NCBI GenBank assembly: GCA_022376465.1
Contig: JACDTU010000007.1
Location: 1 to 64,000 of the forward strand
Direction: 5' to 3'
Length of the DNA: 64,000 nucleotides
From: Cubamyces lactineus
Lineage: Eukaryota; Basidiomycota; Agaricomycetes; Polyporales; Polyporaceae
The position numbers and the translations under genes were made by a program. The notes under the pieces are model-generated. The model was not told the DNA's origin, did not search any database, and worked only from the letters and a program-made list of their open reading frames with translations. Shown here one piece after another: positions 1 to 64,000 of this stretch (within the stretch, counting starts at the first letter, position 1; each line of letters starts with the position of its first letter).

Positions 1-1561
1 GGGGACATGGGGACATAGGCGATATCGCCTGTGATCTGACCTGTATAGTGGGTCAAACAAGAAGTGAGAGGAGTAAATTGGATGGAACTGTAGCCTCGAG
101 CAATACTACTGCCTGGAAAAGGCATCGTAACACGGCATTGAAGCCTGCAAACATTCGTTCGTGCAACGGGCGCTTAACGTACAGCGGACGGCATGGATTA
201 CGTAATAAAACATCTCTTTGAGGGAGGTTAGGCGACGGGGTCCTGGGGACATGGGGACAAGCGCCCATATAGGCGAGACGATGGGTGCCCGGGGACAGGG
301 GACATCGCCTAACGTCTGGGACGTACAGTATCGCAGACCGGCCACGTGTCCTGAGGATCGGAACCTTCGTCGAGCGCCTGAGGAAGCTACGACACAACAC
401 ATACCTGTAACGTTGCGAGACTTCACGACGGCCGAACGCAGTGTACGCCGTGAAACGCCTCGGCGGCGTCGATCAACTCACTGAGGGAATGGGTTACAGT
501 CACATTGCATGCGCCACACAAGTTTCCGAAGTCCTCTTGGACAGCATTCGCTATGAGCGCGTTTCGTGTTGTCGATAGCCATTGAACCGGCTGGGGCAGG
601 CGGGCCGAGCTTTCACGAGCGAGTGACGGGGCGCAAGAGAGCGTGTGAGCAAGAATAGTATAGCATAGATGAGCCTCTAGGTCGGGAACGCAATGGATGA
701 ATTCGCTTGGAACGACAGCCTGCACTGGCAGAGCATGGTGTGTGGTTGTGTTTGGCAACATAGGCGTCCGGGGTTCATGCGAAAGAGCTCGTATCTGCGA
801 CGCGAAAATTCTGTGACCGTAGCACGGTCGCTCTGGTGAGACACTACATCGGCTTACCTGTGAGCAAGGATGTCTCGCCAGCGCGCACGGCCCCGCGCCA
901 TCACGCACCGTGGGCTGCTCAAATGTGTTCCGTCGCGAGAAGATAATGTTACGGTTGCACTGAACGCTGAAGACGGGCTTCGTAGAACGAGTAAGCACCA
1001 TACCGTATTCGCCCCTTGATTAGACGTTGAAACCCAGGGCTGACTGACCTTCAACTTAGCGTTCTTGGGGTGCTAGCCTTCTTAGGAGACATCTCGTGCA
1101 GTGCGCGTAAACATATGTTATAGGCTTCCTGTTTCAGCGGTACGAGATGCTGGTCACTGTCGTCGTGTGATCGCGGGGTTACTTGCTTTCGAGTTCGGTG
1201 GATCGCAACCTCTTCGTCGAGCCATCCACTGAAGCATACGAGTGAGTCCGCTCAAGCTCCTGAGACATCGGTCGAGATCGAGGTAGAGATCGTGGACGTG
1301 GTTGGGTGTAGCTTGAGTCGGCTTTGTGATATGAGGTGGCTTGCGGATTCGAGGCCAGGCAGGTCGGGTGGGCAAAGTGCCGTATCGAAGATTTCCTGGC
1401 CGAGTGGATATAGACGGACTTGTGTATACTGTGCAAGACCAAACATGCGCAATCGCAAGGAACAAGAAGAGTGGGGTGTTGAGAGCAGTCGAGAGGACAG
1501 AGGAGGCGGAACGATTGGGAGGGAATGCGGTCACGTGACTGCGCCTATGGCAAGTGGGACA
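1..1561. other. intergenic, no supported gene
   Basis: No reading frame here has a recognisable domain, a coherent intron pattern or a neighbour that would explain it. What is visible is a low-order repeat: GGGGACATGGGGACA occurs at 1-15 and 245-259, followed in both places by variants of GACATCGCCT (11-29, 301-310). The overlapping short frames on both strands between 400 and 1000 look like ordinary GC-rich chance frames. Confidence 0.6.
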
Positions 1562-1563
1562 TA

Positions 1564-1999
1564 CTGGATGACTTCCCGTAAGGATTTAGAGACGTCTCTA
1601 TTTCTCTAGATCACTCGCTCAAGCCGGATTTGGGAGCTCGTTTGAGATCCGAAGGTAGATTCAAAGTCCGTCTAGAGAGACGCTCGTCTCTAAACCTTGC
1701 GATCTGGAAGGGGGGGTCGACCCCCCCTTCCAGATTGAAGTTCGTCTCTAAATCGACACAAATGGCAGGTAATCGGGGCAGAAACCGTACATCCGACCCT
1801 TTTGCATGGCTTCCCATCAGCAAATTGCTATATACGTGAGCACCAAGTGTGCTGACTAAGCGGCAGGAGCGGTGCAGCCGATGGGCGTTTGCAAGTGGAG
1901 CCAAGTCGAAGCCCCGACATATTTTGCTCCCCGCTCTAGAGTTTAGCCATGATCTAGAGAAATAGAGACGTCTCTAAATCCTTACGGGAAGTCATCCAC
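1564..1999. mobile_element. MITE-like element with about 50-bp terminal inverted repeats
   Basis: The left end (1564-1613) and the reverse complement of the right end (1950-1999) match over 49 consecutive bases plus one mismatch at the outermost base. A TA dinucleotide flanks both ends (1562-1563 and 2000-2001), as expected of a TA target-site duplication. The interior has no transposase frame but contains a perfect 34-bp palindrome (1702-1735, with 7 G and 7 C around TCGA) and repeats of GTCTCTAAA. Size, long inverted repeats, TA flanks and lack of coding make a non-autonomous DNA transposon of Tc1/mariner-like type the best reading; the superfamily is inferred from the TA duplication only. 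Confidence 0.8.
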
Positions 2000-2176
2000 T
2001 ATCACCAGGGGATGGAACCGTTCTGCAACCCAGTTCCAACCACTGCAACCCGGTTGCAACCACAGGCCAGCTTTCGCAACCGCGCGTCTGTCTGCGGACC
2101 ATACACTTTGCTCTTGGATTATGCGCGCTTTCTTCCTCCCCCTCCTCCCTCCCCGCTTCATCTTCTCGCGTAAATC

Positions 2177-5100
2177 ATGGGCGTCTCGGGCTTGTGGGAG
2201 GTATGTACCCTCACTCTCTTCTACGCACTCTGGCGTCAACTACTAAACATTCGCATTTGACGACGGCGATCCCACTACTCCCGCCATAAACAGATTCTCA
2301 ATCACGCGGGCCAACCTCGCTCTCTCGTCAATCTTGCAGTCGTCGAAGGCTTCGAGAAGAATGCATACGGCACCCGCTCCTTCCGCCTCGGCATCGACGC
2401 CAGCATCTGGCTCAACCACGCCCAATTCAGCCGTGGAAGGATGGAAGAGGACCGTGGTGCAAATCCGGAGATCCGCACTCTCTTCTTCCGCCTCTGCAAG
2501 TGGTCCAAGATGCCGTTCACACTCGTCTTTGTCTTTGATGGACGCCAGAGGCCGGGTATTAAGCGCGGCAGCAGGATGGGCAAGAGCGGCAGCCACAATC
2601 TTGCAAAGGGCTTCAAAGCCCTGTTGGATATATTCCGTATTGAGTGGCGCGAGGCGAGTTGTGCCTTTACGTTGCTTCCAGAGCGTACTCCTAACCGTAG
2701 CTTCGACGAACAGGCTCTTGGAGAGGCAGAGGCAGAATTGGGCGCTATGAACGCTCATGGACTCATCGACGCTATCGTCTCGGACGACGTTGACACTTTC
2801 CTCTTCGGCGCGCGCATGATTCTTAAAAAGTACGCCTACCTCCCCCTGTTGTTGTCGGTCTGTCTGAAGTTGACCTTTGTCCGTCGGACTCGGGCAGCCT
2901 CAGCATCACACTCTCTGGCAACAAGAACAACCCCGCCCTAAACCTGGCAGGCAAGAAAAGCGAATGGCACGCCCACGTCTATACCGCGGAAGCTATCAAG
3001 AGCAACCCCCAAGTCAAGCTCACCCGTTATGGCATGATCCTGATTGCACTTCTCTCCGGAGGAGATTATGACTCCGTACGTGCCTCTTGTAATGTGTTCG
3101 ACTGATATCCCTCACCTTGGCACCTCCGTAGGGAATGGCTGGAGTCGGCGTAGACACTGCGCATGGCCTTGCAAGGCTCGGATACGGCGACCGCCTCCTC
3201 AGCAAATACCTAGAGTTATGTCTGACCGAGTTCCAAGCATGGCTCCCCTTGTGGCGCGCTGAGATGACCCACGAGCTACGTACCAACGAAAGCGGCCTGC
3301 TCCCCAAGCGATGGCCGTCAAAGTCCGTCCCGAGCACCTTCCCGTCCCTAGAGGTCCTCGAGAACTACATCCGCCCGCGCGTCCACGCGAACAACAGCAT
3401 CAAGTTGAGAGACGACAAGGCCATAGACCTCCCCGCGCTCGCTGCATTCTGCGAGGAACACTTCACCGAGTGGGGATACCGCTCGAAGATCCTCGAGCGC
3501 TTCCGCAACGTCGTATACGAGGGTGTCGTCATGAACGTCTTCAGGGCCTCTGCGCTGGAGGCGGATGAACGCCACGAGAGACGGCTTCTCGCCGCCGGCG
3601 CGCATCCTCTAGGCGTCGCTTTCCGTAAGGAGGTGTGGCAGCCTGGACCGCACGAGGCTGTTGGAACGCCTGCGTTACTCGTGCGCAATTGTGCGGCCCC
3701 GCCATCGCAACGACACAAGGGCGGGAAGGACAAACAGCGGGAGATGGCCTCTATTGCCTCCGCGTTTGTCAGGGCTGGCACGCCCGAGCCTGTGGAGCAG
3801 TCGGACGCTGCAGAGGCTGAGGGACGGATCGAGCTCCCGATCGGTCAAGGACGCGACGAGCGGGACCGGCTCGTGGTGAAGATCACGCGCGCGACTCCCC
3901 GCTTGTCGTCAGACAACTTACTCGAGTACCGCGTTGAGATCTGTCCGAAGCTGCTGGTGCAGATCGCCGCGCGCGGGATCAAGGGCAAGCACCCAGAACC
4001 AGGGGCGGGTGGTCCTAGAGGATCGAAGGGGACAGCACAGGCGAAGGGTCTGGAAGGGAGACGGAGCAGGCGGTACGAGGACACGGATACCGAAGCTGAG
4101 GAGGAGCAGGTGGCGGAGGCACTGCTGCCAGCCTTATCCCAAGTTACAGTCGCTGAACAGGACGACGAGGGCGACGACGAGGATGGCGACGAGGGTGGAG
4201 GGAAAGGGAAGAAGAAAGCGAGGCCGAAGCCTGAGGACAACTTCCTGATGTGGGTCCCCGAGCCGATCCTGCGCCATGTCCACCCGGAACTCATCTTGGA
4301 GTTCGAGGAGGGGAAGAAGAACGGCAAGAAGGCCTCTGGCGTCAGGAAGAAGGCTGCGCGGGCCGACGCGGAGGTAAACGAGGTTCCGGATGCTGACGGG
4401 GTTGCGTCACAAGCTGGACGTTCGCGCATGCTCTCCGCAGGAAACACGACGACCAGAGCGAGCGGGCAACGAGCGAACGCGAACGATGAATACGCGAGCC
4501 TGCAAGCCAGAGCGTCGACGGCGCGCCGTGCTCCTGTAGAACCAAAGGGCAAGGGCAAGTCACGCGCTCGCACAGCCGTCGATGAGCTCCGAGAGTACGC
4601 CCTCAGTGCGAACCCATACGCAAGTTTTGATTCTCCGCGAGAAGAAATCGACGTCATGGCGGAATCCTCACAGCCCATGCGACGATGTCAGTTCGTCTTC
4701 ACCTGGCCACATACGGATGACCCCGATCAGCTCATTGTGGACACGACGTGGCGAGACGACCTTCCGACTGCCGTAGACTACCTCGAGGTCGAGAAGTCGG
4801 GAGAATTGGTGTTCCGCGAGTACGCTGGACAGGCTGCCCTCCCCGGGCCGCTATCGCTGTCGGTCGGCGCTCCTAGACCTGCTCCGCCGAACGCGAAGTT
4901 CGGAGGCGCAAAGACGAGAGTGGATGGCGTCTCTTCAACGACGGCATCTGCGAGGTCCAAGGGCAAAGCGCGTGCACTTCCTGAGGCGCCAGTAGAGAGC
5001 GCTCAGGCTGAAGCTAGCGATGGTACGCGCTCGGATCGTGATGAGGATGGGGTGGTAGTCGAGCGAGAAGAAGATCCCGGGTGGAGGTTGTACCGCGAAT

Positions 5101-5990
5101 ACCAGCAGAACAAGGGCAAGAAGGACAAGGGCAGAGCGCTACCCGAGCCGTCGCAGGACGCCCATGTTCAGACGAAGAAGCGAAAGGCGCGCGCTTCCGA
5201 AGCGGCACCTGCCCGCGCTACGGGGCTCTACGAGGACGAGGAGCATGACGTCGGAAATGGCTGGGACGCGAGCGCGAGCAGTGGACCGTGTAGACAGGCT
5301 AAGCGACCGAAGACGACACACGACAGCTCAGAGTCGGTGATCGAGAAGATGAGGCGCGAGTTAAACGACGAGCCTGTCCTACCTTGGCAGAACAACGCTC
5401 GCCGGACGGTGGACGAGTTCCCTCCTCTGTGGACGATCTCGCCGTCTAGGTCCCCGTCTCCGATGTATGGTCCACCATCTTCCCCTGTGCCCGCGCCTCC
5501 CCCGTCGTCTTCGCCTGCGCCGACACCGTCCCGATCGCGCTCGACGCCCGCTATTGGCACTCGGAGGAAAGGCGTACCGGACGTAGACGTCATAAGCATC
5601 TCCAGCGACTCTGAGGACGAAGATAGAACTGCAAACCGAAAACAGACAGACGAGCAGCTCGAGTTGTGGATGCAGCTCCCACCCTTCAACAACCAGCCAT
5701 CGCTGTATAGCCAGCGGAAAGCGGCATCTTCACGAGGGTCTGTAACGAGCACGACGTGGGACGACGAACGGGAGGATGTTTGGGACGATGACCCGTGGGC
5801 GGAGATCGACGCCCAGTTCTCCCAACCACGAACGCACGCCTTGTCTGTGTCTCTGCATGCTCATGCTGGTGAGAAGGTGGTTGCTGGGCAGACGGGCCCC
5901 TCTCCGTCTTACCGTAGACCGGGGCCTCGGGGAACGCGGTCGTATCGCGAGATACCGGTCTCGTCTTCGTCCCAGGAGGGTATGCTCTGA
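2177..5990 (+). CDS. GEN1: GEN1/Yen1-type Holliday junction resolvase (XPG/Rad2 nuclease family)
   Basis: Predicted structure-specific nuclease that cuts Holliday junctions late in recombination. Four exons fit in phase: 2177-2200, 2294-2829, 2898-3075, 3132-5990, giving 1198 aa. The start MGVSGLWE is the usual mature N terminus of the family, which needs a free N-terminal Gly. Catalytic acidic residues are present: D43 in GIDASIW, D90 in VFDGRQRP, the EAEAEL stretch followed by SDDVDTFLFGA, and GGDYD (241-245) opening the helix-hairpin-helix region. The intron at 2830-2897 restores the KNLSITLSGNK junction. After about residue 420 the protein is long, charged and Ser/Pro-rich, with an acidic block near 4160-4200 and a conserved-looking WVPEPILRHVHPELI segment, possibly the GEN1 chromodomain region. 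It is longer than budding-yeast Yen1. Nuclease assignment is strong; tail function unknown. Confidence 0.9.
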
Positions 5991-7259
5991 GGCTTATTCG
6001 GTTATAAGACAGGTAGTTAGCGTACAGTTCCTCTGCAATTTCCTAGCTACTCTAGCGATACCTCTTTCCCCACACCGTAGCATACCGACAACACGATAGT
6101 GGTACCCTTCGATGATCTCGTAGTCTAGTAGATATCATAGATCAGATAGTATAGCGGTGAATATCCCATAGTAATCCAGCTGAACGGTTACCAGTAGCAA
6201 AACCAAATGCTAGGCGTCGGACCATGGCTGACGAGATGGCAAATGCATACTGATCCGATGTATAAGCCCATTGAAAGGTTGAACAAAGGAGACGGACATG
6301 TCGCGGGGAAGAGATGCGAGTTTGAACCTTGTCGGCGGATTTAGTATTGATACGCGCTAGGTGCAGCATTGCAGCGGAAGGGCGGAGTTGGAGTGGGCGC
6401 AAGACAGCTAGCATGATGTTTGCAATACGTAGGGGGCGCTCGAGTTGTATTGTGAACGCAGAGTTTGGCGCGCGCCACGAAGCTTAACCCTCGCCGTTCC
6501 TATGAGTATCTTCCTTCAGTGGACCAGGTGTAGACTGGTGGTCATAATCGCGTCATGGTTCCCCGCAGCTGTCGAGAACCCCCAGGTACCCGGCGGAAGC
6601 GTCGAAGGAAAGGGGAAAAAAAGTAGGCACTTGACCATGAAAGAAGCATTTGTATCTCTCGGGAGCGACAGTATAGGATCCTGGAGAGACCAAAGGCCGG
6701 TGCACCCGCGCGATTCTGGGTACTTCGTTGCATCCTAAGATGAATTTGATGCAGCTGTCCTTGAAGCTTCCCGTGAGCCGTCTATCAAGCGATCACAACT
6801 GATTGCGGCGGGTATGGTGCTTGGACTGCGATACAAGGACAACTAACGGTCGTTCGGTTGCATGAGATCGCGGACTGCATCGTGTGCTACATACAGCACA
6901 TGTATTCAATTGCCTGTGACGAACAGAGAAGATGGATGTCAACGTACCCGCTGTCATCCCCCGGAGCCGCCCATACCACCGAAGCGGACGCCATAAGCAC
7001 TGGTCTCGTCCCCGCATACGAACTACCTTGCATGGACATGATAGAAACATATGATTCAAAGATAGGCCTGATGAAGAGCTATCTATAGGCGATCGCAGAT
7101 GAAAAGGGTATGATTGGGGAGCAGGTCAGTACTATACATTGCTATTGGAAACTCGAGTGCAAGCTATCCATCCGCTTCTCCGGAGAATTCGTACGAATAG
7201 ATATTGAGATTGCGCGTCCCCGCAATTGTTAGGAATGGTGCGTCAACTTCGGGATACGT
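5991..7259. other. intergenic between convergent genes
   Basis: This 1.27-kb stretch holds the 3' flanks of the resolvase (+) and the amidohydrolase (-). Short open frames near 6445-6738 and 6858-7088 have no recognisable domain, no plausible splice partners and no shared repeat, so no gene is called. Confidence 0.6.
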
Positions 7260-10086
7260 CTAAATCGCGCCATACACGGGCTTGCCGTCCATTACCGTGG
7301 CCACGACACGCGTAGACAGCACGTCCGACGCCGGGATGGTCATGATATCTTGAGAGAGCACGACGAAATCGGCGAACTTTCCAGGAGTAATGGAGCCGAG
7401 GATGTCCTCGGTAAAGGAGGCGTATGCCGGATCTAGGGTCATCCCTGCACATGGGCAATTGCGCCACCACACAAGAGTGTGAGCGCCGACAAGTATGGAG
7501 CGGTCCGGCGGGGAGCTGGAACGGACAAAACGCACCTTTCAGCGCCTCCTCGCGCGTCATACGCTGCTCGGGGAACCTAATGTGGAACGTATGTCAGAGC
7601 TGAACGCTCACATATATAGACAATGGGGCATTGAATAGACATACCAGCCTCCAGGCCCGTGGGGAGACGTGCCGTCGGGCGATACGCGTGTGATAGCGGC
7701 ATAAAACCCGGCGAGTGGGTTCATGTCCTCGACTGGGAAGTCAGAGCCAAGCGTAATACGAGCGCCATGATCTATGATGCTACGGAAAGCGTATAGGCCT
7801 TTGACGCGCTCAGGCCCCTTTAAAAATCGCACGGGTGTCATTAGTATCTTCGATCGGGTAGAACAGTGTTAGGCTCGCTCACCAGGCGGTCCTCGGCGAA
7901 CCACATGTCGCTAATTCTGCAGACAGCCGTGGCGTCAGAATGGACAGATATCTCATGAATGTGGACGAGCAGGGGTACGTACGCATGCGTCGGTTGGACG
8001 CTCGCAATGACTAAATGAGGAGCAAGATCAGTTGCGGACCACAAGCGGGTGGGTGCGAAGGAAACTGACCGCCAAGATCACCAAAACGGGCCATATCTCT
8101 CTGCGCAAGAATTTGGGCGTGCTCGAGGCGTGGGCGCAGCGCCGTAACATTCGCCTTGGCAAGCGCGGCCTCAAAAGCGTCCAAGACAACGCCGTTCGCG
8201 CGGTCCCCGATGGCATGGACGTTCTATCCGGCAGTCAGGAGATGATACGCGAAAATAACAGGGGACCTGAGGCGCGTACCACTTGCCAACCGTCCTTCAT
8301 GAATTTTGGTATTACTTCATTGAGCATCTCAGGCGCTATGCGCATGAAACCACGTGTCTCCGGGTTGTCACTATAGGGTTCATACAGCTGTTCAGCGGGG
8401 CGACCGTATGGTCAGTAATGGATGCCGTGCGAGTGACGCGCAATTTGTCTCGGACTCACCGCTGCTCCGCCAGATCTTAGGGCGCCTGAATGATAAATGA
8501 GCGCTCAGGGTTGAGCGAATTTGGGAGCATGCTTACCATCCGCGAAAATCTTTACGCTGCGCACGCTGAGCCGATTGCTACCCGCACGAATGATCTTGTC
8601 GAACGAATCTCCCCAATAGGCAGCCGTTTCGTCGAAGTATTTCATGCCATACACGCGGATCTATCATTCGCTCGTCAACAAACTCGGGGACGGGATTAGA
8701 ATGGGACGGCGCGAACCGGAAGCGTAGTCGTTTGGGCTTCTCTATGCAATTGATGAGCGCCAGAGGTACTCCGTAAGGATCTAGACTTACCTGCGGAAGA
8801 ATTCAAGCGACATGGGGTTGAACCCAGCGTCATGAACGGCAGTGAGACCAAGGGAATGAGCGTCTTTGACTGTCGCGGCAAAGCGCTTCTGGAGCTGCTT
8901 GTAAGTCGGTTCCGGGCGTATGACCAAGTCTTGCGCGTTGTCCAGGAATACGCCTGCCCAAATGGTCAGTCATGGGTACGTGACGGGCGGATAGGTGGAC
9001 GCACCGGTGGGTTTGCCGAAAGAATCGCGGACGATGACTCCACCTTCCACTTCGTCTGGAAGAGGTTCCATGGCTTGCAGGACAGTAGCCGATACCCAGA
9101 GCGCATGGCCGTCCTTGCTCTGAAGGACAACTGGGCGTCCGGCCACAACAGGATCCGCTTCAAGCGCGTTCTAAAAGGTCGATCAGAGAAAGCCATCATA
9201 GAGGGTGCCAGTGCGGAAATTGCTTCGTACGTAGTTCGGCCATTCTTCGAGTAGCCACTTGGTGTGATCCCACCCCCAGCCCTCGACATACTTGGTCTTG
9301 TCCTCCAAGATGTCCGGATCAGCTTCGATGTAGGCTCGTACGCGCCCAACAGTTTCTGATAGGATGATTACGGCGTCGGACGGACAGAAGATAGTCGCGG
9401 GAACCCACCGGCTACGCTCTTGGTTCCCTCAAGAGGCATTTGCTTGGTCGCGCCGTACTCGAGTACGTGAGCATGGGAGTCTAGGGGGGTGGACTAAGCT
9501 AGGAACTAGGAACGCCTTCGGGATGTGCGGGAGAAGGCCTACCACTCAATCCAGGAACGACGATCTGGCCTGGCTTAAGGAAGCGCACGTGAGGCTGCCC
9601 AGATGTTGTCTCGTGCCAGCGCGATAGGACTTGATCTGGGAAGGATCGCGTTATAGGGACCGATCAGGATGATGGACCATCAGGTTGCTCACCCAATGAT
9701 CCGCTCGACGTAAACTTGGACCCATTGACAACCAGACATTGTACGCGAGGGTTCTTCGCATCAAGGGTGTAGATATGTGCGCCTTCGCGGGAACAGAGCG
9801 CGTAGGACTCGGAGAGGGAGGTGGGCAGGCCGATGTTGCCGAGTTTGTTGTACGCAAGGTAGGATGTGAGCGCGAGGGAGACAATCGCGACGAGAAGCTT
9901 GGAGGCGCGAGTAGAAGCGTTGGGTGCGCCGTGGGAAGGAGATTGTGTGGGAGGGGCGGGAGCGTTGCGAGAGGAGGGAGGCTTCTCGGAGGGAGTCCGT
10001 TTGCGGAGGTGAGTATCATCAGAGGGAGGAGGCATGTCGAAGGGGTCAGGAGAGGAGCTGGGATGGTGAAGGGAATGAGTGGCCAT
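7260..10086 (-). CDS. amidohydrolase family 3 (YtcJ-like) metal-dependent hydrolase, 16 exons
   Basis: Predicted zinc-type amidohydrolase; substrate unknown. Sixteen exons join in phase to 636 aa: 10086-9693, 9635-9543, 9480-9409, 9355-9231, 9170-9005, 8953-8791, 8741-8717, 8660-8537, 8485-8460, 8387-8280, 8223-8070, 8010-7983, 7916-7883, 7817-7645, 7576-7536, 7444-7260. Several exons are microexons (25, 26, 28, 34, 41 nt). Visible motifs: SDSHAHVLEYG (metal-binding HxH), VHAIGDRANG, IASVQPTHAISDMW and TLGSDFPVED, the usual order of His/Asp ligands. The N terminus is Ser/Pro-rich, then has one hydrophobic segment (VAIVSLALTSYLAY), suggesting a membrane anchor with an extracytoplasmic catalytic domain. 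It looks broken in raw frames but is intact after splicing. It shares a 756-bp divergent promoter region with HRD1. Confidence 0.87.
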
Positions 10087-10842
10087 CCGGATCTATAAGT
10101 AGGCGAGAGCATGATGAGAAAAAAGACGGGCCGGCAAAGAGCTTCTTGAGACGGAGAGCACCATTGGTAAAGGGGGTCGGCACAGGATAAACAGTAGAAG
10201 ATCAGAGGGCAGAATACTCGTTTGAGTCGAGTAGATAGATGCCCGGCGCTCAGCAGAAGGATATGGGCGCCGGTGGACGGGACGTTCCATGGCGGCGGAT
10301 GAGCGTCAGTTTGGCAATAAGCGCCATTAGCAGATGGCAAGACCCGGCAATGGCGGTTAGTAGTCTGAGAGTTGGAACGTGTGCTATCACGAGCGGCAGG
10401 GAAGACGACGACGAACACGGATAGCTTGCTTACCTCGGCTTGGATATATTGCTGGCGGCGGGGGCGCCAATCAGTTACACACTGCCTGAAACTGGCGTCA
10501 GGTGTAGAAGAGATACTTACTTTGAGGCTAGTCTGCCGCTGCGGTAGAGTGTGGTAAGACTGAGGAGGAGCTGGCCACGAGCGACACGGACTCGGAGATG
10601 GCAGCTCGTGGACCTACAACCCGATAGGCGCCGGGGCGAGGTGGTACAAACGCGTAACGCGACTGTGACAGGTACAGGTCACGTTACCCACGCTGCTGAG
10701 GCCACGTCGCGTGAACTTGACCAAGACTTGTCTTCAGCCACCGCGGCCATCGCAGCTTTCAGCTTTCGCTCGGGACGGCCGACGACTAGGAATCACTAAC
10801 TTGGCTGGTTGGATCTACTAGGCTAACTAGTATCTGGCCTGA
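10087..10842. promoter_or_regulatory. divergent intergenic region between amidohydrolase and HRD1
   Basis: Both start codons face away from this 756-bp stretch, so it must contain the 5' regions of both genes. No clear TATA box was found on either side. Short frames inside it (for example 10551-10799) are GC-rich and lack domain features. Confidence 0.5.
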
Positions 10843-13800
10843 ATGCCTCTGCACGATGTCCTCCGCCAACGGTTGCAGCCCCTCACCGCTGCCGTGACCT
10901 CGAATCGCATCTTCCTCTACTCCGTATTCAGCACCTTTGCCGTCGCTGCCACCATTGCCAACGCTTGTCGTGCCCAGAGCAACTTCTACTCAGTCTCTAT
11001 CTACCTCTCAAAGAGCAGTCGCAGTGTTCTCGTACGCTTCCTCGTACACTCCTCGTCTGTACATATGTTCACATCGTCTATAGGTACTCGCCAACTTTGG
11101 TTTCCTCTGTGCTCTTCTCTGCGGTAGAATCTTCCAGCGGTTGTTCTTTGGTACCTTGCAACCTCGCGAAGTTGAGGTACGTTCAGCCGTCCTACAACTA
11201 CTGGGCACTACCGTCCAACTCTTTTCTACCAGCGGCTGTATGACCAGACATGGATGTTCGTCACCGAGTCTCTCCTGGCGTTCACCATCTTCCGCGACGA
11301 GTTTGATGTCCCGTTCCTCCTGATGTTCGGCTTCTTACTCTTTGTCAAATGCTTTCATTGGCTCATGGCGGACCGTGTCGAATCTGTGAGTGCTCATGTC
11401 TCCTGCTTCGCTCCTCTCACTCTAAGCTCTTCCTCGAAGATGGACCAAACTCCTTATCCCGGCCCTCCCACGTTGTTCCATGTTAGGATCAACGCGCTCT
11501 TCGTTGTCCTGTGGGCCATCGACACAACCATGTTCGCCTTCGCTGTAGAAAGCACACTCAACAACGGTGTTGGTGGCATGGTCTTATTTGCAAGCGAGGT
11601 AGGTCTCTTCTTCCATCCACGCAGTACAGTATTGCTCATAGCAATATCAGTATGCAATCTTGTTAGCCAGCGCACTCAACGCCATGCTGCGCTACGCCCT
11701 CTCCATCCTCGACCTTCGCAGGGCACGTACGCGCGGAGGCGAAAATGCTCCTCCATGGGAGAACAAGAGCATGTACATCTTCTACATAGAACTCCTCACG
11801 GGTATGTCATGGATTGCTTTGGCCCGCTTCTTATTACCAACCTCCACCCCTATAGATTTTCTCAAACTCACGACGTACATGACGTTCTTTATGATCATAC
11901 TCACCTTCTATGGTCTCCCGCTAAACATCATCCGTGATGTCTTCGTCACTGCGCGTTCTTTCATCACCCGACTTCGTGCACTTGTTCGGTATCACAACGC
12001 AACTCGCGACATGGACCGCAGATACCCCGACGCCACCGAGGCGGAATTGGCGGAGATGTCCGACCGTACATGCATCATCTGTCGCGAAGAAATGCAGCCA
12101 CGCAACACAACTGGGCAGCCGGAGCAAGCAGCCAACGGCAATCCCCAACAACCACCCCTGCCGCCCGCTGATGGCCCAAACATGACGCCCAAGAAGCTCC
12201 CATGCGGGCATATCTTCCACTTCCAATGTCTACGATCTTGGCTTGAGCGCCAACAGAGCTGCCCGACCTGGTGGGTTTCTCATGACTTCTTGTAGATCCA
12301 TGCGGTACGTTGGGATCTAACCTGTTCGCGCCTCTAGCCGTCGCACGGTCCTCGACAACAATGCGCCACAGAACCCACAACAGGCGCCCGGGCAAGGTCA
12401 ACCCGGGGCTGCCCCTCCTCGGCGAGGTGCTGCTCGTGTTGCTGGAGCCGGAATTCCCCCAGCCCAGCCGGGAGCCGCAGTTGCGGGCAATGGTCCGTTG
12501 GGATGGGTGGGCCGTTTCTTCGGTGTGCCACAGCCGCCCGCCTTCAACGGCCAGTTCCCTGGTGCGCAAGCTCGGTTTCCCCAGGGCGCTCCGCCTGCGT
12601 TCCAACAGCATGCAGTTCCCAACCTAGGTGGGGCTTTCCCGATACCCCCACCTCCGCCTATGTTGTACGACCCAGTAACTGGCGACTGGCACCCGGTTGA
12701 CCGTCCGCCTATGCAGCAACCGCCCGTTTTCCGAGGCTTCTATGGACCTGGGCAAGTGTGGCAGCCATGGGGCGATCCTAACGCGTTTGGTCCACAAGCG
12801 CCGGCCCCGGCGGCACCAGCCGGTTTCGAGCAACCCGGAGCTACGCCACCGCAAGCACAGGCGCAACAAGGCCCGTCAGCGTCGTCGGTACCCTCTGCGA
12901 CAAGTCACGAACAACACCATCAGCCTGCGGGAGAGTCGCAGGCGCCGACGCCGACGCCTACGACCGCGTCACCTTCTACGTCAGACTCTCCTGGCACAGA
13001 GCCGACGACCGCGAGTGAACCGTACGTGGATCCGCGCCGCGCTGCAGCCCAGGCCGCACTGCGTAGGCTGAACCCATCTGCGTCCACTGCTACTTCCGCT
13101 ACCAGCCCGAGTAGCCAGTCGACCCCGGTTGCTCCTCCCGCGAACGCCGCCCCTACACCGTCCTCGTCGTCATCCTCCGTGGAAGCCAACGCTTCCGCAG
13201 CTCCAGCCCCGGTCGATCCCGCGTTGCGATCTGAGCATACGGCATCTCGTCCGTCTGCTTCGGACTCAAGCTCGGGTGAACGACCTTCCATTTCAGCGGA
13301 GCGCGCGAGCCAACCAAACCTCCCGACCCTGATTCCGCTGTTCGATCCGAGCTTGATGCACCCTACTGGCGGCCGCGTTTACGGTACGGGCCCATTCCAC
13401 GCCCCTTTCGATCACTATCGGAGCCAGGCGGTACGGTCAGGCGCGCACGCATCGACGCAACACCCCGCTACCCCGAGACAGCCTTCGCAGCATCAGATTC
13501 CGCGTTCCGCGCGGACAGGGCCGGGTGGTTCTCGCACGCCGCTCACGCAATTGCCACCGTCGCTGACGGACGAGCAGCTCGCGAGGTTGGATAGACTGAC
13601 GAGGGAGGCTATTGACGAGCGGCTACGCGTGCTCGAGGGCGTGTCGGGCGCGATCTACCGGTGCATGGAGGAGCTGACGAGGGTGCGCAGCGTCCTGCCG
13701 TCTGCGAGTGCTAGGAGAGCGCAAGCTCGGGACGCTACTACAGCTTCGCCGAATGCGTCACCGTCGGATTCGGCACCCACGCCCGACGCTGCTGCGACGG

Positions 13801-13970
13801 GTTCTGCGGCGTCAGGCTCTGGGACCGCTGTGAACACTGCGAAAGACGTCATGTCTGATGTGAGCAGCGCGACTGCGAGCGAAGACGAGTGGGTGTCGCC
13901 AGATGCTGCTGAACCTGCTATAGTTGATCAAGTGGAGGGAGTTACTTCAGAGTCGGATGGTGGCTCGTAA
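10843..13970 (+). CDS. HRD1: HRD1/synoviolin-type ER membrane RING-H2 E3 ubiquitin ligase
   Basis: Core ligase and retrotranslocation channel of ER-associated degradation. Seven exons close in phase: 10843-11031, 11084-11176, 11233-11385, 11440-11598, 11651-11801, 11856-12270, 12338-13970 (930 aa). The N-terminal half is polytopic, with successive hydrophobic segments such as VLANFGFLCALLCG, VTESLLAFTIF and LMFGFLLFVKCFHWL. The RING-H2 domain reads CIICREEM, then LPCGHIFHFQCLRSWLE and CPTCRRTV. All eight zinc ligands are present; the last intron splits the CPTC Cys codon. A roughly 45-residue Gln/Pro/Asn insert lies inside the RING, between the second and third Cys pairs. The remaining 540 residues are Pro/Ser/Thr/Ala-rich and mostly disordered, with one helical segment near LTDEQLARLDRLTREAIDERL that could bind partners. 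Convergent with AIM41. Confidence 0.93.
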
Positions 13971-14113
13971 ATGACGGTGCGAGAGTTTGTTTGGTATCAT
14001 CATTGGTCTGTCATGTTCGCACGGAGGGCATTATGTACAATAACACTATCATCTTGTCGCAATACAGACATGCTTTGCGGTGGCTCAGATGCACACGAAT
14101 GCGACTTTGTGGT

Positions 14114-14982
14114 CTACTGCAACAGAGCCTGCGCGCGCTGGCGTACAAGTTCGGGGTCTACTGTCGACTTGTCGACTTGCGTGTAGAACGCCTTGAGAAC
14201 GAGACCGAGGGCCCTCTGCGGGGGTCCTTTGGACCGTGCATCGGCCAGTGCGGGATCTGAGAGGACGTGCTGGAGGACACGATCAATGTCAGCCTCGGGC
14301 AGGAGAGGCGGGAGGAAAGACTCGAGGAGGACGGCCTCTTCGCGCTCCTTGTGTGCGAGGTCAGGGCGAGCGGCGCTCTCAAACTGCGTGGCTGCGTCAA
14401 ACTGGTCATGGTGGAAAGTAAGGGGTGTACTATATGAGGGGCGGGTAGGGATGGCGTAGAGTGAGGGCACGCACCCTACGCGTGATCGCTCTCCGGATGA
14501 TGCTCGTGATTGCAGAGGAAGAAGCGGGAGTGCCGGAGGGAGTCTTATCGGCCGCGTAGACCTCGGAGAGGACAGACTGGAAGAATGTGGGGTTTATAAC
14601 GAGGTGGGCGATATTTGCCAGGGGAGGAGACTTACGCGAATCACAGTGGACTTGACTCGGTCTTTGTCCTGGACGAGAGCGGTCGGTTGTGCATCGGCAC
14701 GCGAGCGTTGAACAACTAGTACTCAAGTACGCACCTTCATCGCGACCTTGAGTTCTTGCATGAGCTTTGAACGGATATCGGCGGGGCGGTCTGTGTCTGA
14801 ACGCGGTCGACGGCAGGCGTGGCGAAGACCATCTTGTCGGACGCACCAGTAGGAGGGCTAGACCTCGGAGCCTGCGCTTGGCTCAACAGTCTCCGCATAT
14901 CATGAGAGCGAGCATACGAAGCTGGCGCAGGCAGCGACGCCCTCAGGCAATGGCGAGCGCGGAGAGGATGGAACATGGACAT
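14114..14982 (-). CDS. AIM41: Aim41-like mitochondrial GatB/YqeY domain protein
   Basis: YqeY-domain protein related to the tail of GatB amidotransferase and to yeast Aim41; exact role unknown. Five exons fit in phase: 14982-14847, 14796-14735, 14668-14636, 14576-14475, 14401-14114 (206 aa). The N terminus is rich in Arg, Ala, Leu and Ser with few acids, as in a mitochondrial presequence. Family landmarks follow: ADIRSKLMQELKVAMK, DKDRVKSTVIRSVLSEVY, the KEREEAVLLESFLPPLLPE block and a C-terminal GLVLKAFY stretch. The start at 14982 is the first ATG of the presequence. The gene is convergent with HRD1, 143 bp between stops, and lies 220 bp downstream of the DUF4246 gene on the same strand. 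Confidence 0.87.
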
Positions 14983-15201
14983 CGTCGTTGAGGACAAGAG
15001 GCAGTGGACGCTCAAAACAGCGCTCAAGCCAGCCTCCTACGCGACTCGCTGGGCATGGTTGCCCGATAACTCAGTTCAATGAGTATTAGTCTGGGATCGA
15101 GCCAAACATAGCTTGTGATCCAAGAAACACAAAGATATTTACAGCCCACGAATCAAACATAGCACCCAAATGCCAGAAAAGGTACAAGTGCCGGAGCGAC
15201 A

Positions 15202-17010
15202 CTAATGCTCACACATGTTGAACTCGATCTCGTACACACGCTCGTTGTGTTCCATCACAAAGTTGGCACGCTCCTTCATAAGCTTCTCGCGATGCTCTTC
15301 AGCCTCCTTGCGCGAGATGGTTCCGTCCATGGCGAATCCCGCGACCATGTCGAACAGCTCGACAGGCAGGTTCATCAATGCCGGCGCACGCACCATCTCG
15401 TCCATCGACCAGTCTGCCTGTTGAGGCGGGATGTCGCTTGTCGAATGGATCTTCACGAGAGGGTCGACTAGAAAGAAGCACAAGATCTTGCGGTGTCCGG
15501 GCTTCGAGGGGTCCGCTAGTTCGAACCCATCGACACGGTGTTGAAATATGTTCGGGAAGGCAATGCACTTGTCCTCCTCAGCGACAATATGGCCGATCTC
15601 CTGGTTGAGAGAGTCGCCGCCTGCGAAGCCGTACGCCGTATACCAACCCGTGTAATCGCTCTGCTCGTATGACATCCATACGCCGCCATCGCCCCCTTCG
15701 CCAGCGGTAGCTCGGAAGCCAAGACGCGACTCGGTGATGTTCTCCGAAGAGTAGTAGTAGAGGCCCGTGGCGACGATCCTTTCGTTCGCCATGCCCTCGA
15801 CGTGCCACGAGCCGCCACTATACTTTGGGTTCTCCGGCGTGAGGACGATACTAGCGAGCTTGACGATGACCTGCATTGTTCGGCCGTTGAGCTTGAAGTC
15901 GATGCGGCCGTCGTTGCTTGGGGGAGAGAAGGGTGCGGGATCGGGTATGAGTGGCCACTTCTCTTCACGCTCCCACTTCTCCCAGATCTTATCCGATTCC
16001 GGGCCTGTCCACTCGGGTTCTGTGAGGTGACTGTACCACCTGCACGGATCGAGCTCGAGAGCGAGCGGCGGATCTGGGCTGAGGGAATCGGAGAGCACCT
16101 TGTTGAAGAGAGGCACAAAGTGTGAGAGAATAGAAGTGATGGCGTCATGGAGAGGACGGTGCTGGATGGGGTGGATGTTGTTGATGTAGCCAAGGGGTTG
16201 TACAGTACCACTCGGTGAGACCGAGAAGTCCGTCGGCAGCCATTGATAGTCTGTAGAGATGAAGTACAGGTGCCCCTCGAACTCCTCGAAGTCCGACCTC
16301 TTGGATTTGTACTCTTCCTCGGTCAGGATGCGCACGGTCTCCGCGCCAGAGGCATCCTTGCTACGGACATGAGACTGACCGATGCGAAGGCAGTACAGGG
16401 ACGGATGGACGAGGTCTAGCACCTGCTTGTTGGATCCAGGGTGCCAGTCCTTCTGATCTTCAGGAACAGCCTCCAGAATAGAGACGGCAGAGACGAGCGA
16501 GGATTTAATATCATCAGGAATCAAGCTGCGCGACTCGTACACATTCGGAACAGCAGAAGCCTGTCGGGGATCGCGTTCAATACGGTGACGGGATGATGCA
16601 GAAGTAAACATGCTCACGTAGATTCCGGTGGCCTCATCGTATCGGCCGGCTTCGTAACGAAGCTGGTCGAAGATATAAGCTAATTGAGCATCCGTGATGG
16701 GGTCTCGCGGCCATTGCTTCTCGCCACGACCATGCTCAAGGCGTTCCTCGCCGCCCCAGAGCTCGTCGACTGTGGCGCGGTCCTGGTCGACCATCTCCTG
16801 CCGCCACTTTGCCACAATGTCGGCGTCGTGGACTTTGGTCCACCAGTTCGGCTTGGACCGTATTGCGCCAGAGAACGTGCGCATGCGCTTCTCAACGAGA
16901 GTGAGCGGCTCGCGTTCCTTGAAAAAGAACGGCAGAGGGAACTCGAGATCAACGGGGAGCGGTGCCTGGGCTTCTGCATGAGAACGGCGTATTTGAGTAG
17001 TACGGGCCAT
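15202..17010 (-). CDS. DUF4246 protein, putative Fe(II)/2-oxoglutarate-type dioxygenase fold
   Basis: Single-exon gene belonging to the fungal DUF4246 family; substrate unknown. The frame is open from 17142, but the second Met (17010, MARTTQIRRSHAE) is preferred. It gives 602 aa, and the TATA-like CATAAAAA on the minus strand (about 17110-17117) would otherwise lie inside the coding region. Residues consistent with a jelly-roll Fe/2OG centre are visible: SWHVEG (HxE), FQHRV (distal His), and the GHRKILCFFLVDP strand with an Arg placed like the 2OG-binding Arg. These are family-level inferences; no activity is proven. The C terminus has a charged helix rich in Glu/Lys. Upstream lies a 643-bp gap to Qri7 on the same strand. 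Confidence 0.82.
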   Translation of the reverse strand: MARTTQIRRSHAEAQAPLPVDLEFPLPFFFKEREPLTLVEKRMRTFSGAIRSKPNWWTKVHDADIVAKWRQEMVDQDRATVDELWGGEERLEHGRGEKQWPRDPITDAQLAYIFDQLRYEAGRYDEATGIYVSMFTSASSRHRIERDPRQASAVPNVYESRSLIPDDIKSSLVSAVSILEAVPEDQKDWHPGSNKQVLDLVHPSLYCLRIGQSHVRSKDASGAETVRILTEEEYKSKRSDFEEFEGHLYFISTDYQWLPTDFSVSPSGTVQPLGYINNIHPIQHRPLHDAITSILSHFVPLFNKVLSDSLSPDPPLALELDPCRWYSHLTEPEWTGPESDKIWEKWEREEKWPLIPDPAPFSPPSNDGRIDFKLNGRTMQVIVKLASIVLTPENPKYSGGSWHVEGMANERIVATGLYYYSSENITESRLGFRATAGEGGDGGVWMSYEQSDYTGWYTAYGFAGGDSLNQEIGHIVAEEDKCIAFPNIFQHRVDGFELADPSKPGHRKILCFFLVDPLVKIHSTSDIPPQQADWSMDEMVRAPALMNLPVELFDMVAGFAMDGTISRKEAEEHREKLMKERANFVMEHNERVYEIEFNMCEH

Positions 17011-17142
17011 CGTTCGGAGTATGAGGGAGGTTGGCGGGAAGATAGTACTTCGACAGGTAGTGAGATGCGCAACAGGGGGATGCGCACGGATTGATGCTGG
17101 CAGAGCGAGCCTTTTTATGCCGTGCGCGCAGTACGGTAGCAT

Positions 17143-17653
17143 GACCCATCGCCAGGAGACATCGGGATTCGGAGCAAACCCGAGGTGGCGGTCATGCAGT
17201 CAGGGCGGGGAGGCGCAGCATTCTGACTCGATGGCGGGTTGATGCGCCTCCGTCGTGGCGGTGATCAACTCCGCCTCTTGCCATATGAGGCGAATCCCGA
17301 CGACCGGGCTCGGCGCGTGCCCAGGAGCTGTCAAGCTCGCTACCGAGGCGGACATTCAAGAGCTCGTAGCGCGCAACGTCCATAGAATCAGAGGGGGTAG
17401 TGCGGTTGCAGAGTCAGTTGGAGTCATTGTCAATGTACGGTGCTGCCTCGGGCGCGCGGGAGCTCCTGGCACCCATTGGTTCAGTATCGTAGTCCAAAGG
17501 CCGTCATGGTGCCGCATCATATGGCTTCATGCGTGGTCTAAAGGAAATCCTCACTCAGAAGCATCGCCGCCGGAACTGATAGTGACCTAGCTAACGAGAG
17601 GAAAGCACTGTAGGATCAAGCCAAGTTACTACAATATGCGTCTCATACCTACC
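17143..17653. other. intergenic
   Basis: No supported gene between the DUF4246 5' region and the QRI7 stop. A short frame at 17255-17590 has no domain signature and overlaps the expected promoter of the DUF4246 gene. Confidence 0.5.
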
Positions 17654-19217
17654 CTAAGCATCCTCCGCAAGCTCGGTCTCTGGTGTAGATGACCCAGGTT
17701 TGTCCAGATCCTCGAGACTCCACACCGGGCGTGACTCAATCGAGTACTCGTCCGTGTCACCTGATAGGAAACGGTGCATCGACGCCCACGCAATCATCAC
17801 CGCGTTGTCTGTAGGGATTCGTGAACAGCGGGTACGAACGCGGTCCAGCACAAGCATACCTGTGCACAAGGCCGGCGGGGGGAACACCAACGATATCCGC
17901 TCGTCCGGACTTTCCGCATCCAGACAGACTCTTAGCCTGCGCCGCAGCGTCGTGTTCAGTCTCTCCACGCGCAACGAGAATTCCTTGGAATAGTCACTCA
18001 CCTCTCCCTCAGGAACGAATTACTCGCCACGCCCCCGCTCACGACCAAACTCTTCACCTTCACGCCCTGCGCTGCACACTGCCGCATCCCCAACACCAAC
18101 TTCGCCGCCAACTGTCCCACCGCCGCGCGCTGAAAGCTTCTCGCTAGCCCCAGCCGCGTACGCTCGTCCAGCGTGCCCCTCCGCGCGTCCAAGAAGCGCT
18201 CAACGGTCGAATGCAAGCCGGTGTACGAGAAGGCCAGGCGCCCAGGCATCGGGCGCGGCATCCTGATCTCGGGCACATCGTCTTCCGATCCCTCGTCTGG
18301 CGGGAGGGACGACGCGCAATATCGCTCGAGCGCTGCGCCCGCGGAGGTACCGTTGAACGGGATGTTGAGCAGACGCGCGACCTTGTCGTATGCGTTTCCT
18401 ATGCTCTCGTCCAGCGTGGTGGCCAGTATTCGGAACGACGTAAGAGACGATGCAAGAAGTAGTAAGGTGTGTCCACCGGAGACAAGTATAGTCAGGAATG
18501 GGAATTGGGGAAGCTCGGACGGAGGGGATGTAAGAAGCGGCGTGAGCGCGTGCGCTTGCTGTGAATAGGCACTCCCAATGAACGGTTGCTTGCTGAGTAT
18601 GGATGACTGGTACCCACCATGTGGTGCACGCCTACTAGTGGTTTGTTCAGCGCCGCGGCGAGGCTACGCGCGGCGTTACCGCACACGCTCAGGCAGCCCG
18701 GGATGCCTATGCAAATGTCGGCTTCGCACATACATCGCACGGAGAACATTGGAAGGACATACCTGGCCCAAGAGTGAATGCAATACCATCTACGTCGTTT
18801 ACTGTGACGTTAGCCTCCTTGAGCGCGCGCTGGACAGCTCCTGGCTAGGCGGTAGCGGAGGTCAATCGCACATCCCTCGGGCCAACAGTCACTTGAACGG
18901 AGGAGACTTGCCATATTCCGCTGATGCGCATGCAGCGCGACGTATGGGTGTATTCCGCCATACTCTTCGAGGCTATCAACGCGTAAGGATCAGTGACGCG
19001 AGTATTGTACAGAGCTTGCGAGGGCTACTGACAAGGCTTGCTGGTTCACTACGATGTTAGAGAGGATCTTGCGGTCGGACGTGACAACGGCGGCGCAAGT
19101 ATCATCGGCGGAGGACTCCAGCGCGAGTACAGTGAACCTCCGAACATGCGAGATGCGGATAGAACGCGCTATGAACGGCCTGAAGGTAGAGAGGGAGAGG
19201 AGGCGAGCATGCTGCAT
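17654..19217 (-). CDS. QRI7: mitochondrial tRNA N6-threonylcarbamoyladenosine synthase Qri7 (TsaD/Kae1 family)
   Basis: Transfers the threonylcarbamoyl group to A37 of ANN-decoding mitochondrial tRNAs. Seven exons join in phase: 19217-19033, 18972-18912, 18844-18763, 18706-18618, 18558-18002, 17960-17860, 17808-17654 (409 aa). The N terminus (MQHARLLSLSTFRPF then several Arg) is a credible mitochondrial presequence. Family motifs: LALESSADDTCAAVV, EEYGGIHPYVALHAHQRNM, the nucleotide/metal motif VGVHHMQAHAL, LVSGGHTLLL, VVSGGVASN and the C-terminal DNAVMIAWA. The HHMxAH metal-binding histidines are present. The second intron starts GC (GCAAGT) rather than GT. The gene is divergent from a small coiled-coil gene, with 204 bp between start codons. 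Confidence 0.92.
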
Positions 19218-19421
19218 CGGAGAACAGGTCCAAGAAGCTTTACAGCAAACAAGTAAGTACATAATAAACCCGCCCTTACAATCTTACTTACAAGAAGTAA
19301 GTAGCTTGTGAGCACAAGTAAGAATTCGGCGTCTCACCTTTCTCACTCCGTCCTCCACCTCCGGACTCGGCAGGGTACCCCCAGTTTCTCTGGGCACCTA
19401 CATCGACGAGTCGTAGTTAAC
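19218..19421. promoter_or_regulatory. short divergent promoter with repeated AAGTAAG motifs
   Basis: The 204-bp gap between the QRI7 start (-) and the next gene (+) contains several copies of AAGTAAG or its complement CTTACTT within about 75 bp (19247-19325). The clustering between two divergent starts suggests a shared regulatory site, but no factor is assigned. Confidence 0.4.
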
Positions 19422-19769
19422 ATGACGACACCTGCTGCTAAACCAAGCACATCGAAAGCGTCCGTCCACCCGCTCCCGCTCAGCTCAACCTTGCACGATC
19501 TCGCGCTGCTCCGCGCGTCCGATCTCGACTTTGCCGCGCTCCTCCCGCCTTCCACCTCCACCTCTTCCCCAAGCGGCCCTCCGGAGACGGAAGGAGGGAA
19601 TGCAGAAGTAGAGAAGAGCGTGCAGCGGTCGCTAGACTTCTCGCGCGAGGCGCGGGCGGCGCTGAAGCTGCTGCACACGGACGCGGTGGAGAAGGAGGGC
19701 GCGCGAGTGGACGGGCTGCGAGAGAAGCTGGAAGACGTCGTGAAGGGATTGGACGGAAGCGACGACTAG
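19422..19769 (+). CDS. small hypothetical coiled-coil protein
   Basis: 115 aa without recognised domain. The start chosen (MTTPAAKPSTSK) is the Met after which composition becomes protein-like; the frame is open 114 nt further upstream but that part falls in the divergent promoter. Layout: Ser/Pro-rich first 20 residues, a hydrophobic patch (LHDLALLRASDLDFAALL), a disordered Ser/Pro linker, then a heptad-like charged helix rich in Ala, Leu, Glu and Lys up to the C terminus. Single exon. The size and shape resemble small subunits of trafficking complexes such as BLOC-1, but this is only a shape argument. Confidence 0.55.
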   Translation: MTTPAAKPSTSKASVHPLPLSSTLHDLALLRASDLDFAALLPPSTSTSSPSGPPETEGGNAEVEKSVQRSLDFSREARAALKLLHTDAVEKEGARVDGLREKLEDVVKGLDGSDD

Positions 19770-20128
19770 AACTTTGCTTTTGCTGCTTTGCCAAGGTAAG
19801 TGATGAACGAGTATGCAAGCATCGCAGCGTCCGTGCGTGTCCTGACATGGTGCCCACATATGCAGGATACCCAGCTACCGGATGTAATAGTACGAGGGCT
19901 TGACGTATACGACTGTTTCAAACTCCTCATGCGTAACGTTGGAAGTCGTCCAACGCAGACTATCGAATACTCGCAACGGACTGAAGAGAAACATGACCTC
20001 GATCGGAAGCCAAAGACGAGTCGATCGCGGTTGTTCTCTCGCAAGATCGCCTCCCTCTTGACGTCACTCGAGCATCAACCCACAACATATAACACTCGAG
20101 TCCTGCTACATGTTCCCCCGAATCCAAC

Positions 20129-20662
20129 ATGTTGTTTGCACGCATCACTTCCGCCTTCGCCTCTACCCGCCCGACCGTGCGCAGCGTCCTCCGCACCTAC
20201 GCTAGCTCGTCTGGTCAGCCAAATGGTACCGTGGTTTCGGCATCGAGCCGTGCTTCCTGCTCTCCTCATCTCGTTACACAGGAAACCGGGTCGCAGGCGG
20301 ATTCAAGGCAGCTCTGCATAACCCTAAAGTCTCGATCAGTAGTATGTCGTACCCATACCCCTTGCTATGTCCGCGACGCTGACCCCAGAAACCCCGCAGA
20401 CCCACGTACGAGTGAGGAGGCGAAGCAGCACGCGCGAGAGATTCTCGAGGCAGTGCAGGCTGCAGAAGTACCGTTGGATGCGACGCCAGAAGAGCACCAC
20501 AAGCGCGTTATTGCCGGATACAAGGCAGCGTTGCACAGTGAGTTCGCATGCGGTATTCATGACCGTTACAATGCTGAGTGGGCGCGTCGTACAGACCCTC
20601 GCGTGTCCGAGGAGGCGAAGCGCCATGCGAAAGACTTCCTCCGGAGCAACGATACATTGTGA
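20129..20662 (+). CDS. con-6: conidiation-specific Con-6 family protein, copy 1 (mitochondrial-like N terminus)
   Basis: Small Con-6 repeat protein of unknown biochemical role, expressed in spores and stress in other fungi. Four exons in phase: 20129-20225, 20282-20338, 20400-20537, 20595-20662 (119 aa). Repeats read as GG(F/Y)KAALHN followed by P(R/K)xSEEAKxHA. All introns after the first fall at one place, between A and AC of the repeat's Asn codon, so exons are repeat modules. The N terminus (MLFARITSAFASTRPTVRS then RTYASS) resembles a mitochondrial presequence, unlike copy 2 at 23018. The copies lie 2.4 kb apart on one strand, with a family-A promoter/exon unit between them. Confidence 0.87.
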   Translation: MLFARITSAFASTRPTVRSVLRTYASSSGQPNGTVVSASSRASCSPHLVTQETGSQADSRQLCITLKSRSVVCRTHTPCYVRDADPRNPADPRTSEEAKQHAREILEAVQAAEVPLDATPEEHHKRVIAGYKAALHSEFACGIHDRYNAEWARRTDPRVSEEAKRHAKDFLRSNDTL

Positions 20663-21660
20663 GAGCCTCTAGGAATCAAGGAGACACTGAGTGCATAATT
20701 CGGGACGTGTACTAGTAAAGCCCGAAGACAATTATTCCATCACTTCAGCAGTAGTTGTTGAATCACCGCGAAAGTCTCCAAGATTTGCCGCAAATCCGCC
20801 ACTCTCATATTCTCCTCCACATCTAGCTAACGGGTTCGCCCTTGCTCAGTATCGCGCGATGTCTCCGACTGAGTCCTTCCTTCACGTTAGCGCGAGAACC
20901 AACAGGTGCGCAGCGGCGGCAAATTTATTTCTCCTTGGCGGCACCTGTCTCTAACAGCACAGAAACACGCATGCTCCAAGAAATCTAGCTGTACTTTGCA
21001 TATTCGCATCGTCCAGCACCCTGGCCCAAGCACGTCGTCAGAATATCGGCCCGTGCTCTGTACAATTCAGACGGTGCCCTGACCCGCGCATCGGCCAGGT
21101 GAGCCACTCGCCCCAATTGTTCACTTTCGTACGTCCCTTGCCTTCATCCATGACTACTGAGGTGGAGGCGGGCTAGCATGGGCCAGAGGCGTGTCTGCGA
21201 CGAGTTCGGTCGTATGTCAGCGGGTCGATTCTGCCAGGATCTGGACAGGAACTTTGACTTGCGACAACGAAGCACTACATCGCGAGAGGGCAACTCTTGA
21301 CGCTTGAGCCGTTAGTATATCAGAGCAGGCTGGGTCGCAGCCCTATGATGCACTTGCTCATAGCGCTTCGACCCAGGTCCAGCCGTCGATTGAATGACAA
21401 ATCTCGTGCACCTTCGTCAGCGAGGAATTACACCCCTGTACCGGGCACATACTCAACCGCGATCGCGCAGTGCGGAGCAACGGCCAAGGCGTCTTGAATC
21501 TCGGTTTGTGATCTGTTTAGCCCAACGCATGGACGCATCCACCAAGATGCAGACAAGGCGCCATGCTCGTGCTGTGTTTAACTTTCCCAGATCTGTCGTT
21601 CACAGGTCACGACTCGTTTCCTCGGGGACGCGTCAGCCAGACTATCTCAAAGCGCGTGCT
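20663..21660. other. intergenic
   Basis: Roughly 1 kb downstream of the first con-6 gene. Only short unsupported frames are present; no repeat, RNA gene or recognisable protein remnant was found. Confidence 0.5.
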
Positions 21661-21674
21661 GTCGCTCGAGGAGG

Positions 21675-21960
21675 TATATAAGGCCTGAGTGTTGAGCACT
21701 GGAAGAGCATCACCATCCCCTCTTCTCCTCGACGCTTCAGCGACTCTCCACACAACCCAGCCTCTCCCATCGTCAGTGTTGTCGATGAATCCCTCACCAC
21801 CAGGGCCCACCGGGCCCCCGCCCGTCTCCCAACCTTCTCGAGTGCAAGATAAACTCCTCAAATCCGATACCCCAAGCCGTACATCGCCTGCATGCGGACA
21901 AACGCAGAGAGGTACGGAGCATTTACGAGGGCGGCCACCGGCCGCCTTTTTGTGATCCAC
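21675..21960 (+). other. dispersed family copy A: TATA promoter plus first exon
   Basis: First of four related units. TATATAAG at 21675 is preceded by a CTCGAG-containing box. The ATG at 21785 opens a Pro/Gly-rich peptide ending in SRVQDKLLKSD, then runs towards a GTACAT donor-like site. Copies B, C and D share the TATA context, a 110-136 nt leader and the DKLLK block. No downstream exon could be joined with confidence, so the full product is unknown. The unit may be a truncated copy. Confidence 0.45.
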
Positions 21961-23017
21961 ACCCGGCCTTCGTCGTTCACGGGGCTCCGCGGGGCGCCAT
22001 ATCGGCGACCAGCCTCCCGCGGCAGGGAATGCGCACCGCCCGCCGACCGACGAGCAACCCTACCACTACACGGGCGGCTGCGCGCTGTCTGAGGCGCCCT
22101 TGTATGGACGTGAGACGCGGATGGACACAACAGACACGGATGGACGCAACAGACAACCGTGGTCGAAACGGCTCAGTAACAAGCCGGTGCGTGGTCCATT
22201 CTCAACCTCGGTAGCGAGCCGCGCACTAATACGAGTTACGCCACCGCGTCGCAGAGTGCAGGGTTGGCATGCCTTGAGAGTGGCAAGCCATGCCTTGAGA
22301 GTGGCAGGCCATGCCTAGAGAGTGGCAGGCCATGCAACACCGATGTCCACCGGCGATCCGGTGAATAATGCACGCGGGTTCACGAAGGCCCATCATTCGA
22401 TCGAACTGCGTTCATCCCGTGCAGCATCCCCCGGCGCGGCTCGTCTTGTACAGTGAGTAAGACCCCCTTGGAGCTGGAGTCGACGTTGGTACTGATGTTC
22501 GTTGCGCCCGGCAGGACGACTTGAGCACGTACACCCAACAATGTGATACGATGCTTGAATATACAAAATTTTAAATGTATTTAAAACAGTACGGCTGTAA
22601 AGATATAGACATCCTTGTCAAGTCACCGGTTTTTTGAGTGAAGTGATGGCGCTGTGAAAGAACAGGATCCACCCCGCAGGCGAGTGGCTCTCGTGCGTCA
22701 GCCCCACCGCGGTCGTCAAGACGCCGTTGTAGCGAGTCTGAGCGAGAAGGTGGAGAGAACGACGGACAACGGCGTTCAGTATCCACTTCATGGCGCGTTA
22801 TGTACACACTCGAGCTGAGGAGGAGTGAGGAGCCTGGGGCCGCCCTCGTCCAGTCGCGTCCTCTTTTGACGTCACCCGTGCCCCTCTGCGTATATATACA
22901 ACCCCTGTTCGCGCTTCGACCCCTCACTCAACTACTTCAGCGACTACCACCGTCTTCTCTTCACACTCTACTCTTCATCACCAACTAACCACCCTCAACG
23001 CAAGGCCATCAACGAAC
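21961..23017. other. intergenic; promoter side of con-6 copy 2
   Basis: Contains the tandem repeats noted separately, an AT-rich patch at 22555-22600, and a TATA-like TATATATA at about 22891-22898 located about 120 bp before the con-6 start. No other coding sequence is supported. Confidence 0.5.
22268..22330. repeat. 21-bp tandem repeat, three units
   Basis: Three consecutive 21-bp units starting CATGCC and ending GTGGCARGC, differing at two to three positions, followed by a partial fourth. A separate 18-bp doublet (GGATGGACRCAACAGACA) sits at about 22119-22154. Confidence 0.8.
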
Positions 23018-23651
23018 ATGTCCGGACACGACGGTAAGCACCTCACCCCACACACCCCACAAACGCGCCCACGTGACCTCGCCTCCGCGACTCACGCGTA
23101 TCCCCCTATCTCCAGAGAAGCGCGTCGCCGCAGGCCTGAAGGCTGCCGTGCACAACCCTCACGTCTCAGAGGAGGCGAAAGAGCGTGCGCAGGAGCGCCT
23201 CGCGCAGATGGGCGCGTCCGCGCACGAGACGTCGACCACTCGCGGACATGCCGTCGGGAGCACGGACGGTACGGGGCACGAGACGAACCGCGTCTTGGGC
23301 GGGTACAAGGCGACCTTGCACAGTAAGTTCCTCCGACATCCTCCCCAACCTCGAATGAGATGTTAACGAGGGGTGCGCGACGTAGACCCGAGGACGAGCG
23401 AGGAGGCGAAGCGCCACGCGCGCGAGATCCTCGAGGCGGACGGGTACCAGTTTGAGCGGCCGGAGGGCGTGACGGAGGACGAGCACCAGAAGCGTGTCAA
23501 CGCTGGGTACAAGGCCGCGCTCAACAGTACGTGCATTTCAGACTGGATGGGGCGAGAGAAGACGCTAACAGCGTCGTCCGTAGACCCGCGCGTGTCTGAG
23601 GAGGCGAAGCAGCACGCGAGGGAGTACTTGCAAGAGCACGGCGGCTTGTAA
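23018..23651 (+). CDS. con-6: conidiation-specific Con-6 family protein, copy 2
   Basis: Four exons in phase: 23018-23033, 23116-23322, 23386-23526, 23584-23651 (143 aa). The first exon encodes only five residues plus one base (MSGHD). Repeats: EKRVAAGLKAAVHNPHVSEEAK, then NRVLGGYKATLHN with PRTSEEAKRHA, then KRVNAGYKAALNN with PRVSEEAKQHA. Introns 2 and 3 interrupt the same Asn codon at the same phase as in copy 1, so the two genes share ancestry at exon level. Unlike copy 1 there is no targeting-type N terminus, suggesting a cytosolic form. A 40-residue Thr/His/Gly-rich spacer separates repeat 1 from repeat 2. Confidence 0.9.
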
Positions 23652-24910
23652 TCGAACCCAACACTCTTCTTGCACGGTGATCACCCGGGGACGTCGCGTA
23701 TGAGCAGCAGCTTTGTGCGAATGTATGATTAGTGTACACAAATCCAAGGCGACGCGTTTGAAAGCCGCGAGCCGTCCGAAGAACAGGAAGGTCAAGGAAC
23801 ATGACCGGCGTCGGCGCGAGCGTCAATCGCGCGTATGTAAGTAAGCACAAGGTTGAAGGTTAGCCGTTTTGGCTGCAGAGGCTAGGCGGATCGCGATACG
23901 TTTCTGCGCAACCATCGCCTACGCACGGCCGCCTGGTCTTGTCCTCCCTCTCTTGTATGCGTATTGACATGTTCTCTCGGCCTCTCAGAACACAAGTCGA
24001 CGACTTCTGAGACTTTCTAGAGTGCGACATCACCGCAGAGCGGGGTCCGAGAGGGACGCCTAGACTCTCTCAAGGGGCTGCAGCCGCCGCCGCACGCCTC
24101 GTGTATGCGTCACGATCCAGGACGACGACGACGAGAGGGAGTTCTGATGGTGGCGGTAGCGCAAGGGGCGGCCTCATGCAGGGAGGGCGGCGGGAGAGGG
24201 ACGCGTCGTGGGGAGGCGATGGGCCGGGAAGAAAGGTCCGTTCGAATCCGACGAGAGCCCCCGTTTCCTCCCATTGGTCCACCTCCTCGCATGGCCAATG
24301 GGAGGGCGGGGGGCGGGAACGTCCTGATCTGGCACTGGGAGAGGATGGCGAACGGTCATCGCTGATTGCGAGCAGCAATTACTGAGATCGCGGGAGGAAG
24401 GGAAGATCAGTGAGTACGCCTGGCGTACATTTATCACGGCGGAGAGAGGCTCATTCCGCGGAGGAGGAAGAGCGTGCTGAAGGGAGGACCTGGCTAAATT
24501 CAATTCGCCCGAGCGCTGTTTTCGCCCGCTGAGCAAGAAAACGCTGTTGTCCCTCCTCCTCCTCTCGAGATGGTTATTGAGAATATCTAGGTGAGTATTC
24601 TTGATTTTGACGAGGGTGTGGGAAGAAGAGACGTCGCCTGTCGCAGCTGCGATCGATCTGATCTGGACGAGTGAGGGCACAGATCGGGGCGTTGGGATCT
24701 GAGCCCAGATTGGGAAAGGTTGTGGTGGATAGATATCTCGTCCACCCAACCCTCCTCCTCCTCCTTCCCTTTCCTCCCTTCCCTCTCTTTCTCTGCCATC
24801 TCTCCTCGTCCCTCCTCCCCTCCCGCCCGCCAGCCGATACCCTCCAAACACGGATTCCCCTTACGACCTCACGCTCTCCTAACGACTTCCGACAAAAATG
24901 GTACTTCCTC
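23652..24910. other. intergenic, upstream of FAD monooxygenase
   Basis: Contains pyrimidine-rich stretches (24750-24830) typical of strong fungal promoters ahead of a start codon, and purine-rich sequence at 24100-24360. Frames on both strands in this low-complexity region are not supported as genes. Confidence 0.5.
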
Positions 24911-26919
24911 ATGCTCTCCCAACGCGACATACGCCTCACTTTTCCCCTCCAGCGCACTCCAGACTTTCTCCCCATCGAGTTCGTCATCGTCGGCGGCGCC
25001 ATCTCAGGCCTCACCGCCGCCATCGCCCTCAGTAGGGTCGGCCACAAGGTCACCGTCCTCGAGTTGATGGACTCCTTTGACGAGGCACGTCTTCTGCCCA
25101 ACGGCCGCCTCTTCCATCCACCGTCGCTCACTATGGCATCCTTTCCTCTGTTCTCCTACAGACTCCCATGGGTGCAGGGTGCCGCATTCCTCCAAATGCT
25201 ACAAAGCTCTTCTACCGCTGGGGCATGGAGGAACGTCTCCGCAAGTGCTCCGTAAAGTCTCGCGGCGTGCTCTTTGCCCAATGTACTACACCGATTCCTT
25301 TCCCCCGGCGATCAGTCACTGAATTATGAACCGTTAGACAGCTCCGGTTCAGTAGTTGGCTCGCACGAGTGGGAAGAAGACGTCCTCGAGGAAACAGGCG
25401 GCGACTTCCTCCTCATGCATGTACGTAACCCGCACCATCTCTTCCAAGTCTTCTCTTGCTCACTGCTATCACGGCCGCCGTCATTCCTTACCTTCCCCCC
25501 ATCAATTTCCCACACCCTTACTTTGTCCCGACCATCATCACCCGCAGTACTCGGACCTCCGCAGGATTCTTGCCGAGTCGGCCGCAGAACACGGCGCCGT
25601 CCTCCGTGGCGGCTGCCAGGTCGTTAGCATCGAGCCCGACACTCAACGTCCGTATGTCACCCTTGCCTCGGGTGAAGTCGTCACCGGGGATGTCATCGTC
25701 GGCGCGGACGGGTGCCATGTCCCACCGTACCACTGTCGGAGGATCATCCTCGAGGCTCTTGGCCAAGAAGACAAGGAGACGCCTACAGGAATGCAGCTCT
25801 TCAAGTCCGTCTCTCATCTGAAACCCACGCCTCACTTTACTGAATTCGATGGTTAGTGTGATCGTGCCTGACTCGGCACTGAAGGAGTTCGAAGACAAGG
25901 ATCTCGTCGACCGATTGCGTCAGACGGTAGGAACGAAACTGTTTCCTGCCCCCACATTGAAACTCAATCAATACGCAGGGCAATGTCTTTACATGGTTTG
26001 GCCCGGGCTACGGCGCCCTCGGCTTCCCTGTAGTACGTCCCCCGCTCTATCCGTTATACGAGTCATAGAACTAGACCCCCAGAAGGAGCCGACGACGGGC
26101 GACCCGCTATTTACGCTCTTTGTCTACTCTGCATACCAAGAAAAGGATCTTTTCATAGCCCCTGCCGGTCGGGAACAGCTCCTGCGTTCGCTCGAAGGCC
26201 GCGATCCTCGGTATGTATTGCATGGAAATGATATCAGCGGCAATGCTCAAGGAGCGTATGCACAGGTTAATACAACTGGCAAGCCATGCGCGGGATATTG
26301 TGTGCATTCCCATGATCGAACGGCCATACCTTGAAGACTGGGTACATCCCCGGGGCAGAGTTCTCGCCATCGGCGAAGCAGCACATCCCATTCCCGTAAG
26401 CACTGCTTGCTCCCCTTTTGCATTTACACGCCACGCTCACCTTCCTGTGCTCAGGCCGGGTCCATATACGCCCTCGGCATGGCCGCCGGCGACGCAGCAG
26501 TGCTCGGCCGGTTATTCTCGCATCTGCACCGCAAGGATCAGATCGACTCCTTCCTGAACGCGATCCCTGAGATCCGCGCGGACCGGGTCGAGCGCGTCCT
26601 GCGCGCCGCGGCGGGGAATATCTTTGCGGTCTCACTGCCGCCCGGCGTGGCGGAGGCGCGGGATCGCGCGCTGCGCGAGCGGGCTGAGCGTGGGATCCAG
26701 GAGCTCGCGGCGCGCAAGGGGAGCCTGGGCGGCGTCGGGGCGGAGACGAGCGAGGAGATGATGCAGGCGATCGAGAAGATCTTTGCGTACGACCCGGAGG
26801 ATGAGGCGGACAACTGGTGGGTGCAGTGGGGCCTGATGCAGGAGCGTGCGGCGAGGATGGTCGTGTCGGACGCGGTGACGGTGCACGTCAACGAGGACTT
26901 GCAGGAGGAGTCGGACTGA
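24911..26919 (+). CDS. FAD-dependent aromatic-type monooxygenase (salicylate hydroxylase-like)
   Basis: Group A flavoprotein hydroxylase, probably acting on an aromatic compound with NAD(P)H and O2. Nine exons fit in phase: 24911-25084, 25162-25282, 25338-25420, 25548-25804, 25857-25926, 25979-26032, 26083-26210, 26266-26395, 26455-26919 (493 aa). Motifs: Rossmann FAD loop VIVGGAISGLTAAIALSRVG ending in an acidic VLE, GAGCRIPPNATK, the DG motif VIVGADG, WFGPGYGALGFPV, and GEAAHPIP followed by AGSIYALGMAAGDAAVLG (ribose-phosphate binding). The first intron seems to use a GC donor (GCACGT). An alternative start is ATG at 24898, spliced to the exon beginning RTPDFLP. The C-terminal 100 residues are Ala/Arg/Glu-rich and helical. 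No clustered pathway partner is visible. Confidence 0.86.
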
Positions 26920-27837
26920 GGCGCTGTTGCGCGGCATGTTCACCCTCTTTGGCTTGTCTTCGTGTCGTACGGTCGTCGGCGGATGCGAGGCTATCGACGG
27001 ACAGTCTGGTCTGTCCGTTACTTTGCGTCTCTTCCTTCATCTCCAGGACCCTATCTATTGCACATATGCATCCCCACACACCACCATATTCCCTCATCAG
27101 CACCGTTATTTACCCCCGGCATCTCACTGCGTCCTTGCATATCCCTCCTCATCCCCGGTCCTTTTCCCCTCCGTCGTCGTTGGTCGTTGGTCATTGGTCT
27201 ACAGTCGTCGTCGTCGCATGTATGTTACACTATGCTGCTCTTCGTTGTTGTGCTCGTCACGTCGCCGTCCTCTTGTTCTGCCCGTTCGCCAGTCGGATGT
27301 GGTTCGCTGTTGCGGATGCGGAGATGAGCTCGGTTCATCGTTGCACTTTATTCATCGTCAACGACGTCCTGGCGGACCAAGGCGTCCTGGCTGACGACTC
27401 CCGGTGTGCCACTGGTATAGCTGTGTATGACTGTTGTACATCCTGGAAAGCGTAAACGACGACAATCTAGGATCCACGTAGTGGCACCCTCATAAACAGT
27501 CGAATTCATGAGGTCCATAGCGGGTCGATATTGCGCGCGGACAGAGCGTACGTTCTGTCCATACGGGTCCGAGTATTGTAAAGCGATCCGAGTCCTGAAC
27601 TATTGTCGCTCCATTGTAATGATCCTCGCGCACAAATATATATCGAGTCGGCTTGTGGTCCTTCCTCTACATTTGCTCATCAAGTACCTCGTTCAGCGTG
27701 AACGATCAAATCGCCTTGCTTGCGCGATCACGCCAACTGTTATAACGCACACGCCCGAGTCCAGAGGGTAGTACATAACCCAAGTTGGTGCAACGTATGA
27801 ATCTACATACATACAAACATCACACCATTACATTTAG
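26920..27837. other. intergenic
   Basis: 3' flank of the monooxygenase followed by sequence without domain-bearing frames. The frame at 26817-27455 overlaps the monooxygenase in another frame and is not supported. Confidence 0.5.
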
Positions 27838-29720
27838 TTAGAGCATCACATTGTTAAGTGACAGTCTTTGAAATCCAAACAGTGGCCAGGAGCATCCGTA
27901 ACGGGAAGAACCACGTCGGCGTGGTCCCCGCCATCGCACTCGTCCCTAAATTGATATCGAGATTGCTAGCGCGTTATCTTAGTGCCTTTTCAATGGCTCA
28001 GCCGCCGCCCCAAGAGGGAGAGAGGGAGAAATGCCCCATCCAATCGCCTGACGGGTCCGCCGTCTTGGATGACGTCGCGGGACCGCAAGGAGTGCCACTT
28101 GGGGGCGCCCGAGTAGTGCGCCTTTCGTCCCCGCCGAGTATTCGCTGAAACAGCTTCGGTCTGTGGGCCGACGGGCACAGGCACGCCTTCAGACCGACGG
28201 TACGTCGTGCGTTTTCGCGGCATCTTTCGAGTCTTTTGCTCTTCGGTATCCGCTGGCTCGCTGTGTCCCGACGCCGAGTCGGTCCGCGTCCGAGTTTGGG
28301 GGTCCCGGGCGGATCGCTCAACTCGTCGACTGGTGGGATTTACGAGCTCCCTATGTGTCCACAGAGACGAGCAACAGATCTAGTCGGCGAAGCGGTGAGA
28401 GAGGGAGAGAGTACGCACAACAGCATCGGCTGACCCGCCACCACGGCGTGCAGCAGCGTCCCAATGAAGGCCCGGTTCAGCCCTCGCCCTCTGAGACGTA
28501 CAGCACCCGCTAAGGATCTGTCACAGACCGCGTGCGTCAGTACCTGTCGGGGCTCTCGAGATGGTAGTACTAGCTTTACTCACAGGCATGCGCACGGCGC
28601 CGCTGGAATACTCGTCCCGGCGAGAGCTGCTGAGCCGCTTCATCTCAGCGCGGGACAAACCGAACGCGCCCGGGTCCTTTAGGACGCTCTCGAATCCTTC
28701 GCTGGACAGAAGCTCGTAGTGTATCACTTTGAGGGCAGCGCGCCACCCTAAGCTGCGTCCGACACGGATCATCGCCAGGGCCGGTTGGCGTTACGACGGG
28801 GAGTCGGTACCGCGCCCGACCGTATGCGAATGCGGGGGGGACGCTCTCTTCCCCTGGTACTCCATTCTCTGCGCAAGGAGGAGACGACCGGGCGTCAGCA
28901 TCCACCGCGAACGAAGGTGACGGGACACCCCAGGACCATCATGGAAGCGCGGCTCACCTGGGAGGGAGGAAACGCGCTAGATGCGCGGAGGTGGGTGTGT
29001 TGATAGCATACGCGGAGGTGCTAGAAACGTCGAACGGTCAGAATGCGACGTCGGGGCGGACGGGAGCGTGCGGATGCGCTACGGGCTACGGGCTGGCGAC
29101 GTACCCCGAGGAACTTGAGGGTCGATATCGGATTTGAGGAGTTTATCTGATGCTTGAGAGGGTCTCTGAAGTCGTCGAGGCCCAGCGCCGTCTGGGCCAG
29201 GTGGTGTGGGATGCATGGGTCCCGGATGCGAGTAGCGGTGAGATGGGTTGCTGAACTCTTGGGGTGGGGTGTAGAGAGGAGGGGGGAGCTGATGTTCTTC
29301 TGTCCTGCAGTATCGAGGCCTTATATACCTCTCGAGGGAGGGGCCGCGCTTTGAGCTGGATGGCTGACGCGTCGCCGAAGGTCCGAGCTATGGCCCGTGA
29401 CTGGCGTGTTGGTATCCAAGACGGGACAAACACTGTATTGCATGGTCAATACTGACCCACGTCGCTTTGTCCTAGACCCTGCAATCGGCAGCTCGAGCGG
29501 GTCCAAGCTATTGGAAGAGCATGGGTATTACGCTAGGCCCCGGCCGAGAGAGGTGGACGAGGCCCAGGAGGCCAGGTCATTGCACCGCCATCGCGAAAAT
29601 AGCGAGCTCATCCGGGCCAATGCACGGCTGCGCAAGCGGGGCTTTGTGCATTCTATTTGCGTTCCAACACGGCCCAAGTGTTCTCGGCATGGGATGCTAG
29701 AGGTACGTTTGGTTCGGCAC
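27838..29720 (-). repeat. tandem segmental duplication, unit 1 (with family copy B)
   Basis: This unit and unit 2 (30428-32050) share a 3' block containing CATCACATTGTTA and GTGACA (27844-27864 against 30431-30451). They share the DKLLKSD first-exon block (29121-29147 against 31499-31526) with the same CTCGAG-TATATAAG promoter. They also share an upstream block containing GCGAAAATAGCG and GGGCCAATG (about 29592-29625 against 31939-31973). The order is the same, so the two arose by duplication and then diverged between the shared blocks. Confidence 0.6.
28521..29329 (-). pseudogene. family copy B: promoter, first exon and probable decayed downstream exons
   Basis: TATATAAGG (29329-29319, minus), ATG at 29216, first exon of Pro/Gly-rich residues then RPSQASDKLLKSDIDPQ and a GTACGT donor-like site. 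Downstream on the same strand two open stretches may be later exons: one containing AFAYGRARYRLPVVTPTG (28905-28645) and one with ALKVIHYELLSSEGFESVL (28772-28521), the latter ending at a GTGAGT site. I could not connect them in one phase, so the copy is either decayed or has a different exon structure. No domain recognised. Confidence 0.4.
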
Positions 29721-29759
29721 AATGCCAGTGCTATTAGCGGCCCCTCTGCTCAACGATAG

Positions 29760-30427
29760 TAGTAAGTGTCGGTACGGATGAAATTATAGAAACAATAGCT
29801 GATTGACACCAAACGCAAGAATATACCCCAGGCTCGTAGTTAATCAAGATACTCTCCGTTGGTTGGGACGACAGAGAATAAACAGAGGTGATGGGAGGTA
29901 ACCACTGAACAGAGCGCTAACGGCGACTTGGCCCAGTCCCCGGCGTCTCGCTGAATTTCACTGGCCCGAGCGCCGGTCAACAACTTGTTATTCCGCGCAG
30001 TGACCAACTCGTCAGTCTAGACAGAGACGGTTGATATGCTCCCAACAATAGCCCGAAAACAAAATGCGGACAAGAATCTGCCAGATGTTCTCAGGGCGAG
30101 ATGACTAGCTGCAGGAGGACACCCTGCGGCACACGTCGCCGCGGCGCTGGTACACTACGAATAAATATTGTCTTCGGTAGATCCCCTTACCGCATTCAAG
30201 TTCAGATCGCGCAAAACGCGGTCGAGACGGCCAGTAGCGACCGCAGATCAGCTATGCTTCAATGTGCGGTTGATTGTAAGGATATCGGCCTTCGACATAT
30301 CGTTCAAAGTCAATGGTCAATCAATCGAAGCTCCCAATTGAAGTATTCAGCCAACTCAGCAGACGTAATGTCAAGATTCGAAGATCCATTGCCTCGGAAC
30401 CACATATATACATAAACAACAAAAGTA
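29760..30427. other. intergenic between the duplicated units
   Basis: No supported gene. The frame at 30101-30415 has no domain features and lies in AT-richer sequence at the boundary of the duplication. Confidence 0.45.
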
Positions 30428-32050
30428 GAACATCACATTGTTAGGTGACATCCATTCAACTTCGGAAAGAGGGGACTGCTGAGGAGCTGTCCCAAGTACC
30501 CAGCAGCCTGCCTTGAGGGGCATCAGGCTATTACACGCCCTCCGCCATACCTACATCGACACGGGCACTCATCCGTGATCTGTCTACCCTCGTCCCCTAA
30601 CAATGAGTCTCCCGGGCAGAATGAAACACCGCGCCGGCCCACGATGGCGGATGAAAAGCGGTTGGCTGCTCCTCCGAAAGCTCTAGACGAGCGGGCGTGC
30701 GTCCGGTGCACCAGACGGGCGTTTGTGTGGTGCGTATTGGGGGCCACCGAGAGTAAGGGGAAGAGCCGAGGCGGTGCGGCTGGAGCACATGTCCCTTGGT
30801 CCGTCAGCTCGTCGATAGCATCGTCACGCACGCCATGGACCTCGCGCAGTACATCGACCCGCGGCCGAGGGTATATCGTACAGCAGTAACGCCGCCCGAG
30901 ACAGCCGCACCGAGGGTTGATCCACCCATCATACTGCGTCTGAGGGGGCGCGCCGCGGGTCCGTAGTCGCCCCTGCCGTCTTCATCGTCCAACGTCGCAG
31001 TTCAACAGGTCGTTCACGCGCGGATGTCGATATCCCAAGCGGCAGCGTGGGAGCGTGGGAGCGTAGGAGCTCCACGTACACCTCTCGCGGATGGGGGGCA
31101 TCCCGTGTCAGTGCATGCGGCACTGTACGGGAGCCGGACTGGTACCGGTACTCGCGGAGACTCAGGGCGGGGCTGACGAGCCAGTTCGAATCTGTCATGC
31201 CCAAAGGCAGGACGGCTGACGCTGCTGGTCCTGCGGTGAACACGAGGACCACACTGTGCCGGTGTGCTCATCACTGCGCAAGAGGAGACGATGGCGTGTC
31301 AGCAAGGAGCGGCGACGACAAGGAGAGGGCGAGATGGTACTCACGGGCGACGAGACGCACGCTCGATGCGTGGAGGCCTGTGATCCCGCCGCGGAGTAAG
31401 GGATCCTGGGAAGATAGCGTGGCGTATAAGAACGCGATACCGGAACGAGGAGGCGGGGAAGGTGAAGAAATGCCGCACGTACCTGACGTGCGTTGTGGGT
31501 CGATATCGGATTTGAGGAGTTTATCTTGGACTTGGGAAGGTCGCTGGAAGCGCAGAGGGCCGTCGAGCCCTGGTAGGGCGAGAGACATCGTCTCTGGAGC
31601 GGGTAGCGGTGGGAGGGATTGCTGGGCTGCTGGTATGAGACGAGTGGGGGAGGGGAGGCTGCTGATGACTTCTCGCCCTCGACTTGAGGGTCTTATATAC
31701 CACTCGAGGTAGGGGATGCGCTTTGAGCGGTACGGATGGCGCGTCAGAGAAAGCCCAACTATCACCTGCAATCTGGCTTGTTTAGGCCCCAGATGGGACG
31801 CAGATCTTGGACCATGCCGGCTTGTTGTCAATCGCTCAGCTCGCCGCACGGCCGATGTTCCGTCAAAAGGTACGCTTTGCGCTTGAATTTCCTTCGAGAG
31901 AAGGCCAAGTGTTTTGCCGCCGCCTCGTCATCGTCCATGCGAAAATAGCGGACCTACTCGGGCCAATGTACGACCGCGCACTAGCCAGCTCCGCCGCATG
32001 CTTTTGTGACGACGCAATTACCTCTCCAGCACAGCTAAAGTGTCTTCTAT
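30428..32050 (-). repeat. tandem segmental duplication, unit 2 (with family copy C)
   Basis: Second unit of the duplication described at 27838-29720. The shared blocks occur in the same order and orientation. The coding region between them is less similar to unit 1 than the flanking promoter/exon 1 block, suggesting divergence or rearrangement of the body. Confidence 0.6.
30890..31700 (-). pseudogene. family copy C: promoter, first exon and possible downstream exon
   Basis: TATATAAG on the minus strand (31699-31692), ATG at 31588, first exon reading MSLALPGLDGPLRF and then PSQVQDKLLKSDIDPQRTS before a GTACGT donor. A later open stretch (31252-30929) containing PLGMTDSNWLV and SLREYRYQSGSRTVPHAL may be another exon, preceded by a CTCTTGCGCAG acceptor-like site. 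It is not clearly alignable by eye with the later stretches of copy B. No known domain; could be a live but unrecognised gene. Confidence 0.4.
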
Positions 32051-32905
32051 ACCGTGATTCCAAGGAGATATAGAGTTCGCTGCTACCCCTGGCCCTGGAC
32101 CGCTTTCTGCATGAGACATGCTCCGACAGATACAAGCAATGGCTACGCGTTCTGAATAAACGGTCAGAGATGAGTATACTGGCCAACCTTCGAGTTCGAG
32201 CATCGCGGAGCTGCCTGGAAACAACTGGCACTTGGTTAGAGACAGCCGGGGGTAGACAATTGAGACGAGTGGCTCACCTGGTCGAGGCGCGGCGCTACAT
32301 AGTCGCAAGCAACGCTCCCGCATGGTCCGGATGGGGGACGGTGCGTCAGTGCGCTGGGTGGGTGCTTTGAAGACGTGCTTGGGCCGACCGATGGAATGAA
32401 TCGTTGAGCCGGGATGCTTGTCAAACCTATGGCTGAAAATGTGCGATTTTTCGACAAGGCCTCTCTCCACGTCCGTCAGACCTACGGTTTGATTTCGCGT
32501 TCTTTGGTCGCTGCTCAGGCAATAGATTACAACAGCTGGCCCCTCCGCACTCGCGTGGGGAGGGGGAAGGGAGGGAACATACACACCTACTCAGGTCTGG
32601 CGCTGAGCCACCCGGAACGTACTAGGGTTAGACAGCGTCAGCCGGCTGCAGTTTGCGGAGCTCCTTCGCATAGATCACAGATGGTGTATAGCTCTCGGAT
32701 AGCAGTCGATTGGATTTCGTTTTTAAGGTGTAGGACACAATAGCGGCACCGCTTAGCGGACCATAGAGCTACACCAACGGTTGGCTGCATCGGCGTCCGG
32801 CAAGCGGTCTATTGATCAAGGGTTCAACCGTTCCGCAAAGCCATGTCATCCATGGCTCCACGCACGCAAAGCGTGTTCGCCTGTCAATGCGGGCGGCAGG
32901 GATCC
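32051..32905. other. intergenic between divergent family copies C and D
   Basis: Holds the upstream regions of copy C (-) and copy D (+). No gene supported; overlapping frames at 32018-32743 have no recognisable features. Confidence 0.45.
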
Positions 32906-32910
32906 TGGAA

Positions 32911-33268
32911 TATATAAGGGGTCGTCAGTAGGCCGTTCAACCTCACCATCATCCCACTCACCTCTCACACACACTCAGCACTCACCAGCCTCTCACGAGC
33001 ACATCCTCACCTACACCCCACAACGACCTCTCCCAGCGGCCCCAGCATGCCGCCTCCCTCGGGCGGCGACCCCATCCGCCACGGGCTCCAACACTCTCGA
33101 GTCGAAGATAAACTCCTCAAGAACACCTCATTCTCTGCTGAGAAGAATCCAACAAAGAACGTCATACCTACAGTATCCGTCGGAAGGGCTAGTGCTCGAG
33201 CTGGCGACAGGATGGCTATGGTGGGGTCCACCACCATCCGCCACACTACGCCTATCCGGGTAGATTGA
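32911..33268 (+). other. dispersed family copy D: promoter and single short open frame
   Basis: TATATAAG at 32911, ATG at 33047, then MPPPSGGDPIRHGLQHSRVE followed by DKLLKN: the same first-exon pattern as copies A-C, but read on without an obvious donor to a stop at 33266-33268 (73 aa). Its DKLLK block has diverged (NTS in place of SDI). Whether a 73-residue peptide is made or the gene continues by splicing into 33340-33590 is undecided. Confidence 0.45.
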
Positions 33269-33911
33269 GACCGGCGGGGTGAGTCGCGCCAAGTTGCTGG
33301 TGGGCGTACGTATAGATCGCTGACGGTATGCTTCTCTAGACATTGGGGTATGCCCCGAACAGCATCGGCCATGTCGCGGAGTCATCAACGAGCTCAAAGG
33401 TATGGGGCCGGGCAAGCTCAGAGTCGAGCACCCAGAGTGGTCCCGTCTGTGGGAGCGGATCGCGACATGTGTTGACGCCCCTACCCTCGTCCCTAAGGCC
33501 TCGCGTAGGACATACTCGGGATCGGAGGCCTCTCGCACCCCCGAGGCGTTCCACGATGGACGGCCAGGGGGGTGTGCACACGCCCTGTAATTCGGATGTG
33601 ATGGACGGCAGCTCAAGGGTAGCGGAGGAGCCGGGGAGTGTTCAACATGCCACATGTACACTGGGGAGCTAATCACGCCTGTATGATCTGCGTTGGCTGA
33701 GAGCGACGCACCTTGTCCGCTAGTTGTAGATATGATGTTAAGCTGCTATAACAATGCACGTCCAACTTCAGAACCGAGTAAGGTTGTGTATAAGAAGGGG
33801 GCTACGGGCGGCTGGCGGGTTAAGCCTGAACCGCGAGTGTGTGAATATTGTCGTAACTGGCGGAGGATGGCGGGTCGATCGGCGCACGTCCGCCTCGTCT
33901 CTGGCCTCCAC

Positions 33912-33912
33912 A

Positions 33913-33942
<30 letters not shown>
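33912..33942. repeat. (ACG)n trinucleotide microsatellite
   Basis: About ten perfect ACG/CGA units immediately upstream of the HbrB start codon. If translation began at the upstream in-frame Met (about 33867) this would encode a run of Asp; with the preferred start at 33993 it lies in the 5' leader. Confidence 0.9.
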
Positions 33943-33944
<2 letters not shown>

Positions 33945-33992
33945 GAGATACTCCGCCACCGAGAACGCGACCGCGGACGAGGAGCGGGCACG

Positions 33993-36845
33993 ATGCCGAT
34001 GCCGATGCGCACGCCTGAGCGCCGTCGCTCGTCATCCCAGGGCGATGCGACACCGCGTGCTCCCCCGCATTCCCTCACCCCCGACACCAACAACAACGGC
34101 GGCCAACAGACACACACCATCCCCGACCACCCGTCCAAGCGGCTCGGCTTCCTGGGCGACATCCTCCTCTCCTCCGCTGGCTCCATCTCCGTACCCTCCT
34201 CTGCTCACCGCTCCTCCCCCATCCCCCACTCTCTCCTCCCCACTCGCTCTCACTCCCGCGGCGACTCTGCTCTCGCCCGCGACAACGCCTCTTCGCCCAC
34301 GCCGACGATGGCAACCTCTGCTGGACAGCCGTCCAAGGGTCATGTCTCTCCGTCCAAGGTGCGTACGCTATCTCTCTCGTCCTCGTTATCGCTCCCTTCG
34401 CTTCTGCTGCGGTCCGGCTGTCCTCGTTCTGCTTCTCTTGTTCTCCTGCCTGTGTCTCACTCGCTTGTTGTACTCCATGATCGCAGGGGACGTATGCAGT
34501 TGTGCAGCCTTTCTCGCGTGCTGCCCTCCCCTCGATCGCGATTCGATGGCTCCGCTATGCTCTCCCATTCCCCGGAGATCGCGCATTCCCTCCATGACGG
34601 AACAGACGCGCTCGGCCAGTGCATGCCCACCGTCCGTCTGATCTTCTGCGCGGAGACAGAGCGTCCGAGTCCCACACTCGCTCTCTCAGATCGACTTTCC
34701 CTCCTCTTCTTTTCCCTCGCCCTCCCTCTCGCGCTCTCCACCCCCACGCCCGTCCCTCCCACTGACGCTCTCACCCGCTCATGCAGGCCTCCTCCACTCG
34801 CACTTATGACGCCAAACTCGTCTCCCGCGAGATGCATCGCCTCGGCAATCTCGCCCACCTGCCCTCCCTCGCACTCACCCCTTCCTTGTCCCTCTCCGCC
34901 ACGCCCTCCAACATCACTCTCGCCTCACACATGGCCCCGGGCCCAGGCTCCAGTGCCAACTCTAGCGTCGCAGCTCTCTCTGCCGGAGGTCTCGCCGCCG
35001 ACAACCCATGGACGTCTCTGCATGTCCTCGTCCTTCCGCTCTTCAACGAGGAGCCGCTTCGCGTCCCAATGTGAGTACACAACCATCTTCTGACCGGACC
35101 TCTTTGTAAACGGGGTCGCGTTTGTGGGTCGATGGCCGTAGAGAGGACCTCAATCAGCTCGTCAAGCGCCATATCCAGACCGTCGTATCTGCTGCGCCCG
35201 GCAAAGCCATCGCCGCGCTCGAAAACGACACGTACGAGCTCATCTCGGCCGGCATGGTCACCCTGAACGCTAAGCTAGCTGGCGTCGAGGATGAGAAGCT
35301 CATCCTGCGCGTGGTCGAGCTCTGGACGTCGTTCTGGACGAAGGTCCTTCCATACCTCGAAGGCGTACGTCTCGCGTACCACTCTTCTCTGCCTATTGTT
35401 CACTTGACTCTAGGCGCTTCTTCCCCTCCAAACGGACCCGATCCTCTCTTCGCTCTATCGCCAACCCAAAGCCCGTCCCGCGTCACCCACCGCAACCCAG
35501 AATGGCAAGGGCGCGGGCGCGGGCCACATAGTATCGACGGCGGCCACGCAGATCGACGTGCGCGCGCTCGCGCTCGTGTCGTTCCGCGACCGCATCGTAC
35601 TGCCTCTCTTCCCGCGATTGTACGCGCGCCTTACGATGTCGACATCGAAGGAGGACAATCCGCTGATAGGGATCGAACCGCACCACTCCCGTTTGCAGCA
35701 AATGTGCGTCCTCTATCCCGCTCTATGAGTATGAATCGCGATTGACGCGCTTATCTAGGCTTCTCGTCCTCGTCTCCCAACGCTCTCAACGACTCGTCTC
35801 CCACTCCCTTACCGCCCCTCCCCCACAGCCTACTGCAGGAGAAGCCGCGCTCGCCCGGCTCGTCCGCGCGATGCACGCCCCGCTCGTCTCCCTCGCCCGC
35901 CGCCATTCCTTCGCCTCCACAACCACGACCGGCACAGCCACCACTTCCACAATAACCTCGCGCACACGACCACACGCACACGCGCCTCCTCCTCTCCCAC
36001 TTCCACTCCTTCAGCCTGCGGGCGTAGGAGGCCGCAGGCGAGGCGCGCCTCCGTCTTTCCTCTCCGCAGGACTGCCTCGAGACCGCCGCGGGCGGATCGC
36101 GCAGAAGTCCGATACGGTAAGCATGGGAGGCGAGCGGCGACACCGGTACCCGAGCGAGGATCCGTATGGGGACGGCGACGACGGCGCGTCTGATTTCTGG
36201 AGCGACGGTAGGGACGGGGTTGGAGGTGCTGGTGTGGGTATGGGCGCGGACGGGCAGTACGTGTATTGGGACGGGGGCGAAACGGACACGCCTCGCGTCG
36301 CGTTTGCGGACCCTGGCCGGGAGAGGGATAAGGAGCTGCTCGAGAGCCTCCGGTGCGTATCCCACCGCCACTTCGTCTCACGTCGTTCCCGTGCGGTGCT
36401 GATAGTGACTGAATCTGAGCAGGAGTCCGGACCCGGACAGCGCGAACTCACGAATGAGCGCGCACATGGGCGGATGGGCGCTTGGCAGCGGCCGGTCAGG
36501 GGACGAGGACGGGTACGAACACGACGAGCACGCCGAGGATGAGGCGGACGAGGCGGAGGACGAAGAAGACGAGGACGAGGTGAATCTGGACTGGGACTCT
36601 GCGCAGGTGCGTCCGTTCGCTCGTTCGCTCGTTCTGCTTCATTCGGTTAATATGTGTGCTCACGCGCGCATGTTTATCTGTAGGCTGTGGTCGAGCGGAT
36701 GGTCGGGATGAAGTCCGACGCGCCCCTCCCGCCGACGCCCCCCGCGCATATGCAGCAAGCCCAGCAAACGCAGATGCAGGCGCAACCGCCGGCGTCGCAG
36801 CAGCAGCAGCCGTCCCAGCCGGAGATGCGTCGACGACAGACGTGA
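33993..36845 (+). CDS. hbrB: HbrB/Bit61 (PRR5-Protor) family TORC2 subunit
   Basis: Subunit of TOR complex 2 at the plasma membrane, linked to polarity and sphingolipid control. Seven exons close in phase: 33993-34358, 34787-35070, 35142-35364, 35414-35703, 35759-36352, 36423-36606, 36684-36845 (700 aa). The HbrB core begins at NPWTSLHVLVLPLFNEEPLR and continues through EDLNQLVKRHIQTV, LRVVELWTSFWTKVLPYLEG, ALLPLQTDPILSSLY and ALALVSFRDRIVLPLFPRLY. Flanks are disordered: a Ser/Pro/Arg-rich N terminus with SKRLGFLGDILLS, and a C terminus with a long acidic Glu/Asp block and Gln-rich end. Start at MPMPMRTPERRR; the frame is open further upstream through an (ACG)n run. The first intron is unusually long (428 bp) and T/C-rich. 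Confidence 0.9.
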
Positions 36846-37806
36846 CGAGCTCGCGGACGTCCCGGGAGGAAGCCTGGTGAGGATCACTGTGTTGTTGTAT
36901 CTATACATAGGGGCGTTGCTAGCGTACGTGTACTTGTAGATTCGCTCAGGCTGGTCGTAATGCTTTCTTTTGGCGTTCAGATGGGGGTGCGTGGCCATTT
37001 GCATCTTGCCAGGAGTGCTCGCTGCATCTACGTGCGGCAAGGCTCCTAGGTAACTCTCTGCTCGTGTTCTCCTTGACGGCAGCGTACAGCAAGCTCTATG
37101 ATCGCTATAGCAGGACACGTCTTGCAATTCCTTCGTCGCCGTGCCGTGTCATTCAGGCTGACAGGTTCGAGCTGTCATGAACCCATGCCAATACGCCAGC
37201 AGGCCCGGTCGACTTGTTTCCTCTCAGTGTCCGGAGGGAGGGCGCTGTGTTGGACGGAGAGAATGGCCCACAGTATACTCTATGGTGCATGGTCGCGCGT
37301 CCACTCGACGCATCACCGAGCCCTCGCGACGATAGCCAAGACCAGGTGCGGGATGTCAGGCTCTATGTACGTTGCCGCAGGGCCGTTTGACCATGACGGG
37401 CCCCCACATCCATCACAAGTTCAGCACGGCGTACGGACAGGCGGAATGAGTCTGAAGCGCCTCTGGGTCGCACTGGCTGGCCATATGCAGCCGGTGCAAT
37501 TCTGCACTTTGGATCGTCAATCTTGTCACTAATACTGTTCTGCGTGTCTGTTTCTCCAGCGAGCGGTGTGCGCACGAGCCCGCGTGAAGTCGCGCAAGTG
37601 GTGCTTGCCCAAGCTGGAGGACTTAGGAGGTCCCATACGGAGACGGCGGCAGACAGCAGACGGCAGATGGCAGACGCGGCGCATTCGCCGTCCAATGTTC
37701 GCTAGCAGCAGTATCGTGACAAGACTGTAACATACGTGTGGACTCCGGAGAATGACTCACTCGACGGGATGAGAGAGTTCTCGCTGCCTCATCTGCTAGA
37801 GAGGCG
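36846..37806. other. intergenic between convergent HbrB and HET genes
   Basis: About 960 bp with no supported gene; short frames at 37098-37532 and 37363-37695 oppose each other and lack domain features. Confidence 0.5.
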
Positions 37807-39861
37807 TCATACAAGTGTTATTTCTACACGCGGAGTCTGGGTGAAGTATCCTGGATAGAATATGTCCCAGAAGCCCGTGAACACCCCGATTCTCCTGTAT
37901 CGAGCAATAGTTGAGCCTTGTTGCGCAGCAGAGACTATACTCTGCTCCGCCCGGGCAACGACGAGGCCGTCGACGACTCGCTCACCCTTCCTCGCGCCGG
38001 AGGCATTGCACACAAGTGGTATCGCCCATACCTCTAGATAACTGCGCTGATCGCTCCCTCCGGTATAGTAAAGCCCAGCCTCGCTGTCGAGCGAAGCCTC
38101 GAGTCGTAGCCGGTCCAGTACCTGTAGAGGCGCCAGAGACACTACTTCAAGCTCGAGGTGTCCAGTTTGATCGGGCTGCCTGTGATAACATCGACACGGG
38201 CAGAGCTGAGCACGGAGGACGAGTACCCCAGCCGGTCTAGTCGGCCCATATCTCAGCGCCTCGTCTTTCAGCATCACAGTGCATTCGAGTACCTCCGCCA
38301 CGACCATGGAGGTGTCTTCCTCTGCGTACGTGACGTAGTGGACTTGACCGTCAAAGGACGCCCATGACCACGATGGAGCGCATTCATCCTTGTGAATATG
38401 GGGTCGGGGTTTGTCCGACCACTGAGGGCCGCACCAGAGGAGGTCGTAGGGGAGGGTATTGTGCCACAGCCCGGCGACGTAGTCAGGACCCAGTACAGGC
38501 GCGAACATCTCCGCAATCGCAGCGCACGCGAGGAGCTTGTCCTCCGCGTACGAGTGCAGCCGCCCCGAATAGTCCTCGACAATCCGATGCCACGTCTGAT
38601 GAATTTTCGCCCATTCATCCGTGCCGCGTTCGACCGGCCGGTGGGGGCGAAGGATGCTGTCAGGAAGTCTTGGAAAGTCATGCCTTCCATCGTGGGTAGC
38701 CCCTCCGACGTTTTGTGTGGCGGCCTGACATCGGAGCTGGACGGTCAAAAAGGTGAAGATAAGAGAGCGCCTCGACAGTAGCGCCTCCTGCAGGCACCAG
38801 CCCCGTCTCGCCGTCTGGCTTGCTCCCCACAACCATTCTGCATGGGTCATCTTGTCTTCATGAGCCGGGCCGAGGTACACTTTCGCCGCCCTCGCCTCTG
38901 GGTTGCTCACTTTGTCTGGAAAGTCTCCGCGATTTGGAGGAAGGATGAGGGGTACAACGTGCGGATAGAGGGGGAGACAATCTTGGAGGAAACCTTCGGC
39001 CACACTGGTAGCACGCGCGACGTCGATTGTGAGATAGGCGTGACGATAGACATCGCACATGGACGCTAACTCGCGGTGCTTGTCCTCTGCCGAGTCCTGA
39101 ATGATGCATAGACTGTCGACCCACAGGAATGGAATCCCGAGAGCTCGCGTGACGCGGATCGCGTCCTGAATAGTCTGAGGAAGACCCGCGGGGTCTATCC
39201 CCTCGACAATGTAGGAAGCGAGATTGGCTGTAGTGGTGCGCTGGGGTTGGGGGCCACCCCAGACGTAGCTGAGCGCAATATATCGCCCTTGTGCGTTTTG
39301 ATCAGTCTCAATGATGCGGACGTGGTGAGGATGAGAGCAGTCAACGAGCCGTCGGGGCAGGTAGGTAGCCTCGAGCGCCATGGTCTTGCAAGCCTCGTGG
39401 TCACGCCCGCACTCCTCGACACATGTCTTCGCGAGAGCCAGTATCCCAGGCTCTCCTACGTGCGGGATCCGGAGCCGTCCTGCGACGTACGCGGCCGCGG
39501 GGTCATCTATTAGACCATGTTCTCTTCAGCATTATGGGCGCTCAAGATATATGATGCCGCCGAACGCACCTGCAGTGGTATACATGTCGAAACACTTCCA
39601 TCGTGCGGGGGGCGGTTTACAGCAAGGATTCCAGTATATCTTCATCCAACCGAGGGCGCCGTGGGCTGCAAAGTGCTCTACTCGAAGACGTACTTTCGGC
39701 GCACATCTCCTCCACCAGCATTGACAGCGACTGGGGAATTCGAAATGCTTCGCAAGGAAACTGCACCAGACGCAGCCAACGCGGGCGCACTCCAACCATG
39801 CCGCTTGAAAGATCTTGTAATGGCAGTCTCCACGTACAAAAGGGCTGCTTCCTTCGGGCAT
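37807..39861 (-). CDS. HET (heterokaryon incompatibility) domain protein
   Basis: Predicted allorecognition/cell-death protein. Two exons in phase, 39861-39570 and 39521-37807, give 668 aa. The N-terminal exon is Cys/Trp-rich (CARVGCVWCSFL, then CQCWW), a layout common in basidiomycete HET proteins. The second exon starts EHGLIDDPAAAYVAGRL and leads to YLPRRLVDCS. The HET core is complete: GRYIALSYVWGG, LPQTIQDAIRVTRALGI, FLWVDSLCIIQDS and ASMCDVYRHAYLTI. The rest contains the RGWCLQEALLSRR motif and a long C-terminal region with PSWSWASFDG. No frame breaks. An additional upstream exon is possible because a Cys-rich frame continues to 39920. It lies 1.2 kb from the Gypsy-1 5' LTR. Confidence 0.9.
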
Positions 39862-41103
39862 TCCGCGTGCAAGTCCAGATTGTGCGGCAAAGATTGCATT
39901 CCAGGCATTCGCGCAAGCATTTGACAGTTCAGGCGGTGTTACCAGCAGTAGCAGCGCAACGGATGTAAGAGTTCAGTGGTGGCCCTCGAGCGCGTGCACG
40001 GACAGGTGAGTTTGGTGGACGGCGGATGTGGTTTGCCAACTGGAAAAGGTATGTTCTCTAGGAGAAGACGTGGGGTGGAGGCTGAGATGAGGGAGGTGTC
40101 CTGAAGCGCAGAAGACGCATCTACATATGTATATACCCCTACGTAACAGGCGCTTGGCGATTTCATGATGTAAACATGTACTCGAGTCGATATCTGAACG
40201 CGCAGGAGTAGCGTCAGTTGGGTCCGTACAGCCATGACATACATCGGCAAAGTGGTAACTTGAGTATAGTGCGCGCTAGTGTATTATGAGGATGACAGTG
40301 AGCTATAGCCTTGGACGGAGACAATTGGCGCCTATCATGCGCTGTAGCCCTTGGGCGTCTAGGGCATGGGGATATAGTACACTGGCGTATGACCGCCTGC
40401 TCGACAGAGTGCGGTATCTCACTATAGACAAGTAGGTGAGCAATGAATTTTCGTTGAAGTCAGAAGCGCTGGAAGCCAGAGAGTGACGTTCAGCCTACGT
40501 CGCGACTCGAGTCTCGATCCAAGCGCCTTAAAGGGAAGTGTCCGGATATGGTAGGTACCTCACCTTTTCGAGTAGCACTTGTAAACTCCGCCGCGTCTTC
40601 CTTTGTGCTCCACAGCTCTCCCGGCTTATAGGCCGGAACTTTTCGACAGAAAGGATGTATGCGCTCTTGCCCCCCTTGCTCTTCGCCCCCACAGCTCCCT
40701 GTATGCGCGTTCAGTGGCCCGCATCATGGATTCTCGTGAGTATTGTTCTGGCACCTGGCATGTACTGACTCCTGATCAAGCAGGGGCGTGATGGCAGTTG
40801 TGTGGATGGTTCCGGTGCGTGAATTCAGACTAGAGCTAATGCAGCACCGGTAAGCTTGAGTCTTCACCAATTTTTCAGCTCACATCAGAGCCACTGTGGG
40901 CCTTGAGTGTAACGGGCCGGCGTCCGAGCCCGAGTGAGAGACACGTACACTTTTGAGAGCTTACATGGTGTCAGACCTCGGTTGAGTCTGAGCACCGACA
41001 CCAGGACTGCCAGATGGACTGCGCGGGATGGTGATGGCCCTCCGCTGTGGACGAATGCCTATTGTCACGCTCTAAGGTAAGTCAGGAGTAATGAGGTTAT
41101 TAC
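39862..41103. other. intergenic, left flank of Gypsy-1
   Basis: 1.2 kb with no supported gene. The region immediately before the LTR (…GTTATTAC) does not match the five bases after the right LTR (CTATT), so no target-site duplication is visible for Gypsy-1. Confidence 0.55.
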
Positions 41104-41559
41104 TGTTACGACGGTGCGTGACACGGCCACTGTTACGGTTACGGTTACGGTTACGTCTTGGTCTCGTGACTTGTCCTATGCTTATGTATCGTGCTTACGT
41201 TCCGGAGGCCAAGCCTGCTGCGGCTTACTCATGTGTTGTATACTTAGCTCTACTCTCCCATGCCACGTCAGTTATTCCCATGACACGTCATTCCTATTCT
41301 CATGTACAGTCAGCCCCAGCTATACTTAGCCGTACTGAACATTGATTCGGTCTATTATTAGTCTCGGTCATGTATATATAAGCCGAGGATCTTCTTCGAA
41401 GAACCTCAGCTCGATCTGGTTATTTATTGCCTATTCACCGAACCCTGACTCGCCTCTTCTCAGAAGACCTTCGATCCCTGATTCGCCTCTCCGTTACTCC
41501 TCGAGGCGACGTGACCCCTAGCTCAGCCACCGCGTGACCGATCTAGGCTCGTCATAACA
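41104..41559 (+). repeat. Gypsy-1 5' LTR
   Basis: 456 bp beginning TGTTACGA and ending CATAACA (terminal TGTTA/TAACA). It carries four GTTACG repeats near the start, a TATATATAAG promoter box at 41373-41382, and the presumed transcript start about 35 bp further on. The right LTR has the same length and landmarks. Confidence 0.92.
41373..41417 (+). promoter_or_regulatory. Gypsy-1 TATA box and probable self-primer at the RNA 5' end
   Basis: TATATATAAG at 41373-41382 predicts transcription start about 30-35 bp downstream, at 41403-41410. The ten bases AGCTCGATCT at 41408-41417 are exactly complementary to AGATCGAGCT at 41562-41571, three bases after the LTR. This is the geometry of Tf1-type self-priming, where the RNA 5' end folds back to prime minus-strand synthesis. 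Confidence 0.6.
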
Positions 41560-41561
41560 TT

Positions 41562-41571
41562 AGATCGAGCT
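41562..41571 (+). other. Gypsy-1 primer-binding site (self-priming type)
   Basis: AGATCGAGCT lies three bases downstream of the 5' LTR and pairs perfectly with the predicted RNA 5' end at 41408-41417. No TGG-initiated tRNA-complementary site is seen at the LTR border. Confidence 0.6.
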
Positions 41572-41645
41572 CTCAAATCGCCGTCAATCTACCCAGATTC
41601 AGACGACACCGATCGGCGCGGCTCTGAAATAGAGTGCGCCTGAAC

Positions 41646-43099
41646 CCGACGAAACGGAAGAACAGCCGACAGTTTACTCGGCGAACAAGGAGACCAAGCT
41701 AGTATACTACGGAGAAGACCAAGTCTACTGGGAGGACAAATTGTGGCACTTCGCTCCCCATCCACTCACCTGGCAAGAGTGCCTTTGAATCTCCCCTGAA
41801 TACCGAGTCAAGTACAACGAACTAGCTGAAGAACTCCCGGAGGAACCAGCGGCACCCGCGGAGACAGAAACCCGAACAGAACCGAACTTGCTGCCGACAT
41901 CCCCAGTCGACTTCACCACTCCACGAACTTCTCGAGTAGAAGTAGCGAGCAGCAGCGAATCAGAAGACACCTCTCAGCAAGGCGAGAGCTCGACAGAAGA
42001 ATCGGAAGAACCGATTGCTGCACCAGAAACCGAGGAAGACACCTCAGACGAATCAGAAGACATGGCTAAACAAGGACAGCAAGAACCCCGGGCAGTGGCC
42101 CCTGCACCACTTGTCGAACCGCGATACGAGCGGACCCCCGAGATGAAACTGAAGATGCCCCTGGAGTTTGAAGGGAGGCGAGGAGAGGTCGTTGAATGGC
42201 TGCAGAAATGCATGCTGTACCTCTCTATCAACGAAGCGGCCTACAACACCGATCAGAAGAAGATCATCTTCTGCCTCATGCTGATGAACGGAGGGACATC
42301 CGGAGCATGGGCGAGGTCGTTTATCGAAGACACACAGGCACAAGCGGAGAAACAGGGACCAGGAACGCCTCTAAACTGGGGCACGTGGCGAGACTTCTCC
42401 AAGCAACTCACCGAAGCCTTCGACGACGTCGACGCTCAGGCCAGTGCAAGAGTTCTGTTGCGAAGCGTCCGCCAGGGCAAACGACCAGTGGAGGAGTACA
42501 TCACCGAATTCAAATCCCTGATCTCGCGCTGCGGCATCACCGACTATCGCATCATCGCCGACTTCTTCTACGAAGGATTGAATAGGCCGCTACGCGAGAA
42601 AATCTTCGGGATGTACCCCATGCCTAATGACACGAACACCCTCTACATGAGAGCCGCAACACTGGAGCAGCAATGGTTGCTCAGCAAGACATACAACGGG
42701 AAGGGAAAGACCACGTACAACCCTACCTACAAGCCGCGTCAACACAGGACGTGCAAATGAGACCCCGACGCCATGGACGTTGACAGAATGCTCTCAGAAG
42801 AACGTGAGAAGCACTACAAAGAAGGACGATGCTTCAATTGCCATCAAGTGGGACACTTGGCACGCCAATGCCCCCTCAAGAAGGGGAAGAACGGAGACCA
42901 GAAGGGGAAGACGAAAGCCCGAATCATGGAGGTAGCCGAAGAAGAGGACAGTGACGACGACTCCAAGTCCACCTCCACTCGAGCATCTAACTCCTCTAAG
43001 AAGCTCATCGCTGCACGCATCCGCCTCGCTCTCAAGGACCTCGATGACAAGGAGGACCGCAAGGACGTAGTATCCGACCTCCTGGACGAGGGTTTTTGA
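41646..43099 (+). pseudogene. Gypsy-1 gag with two in-frame TGA codons
   Basis: Capsid/nucleocapsid polyprotein. Frame elements in order: an N-terminal segment with WHFAPHPLTWQECL, an acidic Ser/Glu region, the capsid core (RRGEVVEWLQKCMLYLSIN, then LLRSVRQGKRPVEEYITEF) and a CCHC zinc knuckle CFNCHQVGHLARQC. The frame is continuous except for TGA at 41786-41788 and 42758-42760; at both an Arg codon CGA would fit by a single C-to-T change. The true 5' end is unclear because a TAG appears at about 41629 in this frame. It ends GGT TTT TGA at 43097-43099, where the frameshift site lies. Confidence 0.82.
43090..43096 (+). promoter_or_regulatory. Gypsy-1 -1 frameshift heptamer G GGT TTT
   Basis: The last two sense codons of gag with the preceding base read G GGT TTT, an X XXY YYZ slippery heptamer, and are followed directly by the gag stop TGA. 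The pol frame is exactly the -1 frame and is open from GGG TTT TTG onwards. No strong stem was seen by eye immediately downstream. Confidence 0.65.
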
Positions 43100-46000
43100 A
43101 GAACCGGCGTGCATCGACGTCACGACCGCGAACGACGATCCGTAATGTAATAGTAGCGCAGACTTCGAAGCAGTCTATGAGAATACCGCTATTTATTCAT
43201 ACAGATCAAAGCGTCGAAGCGAAGGCCCTAATCGACACAGGAGCTGGAGAAACTTTCATGGACTACCGATTCGCGAAAGAGCAGAAGTTGAAGCTCACGG
43301 AACTGAAGAAGCCTATTCGAGTCTTCAATGCGGATGGAACCCGAAACGAGGCAGGCGACATCAAGAAGTGCGCTTCGATCGAAGTTGAAGCAGGAGGACA
43401 CCGACACATCATCCGATTCCTCATCACATCGCTGGGAAAGGAACCAATCATTCTAGGACTCCCCTGGCTTCAACGAGTCAATGCGAACATCGACTTCACA
43501 GCAGGGACACTGGATATCGACCCTGGCAAGGTAGTCAAGACGGTCGTCGAGCACCTCAGAGAAATGTGGTTCCCAGATCAAGATCCATTCACAGGACGAC
43601 CTAGAGAAATAGAAGAAGAAGACCCTGCTAACGAAACGGAATCAGAAGAAGACAGAGACGAAGAACCCCTATACAAAGATATCGAACGAGTTACCACATC
43701 AGACATCAAGCCAGAGGAAGAACCAGATGCCCAAGAACTTTTGATCGCATATCTACGAGACGAAATGGACAAAACGACCCACCCGCACGTGGTTGAATGG
43801 CATGGAGATGCTCCCAGACCAGGAAACCCATTAACCGGTGAACATCAACACGATGACGATGCACGTGTAGGACCAGGACCCAGCATTGGACGAATTCGAA
43901 AGGCACCAGCAGGAATACGCTTTGCAATAGCCAACAATGTCTGGATACGAGCAAAAGTCAATCCCGCTATGGCAATGGCACAGCAACAACAGGCGCAGGA
44001 GAAGCCGAAGACATTCGAAGAGATGCTACCGGCGGCGTACCAGGAATTTGCCAGTGTCTTCAAGAAGAAAGCCTCAGAGCGATTTCCACCGGCCAGGCCA
44101 TGGGATCTCGCTATCGAACTGAAGGAAGGCTTTGTACCAAAAGACTTCAAGCGGTATCAGTTAACGCCCAAAGAACTGGAAGCCGAAGAAGAATTCGTGC
44201 GAGAAAACCTGCGAAAAAGATACATCAGAACCTCGAAGTCCCCCATGTCATCACCATTCTTCTTTGTAGGGAAGAAGGACGGGTCGTTGCGACCCTGCCA
44301 AGACTATCGCTATCTGAACAAAGGGACCATCCCGAACAAATATCCTTTACCACTGATCCCGGAGTTAATCGACAAGCTTCGAGGAGCCAAGATATTTTCG
44401 AGGCTGGACCTACGATCGGGATACAACAACGTACAAATCAAGGATGGCGATCAATGGAAAGCTGCGTTCTGAACCAGTTCGGGCCTATACGAGCCGATGG
44501 TCATGTTCTTTGGCCTCCGCAACTCGCCAGCCACCTTTCAAGCCATGATGAACTCCATATTCAAAGACATGATTGATGAAGGATGGGTGGTAATCTATAT
44601 GGACGACATCCTCATATTCTCAGGAGACGAGGAAACCCATCGACGACAAACACTTCGAGTACTGGAACACTTGCGAGAACACGACCTTTACCTCAAACTT
44701 GAAAAGTGCACCTTCGACGCAGAAGAAGTGGAATACTTCGGGATGATCATTCGGGAGAACAGCGTTGCGATGGACCCGGTCAAACTAAAAGGAATTCTCG
44801 ATTGGCCGGAACCAACGACTGTAAAGGACGTCCGATCATTCCTGGGTTTTGGGAACTTCTATCGACGCTTCATCGACCACTTTTCTGAGATCGCGCAACC
44901 ACTGAACGCACTCACCAAGAAGAACGCCAAATGGGAATGGTCCGCAGAATGCCAGAAAGCATTTGACCAACTCAAGAACCGCTTCACCACGGCCCCTGTG
45001 CTACAGATGCCGGACGTCACCAAACCATTCTTAGTGGAATCGGACGCATCTCAATGGGCAACTGGAGCGGTCTTGCGACAGCGCGACATCAATGGCGACA
45101 TGCGACCTTGCGCGTACCTATCGGAAGGATTCACCGAAGCGGAACGGAATTACGAAATCTACGACCGAGAACTATTGGGGATCATTCGAGCGCTCAAAGC
45201 ATGGCGACACTACCTAGAAGGATCAGGGCATCCAGTAACGATACTCTCTGACCACAAGAACTTGACCTACTGGCGAAATCCACAACAGTTGAACCAACGC
45301 CAAGCACGATGGGCGCTCTTCCTTTCCCAATTCGACATGACATTAGTGCATACACCTGGAACAGCCATGGTCCAATCTGACGCCCTATCACGACGACCGG
45401 ACCACTGACAAGGAACCGACAATGACAATGTAGAACGCACAATGCTCCCAGATAACCTCTTCGTTTGAATGGTCGACCTAGCCATCGTACCGAGGTTTCA
45501 AGAACTAGCAAAACAAGACCGCCTGTTTTGCGACGCACTGGCAGCGCTACGGAACCACGGACCTCCGCCAATACGAAGCACCTTGATGGATTGGTCCGAA
45601 AGAGAAGGACTGGTCTTTTACAAGAATCGCTGTTATGTCCCTGCAGACGAAACTCTCCGAACTGACCTCGTGCGACAGCATCACGACCTACCCGCCGCCG
45701 GACATCCAGGCAAATTCAAGACGCTAGAACTCTTGCGAAGATCCTACTGGTGGCCGGGAATGTACACCATGGTATCCAAATACATAGAAGGCTGCGCCAT
45801 CTGTCAGCAAGCGAAACCGAACACACACCCCACGACACCGCCGCCACAAGCCATTTCTGCCACAGGCGTTACCCGACCATTCGAAAACGTCACGATGGAC
45901 CTCATCACAGACCTCCCGATATCGCATGGCTATGACAGTATTCTGGTCGTGGTCGACCAAGGCCTTACGAAGGGGGTGATTTTTGCACCCTGCAAGAAGA

Positions 46001-46932
46001 CGGTGGACGCAATCGGAACGGCGGAACTCTACCATCGACACGTTTACAGAAGATTTGGACTACCCAGCAAAATCATCTCAGATCGAGGACCCCAATTCGT
46101 ATCCAACGTCACCAAAGAACTAGGACGACTCCTTGGAATCACATTGTCACCCTCCACAGCCTATCATCCGCAGACCGATGGACAGACAGAAAGAGTTAAT
46201 CAGGAACTTGAAGTCTACCTCCGAATATTCTGCGAAGGGAGACCCGACGAATGGGTAGAACATCTCACCGATGCGGAAGTCGCGCATAACCAACGCCTAC
46301 ACTCGGCCCGAAACGCGTCGCCATTCTACCTCATGATGGGCTATGATCCCCCACTGATACCGTTGGCGTACCCCCGAACCAACGTCCCAGCAGTGCAAGA
46401 ACGACTTACAAACCTGCAGAAAGCAAGAGACGAAGCACTAGCAGCGCATGAACTGGCACGGAACGTCATGACCAACCGGTATCGAGGGAAGTTCACCCAA
46501 TTCGCTAAAGGACAGAAGGTCTGGCTAGAAGGGAAGAACCTGCACCTTGCGTATGCCTTGAGGAAGCTGGCACCCAAACGAGAAGGGCCGTTCCGCATCA
46601 CCGAGGTCATCGGACCGGTCACATACCGTCTAGAACTGCCGAAGTCGTGGAAGATCCATCCCGTGTTTCATGCGTGTTTCCTGACACCCTATAAGGAAAA
46701 CGACACCCACGGACCCAATCACACGAGACCCCCACCTGACCTGGTTGACGGAGAAGAAGAGTACGAGGTCGAAGCTATTGTGGGACACAAGATGATCCGA
46801 GGAAAACCCCGATTTCAAATCAAGTGGCGGGGTTACTCATCAGCGGAAAACACATGGGAACCTGAGTCAGCGCTCCTGCCGAATGCTGCCGAGATCCTCA
46901 AGAGGTATAAAAAGGCGAGGAAACTCGCCTGA
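43096..46932 (+). pseudogene. Gypsy-1 pol: protease-RT-RNaseH-integrase-chromodomain, three in-frame TGA
   Basis: One continuous frame of 1278 codons interrupted by TGA at 44470, 45406 and 45466. Domains in order: aspartic protease (ALIDTGAGETFMDYRFA), reverse transcriptase ([28 protein letters not shown], catalytic YMDDILIFS), RNase H ([13 protein letters not shown]), integrase HHCC zinc finger (HPGKFKTLELL, CAICQQAK), DDE core (TMDLITDLP, SDRGPQFVS, HPQTDGQTERVNQELE), and a C-terminal chromodomain (EYEVEAIVGHKM, FQIKWRGYSSAENTWEP). All catalytic acids are present. At 44470 the RT motif AAF-stop-T would read R in relatives, consistent with CGA to TGA. Probably not functional as it stands, though related copies may supply proteins in trans. 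Confidence 0.9.
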
Positions 46933-46942
46933 ATCTCTCACC

Positions 46943-47176
46943 ATGCCCTCTCTCGAATCACTCCACATCCTCTACTGCGCCGTCCTCGTTTCCGCCACAC
47001 TCGCCTTCCTCCACTTCACCCTCCGAGACCAACCATCCCCCGCACTCATCTTCGCTCTCTACTGCACCCTTGTTCTCGCTTCCATCCTCACCTTCCTCCA
47101 CTTCAATCTCTCCGATCTCCATACCCGCATCGCTGAGCGAACACTCAAGAACCGCGACCCCTCCAGCACCTGGTGA
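46943..47176 (+). CDS. Gypsy-1 post-pol ORF1, small two-pass membrane protein
   Basis: 77 aa starting ten bases after the pol stop (CACCATG context). Two hydrophobic segments, LYCAVLVSATLAFLHFTL and IFALYCTLVLASILTFLHFNL, with a short Arg/Asp/Pro loop between, and a charged C terminus ending in STW. Its stop TGA abuts the next ATG (TGAATG). No homologue recognised. The hairpin-like two-helix shape resembles small viral hydrophobic proteins, but that is only shape. Confidence 0.65.
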   Translation: MPSLESLHILYCAVLVSATLAFLHFTLRDQPSPALIFALYCTLVLASILTFLHFNLSDLHTRIAERTLKNRDPSSTW

Positions 47177-47401
47177 ATGCCCCATTTCATCGGACGATTT
47201 GCTTACGTCATTGTCGCCGTCCCCGCAACCATCGTCGCCACCATCGCAGCTACCATTTGCCTTCCAATCCTTTGTGTCGCATTGTGCCTCACCCACGACT
47301 CCCTCGAGCGTGAATTCCATCACACCGACAACCGATCGCCCCCACTACCGATAAGAATCCCCGCTCACTCCACTGAGTCTGACGACGAACAAACCCTATG
47401 A
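47177..47401 (+). CDS. Gypsy-1 post-pol ORF2, small one-pass membrane protein
   Basis: 74 aa, starting at the base after the ORF1 stop and ending in an ATGA overlap with ORF3. One long hydrophobic stretch (VIVAVPATIVATIAATICL, then LCVALCL) near the N terminus is followed by a polar, acidic tail (REFHHTDNRS, STESDDEQTL). It could be a type III or signal-anchored protein. Function unknown. Confidence 0.62.
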   Translation: MPHFIGRFAYVIVAVPATIVATIAATICLPILCVALCLTHDSLEREFHHTDNRSPPLPIRIPAHSTESDDEQTL

Positions 47402-47550
47402 TCGTTGTCGTGTGCATGACCATCACCTTCCTACTCGCCCTCCTCTGGATCCTCGCCTACGCCGTCCTCTATCTTCGTATCATCGAGTTCACCATCGAAC
47501 ACCGCGACATCCCTGCCGACAGCCTCCCCATCTATCCCCACCATGCCTAG
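47398..47550 (+). CDS. Gypsy-1 post-pol ORF3, 50-aa membrane peptide
   Basis: Starts within the ORF2 stop (ATGA) and overlaps ORF4 by eight bases. The first 25 residues form a single hydrophobic helix (IVVVCMTITFLLALLWILAY), followed by an Arg, an amphipathic Ile/Glu segment and a short Pro/His tail. Its existence rests on the conserved-looking stop-start chain; on length alone it could be chance. Confidence 0.5.
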   Translation: MIVVVCMTITFLLALLWILAYAVLYLRIIEFTIEHRDIPADSLPIYPHHA

Positions 47551-48844
47551 CTTCGAGTTTGCAGAGAACTTGACCCCGGAAAGTTTCTCAGTCACCACCG
47601 AGCAGTCGCTGAACCCGAGCGACCAAGAAAACGTTCCTCCCCCTGTGGCTCCTCCTCCTCCATACAACGACGAGACCGACGAAGCGGAAAGTGACCCTGA
47701 AGAACCGGACGAGACGTCTGATCTAGAGTTGCTCGCTACGAACAACTCCCTCGTCGACCAACCCACTTCGCGAGAAGGACGAAGGCTCATCAACGCTCTC
47801 CTCACGGATCCGGGACCCCTCATCAACGCGGTGCGCGCCGATCCCGAGCTAGTCAATCCGCTCGCCAGATATCGGGACATGTTCAATGACGCACGGGAGT
47901 TCGGCCACATAGGCAGACATCTGGTCAACCTGCGAGGATCGGCGTCTCTGATCCGGGAAGACGCTTGCAGACAACTTGGCAGGATAAAGAGGAGCATGAA
48001 GACCGTCGCAGAAGCACTGGACCATGTCGAAGAAGTTGTCAACGACATAAGGAAAGAGGTTTCTGACATCACCCATCTCTACGAAGACGACGCCGAGCGC
48101 ATCCTCGAATCGGCACAAGAAGTCACTGAGTACGCCCGCTCCGTCGAGGCATCGGTCGGTCGATTCCGACTCCGCAATGGTCGAGGGCGACGCGGTCTCA
48201 TTCAACACATGGAGTCCCCTTCCTTCACCATTCGACACCAGCCGTATACTCGCAATCTCATTTCATTGCTCGAACCTCCGTCTGGCGAACGACCCGCCGC
48301 GTACCATACCATCCCTGGATCTTCACGGGAGGACTACACATACCTACCGCGCGACCACCGCAGCTACACCCGACGAGCACGAGAGGCGACGATAATACAG
48401 CGACGACGTGAACAAGGAGTCGAATCTCGTGTAGCGCAAAGCACGTCGCTGCGGCAAGTGCGACCACCAACGCCCTACGCTCCAGAGGTAGCTGGTCCAG
48501 CCATCGCCAACCCTGGACCCTCAGCGCCGGTTCCTTGGATTCCATTTGCAGACGTTCAATTCCGAATGCACTCGCTGTCTTACGAACCCGCAACAAGGCC
48601 TGCAACTACGGCACCTGCGTACCCGGAAGAAGCCCCGGTCATACCACCACCCCCGTATGGCCAGGCTCTGACGAACAACTCGCAGTTCTACCCGAGTTCG
48701 CTAGAGGAAGCGACGAGGAACGCGCACGCAAACACACCCTGGGGAGTACAGGCCCCTGTCGAACTCGCGGACGCTACTATGGACGACCCCGCGCGCGGTC
48801 TACAAGGCCCGGAGGGGCTCAACAATTGCGAATATTATTGGTAA
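47543..48844 (+). CDS. Gypsy-1 post-pol ORF4, coiled-coil protein with two PPxY motifs
   Basis: 433 aa, unrecognised. It begins inside the end of ORF3 and stops about 36 bp before the LTR. Regions: acidic, Pro-rich N terminus with PPPPYN (PPxY at about residues 38-41); an alpha-helical middle (about 90-210) with long heptad-like stretches such as MKTVAEALDHVEEVVNDIRK and DDAERILESAQEVTEYA; a basic Arg-rich link; and a Pro-rich C terminus with PPPPYG (about 369-372). PPxY is the classic ligand of WW domains, including Nedd4/Rsp5 ligases, and serves as a late-budding motif in retroviral Gag. No CCHC or protease signature. The frame is fully open, unlike gag-pol of the same element. Confidence 0.7.
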   Translation: MPSFEFAENLTPESFSVTTEQSLNPSDQENVPPPVAPPPPYNDETDEAESDPEEPDETSDLELLATNNSLVDQPTSREGRRLINALLTDPGPLINAVRADPELVNPLARYRDMFNDAREFGHIGRHLVNLRGSASLIREDACRQLGRIKRSMKTVAEALDHVEEVVNDIRKEVSDITHLYEDDAERILESAQEVTEYARSVEASVGRFRLRNGRGRRGLIQHMESPSFTIRHQPYTRNLISLLEPPSGERPAAYHTIPGSSREDYTYLPRDHRSYTRRAREATIIQRRREQGVESRVAQSTSLRQVRPPTPYAPEVAGPAIANPGPSAPVPWIPFADVQFRMHSLSYEPATRPATTAPAYPEEAPVIPPPPYGQALTNNSQFYPSSLEEATRNAHANTPWGVQAPVELADATMDDPARGLQGPEGLNNCEYYW

Positions 48845-48870
48845 ACGACGAGGTCGTCGTCGACCATACG

Positions 48871-48880
48871 AAGGGGGTAA
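48871..48880 (+). other. Gypsy-1 polypurine tract
   Basis: AAGGGGGTAA lies directly before the right LTR (TGTTACGA), the usual place and composition of the plus-strand primer. Confidence 0.75.
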
Positions 48881-49336
48881 TGTTACGATGGTGCATGACA
48901 CGGCCACTGTTACTGTTACGGTTACGGTTACGTCTTGGTCTCGTGACTTGTCCTATGCTTATGTATCGTGCTTACGTTCCGGAGGCCGAGCCTGCTGCGG
49001 CTTATTCATGTGTTGTATACTTAGCTCTACTCTCCCATGCCACGTCATTTATTCTCAGGACACGTCACCTTTATTCCCATGTACAGTCAGCCCCAGCTAT
49101 ACTTAGCCGTACTGAACATTGATCCGGTCTATTATTAGTCTCGGTCATGTATATATAAGCCGAGGATCTTCTTCGAAGAACCTCAGCTCGATCTGGTTAT
49201 CTATTGCCTATTCACTGAACCCCGACTTGCCTCTTCTCAGAAGACCTTCGATCCCTGACTCGCCTCTTCATTACTCCTCGAGGCGACGTGAACCCTAGCT
49301 CAGCCACTGCGTGACCGATCTAGGCTCGTCATAACA
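48881..49336 (+). repeat. Gypsy-1 3' LTR
   Basis: 456 bp, same ends and landmarks as the left LTR. About two dozen base differences from it by eye, mostly C/T or G/A, several clustered near 49043-49075. Confidence 0.92.
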
Positions 49337-51137
49337 CTATTGTGCACTATATACCCCGCCCGATATGACAGGGTGCTATAATGGACCGGCCGATACTACT
49401 GAGCACTACGGGAGACGTCCATGTGCGGTATTAAAAGTCGACGTACTAACGCCACTGGCCACTCAGTTATAGTACATAGGGCGACATGATAGTAACTATA
49501 ATAAAATACCAGTTATGTAATATACTAGCGACCACTATACTGATTGCACCCGGTTTGCTGATGTATACCTAGCCGAGTGTCATCTAATAACGTGACTGCG
49601 TATCGTTGTGGACGGTGTGCATGGGAGTGGTGCACATGCGTCCTCAAAGAGGTAGCTTGTATGCAGCAGTCCAGCGCTGAGGCTCACAGGGCACCTACGT
49701 ACGAGAGTCAGGCTAGTACAATATACGTGTAATCGCCCTGAGGCTCGTCACTCGGGTTGGTTGAGTGTTTGGATGTTACAGGATGTATCTGGAAAAAATG
49801 CACGGCATACCAGGGAATATCTTGTCTTCGATACTATGGCACAGCTACAGCGGATACGGTTCATCGGAGACAGAAGCAGCGTACCTAGGAGTATGCGGGT
49901 GAGGGATTCCTCTCGAGGGCCACAGCCAACGATTACGATACATCCGGCATCTCCGAAGACTATACGTGAACGAGACCGTGAGCGGCCGCGATCGGCTACC
50001 TGTGCACGCGAACCTGGTATTATCCAGAGGAGTGAGAGCTGTATGTTATGGCCGAACAGATAATTGATCTGCATTGTTTTCTTTTGGTGTGCACGTTGAA
50101 CTTGAGACGGTACAGGTGATGATGGCAGGCAGACAGAAGAGAGCGCTCATTCCGTACTGTTCTGTGGCGCGACTGTTTGTACTGTTTGCGGCTGTTGTGC
50201 AGAGCTTTACCTGTGCAAGTAGCGTGCAGTAAACATTGCATTGTCCAGACAACATGTATCACTCTGTGCTCTGCTTGAAGCTTCTCTTGATGCAGGAATG
50301 CAGCGCAATGTGGACTTGAAGTACTAGTACACAGGCGCTACACCGGACACTGCCTGCACGCATCCTGGTGCGGTGCAGGCTGCGAATGTGCAGTGCGACA
50401 CTTGTTCTCACATCTACGACAGAAATTGGAGAGCAGGATTCATGGAGGGAGCCAGTGGAGATCATGGGTAACAAGTCCACTACATCACAAAGCATAATGC
50501 AGCTAACTCTTGGCAACTGCCCGCCCCCCTCAGGTTCTCACGACAACCTGACGTGACAGATGTAATCACCCACCCTCACAGGACCCAACGCTATCATTGG
50601 AAGACGCCCAGCACTTCCTGGCCTCGTGCTCAAAGAAGGCCGCAGGGCAAGCGATTACACTTGGCTGTACCCCCTGCCCTTTGGTACCCCCCTCTCGTGC
50701 ATCGTACGAGAAACACGCTCGCCTCATCATCATTCCAAAACCACTTCACGCTCCCAGAAACATCTCGCTCATCAACTCAACCCTGGTCTCCCGGAGATTG
50801 AGGTTCGCGGCAACCAAAACGCATATCGCCCAGCTACTCCTCCACAGCCATCGTCAGAATATCCACTGTTCCAGGAGATACACACCACGCTGCAGTCTGT
50901 TTCCTAACACTTTTAGTGTGTCCTTTCACGAAGATCGGGTTGAAGCCTCTAACCCGCTCCTGGGACACTTTCAGCACCCCGGTCTTTTCACCCATGCCCT
51001 CCCCCAATCCGCTTCTTTCAAGACAGCTCTTGCTGTCTACAAGACGTACTGACGCCTCATCTGGGACAGAACCTCAGGCTACCTGCAGCAATGCTGGAAA
51101 GAATCCAACACCGGAACGTACCTATGGACGGGAACTT
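49337..51137. other. intergenic; 5' part of the NLR gene may lie here
   Basis: AT-richer sequence without supported genes from 49337 to about 50550. From 50550 to 51137 there are frames that could hold the first exons of the NLR pseudogene, but no start codon or exon could be fixed. Confidence 0.45.
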
Positions 51138-54100
51138 ATGGAAACTGGTTTCAATGGCCTACTACTTGTGTTGACAATCACGAAGGAAGCTTCTACCGTG
51201 TTCCCACCGCTGCAGGCGGCGGTTGGGGCGCTTCTTTCCGTCCTGGAAAGAAACAAGGTGGGTATAGTGGGATGAACCAAGGTCGCTATGCATGTGTCCT
51301 CTTGCTCCGGAACTGATGTACACACACCGCAGAAATACGTGGATGCGACAGAGGCCATACAGTCACTCGTATTACGCATAGAACCCTTGAACGAGATGTT
51401 ACGCAAGATTTCGTCGACCGGCGAGGGTGAACCTCCGCCGGTGCTAAAGGAGAGGCTGGACACCTTCACAAAGTACGCGTTCGCTGCCGTTTCAATGTAA
51501 CAGCAGAGTATTGAGGCTTGTGGGTAGAAAGGTACAATCAGTCGTAGACAGTGCCAAAGCGCTGTGGGCGCGAGGACGAATTGCACGCTTTGTGAGTGCT
51601 GCTGAATACACAGAGAAGGTCAAGTCGTGGATCGAGGAGCTTTCCTGGCATGTCCACAGCTTTGTAGTGAGTCTTCAGTCGCATCACGTCTTCCGCTCTT
51701 TCTCACGTGCGCCCAGCTCGAAGGAACAATAGAGCTCGAGCTGACCGTACATGTATGCTCTTGTCAGCTACTCGCGAGACGTCGCTGTTAAGCATATGAT
51801 TTTGCATAGGAGATAGCTGGCAACCTGCAACACGGCTTCACTGAGATGGGCGGCCGGTTCGACAAAGTAGACGAGGGTATCGTAGGAATTCGCAACAACA
51901 TACATGCAGTGAGTGCCCTTCTTTCCTCGTGTAGCTGTAGTAATGCTGACTGAGATACAATAGCTTAGAAAGAATGGTGAGGTCGTGCTTTGTCCGCAGA
52001 TACTCGTCGCACTCATCAGTCCAAAGTAGCTATTCCGGGCCTACGCTACGTTCCCCGTGCTCGCTTCGACTTTGGGAGGAGCGGCCGCTCAGCATGCGAC
52101 CCAGGCACTCGTAAAGAAGTCTTGGAGAAGATCTACACCTGGCTGCGACCGGGAACTCAAGCACAGGAAGACCTTCCCCAGCCTTTCTCTGGCATCAATG
52201 TCGAGTGGCACCCAGACCGTCCGATACTCTGGATTCACGCACTCGCAGGTGCCGGGAAGACGACACTCGCCGAGACTATTGCGAGACGGTGCCACGAGGA
52301 TTGCATACTTGCCGCAAGCTTTTTATGCGCACGAGATGGCGATTGAAGCGACATTCTATGTATCGTCCAAAACATCGCATCCGACCTCGCGGAGCACTGG
52401 TCACTGTTCCGCGACGCCCTCCTCGCCGCTGTCAAGGACAACCCACACATCCAGGGGGCGAGTGCGGCACAGCAGATCAAGACGCTCCTCGTCGAACCTC
52501 TCCATGTTGCGAAGGCTCAGGGCGAACCCCCAAAGGATCTCATAGTCGTCATCGACGCCTTGGATAAATGTACAGATGACAGTGCGGAGTCAACGCTCCT
52601 CCAAGCGTTTTCGTTGCACATCGCTCTTCTTGCACCTCTGAAGTTCATCATCACCAGTTGACCGGTCGCCAACATCACACATGGATTCCGAGCTCTCGAA
52701 GACCTCCGGCAGAATACGCAGGAGCTTCCATTGGATAGAGTGACCCCTGAGCTGACAGAACGGGATATCGCCACCTTCCTCCAGAGGCGCTTCAAGTAGA
52801 TCGGCGACCGGTATGCTGTGGATGCAAACTGGGTGTCCGTGGATGAAGTGCAGCGTTTGGCTCGTCTCTCTGAGGAGCTATTCATCTATGCAGCCATGGT
52901 CGCTTCATTCGTCGAAGACAAGGCGGTCCGTGACCCTCAACATCAGCTCGACATAATGCTCCATCCAGATCTTGGTGACTCTGCGGCCCTCCGCAGAAAT
53001 GCAACTCAGTTTGTGATGCTTGACACTCTGTACGGCCAGGTATTGCGCGCTGCTTTCGAGACACCCTCCTCTCTTCTACAGGCCTGGGTGAAGCGCATCC
53101 TAGGGACAATCGCTCTTGCAGAAGAACGGTTGAGTACGGACGGACTAGCGTCTCTGCTCGGCGATGCATCAGGTTCCGTCTGGAGCATCGTCGATCCTCT
53201 ACGCTCTGTCCTGGCCATTCCATTCGAGGAAGAGGTGCATAGAGGCATCCGGATCATCCATCTCTCCTTCGCCGACTTCCTCGTCGACCAAAATCGCTGC
53301 ACTGACAAGGCCTTCTACATCCATTCCCCCATTCAACACTCGCTCATCGCTTTGAGATGCCTCACACTAATGCAGTCATTGAAGTACAATATCTGCGAGA
53401 TCGACCTCGAGCACGACCGTGTCCTCAATAGCGAGATCACTGACTTGTCCGCGAAGATCACTCGGCACATTCCTCCCACGCTCCGATATGCATGCAAGTA
53501 CTGGACCCGTCACCTATGCTATGGCGAGATTGGCGAAGACCTGCTCATGATGCTCGAGGCGTTCTGCAAATCCCATCTTCTGCACTGGCTCGAGGCTTTG
53601 AGCCTCCTAGGCTGTGTCGACGGCGCGGTCGAGGCTCTGCAGTCGGTGCAGACCTTCCTGAAGGCGAGTGATACCCATCCTTTCTGCACGCATTACTAAA
53701 ACCTATTGTATAACTGCAGGCTCACTCGTTGCAGGCCACGGAGGCTCCGCCGCTCTTGTACGACTGTGAGCGTGTCGTCCATGCATTCTACCCCATCATC
53801 AGCATGTCATCCATGCACATGTACTCAACGGTCACTATATTCGCCCCGCTGGACTCGCCTCTTCGCCGTCTTGCTGCAGCAGATGCACAACATTCCCTGG
53901 CAATGCCTGTTGGAGTGGAGAAAACATGGAGCTTGACCCTTGCGTTGCGAGTGACGGGTACATCCCCTATCAGCGCTCTCGCATTCTCATTGGATGGAAT
54001 GTGCATAGCCTGCGGTTCCATGGATGGGGCGATCCAGCTGCGAAACACGCACACTGGGACACAGATGCAGGCTCTCGAGGGCCATACGAGCACGGTTCGG

Positions 54101-55416
54101 AGTGTTTCGTTCTCGCCAACAGGGAAGGAGCTCCTGTCTGGCTCAGAGGATGGGACGGTGTATGTCCACGATGTCGCCACCGAGGCTCGTCTCTGCAGCT
54201 GGGTAGAAGACTGCGGTATGGTTCTCTCAGTCGCATGGTCACTTGATGGCATACTGGCAGCCTCTGCCTGTGAACGTGACAGTGTGAGACTGTGGAAGGT
54301 CTCCTCTCCCGAGAAGACGGTGGTGCTGCGGCGGGCAGGCAGGTTTCAGCAAGTCGTCTTTGCCCCGGATGGCAACCTACTCTCTAGCTCATTTGCAGTG
54401 TGCCACGTCTGGGACGCACGGAGTCTCAACCTCAACCTGGATTCGGATGCAGACATGGCTCCGATTTGGATTCAGGAGCATGGTGCCACGATCGCAGTGG
54501 TGGCTGTGTCCCCTGACAGCCGTCTAGTCGCTTGTGGCCTTCACGGTGGTCCGATCGTTCTCTCGAACAAGTCGGATGGGCGACGGGTGCGATCGCTGCC
54601 AAGTCAGAGTCAAGTCATGTCCCTTGTCTTCTATCCAAACAATGCTCTCGCCGCAGCATACAACAACGTGGTGTTCACTCTGTGGGACGTGTCTACGGGC
54701 GCCGAACTAGTGAAGACGATCAGCAACGAGTGGGCGAATGCGGCTGCTTTCTTGTCTGACAGGCTTCTCATCGCACATGCCGTCGGAGGCCAAGTGCAGA
54801 TCCGGCTGTGTCCCTCGGAGCTGGAGCACGACACATCCCTCCTAGGCCAAGTCATACAGCGTTGCAGACCCTCTACGACACATTGGTGTTCTACAGCTGA
54901 TGATCGGGAACGTCGGACATTGTTGAGGGCAGTCGCGACATCACCGACAGGGAAGCTTGTTGCTGCGGTGTACGAGGACGAACTGCGTGTCTACGGGGCA
55001 TCCACAGGACGTTGTGAGCGTGTCATTCGCCATTTGAGCACGCTTGCGCCGATGACCACATGGTCGCCCACAAGCAATCTGTTGACATGCAGCGGGAAAG
55101 GCGGAGTCGTTCGGGTGTGGAAGGCGGACACAGGAGAACGCGTGGGGACCTTCACAGGCCACTCGGGTACCGGGACCACTGTCGTCTTCGCCCCGGACGA
55201 GCAGCACATCCTCTTCGGATCGTTCGATGGGGCGATCCACAGGGGGAGGATCAGGCAGAGCGTGGACAAGACGTCATCTCAAGTGCTCTTCCAGTCTGAT
55301 GGAGTCCACATCATCGCGTTGGCGCTCTCCCCCGACGGACACTGGATCCTCTCCGCCGCCACGACAGGTTCCCCGCTGGCAGACACAGCAGGCGCCGACC
55401 TTCTGGCGATCCCTTC
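51138..55416 (+). pseudogene. NACHT-WD40 NLR-type (NWD) gene, broken by three stops and 3'-truncated by an LTR
   Basis: Fungal STAND receptor of the allorecognition/innate immunity type. Order: N-terminal helical domain in several exons (GLLLVLTITKEASTVFPPLQ, then DATEAIQSLVLRIEPLNEML), NACHT ATPase with Walker A HALAGAGKTTLAETIA and Walker B DLIVVIDALDKC, a winged-helix/linker region, then WD40 repeats (SPISALAFSLDGMCIACGS onwards, about eight or more). One reading frame runs through the NACHT part but is stopped by TGA at 52344 and 52659 and TAG at 52797. The first two fit CGA-to-TGA (the second in ITS-stop-PVANI), the third CAG-to-TAG. A GC-AG intron (GCGAGT) likely joins the linker to the WD40 exon. 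At 55417 the coding sequence runs into a reverse-oriented LTR, so the last repeats are lost. The first exons are not resolved. Confidence 0.85.
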
Positions 55417-55542
55417 TGTTACGACGAGCCTAGATCGGTCACACAAGCGACGTCCCAGGGATCGGACCAGAGGTCTCCAGTAGTTCGAGTCGAGTAGAGG
55501 TTCAGAGGAATAGGCAATGGATAACCAGGTCGAGCTGAGGAT
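55417..55542 (-). mobile_element. LTR related to Gypsy-1, left part, interrupted by Gypsy-2
   Basis: Read on the minus strand this ends …GACCGATCTAGGCTCGTCGTAACA, matching the Gypsy-1 LTR end with few changes, and contains CAGCTCGACCTGGTTA and TTGCCTATTC, also shared with that LTR. It begins exactly where the WD40 coding sequence becomes nonsense. Its other part continues at 63865-64000 beyond Gypsy-2. Whether it is a solo LTR or the 3' LTR of an element extending past the window cannot be seen. Confidence 0.75.
55538..55542. repeat. Gypsy-2 target-site duplication (left), AGGAT
   Basis: AGGAT at 55538-55542 is repeated exactly at 63860-63864 on the other side of the element, the 5-bp duplication expected of Ty3/gypsy integrase. 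Confidence 0.9.
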
Positions 55543-56235
55543 TGTTAGGACCGTGCCGTCCGGGGGTACAACTCCGGTGGTCAGGACTTGGACGGAGTTC
55601 GGGGTCGGAGTACGACCGGAGGTCGGACTAGCACTGGGGTGAGGACTTTCGCGAAACTATTAGTAACGCACGGGTTCCGACTCGGTGTCCTCTATTTGCG
55701 GACTTCGGAGTACGGACTTGACGGGACGAAGGTCGGACTTGGGAACGGGGTTGGGTCGAAGGGGTTGGTAGGAAGGGAACGAAGGTTGGTCGGACTAGAG
55801 GGTCGGGGTTGAGTGTCGGACTACGAGTTGAACCAGTAATGGGTATAACGAGATTTCCGAACTGAGTAGCTACTACATTCCGGGGCAGTATTTATACTAA
55901 GTCAGAAACCCGATAGAAACAATAAGAGATGTACGTGATAGGAAGGAGTAGAACGAAAGTACGAAGTAACTTGCCAAGGGTAAGATAACGTAGATAGCTC
56001 AGTAAGCAAAAGCCTCATGTAGGTAGCGCCATGAGGGGTTATCTGAGACATGTAAGTCATGGGGTCGGGGGAAGTCCGAAGTACGGAGTACGAAGTGCGG
56101 AGTACGGAGAACGGAGTCGGGGGTACGGGGTACGGAAGAGCGGAGTACGGAGGAACGGAGTACGTAACGCGGAGTAAGGAGCGGGGTACGGGGGTTCGGG
56201 GATCGGGCTTCGGGGTTACAGCACGGAGCGTAACA
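55543..56235 (-). repeat. Gypsy-2 3' LTR
   Basis: 693 bp, TGTTAGG to CGTAACA on the plus strand. It contains an array of short CGGAGTACGG-type repeats (about 56076-56180) and a TATA box for element-sense transcription. Only one base difference from the right LTR was found (A at the position of G in GGTCGGGACTT). Confidence 0.95.
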
Positions 56236-56238
56236 GTG

Positions 56239-56248
56239 CCTCCCCCCT
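56239..56248 (-). other. Gypsy-2 polypurine tract
   Basis: On the minus strand AGGGGGGAGG lies three bases before the 3' LTR, the expected plus-strand primer. Confidence 0.75.
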
Positions 56249-56372
56249 AGGCCCGAACCCTTGAGGGCCTATAGTGAAGGGAAATGGAAGTCTGTCCAAA
56301 AAAGGTAATCCGATAAGTCCAGGGAACGGAGATCAAGAATCGGGGCAGGGTCAGAATCGATGAAGAAAGGTG

Positions 56373-56380
56373 TATATAAG
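56373..56380 (+). promoter_or_regulatory. TATA box of the antisense gene carried by Gypsy-2
   Basis: TATATAAG 63-70 bp before the ATG at 56443 on the plus strand, followed by a pyrimidine/CACCACC leader. It gives the antisense gene its own promoter, independent of the LTR. Confidence 0.65.
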
Positions 56381-56442
56381 ACGGGGGTGAGACTTAGCCA
56401 GTTCGTCCTCGCTCTTTGTCTCCCACCACCACCACCAGCACT

Positions 56443-57836
56443 ATGTCCTCAACCCTCGACAACATTCAGGCTTTGGAGGCGCACCTTGCGCAGCTCCGGA
56501 TGAAGGCAGCGGCGGAGGAGGCCGCAGCAGCCGAAGCGTAAGTACCGGGGTTGCCGGGGTTGCGGAGTACGGAGTTCGGGCTAACGGTGGTTTACAGGGC
56601 GCGAAAAGCGGAGGAGGAGCGAGCACGGGAGGAGAAAGAGCGCGCGGAGTACGAGGCCGCGCAGAAGGCAGCAGCGCTGATCCGCCAGGCTGCCCTCGCG
56701 AAGGCCGGGGCTTCCGCGCGGGGAAGCAAGCGTCCCGCGGAGGACGAGGAGCCGGAGTCGGAGGAGGAAGAGGACGACGCGGAGTTGCTCGTCCCGCGGT
56801 AAGTCCGGTCGGGGTACGGAGTACGGGGGTCGGACTAACGGAGTTCCACAGGACGAGGTGTGACCGGTGCGCCGCGAAGCAAATCGCGTGCCGGTTCCGC
56901 GCGGGCAAACGGACGTCGAGTTGCGTCCAATGCCAGAAAGCTCGGTCGCGCGCGTGCGTCGGGGCCCGCGGACTTCCCGCGGACATCCAAGCCCGGATCG
57001 CGCGCAAGGAGGAGGCCCCAAGCCCGCAGCGCAAGAAGGTCAAGTCCGCCCCCATCGTCGACGACGACGACGGGTTTGAGACCCCCGCGCCCACCGGAGT
57101 TCGGAGTTCGGAGAAGGTGCGGGCGGAGAAGGGCAAGGGGAAGGAGAAGGAGAAGGAGAAGACGGTGGAGAAGGCGGCGGAGAAGCCGCTGCAGCCAGGT
57201 GAGGTCCGATGGACCTTTGTCGCACCACCCGGAATTAACCCCCCAGCACGAACAGTCGTCGCCCGAGGCCCGAGCATCGCAGGCTCGTCGACGGGCCCTC
57301 GGATGTCCGCCAGCTCCGGACTTCCGGAGGTTGGGAAGTCCGACCTCCGGTGGTCCGACGACCCGGAGAAGCTCTCCGACCGGGAGCTCCTCGAGCACCT
57401 GCTCGTCGTGGTGCAGCGCAACCGGCGCACCGCGGGGCGGGTCATCGACCTGCTGGTCGACGAGGAGGAGCAGCGGGAGGAGATGATGCGGGAGGAGGTC
57501 CGGGGTCTTGGCGATGCCATCGCCAAGATCGTGCGGAAGGAGTTGAAGGCCGTCATCGGCGAGGCCGTCCGCGAGGCGGTGAAGTCCGAACTCGCGACGG
57601 AGTTCGGGACTATGCTGCGGGAGATCCTTGAGATCACCTCGCAGGACAAGGAGGACGCGATCGCGGACGCGCTGGAGCGGGCGGGGGTTGCTGGGTCGGA
57701 CTGGGAGGAGGAGAATGGGTCGGGGTTGGACAAGTCCGCGCGGGGCAAGTCCGGTGAGGAGGAGGAGGAGCAGGGCGAGGGCGCGAAGGAGGGGAAGGGG
57801 CCGGAGGACCCGGCGGACATGGACATGGCGGAGTAG
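56443..57836 (+). CDS. antisense retrotransposon gene: Zn2Cys6 and coiled-coil protein, two introns
   Basis: 426 aa from three exons in phase: 56443-56537, 56598-56798, 56852-57836, both introns GTAAGT to CACAG or TACAG. The N terminus is an Ala/Glu/Arg-rich coiled coil, then an acidic block. Residues 102-134 match the Zn(II)2Cys6 binuclear cluster consensus: C102-x2-C105-x6-C112-x10-C123-x2-C126-x7-C134, with basic residues around it (CDRCAAKQIACRF, CVQCQKARSRAC). After it come a basic Lys/Glu stretch and a helical region (LSDRELLEHLLVVVQRNRRT, later IVRKELKAVIGEAVREAVK) and an acidic end. It is probably a nuclear DNA-binding protein. It lies between pol and the 3' LTR on the opposite strand, convergent with pol (107 bp between stops). 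It could be a captured host gene or an element regulator. Confidence 0.85.
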
Positions 57837-57943
57837 GGCGGTAGTACGGACTTCGGACCTCGGACTTCGTAGCTAGTATCTTGTAGTCCGAGTGCGGAGG
57901 AGTATAGAAAGAAATCTGCTGGTGAGAACTCCGCGTGTGAACT

Positions 57944-60900
57944 TCAAGACAATTTAGCAAGAGGTCCGGGCTTGTCCGGGTAAGCTGCGTGGAAGTCCGA
58001 AACTAGCTCCTGGGCATGTCCGAGCTCCGTGGCCAAGATCCACGAAGTTTCTTCGTCCGTACCTTCGTAGCCTGCCCATCGGACTAGGTACAGGAGTTGA
58101 CAACTCCGACGCCGGCGGTCAATCTTGGAGTCGAGGATCTCCGAAATCTCGTACTCCGGTTCTCCGTCCACCAGGATCGGAGGTGGCGGAGTTTGGACGC
58201 GGCCGGGGATGGTGTTCGGAGTTGCAGGCTCGAGTTGTGAGACATGGAAAACGGGGTGTACCGCGCGCATAGAGTCCGGTAGTCGGAGGGTGAAGGAGTG
58301 AGTTCCGACCTGCGCGATGATAGTGAATGGACCTAAGAACTTCTCGGACAACTTTTTGGAGGGACGAGTAGTCCGGATGTGCTGAGCTCGGACATAGACC
58401 TGATCTCCGACCTTGAAGTCCGGCGCGGGTAGACGGTGTTTGTCCGCCTGTACTTGGTACCGGGCCTGGGCTTCGGCGATCTGCTGTCGGAGTTGGGTGT
58501 GAAGTTCGTCGAGGTCGACAGCGTAGTCGCGAGCTCGAGCGGAGGTGAGGTCCCGCTCGGGGTAGACGGAGATGGCGGGGTTGTAGCCCTTGTTCGCGAA
58601 GAACGGGGATATACCGGTAGTTGCGGACGGAGCATTGTTGTACGCGAACTCCGCCAAGGGAAGGAGTTGGGACCAGTTGTCCTGCTGGTAGTTCGAATAG
58701 ATCCGGAGGTACTGCTCGAGGGTCTGGTTAACCCGCTCGGTTTGACCGTCGCCTTCCGGGTGGTAACCGGAGGTGAAGTGAAGGCGCATGTCGAGGGCCT
58801 TACCGAGGGAGCGGAAGAAGTGAGAGACGAACTCCGAGCCCCGGTCGGAGGTAACGTGCGAGGGAACTCCGTGCTTGGAGAACACATGGAGTACGAACAA
58901 GTCCGCTAACTCCGAGGCTGTAAGCGTGTCGTGGGTAGGGATGAATATACCTTGCTTAGTGAGCCTGTCGACTACCACCAAGATCGCGGTGTAGCCAGCG
59001 GAGTTCGGGAGTTGCTCGATGAGGTCCATGGAGATGGAGTTCCAGGGTCGCTCGGGGATCGGGAGTTGCTTCAAAGTACCGTAGGGGAGATGCCGGGGGA
59101 CTTTAGCTCGCGCACAGGTAGTACAGGACTTACAATAGTCCCGGACGAAGAGTCGAAGTCCGGGCCAGGCGTAGTCCCGCAGGACCAGGGCTTGTGTCTT
59201 GTTCTGTCCCCAGTGTCCGGCAGTAGGGTGGTCGTGACAAGCTCGGAGTACGCGAAGGCGGAGGTCGCCGGAGTTCGGGACATAGACTCGACCTGAGAGT
59301 CGGAGTAGCCCGTCTTCATCGCGGGACCATCGGGAGTTGCCTTCGGAGGCGAGCTTGAGTGCGGCAAATAGTTCGGGGTCAGGAGTCGGGGTTGCTTGAG
59401 CGGACTTGATGTCCGAGAGGAGTTGTTCGGAGTCGAGGACGAAGGAAGCTCGGAGTACGGGGGGTCGGAGGTAGGTAGCCCGGAGGGACGCGGCGAGCTG
59501 CTCCTGGGTGAAAACCGGTCGGTAGTTGTGTGGGTTGACGACGGAGTAGTCACTGCCCCCCTCTTTTGGGTAGACGTCCCAACGGCGTGTCAGTGCGTCG
59601 GGCTTCGCTCCAAGCTTACCTGGCCGGAACCGGACTACGAGGTTGAACTGCGAGAGGAACTCCGACCATCGGGCTTGACGGCGGGTCAGTAACTTCGTAG
59701 TCGCGAAGTATACCAAATTCTTGTGGTCCGTGACAACGTCGATCGGGGTTGCCGAACCTTCGAGGTAGTGCCGCCAGGTCTTGAAACATTCGAAGATCGC
59801 GAGGAGTTCCTTGTCGTGGGTGTCGTAGTTCAACTCCGCGCCGGTCAAGGTGCGGGAGTGGAAGGCAATGGGGTGGAGTTCACCGGACTCGGTGGTAAGG
59901 GAGAGAATGCCGGCGATGGCGTAGTCCGAGGCGTCAGTCTCGACGGTGAGGGGTCGGTCGGGCATCCAGTGGTGTAGTACCGGAGCTGTCGTGAACGCCT
60001 TCTTGAGAGCGTTAAACGAACTCCGACATTCCTCGGAGAAGTGCCAAGGCACGGACTTGCGGGTTAAGCGGGTCAGCGGTAGTACGATCTCGGAGTAGTT
60101 TGGAATAAACCGTCGATAGAAGTTCGCGAACCCCAGGAACGACTGTATGTCGCGGACCTTCCGGGGTTCGGGCCAATCCAAGATCGCCTTAACCTTCGAC
60201 TCCGCCATGGTGAGTCCGGTGGGAGAGAGGATGTAACCGAGGTACTCGACGGAGTCGGTGTGGAACTCGCACTTGTCAGCGCGGGCATAAAGCCGGTGCT
60301 TGCGGAGTCGCCGGAGTACCTCTTTGACGTGCTTGCGGTGTTGCTCGGGGTTGTCGGAGTAGATGAGGATGTCGTCCAGGTAGACGATGACGCACACATC
60401 GAGCATGTCCGCGAAGATGTCATTGACGAACCGCTGGAAAGCAGCGGGCGCGTTAGAAAGTCCGAACGGCATGACTAACCATTCGAAAGACCCATAGCGG
60501 GTCCGAAACGCGGTCTTCCACTCATCTCCGGGAGCTATGCGGACTAGGTTGTAGGCGTGACGGAGGTCGATTTTGGTATAGATCCGGGCCTTCCGAGGCG
60601 CGTCCAGCAAGTCCGAGACGAGAGGAAGGGGGTAGCGGTCCTTCCGGGTGATCTTATTCAAGCCCCGGTAGTCCACGCAAAGGCGAAGAGATCCGTCCTT
60701 CTTTTTGACGAAGAGGACGGGAGCTCCGCAGGGAGAGTTGGACGGACGTATGAACCCCGATCGGAGGTTCTCGTCAATATACTCCCGAAGCGTGTCGAGC
60801 TCGAGTTTTGAGAGGGAGTAAATAGGTCCGAGTGGCGGAGTAGCCCCTTCTTCCAGGTCGATCTTTAAGTCGTAGGGGCGATGCTCCGGTAGGATGTCGG

Positions 60901-61675
60901 CCTTGGTCTTGCTGAAGACGTCCGCAAACTCGTGGTACTCCTCCGGAACTCCGGTGAGGTCCGGGGGAGAGTCGGAGATGGACGAACTCCGCGCAGTAGC
61001 CAAGTCCGGGGTAGACAGGTTCAGGGTATAGCTCGCGGACCCCGGGAGTTTGCAAGCCCGAGCGAAAGCAGCAGCGTTCACAAGGGAGATCCGGGGTACG
61101 GAGGTCGGAGTAGGAGAAGTCGGTAGTTCCGGAGTAGCCGGAGTAGACGGAGTAGACGGAGTACGCTCAGCCGGAGCTGGCGGGGGTACCATGGTGTCAG
61201 AAACAGGACGCGGCGGGGGTGCGGAACGGAATTGGATGCTGCGCTTCTTCCAGTCAATCAACGGATTGTAGGCGGAGAGCCAGCTGTATCCCAGAACGGC
61301 AGACACGGACTTGTCGAGCGGAGTAACATAGAAATCTATATTGAGGACTTCTCCAGACGGGAAATGTACGGGCAGAGTGGTAAACGAAGTAATCAGGTGG
61401 TTAGAAGTACCGTCAAAAAGCTGTAGACGGAGCGGGGTTACGGCGGTAGTTGGGAGTTGATACATAGTCGCGAAATCGGAGTCGATGAAACAATGGGAGG
61501 AACCGGAGTCGATAAGGGCGCGGAACGGAGTTGGGATAGGATCGGAGTACAAGTCGAGGAAGAGTGCATGGGGGTCGGAAAGAGCGGACGCGTTGAGCCT
61601 GAGGATCTCCGTACCAGAGGAGTCAACGCGGTCCTCACGGGGTACGGAGTTCGGAGGACCGCGGACTAATTTTTT
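57944..61675 (-). CDS. Gypsy-2 pol: protease-RT-RNaseH-integrase-chromodomain
   Basis: Open without interruption from the frameshift site to the stop at 57944 (about 1240 codons including the frameshift-encoded lead). Domains: aspartic protease ALIDSGSSHCFIDSDFA; RT with FVKKKDGSLRLCVDYRGLN, FGLSNAPAAFQRFVN and catalytic YLDDILIYSD; RNase H ETDASDYAIAGILS; integrase HHCC (AGHWGQNKTQALV, CTTCARAK) and DDE residues (SMDLIEQLP, TSDRGSEFVSHF, EGDGQTERVNQTLEQYL); C-terminal chromodomain EYEISEILDSKI with LYLVRWAGYEGTDEE. All catalytic residues are present, so it is probably functional. No ATG is needed at its start; it is expressed as a gag-pol fusion. Confidence 0.95.
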   Translation of the reverse strand, partial: KKLVRGPPNSVPREDRVDSSGTEILRLNASALSDPHALFLDLYSDPIPTPFRALIDSGSSHCFIDSDFATMYQLPTTAVTPLRLQLFDGTSNHLITSFTTLPVHFPSGEVLNIDFYVTPLDKSVSAVLGYSWLSAYNPLIDWKKRSIQFRSAPPPRPVSDTMVPPPAPAERTPSTPSTPATPELPTSPTPTSVPRISLVNAAAFARACKLPGSASYTLNLSTPDLATARSSSISDSPPDLTGVPEEYHEFADVFSKTKADILPEHRPYDLKIDLEEGATPPLGPIYSLSKLELDTLREYIDENLRSGFIRPSNSPCGAPVLFVKKKDGSLRLCVDYRGLNKITRKDRYPLPLVSDLLDAPRKARIYTKIDLRHAYNLVRIAPGDEWKTAFRTRYGSFEWLVMPFGLSNAPAAFQRFVNDIFADMLDVCVIVYLDDILIYSDNPEQHRKHVKEVLRRLRKHRLYARADKCEFHTDSVEYLGYILSPTGLTMAESKVKAILDWPEPRKVRDIQSFLGFANFYRRFIPNYSEIVLPLTRLTRKSVPWHFSEECRSSFNALKKAFTTAPVLHHWMPDRPLTVETDASDYAIAGILSLTTESGELHPIAFHSRTLTGAELNYDTHDKELLAIFECFKTWRHYLEGSATPIDVVTDHKNLVYFATTKLLTRRQARWSEFLSQFNLVVRFRPGKLGAKPDALTRRWDVYPKEGGSDYSVVNPHNYRPVFTQEQLAASLRATYLRPPVLRASFVLDSEQLLSDIKSAQATPTPDPELFAALKLASEGNSRWSRDEDGLLRLSGRVYVPNSGDLRLRVLRACHDHPTAGHWGQNKTQALVLRDYAWPGLRLFVRDYCKSCTTCARAKVPRHLPYGTLKQLPIPERPWNSISMDLIEQLPNSAGYTAILVVVDRLTKQGIFIPTHDTLTASELADLFVLHVFSKHGVPSHVTSDRGSEFVSHFFRSLGKALDMRLHFTSGYHPEGDGQTERVNQTLEQYLRIYSNYQQDNWSQLLPLAEFAYNNAPSATTGISPFFANKGYNPAISVYPERDLTSARARDYAVDLDELHTQLRQQIAEAQARYQVQADKHRLPAPDFKVGDQVYVRAQHIRTTRPSKKLSEKFLGPFTIIAQVGTHSFTLRLPDSMRAVHPVFHVSQLEPATPNTIPGRVQTPPPPILVDGEPEYEISEILDSKIDRRRRSCQLLYLVRWAGYEGTDEETSWILATELGHAQELVSDFHAAYPDKPGPLAKLS
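61627..61663 (-). promoter_or_regulatory. Gypsy-2 frameshift-stimulating stem-loop
   Basis: On the minus strand CGCGGTCCTC (61663-61654 arm pairs with 61636-61627 arm GAGGACCGCG) forms a perfect 10-bp GC-rich stem with a 17-nt loop, five bases after the slippery heptamer. Spacing and stability are those of known -1 frameshift stimulators. Confidence 0.7.
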
Positions 61676-63135
61676 GTCTCCTTCGGGGCTGCAGCCGGAG
61701 CGGGCGCAGCGGGAGCGGGGTTGGCTTGAGCGGCGCGACCCTTAGTCGCGGACGAGGTCTTCCTCGGACAAGCACTCGCGGTATGACCAGCTCCACCGCA
61801 GAAGAGACAGAGATTGTTGGCGAAACGGCGTTGACGCTCCTCGGGGGTGAGTTTTCCGTCCTTACCGAGCTTGTCGGTGTACGTCTTGGCCGGGGTCTTC
61901 GGAGTCTTAGGAGACTTCGACGAAGTACCGGAATTGCCGGACTTGGACGGGGTAGACGAGGAGGCCTGTCCGGAGTTGTTACCTCCGGACTTGTTGCCGG
62001 AGTTGGAGGACTTGGAGTCGGAGGTCGACTTGTTACCGGACTTCGAAGGTCCGGACTCGCGCGAGACCTCGGCCTTGCGCTCCCAGTAGCGGTTGTCGAT
62101 CGACTGCGCGAGGTCGCGAAGGGCCACCAGGGTCTCGGGCTTGCCGACCTCGGAGATGCGGTCCTTGAGACGGTTCGGAAGTCCGTCGTAGAACCGGTAC
62201 CGGAGCGGAGCATTACCCCAACGGACTTGAGTAGCGAGGCGGGTGAACTGAGTGATGTACTTAGCTATCCGCTGGTTGTCGCCCATCCGGAGGTTCATCA
62301 GCTCATGCTCCGCAGCTCCGGAGGCGTCGTAAGGACCGAAGTTCACTCGGAGTTCCTCCTGGAAGTGGTCGTAGGATGTAAGGAAGATGGGGGGGTTGTC
62401 CGAGTCGCCTTCGAGGAGGTAGGGCTCGAACCACTGTAGCGCGGTGCCCTTGAGGAAGGAGATGGCGTAGGTCACCTTCTTCTCATCGGAGTCGAAGGTT
62501 CGGGGTCGGGCCTTGAAGACAAGTTCCAACTGCGTGAAGAAAGACCGGAGTTTGTTGGGGTCGGACCCGTCGAACTGGTCCGGCTCGCGGACGTTGTGCC
62601 GCTCGTTGTTCGAAGGTTGGGTAACCGCCGGAGTTGGAGCGGTAGTACGTTCGAGGGTACGCGCGATGAGAGAGATCGCGGTCGCTAGTTGCGACTGAAC
62701 CCGGTCTTCGGAGTCGGAGGAGTCCGAGCTTGAGCTAGTGTCGTCGTCTCCCGGCCCTTGTGGGTCGTTGTCCGGAGGGCCTGGCGGTCCTGGAGGGCCC
62801 GGCGGACCTGGAGGACTAGGCGGACCCGGAGGCCCGCGGCTCGGACCTGAAGGCTGACCCTCGGAGAACGGGTTCCCCGGAGATGGCTCGCGGGGTACCT
62901 GCGAGGCAGTCGCGGTAGAGATGACCAGAGGCTGAGGCGGGTCACCTTCGTCGTCCCCATCGGAGGACGCTTCGACGATTGTTCGAGCGAACTGCCCGCG
63001 GCGGCTCGGAGTAGCTTCTTCTTGCGTCGCTGAGTCGCCTCGGCGAGCTGTCCAGCCACTCCAGTTCTCGGCGGGGTCTTCTTGCTCTAGGGCGCGAGAT
63101 TGCGTCTGAGTGCGGACTACGGTTCGAGTGGACAT
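61666..63135 (-). CDS. Gypsy-2 gag polyprotein
   Basis: 489 aa. The N-terminal 150 residues are disordered and Pro/Gly-rich, with a collagen-like PPGPPGPPGPPG run, then a Ser/Asp stretch. The capsid core contains PDQFDGSDPNKLRSFFTQLE, ALQWFEPYLLEG and LRVNFGPYDASGAAEHELMN, followed by YITQFTRLATQVRW. A Ser/Lys/Gly-rich linker leads to a CCHC zinc knuckle (CLFCGGAGHTASACP) and an Ala/Pro tail. The gene starts 31 bp after the 5' LTR (element sense) and ends at the frameshift heptamer. Confidence 0.93.
   Translation of the reverse strand: MSTRTVVRTQTQSRALEQEDPAENWSGWTARRGDSATQEEATPSRRGQFARTIVEASSDGDDEGDPPQPLVISTATASQVPREPSPGNPFSEGQPSGPSRGPPGPPSPPGPPGPPGPPGPPDNDPQGPGDDDTSSSSDSSDSEDRVQSQLATAISLIARTLERTTAPTPAVTQPSNNERHNVREPDQFDGSDPNKLRSFFTQLELVFKARPRTFDSDEKKVTYAISFLKGTALQWFEPYLLEGDSDNPPIFLTSYDHFQEELRVNFGPYDASGAAEHELMNLRMGDNQRIAKYITQFTRLATQVRWGNAPLRYRFYDGLPNRLKDRISEVGKPETLVALRDLAQSIDNRYWERKAEVSRESGPSKSGNKSTSDSKSSNSGNKSGGNNSGQASSSTPSKSGNSGTSSKSPKTPKTPAKTYTDKLGKDGKLTPEERQRRFANNLCLFCGGAGHTASACPRKTSSATKGRAAQANPAPAAPAPAAAPKETKN
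61669..61675 (-). promoter_or_regulatory. Gypsy-2 -1 frameshift heptamer A AAA AAT
   Basis: The end of gag reads ACA AAA AAT TAG. A AAA AAT is an X XXY YYZ slippery heptamer directly before the stop, and pol is in the -1 frame and open from there. With the stem-loop five bases downstream this is a complete frameshift signal. Confidence 0.75.
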
Positions 63136-63153
63136 ATTGAGTGAAACCCGGTG

Positions 63154-63164
63154 AGTTCGGAAAT
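63154..63164 (-). other. Gypsy-2 primer-binding site (self-priming type)
   Basis: On the minus strand ATTTCCGAACT lies two bases after the 5' LTR. It is exactly complementary to AGTTCGGAAAT inside the LTR (63487-63477), which starts 33 bp after the TATA box TATAAATA (63520-63513). The 11-bp pairing of the predicted RNA 5' end with this site is the Tf1-type self-priming arrangement. Confidence 0.7.
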
Positions 63165-63166
63165 AC

Positions 63167-63859
63167 TGTTAGGACCGTGCCGTCCGGGGGTACAACTCCG
63201 GTGGTCGGGACTTGGACGGAGTTCGGGGTCGGAGTACGACCGGAGGTCGGACTAGCACTGGGGTGAGGACTTTCGCGAAACTATTAGTAACGCACGGGTT
63301 CCGACTCGGTGTCCTCTATTTGCGGACTTCGGAGTACGGACTTGACGGGACGAAGGTCGGACTTGGGAACGGGGTTGGGTCGAAGGGGTTGGTAGGAAGG
63401 GAACGAAGGTTGGTCGGACTAGAGGGTCGGGGTTGAGTGTCGGACTACGAGTTGAACCAGTAATGGGTATAACGAGATTTCCGAACTGAGTAGCTACTAC
63501 ATTCCGGGGCAGTATTTATACTAAGTCAGAAACCCGATAGAAACAATAAGAGATGTACGTGATAGGAAGGAGTAGAACGAAAGTACGAAGTAACTTGCCA
63601 AGGGTAAGATAACGTAGATAGCTCAGTAAGCAAAAGCCTCATGTAGGTAGCGCCATGAGGGGTTATCTGAGACATGTAAGTCATGGGGTCGGGGGAAGTC
63701 CGAAGTACGGAGTACGAAGTGCGGAGTACGGAGAACGGAGTCGGGGGTACGGGGTACGGAAGAGCGGAGTACGGAGGAACGGAGTACGTAACGCGGAGTA
63801 AGGAGCGGGGTACGGGGGTTCGGGGATCGGGCTTCGGGGTTACAGCACGGAGCGTAACA
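63167..63859 (-). repeat. Gypsy-2 5' LTR
   Basis: 693 bp, same as the left LTR except one base. Element-sense promoter TATAAATA at 63520-63513 and the presumed RNA start at about 63487. Confidence 0.95.
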
Positions 63860-63864
63860 AGGAT
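63860..63864. repeat. Gypsy-2 target-site duplication (right), AGGAT
   Basis: Exact copy of 55538-55542. Confidence 0.9.
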
Positions 63865-64000
63865 CCCGAGTGGATCCTCTGGTCTTAAATACAGGAAGAG
63901 AGACATGGACACGTCAGCGCCACGTAGGCGCCACGTACCGTGAGGGTCCAGTATAACTACGTAGAGTCAGGGCTGGGAATACAGATGATGTGGCGATGAC
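63865..64000 (-). mobile_element. LTR related to Gypsy-1, right part, continuing past the window
   Basis: Continuation of the LTR at 55417-55542. On the minus strand a TATA-like TATTTAAG stands about 32 bases before CAGCTCGACCTGG, as TATATATAAG does before CAGCTCGATCTGG in the Gypsy-1 LTR. Gypsy-2 therefore landed close to the transcription start of this LTR. Confidence 0.65.

What the first reader, a model, noticed from the sequence alone, without database searches (positions are those of the whole stretch)
56249..57943. Spliced antisense Zn2Cys6 gene carried inside a young Ty3/gypsy element
Seen: between pol and the polypurine tract of Gypsy-2, on the opposite strand, lies a three-exon gene with its own TATA box. 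Its protein matches C-x2-C-x6-C-x10-C-x2-C-x7-C, the fungal Zn2Cys6 cluster, flanked by coiled coils. Known: introns on the antisense strand are not removed from the genomic RNA of a retroelement, so an antisense gene can keep introns through transposition; antisense extra ORFs are described in some plant Ty3/gypsy lineages. Inference: a fungal retroelement carrying a transcription-factor-like gene. It might act on the LTR, on host genes, or through antisense RNA against pol, with which it is convergent.
Basis: partly seen in the sequence, partly recalled or inferred. Interest (0 to 1): 0.92.

Follow-up and report, generated by a model that had tools for sequence, protein, structure and literature searches.

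The report
Jumping gene with antisense regulator gene
A young, multi-copy fungal retrotransposon carries on its opposite strand an intron-containing gene for a probable DNA-binding protein that selection has kept intact, and its own DNA is studded with a short CGG-type motif that such a protein could recognise, which points to a self-recognition system.

Summary
A Ty3/gypsy chromovirus (55543-63859; LTRs 1/693 different) carries between pol and the polypurine tract, on the opposite strand, a three-exon gene (426 aa). In the same genome, 39 of 39 listed pol 3' ends abut the gene. Of 31 aligned copies, 30 keep both GT-AG introns and 22 an intact spliced frame. Among seven intact copies, 20 of 21 pairs have dN/dS 0.06-0.18; the six-cysteine segment is the most constrained (pN/pS 0.027). 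Pfam Zn_clus is not reached, but cysteine spacing and two AlphaFold models point weakly to a Zn2Cys6-like fold. Named relatives come only from Trametes/Cubamyces.

New here: CGGAGT is the element's most enriched hexamer (70 sites in 7.6 kb; at most 5 in equal blocks elsewhere in the window), in pol beyond coding constraint (0 of 2000 synonymous shuffles), and rare in three sister families in which no such gene was seen.

Best reading: an element-encoded DNA-binding protein that recognises its own element, working like plant VANC or retroviral HBZ. Expression and binding are untested. Antisense genes in Ty3/gypsy are known (plants; Botrytis brtn), hence a new variant.

The parts
55538..55542 (.). 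target-site duplication AGGAT (left)
   Evidence: sequence
55543..56235 (-). 3' LTR in element sense (693 nt); sense TATA (TATAAATA) at about 55889-55896
56084..56175 (+). cluster of six CGGAGT sites at the U3 start, between the sense TATA of this LTR and the TATA of the antisense gene
56236..56249 (-). polypurine tract (reverse complement of GTGCCTCCCCCCTA)
   Evidence: sequence; 0/25 differences over 56236-56260 in L034, L035, L036
56261..56420 (+). promoter region of the antisense gene with TATATAAG at 56373-56380
   Evidence: 2/160 differences in each of L034, L035, L036, 7/160 in the remnant in L031, 2/98 in L047, against 84-94% identity of their genes
56443..56537 (+). exon 1 (start ATG)
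56538..56597 (+). intron 1 (60 nt; 45-61 nt in other copies)
56598..56798 (+). exon 2 (acidic segment)
56799..56851 (+). intron 2 (53 nt; 40-55 nt in other copies)
56852..57836 (+). exon 3 with stop codon
56859..56957 (+). six-cysteine segment, residues 102-134, C-x2-C-x6-C-x10-C-x2-C-x7-C
   Evidence: pN/pS 0.027; exact pattern in 30 of 31 copies and, with a last spacing of 6 or 7, in 9 of 22 relatives
57021..57044 (+). basic stretch SPQRKKVK, a possible nuclear-localisation signal
   Evidence: conserved in relatives; function inferred
57378..57680 (+). long predicted helix, probable coiled coil
   Evidence: AlphaFold2 model, residues 176-276 of the exon-3 protein
57944..61552 (-). pol (protease, RT, RNase H, integrase, chromodomain), 1202 codons
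   Evidence: Pfam
61666..63135 (-). gag, 489 codons
   Evidence: Pfam Retrotrans_gag
63167..63859 (-). 5' LTR in element sense
63860..63864 (.). target-site duplication AGGAT (right)
   Evidence: sequence
55543..63166 (.). dispersed CGGAGT sites: 56 on the plus strand, 14 on the minus strand, one LTR counted

Best explanation
An apparently autonomous Ty3/gypsy chromovirus carries its own regulator. From a TATA promoter just inside the 3' LTR (in element sense), on the antisense strand, a three-exon gene is transcribed and spliced and yields a protein with an N-terminal coiled coil, a Zn2Cys6-like DNA-binding segment, basic and acidic stretches and a long C-terminal helix. The protein most likely enters the nucleus as an oligomer and binds CGGAGT/CGG sites that fill the element's own DNA, densest in the LTR U3, where one array lies upstream of both the sense and the antisense promoter. 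Bound there it marks its own family: it tunes LTR transcription, keeps the copies from being silenced, or both. Because the introns lie on the antisense strand, they are not removed from the genomic RNA and pass through each transposition. Shown: gene, introns, linkage, protein-level selection, motif accumulation. Supported: zinc-cluster fold. Inferred: expression, self-binding, effect.
For: Linkage: each of the 39 listed pol 3' ends that reach the junction abuts the gene. Selection: dN/dS 0.06-0.18 in 20 of 21 pairs of seven intact copies, 0.44 in one; differences at codon positions 256/189/1145; cysteine segment pN/pS 0.027 with the highest pS. Introns: GT-AG kept in 30 of 31 copies while lengths vary 45-61 and 40-55. 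Promoter nearly frozen. Fold: the seven Foldseek rows at E <= 10 are Leu3 (5), Gal4 (1) and the yeast CBF3 complex (1), and the VIA rows listed are HAP1, LAC9, PPR1 and Leu3 entries (LAC9, and the zinc cluster of CBF3, are recalled). Motif: top hexamer, 42-fold; pol CGGAGT 12 against 1.62 expected and ACTCCG 26 against 7.71, gene CGGAGT 7 against 2.07, each 0 of 2000 shuffles; 0, 1 and 5 sites in about 5.4 kb of three sister families; no comparable excess in five control frames; 555 triple clusters in the genome against 19 for the reversed pattern.
Confidence: 0.5

Rival explanations
1. LTR-only autoregulator, as HBZ of HTLV-1 is said to be: the protein acts at the U3 array on sense transcription and on its own promoter, and the sites in the body of the element are a by-product.
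For: Six CGGAGT sites at 56084-56175 and further CGG-N4-CGG pairs lie between the two promoters; antisense promoter nearly invariant.
Against: Does not explain the excess inside pol beyond coding constraint, in both orientations.
Confidence: 0.2
2. Targeting factor: the protein binds existing copies or subtelomeric repeats and guides integration there.
For: 19 of 32 copies lie within 100 kb of a contig end, while 16% of the length of those contigs does; one young insertion lies inside exon 2 of an older copy of the gene.
Against: The integrase chromodomain can explain the location by itself; one nested insertion (possibly seen twice) is an anecdote; contig ends need not be telomeres.
Confidence: 0.08
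3. RNA-binding accessory protein: the cysteine segment binds ACUCCG in the genomic RNA for packaging or export.
For: Orientation bias of the motif: 56 against 14.
Against: Where coding allows both orientations (pol) both are enriched (12 against 1.62 and 26 against 7.71); a strand-specific RNA signal predicts one. The fold matches are DNA-binding zinc clusters.
Confidence: 0.08
4. Regulator of host genes that happens to ride on the element.
For: Zinc-cluster factors usually regulate metabolic genes (general knowledge).
Against: Does not explain motif accumulation in the element or the fixed linkage to it.
Confidence: 0.08
5. Not a protein gene: a non-coding antisense RNA, or an artefact of the sense-strand ORF of 461 codons.
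For: The opposite frame is open over 461 codons; the -1 control frame, which shares third positions, also has low pN/pS (0.204).
Against: pN/pS is lower in the spliced frame (0.129); conserved splice sites; relatives at 33-63% identity, where only the protein can be conserved; the opposite frame is broken in 3 of 22 copies with an intact spliced frame.
Confidence: 0.03

Closest known systems
Boty-like retrotransposons of Botrytis cinerea with antisense gene brtn (Zhao et al. 2011, PMID 21802103; paper not seen, only cited in PMC7264820, PMC8365987, PMC4227169, PMC5987419)
   Same: Fungal Ty3/gypsy element (gag to integrase and chromodomain, PMC4227169 passage) with an extra antisense gene
Plant antisense additional ORFs: maize Grande gene23, rice RIRE2, Retand (TRP28 domain) (PMC7264820 and PMC11963269, passages)
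   Same: Antisense gene between pol and 3' LTR kept in many copies; own promoter and nuclear protein for gene23; DNA binding predicted for TRP28
   Different: Retand is a non-chromovirus lineage; other protein family (no TRP28 hit here); function unknown there too
VANC21 of the Arabidopsis DNA transposon VANDAL21 (PMC5735166 passages, PMC10398659 abstract)
   Same: Element-encoded protein; short motif at high density in its own family, often in one orientation, also in introns, and rare in related families
   Different: VANC binding and demethylation are shown, here they are not; the VANC motif lies mainly in non-coding DNA, here it is also in gag and pol; DNA transposon against retrotransposon; other protein
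HBZ of HTLV-1 (named in PMC11963269 and PMC7264820 passages; bZIP, splicing and repression of the 5' LTR recalled)
   Same: Antisense regulatory nuclear protein; antisense promoter at the 3' LTR
   Different: bZIP against a zinc-cluster-like segment; animal retrovirus
Fungal Zn2Cys6 transcription factors (Gal4, Leu3, HAP1, PPR1)
   Same: Six-cysteine spacing and predicted small-domain shape, neighbouring coiled coils
   Different: Below the Pfam cut-off; lacks most of the usual basic residues between the cysteines; carried by a retroelement

Membership tests
Ty3/gypsy chromovirus | LTRs with 5-bp target duplication | tested here: met
   window copy; among 17 young copies 14 have both LTRs found and 12 of these a 5-bp duplication
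Ty3/gypsy chromovirus | protease, RT, RNase H, integrase in that order, then a chromodomain | tested here: met
   Pfam hits in this order; Chromo 26.4 bits, cut-off 25.1
Fungal Zn2Cys6 cluster (PF00172) | six cysteines with zinc-cluster spacing | tested here: met
Fungal Zn2Cys6 cluster (PF00172) | score above the curated Pfam cut-off | tested here: not met
   no hit for the window protein or its segment; 14.4 bits against 21 for P0008; no hit at a gene copy in the genome. Hence called Zn2Cys6-like, not filed as a member
Fungal Zn2Cys6 cluster (PF00172) | zinc-cluster fold | tested here: inconclusive
Fungal Zn2Cys6 cluster (PF00172) | binding of CGG sites with two zinc ions | not testable with these tools
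   needs protein and DNA
[quoted passage not shown]
   39 of 39 listed junctions; 22 of 31 intact
Retand-type aORF | TRP28 domain (PF04195) | tested here: not met
   hmmscan of the 426-aa protein lists no such match up to E = 1
Boty/brtn | homology to BRTN | not testable with these tools
   no BRTN sequence at hand; no hit from Botrytis or Monilinia, which scored only the about 8000 best candidates
VANC-like anti-silencing system | short motif accumulated in the own family at high density | tested here: met
VANC-like anti-silencing system | motif mainly in non-coding DNA | tested here: not met
   also in gag, pol and the gene
VANC-like anti-silencing system | protein binds the motif and removes silencing marks | not testable with these tools
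   needs binding and chromatin data
HBZ | bZIP domain | tested here: not met
   no bZIP match in Pfam up to E = 1; works-like comparison only

The most novel reading that the evidence does not exclude
A fungal LTR retrotransposon with a two-part self-recognition system: an antisense, spliced gene for a zinc-cluster-like protein and about 70 dispersed CGGAGT sites that it binds along the whole element, coating its own family and protecting it from silencing. This would be a retrotransposon counterpart of plant VANC, with motif accumulation that reaches into the coding sequence of gag and pol.
Probability: 0.3. Interest if true: 0.9.

Novelty: new variant of a known kind. Interest (0 to 1): 0.72.

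Why it matters
What antisense genes of LTR retrotransposons do is an open question; PMC7264820 and PMC11963269 say their functions are unknown. Here the protein has a recognisable DNA-binding candidate, strong selection and a candidate target motif in the same element, so function becomes directly testable with one protein and one DNA fragment. If the protein binds its own element, the case shows an encoded self-recognition system in a fungal retrotransposon and codon choice bent to host binding sites.

Tried and rejected
Antisense gene in other gypsy families: one copy each of three families (50-56% RT identity) was read from the RT to beyond the pol end; no six-cysteine pattern in any frame. 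One copy per family only; other families and the rest of those elements were not read.

Sense-strand ORF of 461 codons: considered and rejected.

Host origin of the gene: no host ancestor found; the profile comparison with 5 of 15 fetched host zinc clusters (those with the full pattern in one exon) is weak. A protein search with residues 97-175 alone found nothing (26 candidates, none at E <= 0.001). Solved-structure search by sequence gave no zinc cluster (7 matches, best E 0.056, ribosomal protein L6).

Simple CGG-N4-CGG enhancer reading: 11 pairs in the LTR, but CGGAGT is enriched over the whole element, so the array alone is not the story.

Context in other species: relatives are known as proteins only; their contigs could not be fetched, so linkage to an element there is untested.

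Expression: no transcript data are held; P0001, P0014 and P0022 (ENA) do not span an exon junction, so they say nothing on splicing. Host species not determined; relatives suggest a polypore. Dropped before counts: L048 (gene split by an insert) from the 31-copy alignment; 24 copies, broken or redundant, from the seven-copy dN/dS set, which leans that estimate towards constraint.

Papers: no description of a zinc-cluster antisense gene in a fungal LTR retrotransposon was noticed in the listings; one search was for brtn. The library lacks most subscription journals.

Full report
What is there. The window holds a complete Ty3/gypsy element on the minus strand: LTRs at 55543-56235 and 63167-63859 (693 nt, one difference), a five-base target duplication, gag (489 codons), pol (1202 codons with protease, RT, RNase H, integrase and chromodomain), and a polypurine tract next to the LTR. 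Between pol and the polypurine tract, on the plus strand, lies a gene with three exons; spliced it gives 426 residues.

It is a fixed part of a multi-copy family. The whole genome behind the window (36.3 Mb, 43 contigs) gave 42 DNA matches to the gene, 17 of them at 99-100% over its whole length, and 75 protein matches to exon 3, fragments included. Both lists are lower bounds. A search with the 3' end of pol gave 41 rows, of which 39 reach the junction; comparing coordinates, each of the 39 abuts a gene match (59 candidates, 40 scored). Of 17 young copies read at full length, 14 have both LTRs, 11 of these with 0-2 differences, and 12 a five-base duplication; at least 7 of 17 keep stop-free gag and pol stretches of full length.

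It is a protein gene with real introns. Of 32 gene copies fetched, one split by an insert was dropped; among the other 31, both introns keep GT-AG in 30, with lengths of 45-61 and 40-55 nt, and the spliced frame is intact in 22. Among seven intact representatives, dN/dS is 0.06-0.18 in 20 of 21 pairs (0.44 in L036-L039, the closest pair), and differences fall 256/189/1145 on the three codon positions. The cysteine segment has the highest synonymous divergence (pS 0.276) and almost no amino-acid change (pN 0.008). Broken copies were left out of this set, which leans it towards constraint. The 160 bases around the TATA box differ at 2 of 160 sites in each of three diverged copies, and at 2 of 98 in an old, broken one.

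It is modular. In copy L036, pol and gag are 99-100% identical to the window copy, while the first 800 bases of the gene differ at 17.5% of third positions. In L034 the same part differs at 17.5%, pol at 5.0% and gag at 6.0%. The part with the DNA-binding segment has thus been exchanged between subfamilies.

The new observation. CGGAGT is the most enriched hexamer of the element against the rest of the window: 56 plus-strand and 14 minus-strand sites in 7.6 kb, against 19 on both strands of 55.5 kb. In blocks of equal size outside, stepped by 200, the maximum is 5. Sites lie in the LTR, in both introns, in the gene, in gag and in pol, in all three codon phases, and 25 of 31 bins of 250 bases hold at least one. 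Shuffling synonymous codons shows that coding does not explain it: pol CGGAGT 12 against 1.62 +/- 1.13, ACTCCG 26 against 7.71 +/- 2.22, gene CGGAGT 7 against 2.07, each reached in 0 of 2000 shuffles; gag ACTCCG 9 against 4.11, reached in 5 of 2000. Five control frames (pol pieces of three sister families, two other window ORFs) show at most one site each way. The sister-family stretches have 0, 1 and 5 sites in about 5.4 kb each. Since both orientations are enriched in pol where coding permits, double-stranded DNA is the likelier target than RNA. Genome-wide, clusters of three sites number 555 against 19 for the reversed pattern; I did not check place by place that they lie in the family. Results on the other side: the LTR count is little above a third-order Markov null, gag is weak, and in gag other hexamers rank higher.

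How it probably works. Zinc-cluster proteins bind CGG triplets, often as dimers held by a coiled coil (general knowledge). The array at 56084-56175 lies in U3, upstream of the sense TATA in the 5' LTR, and in the 3' LTR between the sense TATA and the antisense TATA. A protein that binds there could regulate both transcripts; binding along the body could mark and protect the family. The nearest mechanism in print is VANC of Arabidopsis VANDAL21: a protein that binds a short motif at high density and in one orientation in its own family, also in introns, and removes silencing (PMC5735166, passages; PMC10398659, abstract). The nearest arrangement is the antisense gene class of Ty3/gypsy elements in plants (PMC7264820, PMC11963269, passages) and brtn in Botrytis (Zhao 2011, not seen; cited in passages of PMC8365987, PMC4227169, PMC5987419). 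HBZ of HTLV-1 is the retroviral parallel.

Verdict. Observation confirmed; interpretation supported. Kind known (antisense additional gene of a Ty3/gypsy element), variant new: introns, a zinc-cluster-like DNA-binding candidate and a self-motif together. I noticed no such report in the listings.

Noticed in passing
63487-63477 and 55863-55853 (minus), with 63166-63154: Eleven bases just inside the 5' LTR are complementary to LTR nt 373-383, 33 nt downstream of the sense TATA: a self-priming arrangement like that recalled for Tf1.
   Followed up: partly
L031 and L032 (G000 C26 and C23): A young element sits inside exon 2 of an older copy of the same antisense gene; five-base duplication seen in L032. 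The two loci may be one event duplicated.
   Followed up: no
G000 contig ends: 19 of 32 gene copies lie within 100 kb of a contig end, against 16% of the length of the 20 contigs concerned. Copies on C29, whose length was not known, and most truncated matches were not counted.
   Followed up: partly
L036: Mosaic copy: 5' part of the antisense gene from another subfamily, rest identical to the young family.
   Followed up: partly
L049 (reverse complement) 1793-2986: Another gypsy family has a sense ORF of 398 codons after pol, with a cysteine-rich end.
   Followed up: no
61552-61666: pol is in the -1 frame relative to gag and has no early ATG, as in many frameshifting elements.
   Followed up: no
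52200-55483: Left of the element, reading frames that look like a NACHT and WD40-repeat gene, with stops (by eye; ORFs).
   Followed up: no
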